From positions 1 to 11,413 of the forward strand of contig JACOZM010000050.1 of the NCBI GenBank assembly GCA_016181345.1: DNA of 11,413 bases, read 5' to 3'. The position numbers and the translations under genes were made by a program. The notes under the pieces were generated by a model. It saw only the letters and a program-made list of their open reading frames with translations, had not been told where the DNA came from and ran no database searches. Origin of the DNA: Candidatus Woesearchaeota archaeon. GTDB taxonomy: Archaea > Nanobdellota > Nanobdellia > Woesearchaeales > GW2011-AR9. Positions 1 to 11,413 of this stretch are shown here, one piece after another; position 1 is the first letter of the stretch; each line of letters starts with the position of its first letter.

Positions 1-644
1 CGTTTGTTAAGATCTTAGCTGGAATGATGAAGCCTGATTCTGGAGAAATTCAGGAAAAAATAAGAGTTTCTTATAAGCCTCAGTACTTAGAAACGGAATC
101 AGAATTAAGCGTAGCAGAATTTTTGCAGGAAGCTATTACCAATTATCAACACCAATTGATTGAGCCGTTAGGATTGGAACGGTTTTATGGTCAAAAATTA
201 TCTGAATTATCAGGAGGGCAGCTGCAGAGAATAGCTATTGCGCATTGCTTATCTCAGCAGGCTGATCTATTTCTGTTAGACGAGCCTTCAGCGTATCTTG
301 ACGTTGAGCAAAGATTATTAATCTCTAAAGTCATTAAGAATATTGCTTTTGAACGAGACGTAAGTATTTTAGTGGTTGATCATGACTTGATGTTTATCGA
401 TTACCTTTCTGATCGATTGATTGTCTTTACTGGAGAGCCAGCGAGAAATGGACTATTACAAGGGCCGTTTAAGATGGAAGAGGGGATGAATACATTTTTG
501 CAGAGTTTAAACATTACTTTACGCCGTGATATCCATTCTTACCGTCCTCGGATTAATAAGTTAGATTCTGTCAAGGATAGAGCCAGGCTCTCCCTGATGG
601 CCTGTGCAAACTCTCCATTGAAGATTCCGTATATAAAAAGATGA
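1..644 (+). CDS. ABCE1: ABCE1 (RNase L inhibitor) ribosome-recycling ATPase, C-terminal part
   Basis: The 5' end lies outside the window; the frame is open from base 3 (FVKILAGMMKPDSGEI), which follows the Walker A motif of the second ATPase domain. About 213 residues are visible. The Q-loop (YKPQYLE), the signature LSGGQLQR, Walker B plus catalytic Glu (LFLLDEPSAYLD) and the switch His (VVDHD) are all present, followed by the ABCE1-specific hinge GMNTFLQSLNITLRRD and RPRINKLDS. ABCE1 is a cytosolic twin ATPase that splits 70S ribosomes into subunits after termination or Pelota-mediated rescue. The last ~20 residues after KDR (ARLSLMACANSPLKIPYIKR) do not look like the usual charged, Tyr-rich ABCE1 end, so the tail seems replaced. 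The stop overlaps the first ATG of the antitoxin gene (ATGA). Family assignment is very sure; the tail replacement is inferred. Confidence 0.95.
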   Translation, partial: FVKILAGMMKPDSGEIQEKIRVSYKPQYLETESELSVAEFLQEAITNYQHQLIEPLGLERFYGQKLSELSGGQLQRIAIAHCLSQQADLFLLDEPSAYLDVEQRLLISKVIKNIAFERDVSILVVDHDLMFIDYLSDRLIVFTGEPARNGLLQGPFKMEEGMNTFLQSLNITLRRDIHSYRPRINKLDSVKDRARLSLMACANSPLKIPYIKR

Positions 645-826
645 AAAGATATTCAGAAATAAAATGGAGTGAATTTGTTAGGAAGATGATTAAGAAAAGG
701 CTAGCGGAATTAGACTTTCTCAATAAGAAGCCTAATCATGAAAGCCTTATCACTATGTTGGCTTCTGAAGAAGTACTAAGAAAAGATTGGGATAATGAAG
801 CTGATGAAAGGTGGAATGATGTATGA
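641..826 (+). CDS. Antitoxin of a MazF-type pair (ribbon-helix-helix, VapB-like)
   Basis: From the first ATG this encodes 61 residues: MKRYSEIKWSEFVRKMIKKR matches the helical core of archaeal VapB/RHH antitoxins, and the acidic end (ASEEVLRKDWDNEADERW) resembles the toxin-wrapping tail of antitoxins paired with MazF. The frame is open further upstream to 581 and encodes KLSIEDSVYKK just before the ATG, which looks like the N-terminal DNA-binding strand of this family. No ATG, GTG or TTG lies in that extension; a CTG at 602 would give 74 residues. Either a non-AUG start, a frameshift or a truncated antitoxin is therefore possible. It overlaps ABCE1 upstream and the toxin start downstream, implying translational coupling. 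The role (neutralising the toxin and repressing the operon) is inferred from family and neighbour. Confidence 0.8.
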   Translation: MKRYSEIKWSEFVRKMIKKRLAELDFLNKKPNHESLITMLASEEVLRKDWDNEADERWNDV

Positions 827-1139
827 GCAAGGAGATATTGTCTTTCTTCCGTTTCCTTATTCTGATTTAACTGCGGCTAAGCAAAGACCCGCCTTAATAA
901 TTTCAAATTCTACACTAAACCATACTGAAGATAGAATCTGTTGTTTAATTACTAGTAATAAGCCTAAAGATGGAATATTAATCAACTCTTTTGAAAAAGG
1001 TTCCCTGCCTTTTGAAAGCTGGGTTAAACCTTATAGGCTCTTTACTGTCAATACTAAAATTATTCGCAACAAAATTTGCAAAGTGAGTAAACATTTTCAT
1101 GACCAAGTAATTGCAGAAATAGAAAAATATCTTTCTTAA
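819..1139 (+). CDS. MazF/PemK-family endoribonuclease toxin
   Basis: 106 residues from the chosen start. The N-terminus MYEQGDIVFLPFPYSDL is the usual MazF first strand (GDIV..PFP..D). KQRPALIIS holds the conserved catalytic-loop Arg, LITSN the second conserved segment, and SWVKPYRLFTVNTKII the third (S..KP.. LFT). MazF toxins are cytosolic ribonucleases that cut mRNA, and sometimes rRNA or tRNA, when freed from antitoxin. Start choice: in-frame ATGs occur at 795, 804, 816 and 819. AAAGGTGG at 807-814 is best spaced for 819, and the protein from there matches the family's usual first strand. The gene overlaps the antitoxin stop by 8 bases. All expected key residues seem intact, so the toxin is probably active. 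Confidence 0.9.
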   Translation: MYEQGDIVFLPFPYSDLTAAKQRPALIISNSTLNHTEDRICCLITSNKPKDGILINSFEKGSLPFESWVKPYRLFTVNTKIIRNKICKVSKHFHDQVIAEIEKYLS

Positions 1140-1232
1140 TTTATTAAAGACCGTCTAGAATACAATATTATTAAAAAGTTTATGTAATGTGTTTCTTGAT
1201 ATTATCTCAAATCTTTTGGCTAGATTAAATAG

Positions 1233-1550
1233 TTAATCTTCTATTGGCGTCGTAGCCACTATGGTAGTAATATAAATAAGATAACTTGAAGAAGTAATTT
1301 TATGGTCACGTACTAAAAGGGTTGTGTGTCTCGCTATCAGTTTTGGATCGTATTCGAAAACCCCGCCAGGAGTAACTATTCCATAAATCGTATACTCAGG
1401 GGCGTCTTTCTGTTCACTCTTACGTAGAATTCCTTTACGGGCAATCCATTTACCAGTTTCATATGTTACTTTAAAACCTATTTTACACTTAAATACGCCC
1501 TCAGCATCGTGGAGATTTCCATCGAAATGTAGAATTAATTTTTGTGTCAT
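1233..1550 (-). CDS. Unrecognised small protein, probably beta-rich
   Basis: 105 residues, starting MTQKLILHFDGNLHDAEGVF. I do not recognise the family. The protein alternates hydrophobic and polar residues (CKIGFKVTYETGKWIARKGI, TIYGIVTPGGVFEYDP), as expected for a beta-sheet fold. It has two Gly turns, no signal peptide and no membrane helix. It lies tail-to-tail with the toxin gene and head-to-head with the 47-residue gene at 1689. A minus-strand TATA-like element (GATATAAACC, 1587-1596) lies about 40 bases upstream, and AAAAGTATATC (1574-1584) is a closer alternative. No Shine-Dalgarno is visible. It could be cargo brought in with the toxin-antitoxin locus. Coding status is supported by length in an AT-rich region and protein-like composition, not by homology. 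Confidence 0.6.
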   Translation of the reverse strand: MTQKLILHFDGNLHDAEGVFKCKIGFKVTYETGKWIARKGILRKSEQKDAPEYTIYGIVTPGGVFEYDPKLIARHTTLLVRDHKITSSSYLIYITTIVATTPIED

Positions 1551-1586
1551 AGATAGATTGTACTATGGAGGTTGATATACTTTTCG

Positions 1587-1596
1587 GTTTATATCA
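1587..1596 (-). promoter_or_regulatory. Putative TATA box of the 1233-1550 gene
   Basis: On the minus strand this reads GATATAAACC. Transcription would begin near 1566, giving a leader of about 16 bases. A second candidate at 1574-1584 would give a nearly leaderless message. Confidence 0.35.
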
Positions 1597-1647
1597 TTTA
1601 GTTTTTCTAGTACATCAAATTCTGGATTAGTCATCTCTCTCGTTACA

Positions 1648-1658
1648 TTTAAATAATT
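1648..1658 (+). promoter_or_regulatory. Putative TATA box of the 47-residue small gene
   Basis: The sequence TTTAAATAATT lies about 25-30 bases before a clear Shine-Dalgarno (GGTGAT, 1678-1683), the arrangement expected of an archaeal promoter with a very short leader. Confidence 0.4.
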
Positions 1659-1677
1659 CCTCTTTATCTGAGCTGAT

Positions 1678-1683
1678 GGTGAT
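1678..1683 (+). promoter_or_regulatory. Shine-Dalgarno GGTGAT that decides the start at 1689
   Basis: GGTGAT is complementary to the 3' end of archaeal 16S rRNA (ATCACCTCC) and lies five bases before ATG 1689. It is the main reason to treat the short frame behind it as a gene. Confidence 0.55.
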
Positions 1684-1688
1684 TTACT

Positions 1689-1832
1689 ATGACTATTGGT
1701 AAAAGGGATTTAGAGAAAAGGCAGAAAGAGTGGAAGGCTGAGTTAGCTGTTTTAGAAGCAAAATGTAAGGACGGTTCTGGCTCTAAAGATGATTATAAGC
1801 TCTTGACGCAGATGAGACGAAGGATGAAGTAA
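1689..1832 (+). CDS. Small charged protein, 47 residues
   Basis: Begins MTIGKRDLEKRQKEWKAELA and ends LLTQMRRRMK. It is rich in Lys, Arg and Glu with regularly placed Leu/Ala/Val, so it is probably one or two amphipathic helices, possibly a short coiled coil, with a flexible KDGSGSKDD break in the middle. It has no signal peptide or membrane segment. It has a TATA-like element (1648-1658) and a well-placed Shine-Dalgarno (1678-1683), and ends in TAA. The family is not recognised. A helical hairpin with basic ends could bind nucleic acid or a partner protein, but that is only a guess. It lies between the unrecognised minus-strand gene and the repeat array before the exported protein. Confidence 0.55.
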   Translation: MTIGKRDLEKRQKEWKAELAVLEAKCKDGSGSKDDYKLLTQMRRRMK

Positions 1833-1850
1833 GTATTTTTCCTTTTGCTC

Positions 1851-1925
1851 GATGTAAAGTAGCTAAGTTAGACGTAAAAAAGTTAAGTTAGGGGTGAAGA
1901 GGTTAATGTTAGGGGTAAAAAACTT
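1851..1925 (+). repeat. Degenerate tandem repeats, ~20-bp unit, 3 to 4 copies
   Basis: Three successive units can be aligned: aagttagacgtaaaaaagtt (1865-1884), aagttaggggtgaagaggtt (1885-1904) and a 21-base unit aatgttaggggtaaaa.. (1905-1925). A partial, more diverged copy (GATGTAAAGTAGCT) lies at 1851-1864. Two helical turns per unit would place each copy on the same DNA face. The array ends about 30 bases before the TATA box of the exported-protein gene, so it is a candidate multi-copy regulator binding site. No spacer structure of CRISPR type is present. Confidence 0.6.
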
Positions 1926-1953
1926 ACCTAATTATGATGTTGTTAAAAGCAAG

Positions 1954-1963
1954 CTTTTTATAA
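1954..1963 (+). promoter_or_regulatory. TATA box of the exported Cys-rich protein gene
   Basis: CTTTTTATAA is centred about 26 bases before ATG 1985, so transcription would start essentially at the start codon. No Shine-Dalgarno is seen, consistent with a leaderless message. Confidence 0.6.
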
Positions 1964-1984
1964 TTGAACTTCTTTTCTTAGGAA

Positions 1985-4351
1985 ATGATTCAAAAGAGGA
2001 AGGTGTTGCCAGTATTATTTTTCATTTTCTTTTTAGTTGTTTTTAGTCTTGTTTCTGCTGAAATTGATCTTGAAGCAAGTGTTGAATGGGCGCAGAAGAA
2101 TCTTGTTGGAGCTGAACTGCCGAAGGAAGCAGGTTATTTAGTTGGAAATGAACGGGCTGTATTGTATGTTGAAGATAAGGAATGGGTATTGAATGGTATC
2201 ACGAAGGATAACAACGTAGAAAGTATTGGGAAAGGAGAATTAGAAAATCCTACTCTAAAGGTCTATACAACAAGTACAACGCTCATTGAAATCTTAAATT
2301 CAGAACATCAGATGAATTCGTTTATCCAAGCTGAAAAGGCAGGAAAGATACGTATTGATCCAGTCGGAGTTAAGAGAACGGTTAAATTTTCTATCGCTTC
2401 ATTATTGTCACGATTTTTAAAGAGTGATGAGCCAGTTCAACAACTTCAAGACCAGAAAACTCAACGGAAATTACGCCAGGCTAATCCTAATCCAAATCTT
2501 CTTCGTGAAGAAAGTGTAAAACGAAGGTTATCTTCAGATAATCCTCGGCCATTGCCAGAACCACGTCCACAAGAATTAGAACCTGCTTTTATCGTTGAAG
2601 GGAATGAGGGTGGCAATGATAATAATGCTGAAACCAATGAAGAAGGAGAATCTGAAGAAGAGTTGATAGCTTGTGAAACAATGGCAGATTGTCCTGGCGA
2701 GAAGCCGTTTTGCCTAAGAAATGTTTGTCGAACAATAGACGAGTTCATATCTTCAGCTAACTCCTGCGATGATAATGGAGACTGCGGTGAGAATGAGGTA
2801 TGCGATAGTAATGAATGCGTCGTTGATGAAGAAGATGTAGAACCTGAAGAAGAGTTGATAACTTGTGAAACAATGGCTGATTGTCCTGGAGAGAAGCCTT
2901 TTTGCTTAGGGGGTTATTGTAGGACAATTGCTGAGTTTATCGAGAGGGCTAATTCTTGTGAACGTAATGAGGATTGTACTGGAGGCAGAGTATGTGAAGA
3001 AAATAGATGTGTCTTACCTGATCGTCCTGTTCAAAATGCTCAGCTTTGTGAAGATAATTCAGACTGCCGTGAAGGAATGGTTTGTACAGAAGGAAGATGC
3101 GCTATTCCTATTAGTGATGAGGATAATGAAGTTGGAGAAGAAGAAACAGAAGAAGAGTTTCAAGGAATTCCGTCTTGTGATTCTGATCCTGATTGTGGTC
3201 AAGGAAAGATATGTATTGCAGGATTGTGTATTCCTGGCTATCGGCAACAATGCCAAATATCAGAAGATTGTCAGGAAGGAAGAGTATGCAGAGAACAGCG
3301 ATGTGTTCAATTACAGCCAGTTCCTTCACCAGAAGACCAGAGTGTAGGTGAACGACTACGAACAATAATTCGAAGGGTTTTCCGCGATGTTCCAGAGCCA
3401 ATCTCTTATGGTGATGATGTCAACCAGCAATATGTTGATGGTTGTGAAGAGGATGATCTTTATAACAATGGGGAATGCGATGAAGATTGCTTGAATCCTG
3501 ATCCGGATTGTGATCGGGAAGTGTGTGATAATAATGAAGATGATGATGGTGATTCTCGAGTAGATTGCCGTGATCCAAACTGTGATCTCGTAAGAAGAGA
3601 AAGTGATCGGAAGATTTGCCAGTATCGGGGAGAAACTCGATGCACGGACGATTTTGATAATGATGCAGATGGTTCCGTTGATTGTGATGATCATGAATGT
3701 AATGATGATCCTTTCTGTGTAGAAGAAGTTGAGCCTGAATTTTCTACCTTAGGATGGGGCGAGTTTGATCATTGTAAACGAAGATTATTGATCATCAATG
3801 ATTTGCAGACGTGTAGTGGAAGCGGATATCTGTTAAGTAATAAGGTTATTGCTGTAAGAGCTGGGCCTTTAGGCGCAGATTTGACCCCATTAACTTATGA
3901 AGTTCTAGAACAAGACGGGGAAGATGGACGGTCAGCAAGGCTTTGTTCCAGTTTAGAAACGATAGATCCGGCAGTAAGCTTAAGGACAGATGATCCTAGA
4001 GAATTATATGACTCTCGAGGATGTCCTGCGGAAGGAACGTATGAAGGAGTTGATGCAGGATATCGATATTTTGATATTCCAATCGATGATGATTCAACTA
4101 CGCCGATAACTTATGATCTACAGATCAATTTTGGAAGGACTGAAGATTGTGTTGCCGGAGGGGATAAGAAGAAATTTGAAAATAACGTGAATTGCTGCGG
4201 GACAGGATCATTAAAAAGTTTTAGAGTTCCGATCGAAAATCATGGAGTCAATAAAGTCTTCTTTTTGAAATTAAGCTCGGTCGTTCCAGCTTGCGATTAT
4301 TATGGGTCTAGCCAGTGTGATGTTCCTGGACTTACGACGTGCGTTAGTTAA
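1985..4351 (+). CDS. Exported Cys-rich protein with seven 4-Cys repeats and Asp-rich Ca-binding-like segments
   Basis: 788 residues. A Sec signal or anchor lies at ~1-25 (basic MIQKRK, hydrophobic VLPVLFFIFFLVVFSLVSA, likely cut before EIDLEA). Residues ~26-140 form a soluble domain whose end (NPTLKVYTTSTTLIEIL..GKIRIDPVG) faintly resembles SCP2-like folds, a weak inference. A Pro/Glu/Asn linker (~160-225) leads to residues ~230-440, with seven copies of C-x5-C-x5/6-C-x4-C (for example CEDNSDCREGMVCTEGRC), similar in pattern to small disulfide modules such as DKK_N/EB. Residues ~487-578 carry two Asp-rich DNxxDxDG..DC.D..C segments (NNEDDDGDSRVDC, DNDADGSVDC), probably Ca-binding. The C-terminal ~200 residues, with more Cys pairs and no membrane anchor, match nothing I know. 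It is presumably a disulfide-stabilised, Ca-dependent cell-surface protein, possibly adhesive. Its own leaderless promoter and T-run suggest a single-gene unit. Confidence 0.9.
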   Translation: MIQKRKVLPVLFFIFFLVVFSLVSAEIDLEASVEWAQKNLVGAELPKEAGYLVGNERAVLYVEDKEWVLNGITKDNNVESIGKGELENPTLKVYTTSTTLIEILNSEHQMNSFIQAEKAGKIRIDPVGVKRTVKFSIASLLSRFLKSDEPVQQLQDQKTQRKLRQANPNPNLLREESVKRRLSSDNPRPLPEPRPQELEPAFIVEGNEGGNDNNAETNEEGESEEELIACETMADCPGEKPFCLRNVCRTIDEFISSANSCDDNGDCGENEVCDSNECVVDEEDVEPEEELITCETMADCPGEKPFCLGGYCRTIAEFIERANSCERNEDCTGGRVCEENRCVLPDRPVQNAQLCEDNSDCREGMVCTEGRCAIPISDEDNEVGEEETEEEFQGIPSCDSDPDCGQGKICIAGLCIPGYRQQCQISEDCQEGRVCREQRCVQLQPVPSPEDQSVGERLRTIIRRVFRDVPEPISYGDDVNQQYVDGCEEDDLYNNGECDEDCLNPDPDCDREVCDNNEDDDGDSRVDCRDPNCDLVRRESDRKICQYRGETRCTDDFDNDADGSVDCDDHECNDDPFCVEEVEPEFSTLGWGEFDHCKRRLLIINDLQTCSGSGYLLSNKVIAVRAGPLGADLTPLTYEVLEQDGEDGRSARLCSSLETIDPAVSLRTDDPRELYDSRGCPAEGTYEGVDAGYRYFDIPIDDDSTTPITYDLQINFGRTEDCVAGGDKKKFENNVNCCGTGSLKSFRVPIENHGVNKVFFLKLSSVVPACDYYGSSQCDVPGLTTCVS
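2654..3037 (+). repeat. Intragenic duplication, 192-bp (64-residue) unit
   Basis: Copy 1 spans 2654-2845 and copy 2 about 2846-3037, in frame. The first ~60 bases are almost identical (both encode EEELI-x-CETMADCPGEKPFC), and identity then falls while the Cys positions stay fixed (CRTI-x-EFI-x2-ANSC). Each unit contains two of the seven 4-Cys repeats. The high DNA identity at the unit starts suggests a fairly recent tandem duplication, or gene conversion within the Cys-repeat region. Confidence 0.8.
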
Positions 4352-4407
4352 ATGAGTCGAACAGCAGTTTAATATTTTCTTTTATGTTTTTAGTAAGAAT
4401 AATTCGG

Positions 4408-4414
4408 TTTTTTT
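4408..4414 (+). terminator. T-run terminator of the exported-protein gene
   Basis: Seven consecutive T about 55 bases after the stop codon, without a strong hairpin before it, as is usual for archaeal oligo-T termination. It directly abuts the left end of the hairpin element. Confidence 0.5.
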
Positions 4415-4417
4415 GAC

Positions 4418-4598
4418 GTACGTTTTAGTTCAATACTAAAAATAGTGGCAGGTCGGAAAATTCAGCGAGACTGTAGGTATGAATTGTATGAAAAACCATA
4501 TGTTTAAGATCAAAGTCTCGTAACCAATTCTATCTAACGAAGTCATTAATGAATTTTCCATCTTGACTAAGCCACTATTTTAACAAACTAAAACGTAC
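4418..4598. mobile_element. 181-base hairpin element with terminal inverted repeats (MITE-like, or structured RNA gene)
   Basis: The ends are a perfect 13-bp inverted repeat (GTACGTTTTAGTT at 4418-4430, complement at 4586-4598). Nested inside are an 11-bp stem (4439-4449 with 4571-4581), a 10-bp stem (4455-4464 with 4550-4559) and an 8-bp stem with one GU pair (4465-4472 with 4514-4521). The flanks TTTTTGAC (4410-4417) and TTTTTGGC (4599-4606) match at 7 of 8 bases, as an old target-site duplication would. No frame of useful length lies inside. The element could be a non-autonomous transposable element. Alternatively it is a stable RNA on the plus strand, since the right end runs into TTTTT and the GU pair is valid only in that sense. 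No other copy lies in this window. Confidence 0.55.
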
Positions 4599-4609
4599 TT
4601 TTTGGCACA

Positions 4610-4623
4610 ATATTTATAAATAT
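4610..4623. promoter_or_regulatory. Palindromic TATA box, ATATTTATAAATAT
   Basis: A perfect 14-bp palindrome around TTTATAAA, the strongest TATA-like element before L34e. On the plus strand it would start RNA near 4640, giving a leader of about 150 bases before L34e or a separate small RNA. On the minus strand it would start RNA near 4590, at the end of the hairpin element. Palindromic TATA boxes can support transcription in either direction, with orientation set by the BRE. Confidence 0.5.
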
Positions 4624-4639
4624 CCTCTATTCTAAGCTT

Positions 4640-4788
4640 AAAGTCCTATAGGGATATGTCTGGAGGCGACTCGGATAAATAGTGAAATAGTGTTTTATGA
4701 CTGTTTAATTCTTGTTTGCTTTAGATGATCATTAGGATAGTAGAAAAAACCAGACTACTACGCTTAAAAATATATGTGAGGAATAACT
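4640..4788 (+). other. Long leader region of L34e or possible small RNA
   Basis: No protein-coding frame is seen. It contains the palindrome CCTATAGG, an 8-base direct repeat (AAATAGTG twice, within taaatagtgaaatagtg), a small stem around it (ATAAA/TTTAT) and a 6-bp stem (TAGTAG 4738-4743 with CTACTA 4755-4760). A second TATA-like element (CTTAAAAATAT, 4763-4773) just before the ATG could drive a leaderless L34e message, leaving the preceding ~110 bases free to be an independent RNA. I do not recognise an RNA family here; no full C/D box pair was found. Confidence 0.3.
4763..4773 (+). promoter_or_regulatory. Second putative TATA box, proximal to L34e
   Basis: CTTAAAAATAT lies 16-26 bases before ATG 4789, close for leaderless initiation. 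A short purine tract (GTGAGG, 4776-4781) between it and the start is a weak Shine-Dalgarno, useful only if transcription begins further upstream. Confidence 0.35.
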
Positions 4789-5073
4789 ATGCCAGCAGGA
4801 AAACACAAATCCAGGACATTACGAAGGGTTTTCGTCAGAACACCTGGTTCTAATACGGTAATGCATTACCGAAGAAGAAAACCATCGAAAGCAGAATGCG
4901 CTCATTGCAAGCAAGAATTAGCAGGAGTGCCACAAGTATTATCTCATAAACTGAGAAATATGCCAAAAAGTTCTCGACGACCGGAACGACCTTACGGCGG
5001 CTATTTATGTTCTAAATGCACCCGGGCATTGATGAAAGAAAAAGCTCGAAATCTAGGGGGGGCAGAACAATGA
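4789..5073 (+). CDS. rpl34e: Large-subunit ribosomal protein L34e
   Basis: 94 residues, normal length for the family. The N-terminus MPAGKHKSRTLRRVFVRTPG, the block HYRRRKPSKAECAHC and the segment RPERPYGGYLCSKC are characteristic of L34e. CAHC and CSKC form the four-Cys zinc ribbon of the archaeal/eukaryotic protein. It binds 23S rRNA in the large subunit. The stop overlaps the L14e start (ATGA), so the two are translated as a coupled pair. In many euryarchaea cmk lies between L34e and L14e and cbf5 follows; both are missing here. The start is fixed by the conserved MPA N-terminus. Confidence 0.97.
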   Translation: MPAGKHKSRTLRRVFVRTPGSNTVMHYRRRKPSKAECAHCKQELAGVPQVLSHKLRNMPKSSRRPERPYGGYLCSKCTRALMKEKARNLGGAEQ

Positions 5074-5474
5074 ATCTATTCAATGTAGGAAGGGTTTGCT
5101 TAAAGATAGCAGGTAGAGATGCCGGGAGAACTTGTGTTATCATCGAGGAACTTGATAATAGCTACGTTACCATCGATGGAGATGTCCGAAGAAAAAAAAC
5201 GAACACCAAACATCTTGAACCATTAGCTCAGTCTCTTGACATCAAGAAAGGAGCATCACATGAAGATGTGAAGAAAGCGTTTGAACATCTCGGATGGAAA
5301 ACATGGGAGCATCAAAAGAAGGAATCTGCTGAACGATTAAAGAAAGTTCGAAAAATGAAAGAAAAGAAGGCTGAACCTAAAACGAAGAAAGCACTGAAAG
5401 AGAATAAAGCTTCGACAGAAACTAAAGCTCCTAAGGCTGAAGATAAGAAAGCAGGAAAAACAGCCAAGCAATAA
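5070..5474 (+). CDS. rpl14e: Large-subunit ribosomal protein L14e with Lys-rich tail
   Basis: 134 residues from ATG 5070. Residues 1-~75 are the SH3-like KOW-type L14e domain: MNLFNVGRVCLKIAGRDAGR, then VTIDGDVRRKKTNTKHLEP and DIKKGASHEDVKKAFE. Typical archaeal L14e is near 80-100 residues; here the last ~55 are a low-complexity Lys/Ala/Glu tail (KKAEPKTKKALKENKA and similar), probably disordered and rRNA-binding. A longer frame from 5016 exists, but its extra residues overlap L34e and lie before the conserved start. The ATGA overlap with L34e decides the start. Followed by T-runs. Confidence 0.95.
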   Translation: MNLFNVGRVCLKIAGRDAGRTCVIIEELDNSYVTIDGDVRRKKTNTKHLEPLAQSLDIKKGASHEDVKKAFEHLGWKTWEHQKKESAERLKKVRKMKEKKAEPKTKKALKENKASTETKAPKAEDKKAGKTAKQ

Positions 5475-5486
5475 ATTTTAGTTCTT

Positions 5487-5515
5487 AAATTTATTTTTTA
5501 TTTTTTTTTAATTTT
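5487..5515 (+). terminator. T-rich terminator after L14e
   Basis: T6 (5494-5499) and T9 (5501-5509) follow the L14e stop, typical of archaeal oligo-T termination. The region lies between convergent genes; the end of pheT is only a few bases further on. Confidence 0.65.
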
Positions 5516-5519
5516 ATCG

Positions 5520-7223
5520 TTATAGTTTTGTCGCTTTAAACACTTCTTCTATATTTAATTCTAATCCTACGACGGGAACGGCTAAATTCCAATTGACGAT
5601 GACTTGAGGATGGAGCTCGCCGATGATGCCGATCTTTCGTCCATTATCATCTTTTTTATCGATAAGAACGATCTCTCCAATTCTGCCGGGTATAAACGAA
5701 GGACGTTCTGCCTCTTTTATTTTATATTTCAAGCTTAAAGAATCCATCAGCGCGTCTAATACTTGCTTTATCTCCGTGAAATCTGTTTTCTCATGGCACA
5801 AAACTATAGCTAAGTTATCTCTTTCTAAAACTCCAGTCTCTGTGTCTCCATATCGGAACGTCCTGCCTATTTCAAAAATATTTTGCGGGTATTCATTATG
5901 CTTATTATCTTTCAGATTTTTCATCAGGCTTGCGAGCAGCCTGTTTCTAAGATGATTATATTCACCCAATGCATTTTTTAACGGAATGATGTCTTCTTGT
6001 TTACACATATTTTCGTTTAGTTCGTTAGCAGTCATCAAATGAAAATTTTTTGCTTCCATGAGCTCTAGGCCGATAAGAATTTCTCGCACTTTTCGGCAGA
6101 ATTTTTCAAAAGAATTTTCCTCTCCAATGGTTGAAACATTAGGAATTTCTTCTGTGAAATTTTCGTAGCCATAAGCAATAGCAACATCTTCAACGAGATC
6201 AACTTGATGGATAACGTCAGCACGATAAGCGGGGATTAATACAGAAAAACTTTCTTTTTCATATCCATAGCCCATCTTTTTAAGAAGGTCGACTATTTCT
6301 TTTTCCGTTAAGCTTAACCCTAAGCGCTTATTGATATAATCCTTATCTAACTTCATTTTTTCCGGTGTGAAATCGGGACAAATGAATTTTTTTAATGCAG
6401 GATTTCTTAAAGATGGATAATGTTCATGGTCAGGATAATGTATCTCTAAAGAAAAAATCTCTCCGCCCATGTCGGCTAATGAAGTGGTTAGGATATTGAT
6501 TGCTTTTATAATCGTGTTTAAGTCCGGTCCGGTAGATTCGACAAAGAGATCTTTTGTTGTTTCATCGATCTTTCCTACATCATGGGAATTGATGATCGGA
6601 GGCATAGACATAATTGTCCCTTTAGCATCGATAAAAACAGGATATTTTTCCCAACCTTCCATGATCTTTCCATATTCTTTTCCTTTGGGATGCTGAGCTA
6701 GGATCTGGTTTGCGCGCATCGGCTCAGGGAATTCTAAAGGACGGAACTTAATTTCTTCCGGCTTCTTTCCTGTAAAAGTAATGGGAAAATGAATCTTATC
6801 TAATGGGTAGAGACCAATTCCCCCTTTTTTCCTGTTTCTGGTAAATGTCGTCCCTAGTTTTTCCTGGAGCTGGATGACTTCCTTAATTTTTTCATGGTCA
6901 AATTTAATTCCTTTAACTACGCAAGCAACAGCATAAGGCCATTCTTTAGGCAAGTTGTTAACAGTCAAAGAACTGCCAAAGGGTTTAGTCTTATATTCCC
7001 TTAATCCGGTCTTAACACTGATGAATGAAGAAAAAGCCCGGGCAAAACCTTGTTCTGATAACATATCGGGGCGATTAGGGAAGACTTCAACAGTAATTTC
7101 ATTCCCCTCAATTTTTTCTAGATCCGTTCCAAGCATGCTGATGCGGTCTTTCAACTCTTCTAGGGGAAGTTTTTTTCCAACTAATTCTTCAAATACTTTT
7201 TGGTTTAAGGTTATGGTTGGCAT
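5520..7223 (-). CDS. pheT: Phenylalanyl-tRNA synthetase beta subunit (archaeal type)
   Basis: 567 residues, the short archaeal/eukaryotic type without the bacterial N-terminal tRNA-binding extension. The N-terminal segment includes VEVFPNRPDMLSEQGFARAF. Residues ~85-265 form the B3/B4 editing domain (PVFIDAKGTIMSMPPIINSH). Residues ~278-353 form B5 with its acidic metal site (YRADVIHQVDLVEDVAIAYG). The catalytic-like core follows (IFEIGRTFRYGD, GIIGELHPQVI). It forms the heterotetramer with PheS, binds tRNA-Phe and edits mischarged Tyr-tRNA. It lies 72 bases downstream of pheS on the same strand, with no clear promoter between them, so a pheST operon is likely. No Shine-Dalgarno is obvious. 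It converges with L14e, whose stop lies 45 bases away. Confidence 0.96.
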   Translation of the reverse strand: MPTITLNQKVFEELVGKKLPLEELKDRISMLGTDLEKIEGNEITVEVFPNRPDMLSEQGFARAFSSFISVKTGLREYKTKPFGSSLTVNNLPKEWPYAVACVVKGIKFDHEKIKEVIQLQEKLGTTFTRNRKKGGIGLYPLDKIHFPITFTGKKPEEIKFRPLEFPEPMRANQILAQHPKGKEYGKIMEGWEKYPVFIDAKGTIMSMPPIINSHDVGKIDETTKDLFVESTGPDLNTIIKAINILTTSLADMGGEIFSLEIHYPDHEHYPSLRNPALKKFICPDFTPEKMKLDKDYINKRLGLSLTEKEIVDLLKKMGYGYEKESFSVLIPAYRADVIHQVDLVEDVAIAYGYENFTEEIPNVSTIGEENSFEKFCRKVREILIGLELMEAKNFHLMTANELNENMCKQEDIIPLKNALGEYNHLRNRLLASLMKNLKDNKHNEYPQNIFEIGRTFRYGDTETGVLERDNLAIVLCHEKTDFTEIKQVLDALMDSLSLKYKIKEAERPSFIPGRIGEIVLIDKKDDNGRKIGIIGELHPQVIVNWNLAVPVVGLELNIEEVFKATKL

Positions 7224-7295
7224 GTTGCGTATAGTTTATCTTTCTGATGCATTTCTGTTTTGATGTATTCTCTTTTTGAGGTTATTGGGATGAAT

Positions 7296-8801
7296 TTATT
7301 TTAACCATGATTTCATTTCCCGAGATAATTTTAAATCATTTTTATATAACTCTCTAATATCAGTGATCTTATAATAATCTAAAATAATCCGATCAAATCC
7401 GGGCCCCCAAGCTAAAACGGGAATGTCTTTTCCGAGTAAAGGCTGGACGACTTCAGGACGAAAAATTCCTGCTCCTCCTAATTCGACCCATTCTTTTTTT
7501 TCAGGATGATACACGTCAATTTCTACTGAAGGTTCGGTGTAAGGAAAAAAAGCAGGCCTGAATCTCGCTTTAGGGAAACCCATTTTCCCAAAAAATTGTT
7601 TTAAGTATCCTAACAGATGTCTAAAGTTAACGTTTTCATCAATGACGATCCCGTCAGTCTGATTAAATTCAAAGGAATGTTTCCAATCTACTGCTTCGTT
7701 TCGGAAATTCTTTCCCAAGGTAAAAAATTTTGCAGGCAGGTCTTTTTCAGTTAATCCTGCTAAGGTTTTTGCTGATAATACTGTTGTATGAGTTCGCAAT
7801 ACATTAGTCTGTGTGATATTATTGCTCCATCGATTCTGCCAACCTTTACTTCCCGTGTCTCCGCCGTACTCATGAGTTCTTTTTACTTTTTCTAATATCT
7901 TGGAATCGGGAAGTTTTCCTTTTTCTACTTTACCACCCATAAAAAATGTATCTTGCATCTCTCGAGCAGGATGATCCTGCGGGACAAATAAAGCGTCAAA
8001 GCACCAAAATGATGTTGCAACCATATTGCCGGTCATCTCTTTGAAACCCATATCGATCCAAATTTGCTTGGCATATTCGATAGCCTGGTTGACAAAATGT
8101 TTCTTTCCAGGAGTTTTTTTTGGTACGTTGATCTCAACATCGTAGGCTCGAAAAACGGCGTCTTTCCAGGATCCGTCTTTTAGCATTTTCGTCGTCAAAC
8201 GGTTCGTGACCTCTCCTTCAAGATTTATTTCTGCTAGTTCTTGACCTTCAGGAGTAAGTTTAACTTCAGTATGTTTTAGCTCTTCAAACTTAATGATCTC
8301 TTTCCTTTTCTTTAACTCTTCAACAGCATATTTTTCAGTATCAAGCAGTTTGTGAAGAAATTCTCCTTTTTCTGTTTCGATAGCCAGCTTCTTTTTCAAA
8401 ACTCCAATGCAGGCATTGACTTCTTCTCGGCTTAGCTTTGTTTTTTTTGTGATTACATTCAGCCCTTTCCACTGATCATCTAAAATACTTAGGAATATTC
8501 TTTCCGGCAGCCCTTGTTGTTGATATAAGCTTCCGTTTTTATCTAGGTTGATGATGTTCTTCGTGGTTACGTTGATGTTCAATAAGCCTTTATTCTCTAG
8601 CCACTGCAAGGCCCGCATGACTTCTATTTCTGATAGTCGGGCAGCTTTAGCGATTGAAGATAATTCTGTTACTTTTTTCAGTAGGGGCAGGACTGTTCGT
8701 TCTAAGGGATGAAGTTTAGCAATAATCGTTTTTGTTTCAGAAGCGCTAAGTCCCCCGGTTGAAGCTCTTTTTTCCGTAGTTGTTCCCATCCTTATTTCCA
8801 T
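7296..8801 (-). CDS. pheS: Phenylalanyl-tRNA synthetase alpha subunit
   Basis: 501 residues. Residues ~30-190 are the winged-helix modules typical of archaeal PheS (HPLERTVLPLLKKVTELSSI and following). The class II catalytic core starts at ~233. Motif 1 region: KKHFVNQAIEYAKQIW..MGFKEM. Motif 2: FRNEAVDWKHSFEFNQTDG (366-384). Active-site strand: FPYTEPSVEIDV. Motif 3: LAWGPGFDRII (464-473), with its Arg kept. It activates Phe and charges tRNA-Phe. Two small departures from the usual pattern are HF for HP before motif 1 and GPGFDR for GLGLER/GLGIDR in motif 3; neither removes a catalytic residue. The start at 8801 suits the TATA box (short leader), although a second ATG four codons in is possible. 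First gene of a pheST operon. Confidence 0.96.
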   Translation of the reverse strand: MEIRMGTTTEKRASTGGLSASETKTIIAKLHPLERTVLPLLKKVTELSSIAKAARLSEIEVMRALQWLENKGLLNINVTTKNIINLDKNGSLYQQQGLPERIFLSILDDQWKGLNVITKKTKLSREEVNACIGVLKKKLAIETEKGEFLHKLLDTEKYAVEELKKRKEIIKFEELKHTEVKLTPEGQELAEINLEGEVTNRLTTKMLKDGSWKDAVFRAYDVEINVPKKTPGKKHFVNQAIEYAKQIWIDMGFKEMTGNMVATSFWCFDALFVPQDHPAREMQDTFFMGGKVEKGKLPDSKILEKVKRTHEYGGDTGSKGWQNRWSNNITQTNVLRTHTTVLSAKTLAGLTEKDLPAKFFTLGKNFRNEAVDWKHSFEFNQTDGIVIDENVNFRHLLGYLKQFFGKMGFPKARFRPAFFPYTEPSVEIDVYHPEKKEWVELGGAGIFRPEVVQPLLGKDIPVLAWGPGFDRIILDYYKITDIRELYKNDLKLSREMKSWLK

Positions 8802-8829
8802 CTTTATTTAAGAAGGTGAATGGCTGATT

Positions 8830-8840
8830 ATTTATAAAAT
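8830..8840 (-). promoter_or_regulatory. TATA box of pheS
   Basis: Reads ATTTTATAAAT on the minus strand, centred about 34 bases before the pheS ATG, predicting a leader of about 8 bases. The element is nearly symmetric and could also fire rightward into the gene-poor stretch at 8850-9022. Confidence 0.55.
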
Positions 8841-8919
8841 TAATGGGGTTTAATGATTTAAGAGGAATGATTGAGGAACTCAATGAAATCAGCTACGACA
8901 GAAGAGAATAGGGATATGA

Positions 8920-9020
8920 AAAAAGAAATTAAAAAAGAAATAAAGAGAAAAATAAACTGAAGAAAGTGTAAGTAATAATAAAAATAATAAAAAAAGTTAT
9001 AAAAATAAAAAAAATAATAT
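8920..9020 (-). terminator. U-rich terminator region after the TrmB-family gene
   Basis: Read on the minus strand, this stretch is a series of T-runs broken by single A or other bases, starting directly after the regulator's stop codon. Such multiple U-tracts are the normal archaeal termination signal. On the plus strand the same region is an A/G-rich low-complexity sequence; two 14-residue frames there (8867-8911 and 8916-8960) are not convincing genes. Confidence 0.5.
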
Positions 9021-9022
9021 TC

Positions 9023-9820
9023 CTATTTCAATCCGCCCCAGACATGATTAAACATGCTGTCCATAGCAGACGTGAAGTAAGGAGTCTTAACCCAAACACC
9101 TAAATCGTAAGATGGATGAACATCTTTGTCATCGAGCATCATGAAGACCGTGTCTTTTGAATCTACGGTAACAAAACGTGATTTTACTTTGTCGTTATGT
9201 TTCACTTCTGCAACTCCTTTGAGCGAATTAACTAATTCCTTCCCTTCCTTGCCTAATGGAGCGGCAATCCTAACCTTGACTCCTCGCTTCTGGACTTTTT
9301 CTAATGTTGCCTTAAGCCCTTCCATCTTTCTTAAGAATCCTTTTTCTGTCGTCATAATATTGACAGAACTTTTTGCATCCTTAATTAATAGGTCTAAGTG
9401 GTTATAGAGATTGTGTCGGCCGCGTAGACATCCTGACATATCTGTTGGATCAACCAAAGAAATTCCCTGAGTATGCAATGTTTCCAGTTCTGACATCAGT
9501 GGAGAGCCTTTAACGCTTTCTAAACGCTTGACTTTTTCTTGAGCGGTAAGGTGCATATTCTTTCTTACTCGGTCAACAACTTCTGAAGGAGGAATAGCTA
9601 TGTACTTGATCGGCTTGCCTAATTTCATGACAACAAAGCCTTTCTTTTCCAAACTTTCCAGAACGTCATAACTTCTACTGCGAGGAACATCAGCGATATC
9701 TGATAATTCTCCTGCGGTGGAAACACCTCGGCTTAACAAAGCTGCCCAGAGCTTAACTTCATATAAGTTTAAGTCGAAGTAACGCCTCAATTTACTTAAT
9801 AGTTCATCTTTTACAATCAT
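9023..9820 (-). CDS. TrmB-family transcriptional regulator
   Basis: 265 residues. Residues ~8-75 are the TrmB winged helix-turn-helix (LNLYEVKLWAALLSRGVSTA, then DVPRSRSYDVLESLEKKGFV as the recognition region and wing). A short linker helix (~80-105) follows. The C-terminal ~150 residues are the effector-like domain of TrmB proteins with a phospholipase-D-like fold (LRGRHNLYNHLDLLIKDAKS, VKVRIAAPLG, DTVFMMLDDKD); the catalytic HKD motif of true PLD enzymes is absent. TrmB regulators in other archaea bind sugars and repress or activate transport genes. No transport genes are near, so its target is unknown; autoregulation through its own upstream inverted repeats is possible. A strong composite Shine-Dalgarno precedes the ATG, unlike its leaderless neighbours. 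Confidence 0.9.
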   Translation of the reverse strand: MIVKDELLSKLRRYFDLNLYEVKLWAALLSRGVSTAGELSDIADVPRSRSYDVLESLEKKGFVVMKLGKPIKYIAIPPSEVVDRVRKNMHLTAQEKVKRLESVKGSPLMSELETLHTQGISLVDPTDMSGCLRGRHNLYNHLDLLIKDAKSSVNIMTTEKGFLRKMEGLKATLEKVQKRGVKVRIAAPLGKEGKELVNSLKGVAEVKHNDKVKSRFVTVDSKDTVFMMLDDKDVHPSYDLGVWVKTPYFTSAMDSMFNHVWGGLK

Positions 9821-9823
9821 TTT

Positions 9824-9837
9824 TCACCAACCCCTCC
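9824..9837 (-). promoter_or_regulatory. Composite Shine-Dalgarno of the TrmB-family gene
   Basis: On the minus strand GGAGGGGTTGGTGA ends four bases before ATG 9820, with two separate matches to the 16S tail (GGAGG and GGTGA). It implies a real 5' leader, so the promoter must lie upstream, for example CCTTTTAATAG at 9889-9899. Confidence 0.6.
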
Positions 9838-9899
9838 TTTTTAAGTACTAAACATCTTTTGTTACTTAGTCATCAGTAAACCTAACTACTATTAAAAGG
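9838..9899 (-). promoter_or_regulatory. Promoter/operator candidate region of the TrmB-family gene
   Basis: Contains a TATA-like TTTTAATAG (minus strand, around 9890-9898) that would give a ~45-base leader. Two small inverted repeats lie between it and the gene: TTTA-N5-TAAA (9840-9852) and TTACT-N8-AGTAA (9862-9879). These are possible sites for the regulator itself. Such short repeats are common by chance in AT-rich DNA. Confidence 0.3.
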
Positions 9900-10038
9900 T
9901 TGTGGTTGTCTAAAATATACACGCAGTAGTAAAAATGAGAAATAATCTTAGAATCAGAGGAGAAAATTAACTTTTTAGGTTATCTTTATTTATGGTAATA
10001 ACATCTTTTTACTTATGCTCGGTGAAATTATCGCGTTG

Positions 10039-11091
10039 TTATCTCATCTTATACCGCAAAATTGCGGCAATTCCTCCTAAGCCGTCAAGTTTCTTTCCAG
10101 CAACATTTTCTGAAGAGAGAATATAAATTTCTGCCTTTAACGAATCGACTGTTTTCATTAGTTCATCGACTTCTTCATATTCATTATTAGCTCGTTTCTT
10201 TTTAATGAACTCTTCGCTGAGCAATAATTTACTTACTGCTCCGCTTTCAATAGTTTTTTTTACTTCTTTCCATCCGTAAGCGGCTAAGTTATCTTTATTA
10301 ATTTCCTGGAGCAGCTCATCTATGAGCAATTCTTCTTTTCTAGCTCGGGAATTTTGCAAGACAGTTTTTAATTCTGGACGTTTCATGACTTCATCTAAAG
10401 AGCTAGGTGAAACATCTGAGCAAGTAGAGAGAGTAATCTTTCGTTTTAATTCTGGATCTTTAATTTTTTTATAGAGGTCTTCTTTGTAAAAAGCCGGAGA
10501 AGCTAAAATAATGTGTTCAGGATTATGCCGGCCGGAATAAACATCTAACGCAGTAATAATCTCCTCCTGGAAATCTTTCTTGACTTCATGGTCACGGCCT
10601 TTTTTTGGAACGTCACCTTTTAATTCCAGCAAAATTTTATATCCTGATTTCTGTGTCAAGGCAAACAAGGCTTCTTCTCGGTCCATTAAGCAGAGGAGAT
10701 AACTATATTTTTTCTGAGCAGCTTCTTGAAGTTTTTGTTTCTGATACGTCAGCCAGTTAGGCTTTTCTAAGGTAAATTCTGCTCCGACCTCTAATGCCAA
10801 AGCATGATAATTGCCGAGCGGGATAAATTCAGGGGCTTCTTGGATCCTTCCGTTGACACGGAGAGCGTTATTTTCCTGATCGTAATCAATCTGTTCAGCT
10901 TCAATTTTTAAGGTGACTGTTTTTTTATCAATCTTAGCGTTTTCAGAGTCTCCTATCTTTATTTTTCGTGTCGTTTTTGCTTTTAGAAAATCACCAGGAT
11001 CGATAAGATTACTTAAATACCACAAATCTTCAATATCAGTAATGTAGATCTTGACGAGTCCTTTTTTGAAATCGGAGCTGATTAATTCCAT
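10039..11091 (-). CDS. pelA: aPelota (Dom34 homologue), ribosome rescue factor
   Basis: 350 residues, full length. Domain 1 (~1-130, Sm-like) contains DLWYLSNLIDPGDFLKAKTT and RVNGRIQEAPEFIPLGNYHA. Domain 2 (~131-260, eRF1-like fold without the GGQ motif, as in all Pelota proteins) contains KYSYLLCLMDREEALFAL and HIILASPAFYKEDLY. Domain 3 (~261-350) contains AAYGWKEVKKTIESGAVSKL and ends with the diagnostic LGGIAAILRYKM. With aEF1A, Pelota enters the empty A site of stalled ribosomes, and ABCE1 (also in this window) then splits them. A TATA-like element lies so close that the message is probably leaderless. A possible 32-residue gene lies 33 bases upstream on the same strand. Confidence 0.96.
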   Translation of the reverse strand: MELISSDFKKGLVKIYITDIEDLWYLSNLIDPGDFLKAKTTRKIKIGDSENAKIDKKTVTLKIEAEQIDYDQENNALRVNGRIQEAPEFIPLGNYHALALEVGAEFTLEKPNWLTYQKQKLQEAAQKKYSYLLCLMDREEALFALTQKSGYKILLELKGDVPKKGRDHEVKKDFQEEIITALDVYSGRHNPEHIILASPAFYKEDLYKKIKDPELKRKITLSTCSDVSPSSLDEVMKRPELKTVLQNSRARKEELLIDELLQEINKDNLAAYGWKEVKKTIESGAVSKLLLSEEFIKKKRANNEYEEVDELMKTVDSLKAEIYILSSENVAGKKLDGLGGIAAILRYKMR

Positions 11092-11111
11092 GTTTTCTGG
11101 TAGAATGGAGT

Positions 11112-11132
11112 ACTATAAAAAAGTTTATATTA
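11112..11132 (-). promoter_or_regulatory. TATA region of pelA
   Basis: On the minus strand AATATAAACTTTTTTATAG offers two overlapping TATA elements. The nearer, centred about 11117, is 26 bases before ATG 11091 and fits leaderless initiation. The farther, about 11127, would give a ~10-base leader. The region overlaps the stop codon of the small gene at 11125-11223. Confidence 0.5.
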
Positions 11133-11223
11133 TTCTTTTCTTTTTAAGAAGATTATGAGGATCTTGATGCAAGGGATAAATGTTAGGTTCATTGGATTTG
11201 TCATCCCCTTTGTCTAAGGTCAT
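11125..11223 (-). CDS. Possible 32-residue small protein upstream of pelA
   Basis: Starts MTLDKGDDKSNEPNIYPL and ends NLLKKKRII, hydrophilic with an acidic start and a basic end, no membrane segment. The frame is preceded by GGAGGTGAC, a nine-base match to the archaeal anti-Shine-Dalgarno, seven bases before the ATG. That motif rarely occurs by chance in such AT-rich DNA and is the main evidence. The gene ends 33 bases before pelA on the same strand, so it could be co-transcribed with it or act as an upstream reading frame. A TATA-like CCTATATAAATT (minus strand, 11252-11263) lies before it but close to the Shine-Dalgarno. I do not recognise the protein. Confidence 0.45.
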   Translation of the reverse strand: MTLDKGDDKSNEPNIYPLHQDPHNLLKKKRII

Positions 11224-11230
11224 AGGTTTT

Positions 11231-11239
11231 GTCACCTCC
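11231..11239 (-). promoter_or_regulatory. Strong Shine-Dalgarno GGAGGTGAC
   Basis: A nine-base match to the complement of the 16S rRNA tail on the minus strand, seven bases before ATG 11223. It is the longest Shine-Dalgarno match seen in the window and decides the small gene's start. Confidence 0.5.
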
Positions 11240-11251
11240 ATTTAACAGAAT

Positions 11252-11262
11252 AATTTATATAG
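11252..11262. promoter_or_regulatory. TATA box of the 11284 gene, possibly bidirectional
   Basis: AATTTATATAG on the plus strand lies about 27 bases before ATG 11284, predicting a leaderless message. Its complement (CTATATAAATT) could also serve the minus-strand small gene. Confidence 0.5.
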
Positions 11263-11283
11263 GAGAATATTCTTCTGCTGGAT

Positions 11284-11413
11284 ATGAAAAGAGGCCAGGC
11301 GCCAGCAGCAGGAGCAGCAGTCTTAGTAGCTACTATTGCTGCCGTTCTCATTATGTTTGTGGTTTTAGTTGATCCTGAAGAGAGAGCAAAGATTCTTGAT
11401 GAAGAATATACTG
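11284..11413 (+). CDS. Membrane-anchored protein of DPANN type, N-terminal part only
   Basis: Only the first 43 codons are in the window. The protein begins MKRGQAPAAGAAVLVATIAA and continues into a hydrophobic stretch (VLIMFVVLV), forming one membrane helix at ~9-32 with a short basic N-terminus. DPEERAKILDEEYT follows, outside the membrane on the extracytoplasmic or cytoplasmic side depending on topology. Proteins starting this way recur in Woesearchaeota-like genomes, in my recollection, without known function. The Ala/Gly-rich opening of the helix recalls type IV pilin-like signals, but no clear prepilin peptidase site is visible. The frame is open to the window end; the gene is divergent from pelA. 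Confidence 0.75.
   Translation, partial: MKRGQAPAAGAAVLVATIAAVLIMFVVLVDPEERAKILDEEYT

Follow-up and report, generated by a model that had tools for sequence, protein, structure and literature searches.

Introduction

The usual explanation of a MITE is that a single insertion sequence (IS) has lost its internal part. In prokaryotes they are described as derived from a parental IS, and as short, gene-less, intergenic and foldable elements that carry terminal repeats, target duplications and ends shared with the IS (available text of PMC9769881, PMC3189936 and PMC11578231). IS66 insertion sequences generate 8-bp duplications, and their published ends start with GTAAGCG (available text of PMC11946415). 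The parts of PMC9208149 and PMC3281130 that are available to us name no IS66 MITE, and our searches of the open-access literature turned up no description of DPANN IS66 MITEs, or of one core common to several end classes. REPINs are another kind of intergenic palindromic miniature element, in which compensatory changes between the arms are described, together with a link to RAYT (Y1) transposases (available text of PMC3116915).

The element analysed here lies in a stretch of 11,413 nucleotides from a Woesearchaeota archaeon (contig JACOZM010000050.1), called the window below. It shares with prokaryotic IS MITEs the short, gene-less, intergenic and foldable form, the terminal repeats, the target duplications and ends in common with an IS, with IS66 insertion sequences the ends and the 8-bp duplication, with REPINs, by their description, an intergenic and palindromic miniature form with compensatory arm changes, and with the structured RNAs of Rfam covarying helices and conserved loops. 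It differs from the MITEs by an interior that is absent from 31 IS66 loci, conserved across genera and found between different ends; from IS66 by the lack of a transposase gene, by ends that begin with GTA but not GTAAGCG, and by GGCAC-ended copies that do not fit; from REPINs by its terminal repeats and 8-bp duplications; and from the Rfam RNAs by a core that matches none of the families and shows no wobble excess in the largest set of sequences.

Results

A gene-less element between near-identical flanks

Two arms of a 13-nt inverted repeat, 100% complementary, are found at positions 4418-4430 (GTACGTTTTAGTT, + strand) and 4586-4598 (AACTAAAACGTAC, − strand) of the window. They are separated by 155 nt and bound an element of 181 bases in total. 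The left arm is one base shorter than the form usual in the family, GTACGTATTTAGTT. The element is directly flanked by TTTTTGAC (4410-4417) and TTTTTGGC (4599-4606), the left and right copies of an 8-bp target-site duplication, which are identical at 7 of 8 positions. No ORF of at least 50 aa overlaps 4410-4606; at 181 bp, the window element is short and without a transposase gene. A perfect 13-bp repeat, 181 bases with no gene and flanks agreeing at 7 of 8 bases were what a previous sequence-only reading of this DNA had reported, and re-measurement gave exactly the same values. Folding of 4400-4612 yielded z-scores of −5.7 and −5.9 on the two strands, and none of 200 dinucleotide shuffles folded as well.

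The nearest upstream ORF terminates at 4351, and the downstream ORF extends from 4789 to 5073, with a translation that we take to resemble L34e. Right after the element and ahead of this ORF, at 4608-4625, is an A/T-rich, TATA-like stretch; by eye, two other copies of the element (C29 and C98, see below) likewise stand just upstream of such stretches, and a preference for insertion upstream of promoters is possible. Elsewhere in the window, two small ORFs overlap (641-826 and 795-1139). The second resembles, by eye, a toxin of the PemK/MazF type, and from their sequences the two may possibly form a toxin-antitoxin pair.

Dispersed copies carry different target duplications

The window's assembly (G000) amounts to 902,592 bases in 146 contigs and is 68% complete. 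A DNA search of it with the window element returned 21 matches, pieces counted. Twelve uninterrupted copies, 181-187 bp long and with the window element as one of them, were recognised, along with four copies interrupted by inserted hairpins (C144, C111, C119 and C129) and pieces at contig ends. The end common to the family is GTACGTATTTAGTT. Flanks of 8 bp were compared for the 15 complete copies: they agreed at 8/8 positions in nine copies, at 7/8 in three (window included), at 6/8 in two, and at none in the remaining one, C144. This makes 14 of 15 copies at 6/8 or better, compared to 10 of 210 pairings when flanks were swapped between copies. We regard it as settled by these copies and their flanks that the window element is mobile and duplicates 8 bp of its target. 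None of the 21 places with the family end lies inside a called ORF; in six, there is overlap with a short ORF or with the terminal part of one (C105, C56, C144, C129, C125, and C43 at a contig end).

Multiple copies at unrelated loci with 8-bp duplications had been proposed as a check of mobility by the sequence-only reading, and G000 contains them. The same reading had also considered that the flanks agree by coincidence, both being T-rich. This is rejected, because other copies duplicate different 8-mers, with AAAAGAAG, CAACTATT, GTTTGGGA or TTTATCTG on both sides. A strong hairpin between two genes, with T-rich flanks, is also what a regulatory structure or terminator fixed in place ahead of L34e would look like, the flanks matching by chance between T-rich stretches. 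As related copies occupy many unrelated loci and each locus has its own duplication, we attach a negligible probability to this explanation; a locus-specific RNA or terminator before L34e was ruled out by the same copies.

Over 14 copies (C144 excluded), the duplications differ at 7 of 112 positions, so that most copies seem recently inserted relative to the divergence between copies. We infer that pairing within the element was maintained while its lineages were still moving, and not afterwards through host use. Joined flanks, corresponding to the empty-site sequence, gave no match across the junction within the extracted loci. A match in genome G009, 36 bases within other sequence, was dismissed as chance.

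Two further contigs of the assembly, C17 (L025:4814-4912) and C36 (L026:3860-3958), both end 99 bases into an identical sequence, which opens with GTACGTATTTAGTT and resembles the hairpin MITEs of genome G005. This is probably a second multi-copy element, collapsed in the assembly. That it is the start of an autonomous transposase element was considered and rejected, on the grounds of this resemblance; the rest of it was not found in G000.

The family end also bounds IS66 transposase genes

Of the 352 genomes of the order, 12 (G000 included) had the exact 14-base end; matches numbered 85, versus 4 for the reversed pattern, and form inverted pairs in several genomes. We collected 32 short elements between such ends from nine other genomes; 17 have perfect 8-bp duplications, in a selection that favoured good ends or good duplications. 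When perfect ends spaced by 150-180 bases were sought in genome contigs of 84,980 species, a collection that may leave out the window's own genome, three stretches were obtained, from two Woesearchaeota assemblies (PCXY01 and JACQNF01). A control scan for single end matches was not clean, with 11 matches in 52 kb, 6 of which were real ends of the same kind, and we therefore relied only on exact or two-ended matches.

In genome G033, one exact end and one end with a single mismatch enclose a 1,399-bp element. It encodes a protein of 435 aa that matches DDE_Tnp_IS66 (E 3.9e-33), with a zf-IS66 match below the curated cut-off. The element has no duplication, 7 of the 8 bases being different. An ORF of 429 aa with a weak DUF6431 match (L053:207-1496, contig C12 of G033) runs at its 3′ end into this IS66 element, and looks like another transposase gene that the element interrupted. 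In genome G243, an exact end adjoins an IS66 gene, and the opposite end falls off the contig. The transposase with the same ends that the sequence-only reading had suggested looking for is thus represented by IS66-family genes of these two related genomes; together with the dispersed copies and the duplications, they bear out its proposal of a MITE-like, non-autonomous element with an aged target-site duplication.

IS66 genes (PF03050) were detected in 41 of the 352 genomes of the order, 38 of them above the cut-off. Of 31 loci examined, five have inverted ends starting with GTA and perfect 8-bp duplications. The family end GTACGTATTTAGTT also starts with GTA and lacks the published GTAAGCG, and the IS66 ends of the order vary after GTA. 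Some IS66 elements are bounded by ends known from other MITE classes: those of G244 and G250 have GTACGTGGAAAGCT and GTATGTGGAAAGCT, respectively, at either extremity, and that of G025 has GTATGTATTAAGTT on one side. The window element is most likely an IS66-type MITE, judging from its end, which also bounds the IS66 transposase genes of G033 and G243.

Searches with PF03050 revealed no IS66 gene in G000 (68% complete), G005 (98%) or G008 (100%), and G005 and G008 contain copies with perfect duplications despite the absence of a match. MITE-rich genomes without an IS66 gene by this profile, several of them with perfect duplications, include G005, G008, G000, G002, G035, G036, G038 and G041. 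An unrecognised transposase could then move the elements, the IS66 ends of G033 and G243 being a mere resemblance within a broad class of ends. The copy-rich genomes without the gene, two of them 98-100% complete, would fit with it, and so would a class of ends starting with GGCAC, unlike IS66 (see below). It has to contend with the exact 14-base matches at IS66 genes, with a second class that is matched at both ends (G244 and G250), and with a duplication of 8 bp, as is common to IS66, and we therefore hold it to be unlikely.

The interior is a covarying hairpin

Sets A1 and A2 were made of 12 copies, leaving aside those with inserted hairpins (C144, C111, C119 and C129) and those cut by contig ends (C125, C96 and C43). 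From the outside in, the A1 consensus hairpin begins with the end helix, a spacer and an 11-bp outer helix. A 1x2 internal loop leads to a 4-bp helix, which a 5-nt bulge of the 3′ strand separates from the 10-bp middle helix; a 28-nt linker, likewise in the 3′ strand, precedes the inner helix and its loop of about 40 columns. In the window, the conserved palindromic core of 148 bp occupies 4435-4582 (+ strand, as for all its parts below). It scores 149.0 bits with covariance model R1, among whose building sequences the window copy is, and 141.7 bits with model R2. The 5′ strand of the outer helix, 4439-4449 (AAAATAGTGGC), pairs with 4571-4581 (GCCACTATTTT). GGTC at 4451-4454 is part of the conserved motif GGCAGGYC; its partner at 4565-4568 is GACT rather than the usual GRCC of the family, which is why the window copy misses the exact motif. 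The 5′ strand of the middle helix, 4455-4464 (GGAAAATTCA), pairs with 4550-4559 (TGAATTTTCC), and that of the inner helix, 4465-4472 (GCGAGACT), with 4514-4521; in the latter (helix 5), four pairs are changed on both sides. The linker, unpaired in the consensus, extends over 4522-4549. The bulge at 4560-4564 is ATCTT here, the commonest forms being CTCTT, ATCTT and TTCTT.

Double changes that keep pairing were counted in three sets. In A1 they occupy 26 cells, a value reached by none of 500 shuffles (7.6 cells); slid controls gave 1-3. Sets A5 and A6 were fitted to the structure of the model, which leans towards pairing: with that bias, 22 of 33 pairs have double changes in A5 (21 sequences; 118 cells versus 31 in shuffles), and A6 (99 rows, 91 distinct) has 855 double-changed cells, compared with 242 for shuffles and no more than 212 for slid controls. 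Double changes keeping pairing are 3.5 times commoner than in shuffles. Mean pairwise identity in A1 reaches 98% at the left end; the two outer-helix strands stand at 94% and 86%, and the linker at 71%, versus 44% in loop columns 60-87. The sequence-only reading had opposed to mobility a single copy, always before L34e in relatives, with covarying stems. The stems do covary, and they do so together with mobility; the single copy always before L34e was not seen.

Interiors of 47 elements had a median fold z-score of −4.3, versus 0.0 in 25 control stretches. Among the 32 elements from other genomes, weak folders, hardly or not at all better than shuffles (z above −1.5 on the + strand), were all those of G013 and G033, six of seven in G041, and one each in G005, G040 and G045: a structured interior is not universal among elements with the window's end. 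Covariation was not significant in G024, G046 and G041 taken singly (54, 32 and 300 of 300 shuffles as high, respectively), and was significant in G005 and in G024 and G046 pooled (0 of 300 shuffles as high in each case).

Some copies carry further hairpins. In G000, an extra hairpin AGTGAC...GTCACT is present on the 3′ side of C111 and C129, on the 5′ side of C119 and on both sides of C144, the linker being the site of insertion in C111, C129 and C144. It was not retained as an independent dispersed repeat, as all its matches in the G000 search lay within copies of the element. Of five elements from G024, three have two other hairpins at what is, by eye, apparently the corresponding place of the 3′ linker, and two MITEs of G005 with the window's exact ends contain several adjacent stem-loops (L080:2142-2481, 340 bp, and L076:1501-1837, 337 bp). 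Hairpins accumulate within hairpins, and the arms stay complementary. G005 also holds, in C2, two near-identical MITEs of 102 bp (L072:1413-1514 and L074:1413-1514); they stand at different places with different perfect duplications, GATTAGGC and CTTTCTCA, which we read as a recent jump.

DDE transposases characteristically leave elements with terminal inverted repeats and target duplications of 8 bp. The ends and duplications of these elements follow that pattern, and DDE-type genes were found with the same ends; both facts make it very improbable that the hairpin is recognised in REPIN-like fashion, as single-stranded DNA, by a Y1 (HUH) transposase, even though the bulge is conserved and intergenic palindromes with compensatory changes are known for REPINs (available text of PMC3116915).

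The core recurs in relatives between ends of several classes

R1, the covariance model of the 148-bp interior, was run on the 352 genomes of the order, 8 candidates being scored in each. As it gives the reverse strand of its own palindromic copies 18-40 bits, only stronger matches were relied upon. Besides G000, these were found in G035, G044, G002 and G012 (48-59 bits), where the earlier search for exact ends had detected no GTACGTATTTAGTT. In G002 and G012 the motif reads GGCAGGYCG in the 5′ arm and CTCTTGRCCAAGCC in the 3′ arm; G044 retains CTCTTGGCCAAG, and G035 diverges more. Elements of G046 and G041 scored 20-32 bits, no better than the reverse-strand level, and were not used; weak R1 matches in G263 and G073 were also set aside.

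The second model, R2, was built from the 21 sequences of A5. When 40 genomes of the family were searched with it, 22 contained the core, with at least 143 matches in all and up to 24 per genome among the matches scored. The count is a lower bound, since at most 79 candidates were scored per genome, and 22 of 40 does not describe a random sample, since the 40 genomes were hand-chosen among 48 relatives and include known matchers. Across the phylum, 371 genomes were searched under stricter filters and 13 matched. Twelve are of the same family (G000 included) and one is a weak outlier; the weak match, in G519, was set aside. Elements of G024 and G041 scored 35-51 bits with R2, and four MITE loci of G046 gave no match at E 0.1. 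The hairpin MITEs of G005 were not matched by R2 either and, as these hairpins are strong, a generic hairpin is insufficient for a match. The pattern of the core motif had no match in viral contigs.

We then surveyed the ends around the core at 91 places in 22 genomes (99 matches minus 8 duplicates from overlapping loci, a subset of the matches listed). At 45 places, in 14 genomes, ends agreeing at 9 or more of 12 bases are accompanied by a duplication of at least 7/8 (8/8 at 29 of them); nine more have a 6/8 duplication, and 37, including all seven of G035, have none at these thresholds. Random placement yielded 0 of 68. For 41 of the 45, in 13 genomes, both ends belong to one of six classes, which were defined after the ends were seen and with two mismatches allowed: GTAYGTATTWAG, the class of the window's end (15 places), GTATAAGGAAAG/GTACGTGGAAAG (14), GTAATACTTCAG (5), GGCACNNTCC (5), GTAAGTAATAGG (1) and GTAATTGTTTAG (1). 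Three classes coexist in G008, and two in each of G012, G036 and G041. One class starts with GGCAC, unlike IS66, and we take it to be reminiscent of IS6-type ends. The length of the duplication is constant at 8 bp across these differing classes.

Conversely, the core was not found in the 31 IS66 loci at E 0.1, and in G005 the window's end encloses a different hairpin, without the core. Because the core lies between several classes of ends, and the window's end occurs without the core in G005 and in IS66 loci, core and ends are separable both ways. By these comparisons of sequence, the history of the core is separate from that of the ends, and the core apparently moves between transposon ends of different kinds. 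In G039 (C80, L120:306-471), two GTAATACTTCAG ends paired as in a MITE and flanked on either side by GGTTGATA were also noticed, beside an IS66 locus with other ends; the core model does not match there.

DNA palindrome or structured RNA

Covariation as strong as that of A1, A5 and A6 may also reflect selection on a transcript, the core then being a structured RNA (a mobile non-coding RNA) borne by MITEs. Unpaired bases are conserved in the bulge and in the internal loop, and the linker is better conserved than loop columns 60-87, both in line with this possibility. Of 15 copies, 14 have their lower fold z-score on the + strand, and 10 their lower energy. In RNA helices, G-U pairs are much better tolerated than A-C pairs. 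G-T exceeds A-C in the small sets (11 vs 7 in the A1 core interior, 18 vs 8 in A5), which goes in the same direction; in A6, G-T and A-C are about equal (70 vs 65 in 3,155 cells, from 99 rows with 8 duplicates included), and so they are in unbiased motif-anchored, ungapped counts (16 vs 17, 55 of 115 sequences being anchorable). A G-U strand bias was considered as proof of RNA and abandoned, being absent in the largest sets and weak in the small ones.

The core has no match in any of the 4227 families of Rfam 15, and the window none up to E 1. A pseudoknot between apical loop and linker looked plausible by eye in some copies; it was dropped after a permutation of duplex energies, which were no better within copies than between them (−7.38 vs −7.33, p 0.45). 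With the Rfam and pseudoknot results both negative, and G-T no commoner than A-C in A6 and in the anchored counts, we judge the RNA explanation rather improbable. As RNA would be expected to favour G-U, the near equality of G-T and A-C in the largest set makes the pairing look like Watson-Crick complementarity of DNA, and the evidence favours a DNA palindrome over an RNA.

Discussion

We consider it probable that 4410-4606 is a copy of a MITE present in one family of Woesearchaeota, with ends moved by IS66, a core of separate history, and arms that are complementary at the DNA level. In such a scheme, an IS66 transposase would recognise the ends in trans, and the element would insert between genes with duplication of 8 bp. 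Inside, the core palindrome has GGCAGGYC in the outer helix of one arm and YTCTT-GRCC-AA-GCC on the other, around a variable loop. Complementarity of the arms could be kept by selection for a DNA hairpin or cruciform in mobilisation, by fold-back copying, or by both. The ends, for their part, might be exchanged through recombination, or through a fold-back synthesis that copies one arm onto the other. Fold-back synthesis would make paired ends change together, produce covariation without wobble, and allow modules to be gained.

More tentatively, and at somewhat below even chances, the core, conserved throughout an archaeal family, may be a selfish DNA palindrome that outlasts its ends: it would have acquired, again and again, those of different transposases, and would be kept palindromic as DNA by fold-back copying, in which both arms and both ends are converted together.

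If the pairing is indeed that of DNA, elements of this kind would pass covariation tests as RNA candidates without carrying the wobble signature, a warning for searches of structured RNAs. With a conserved interior and interchangeable ends, it is the core that has the look of a lineage, and the transposase seems to be what can be replaced. Were the core such a re-dressed module, it would be a parasite of several transposases (the IS66 types and the GGCAC type), and not the derivative of one.
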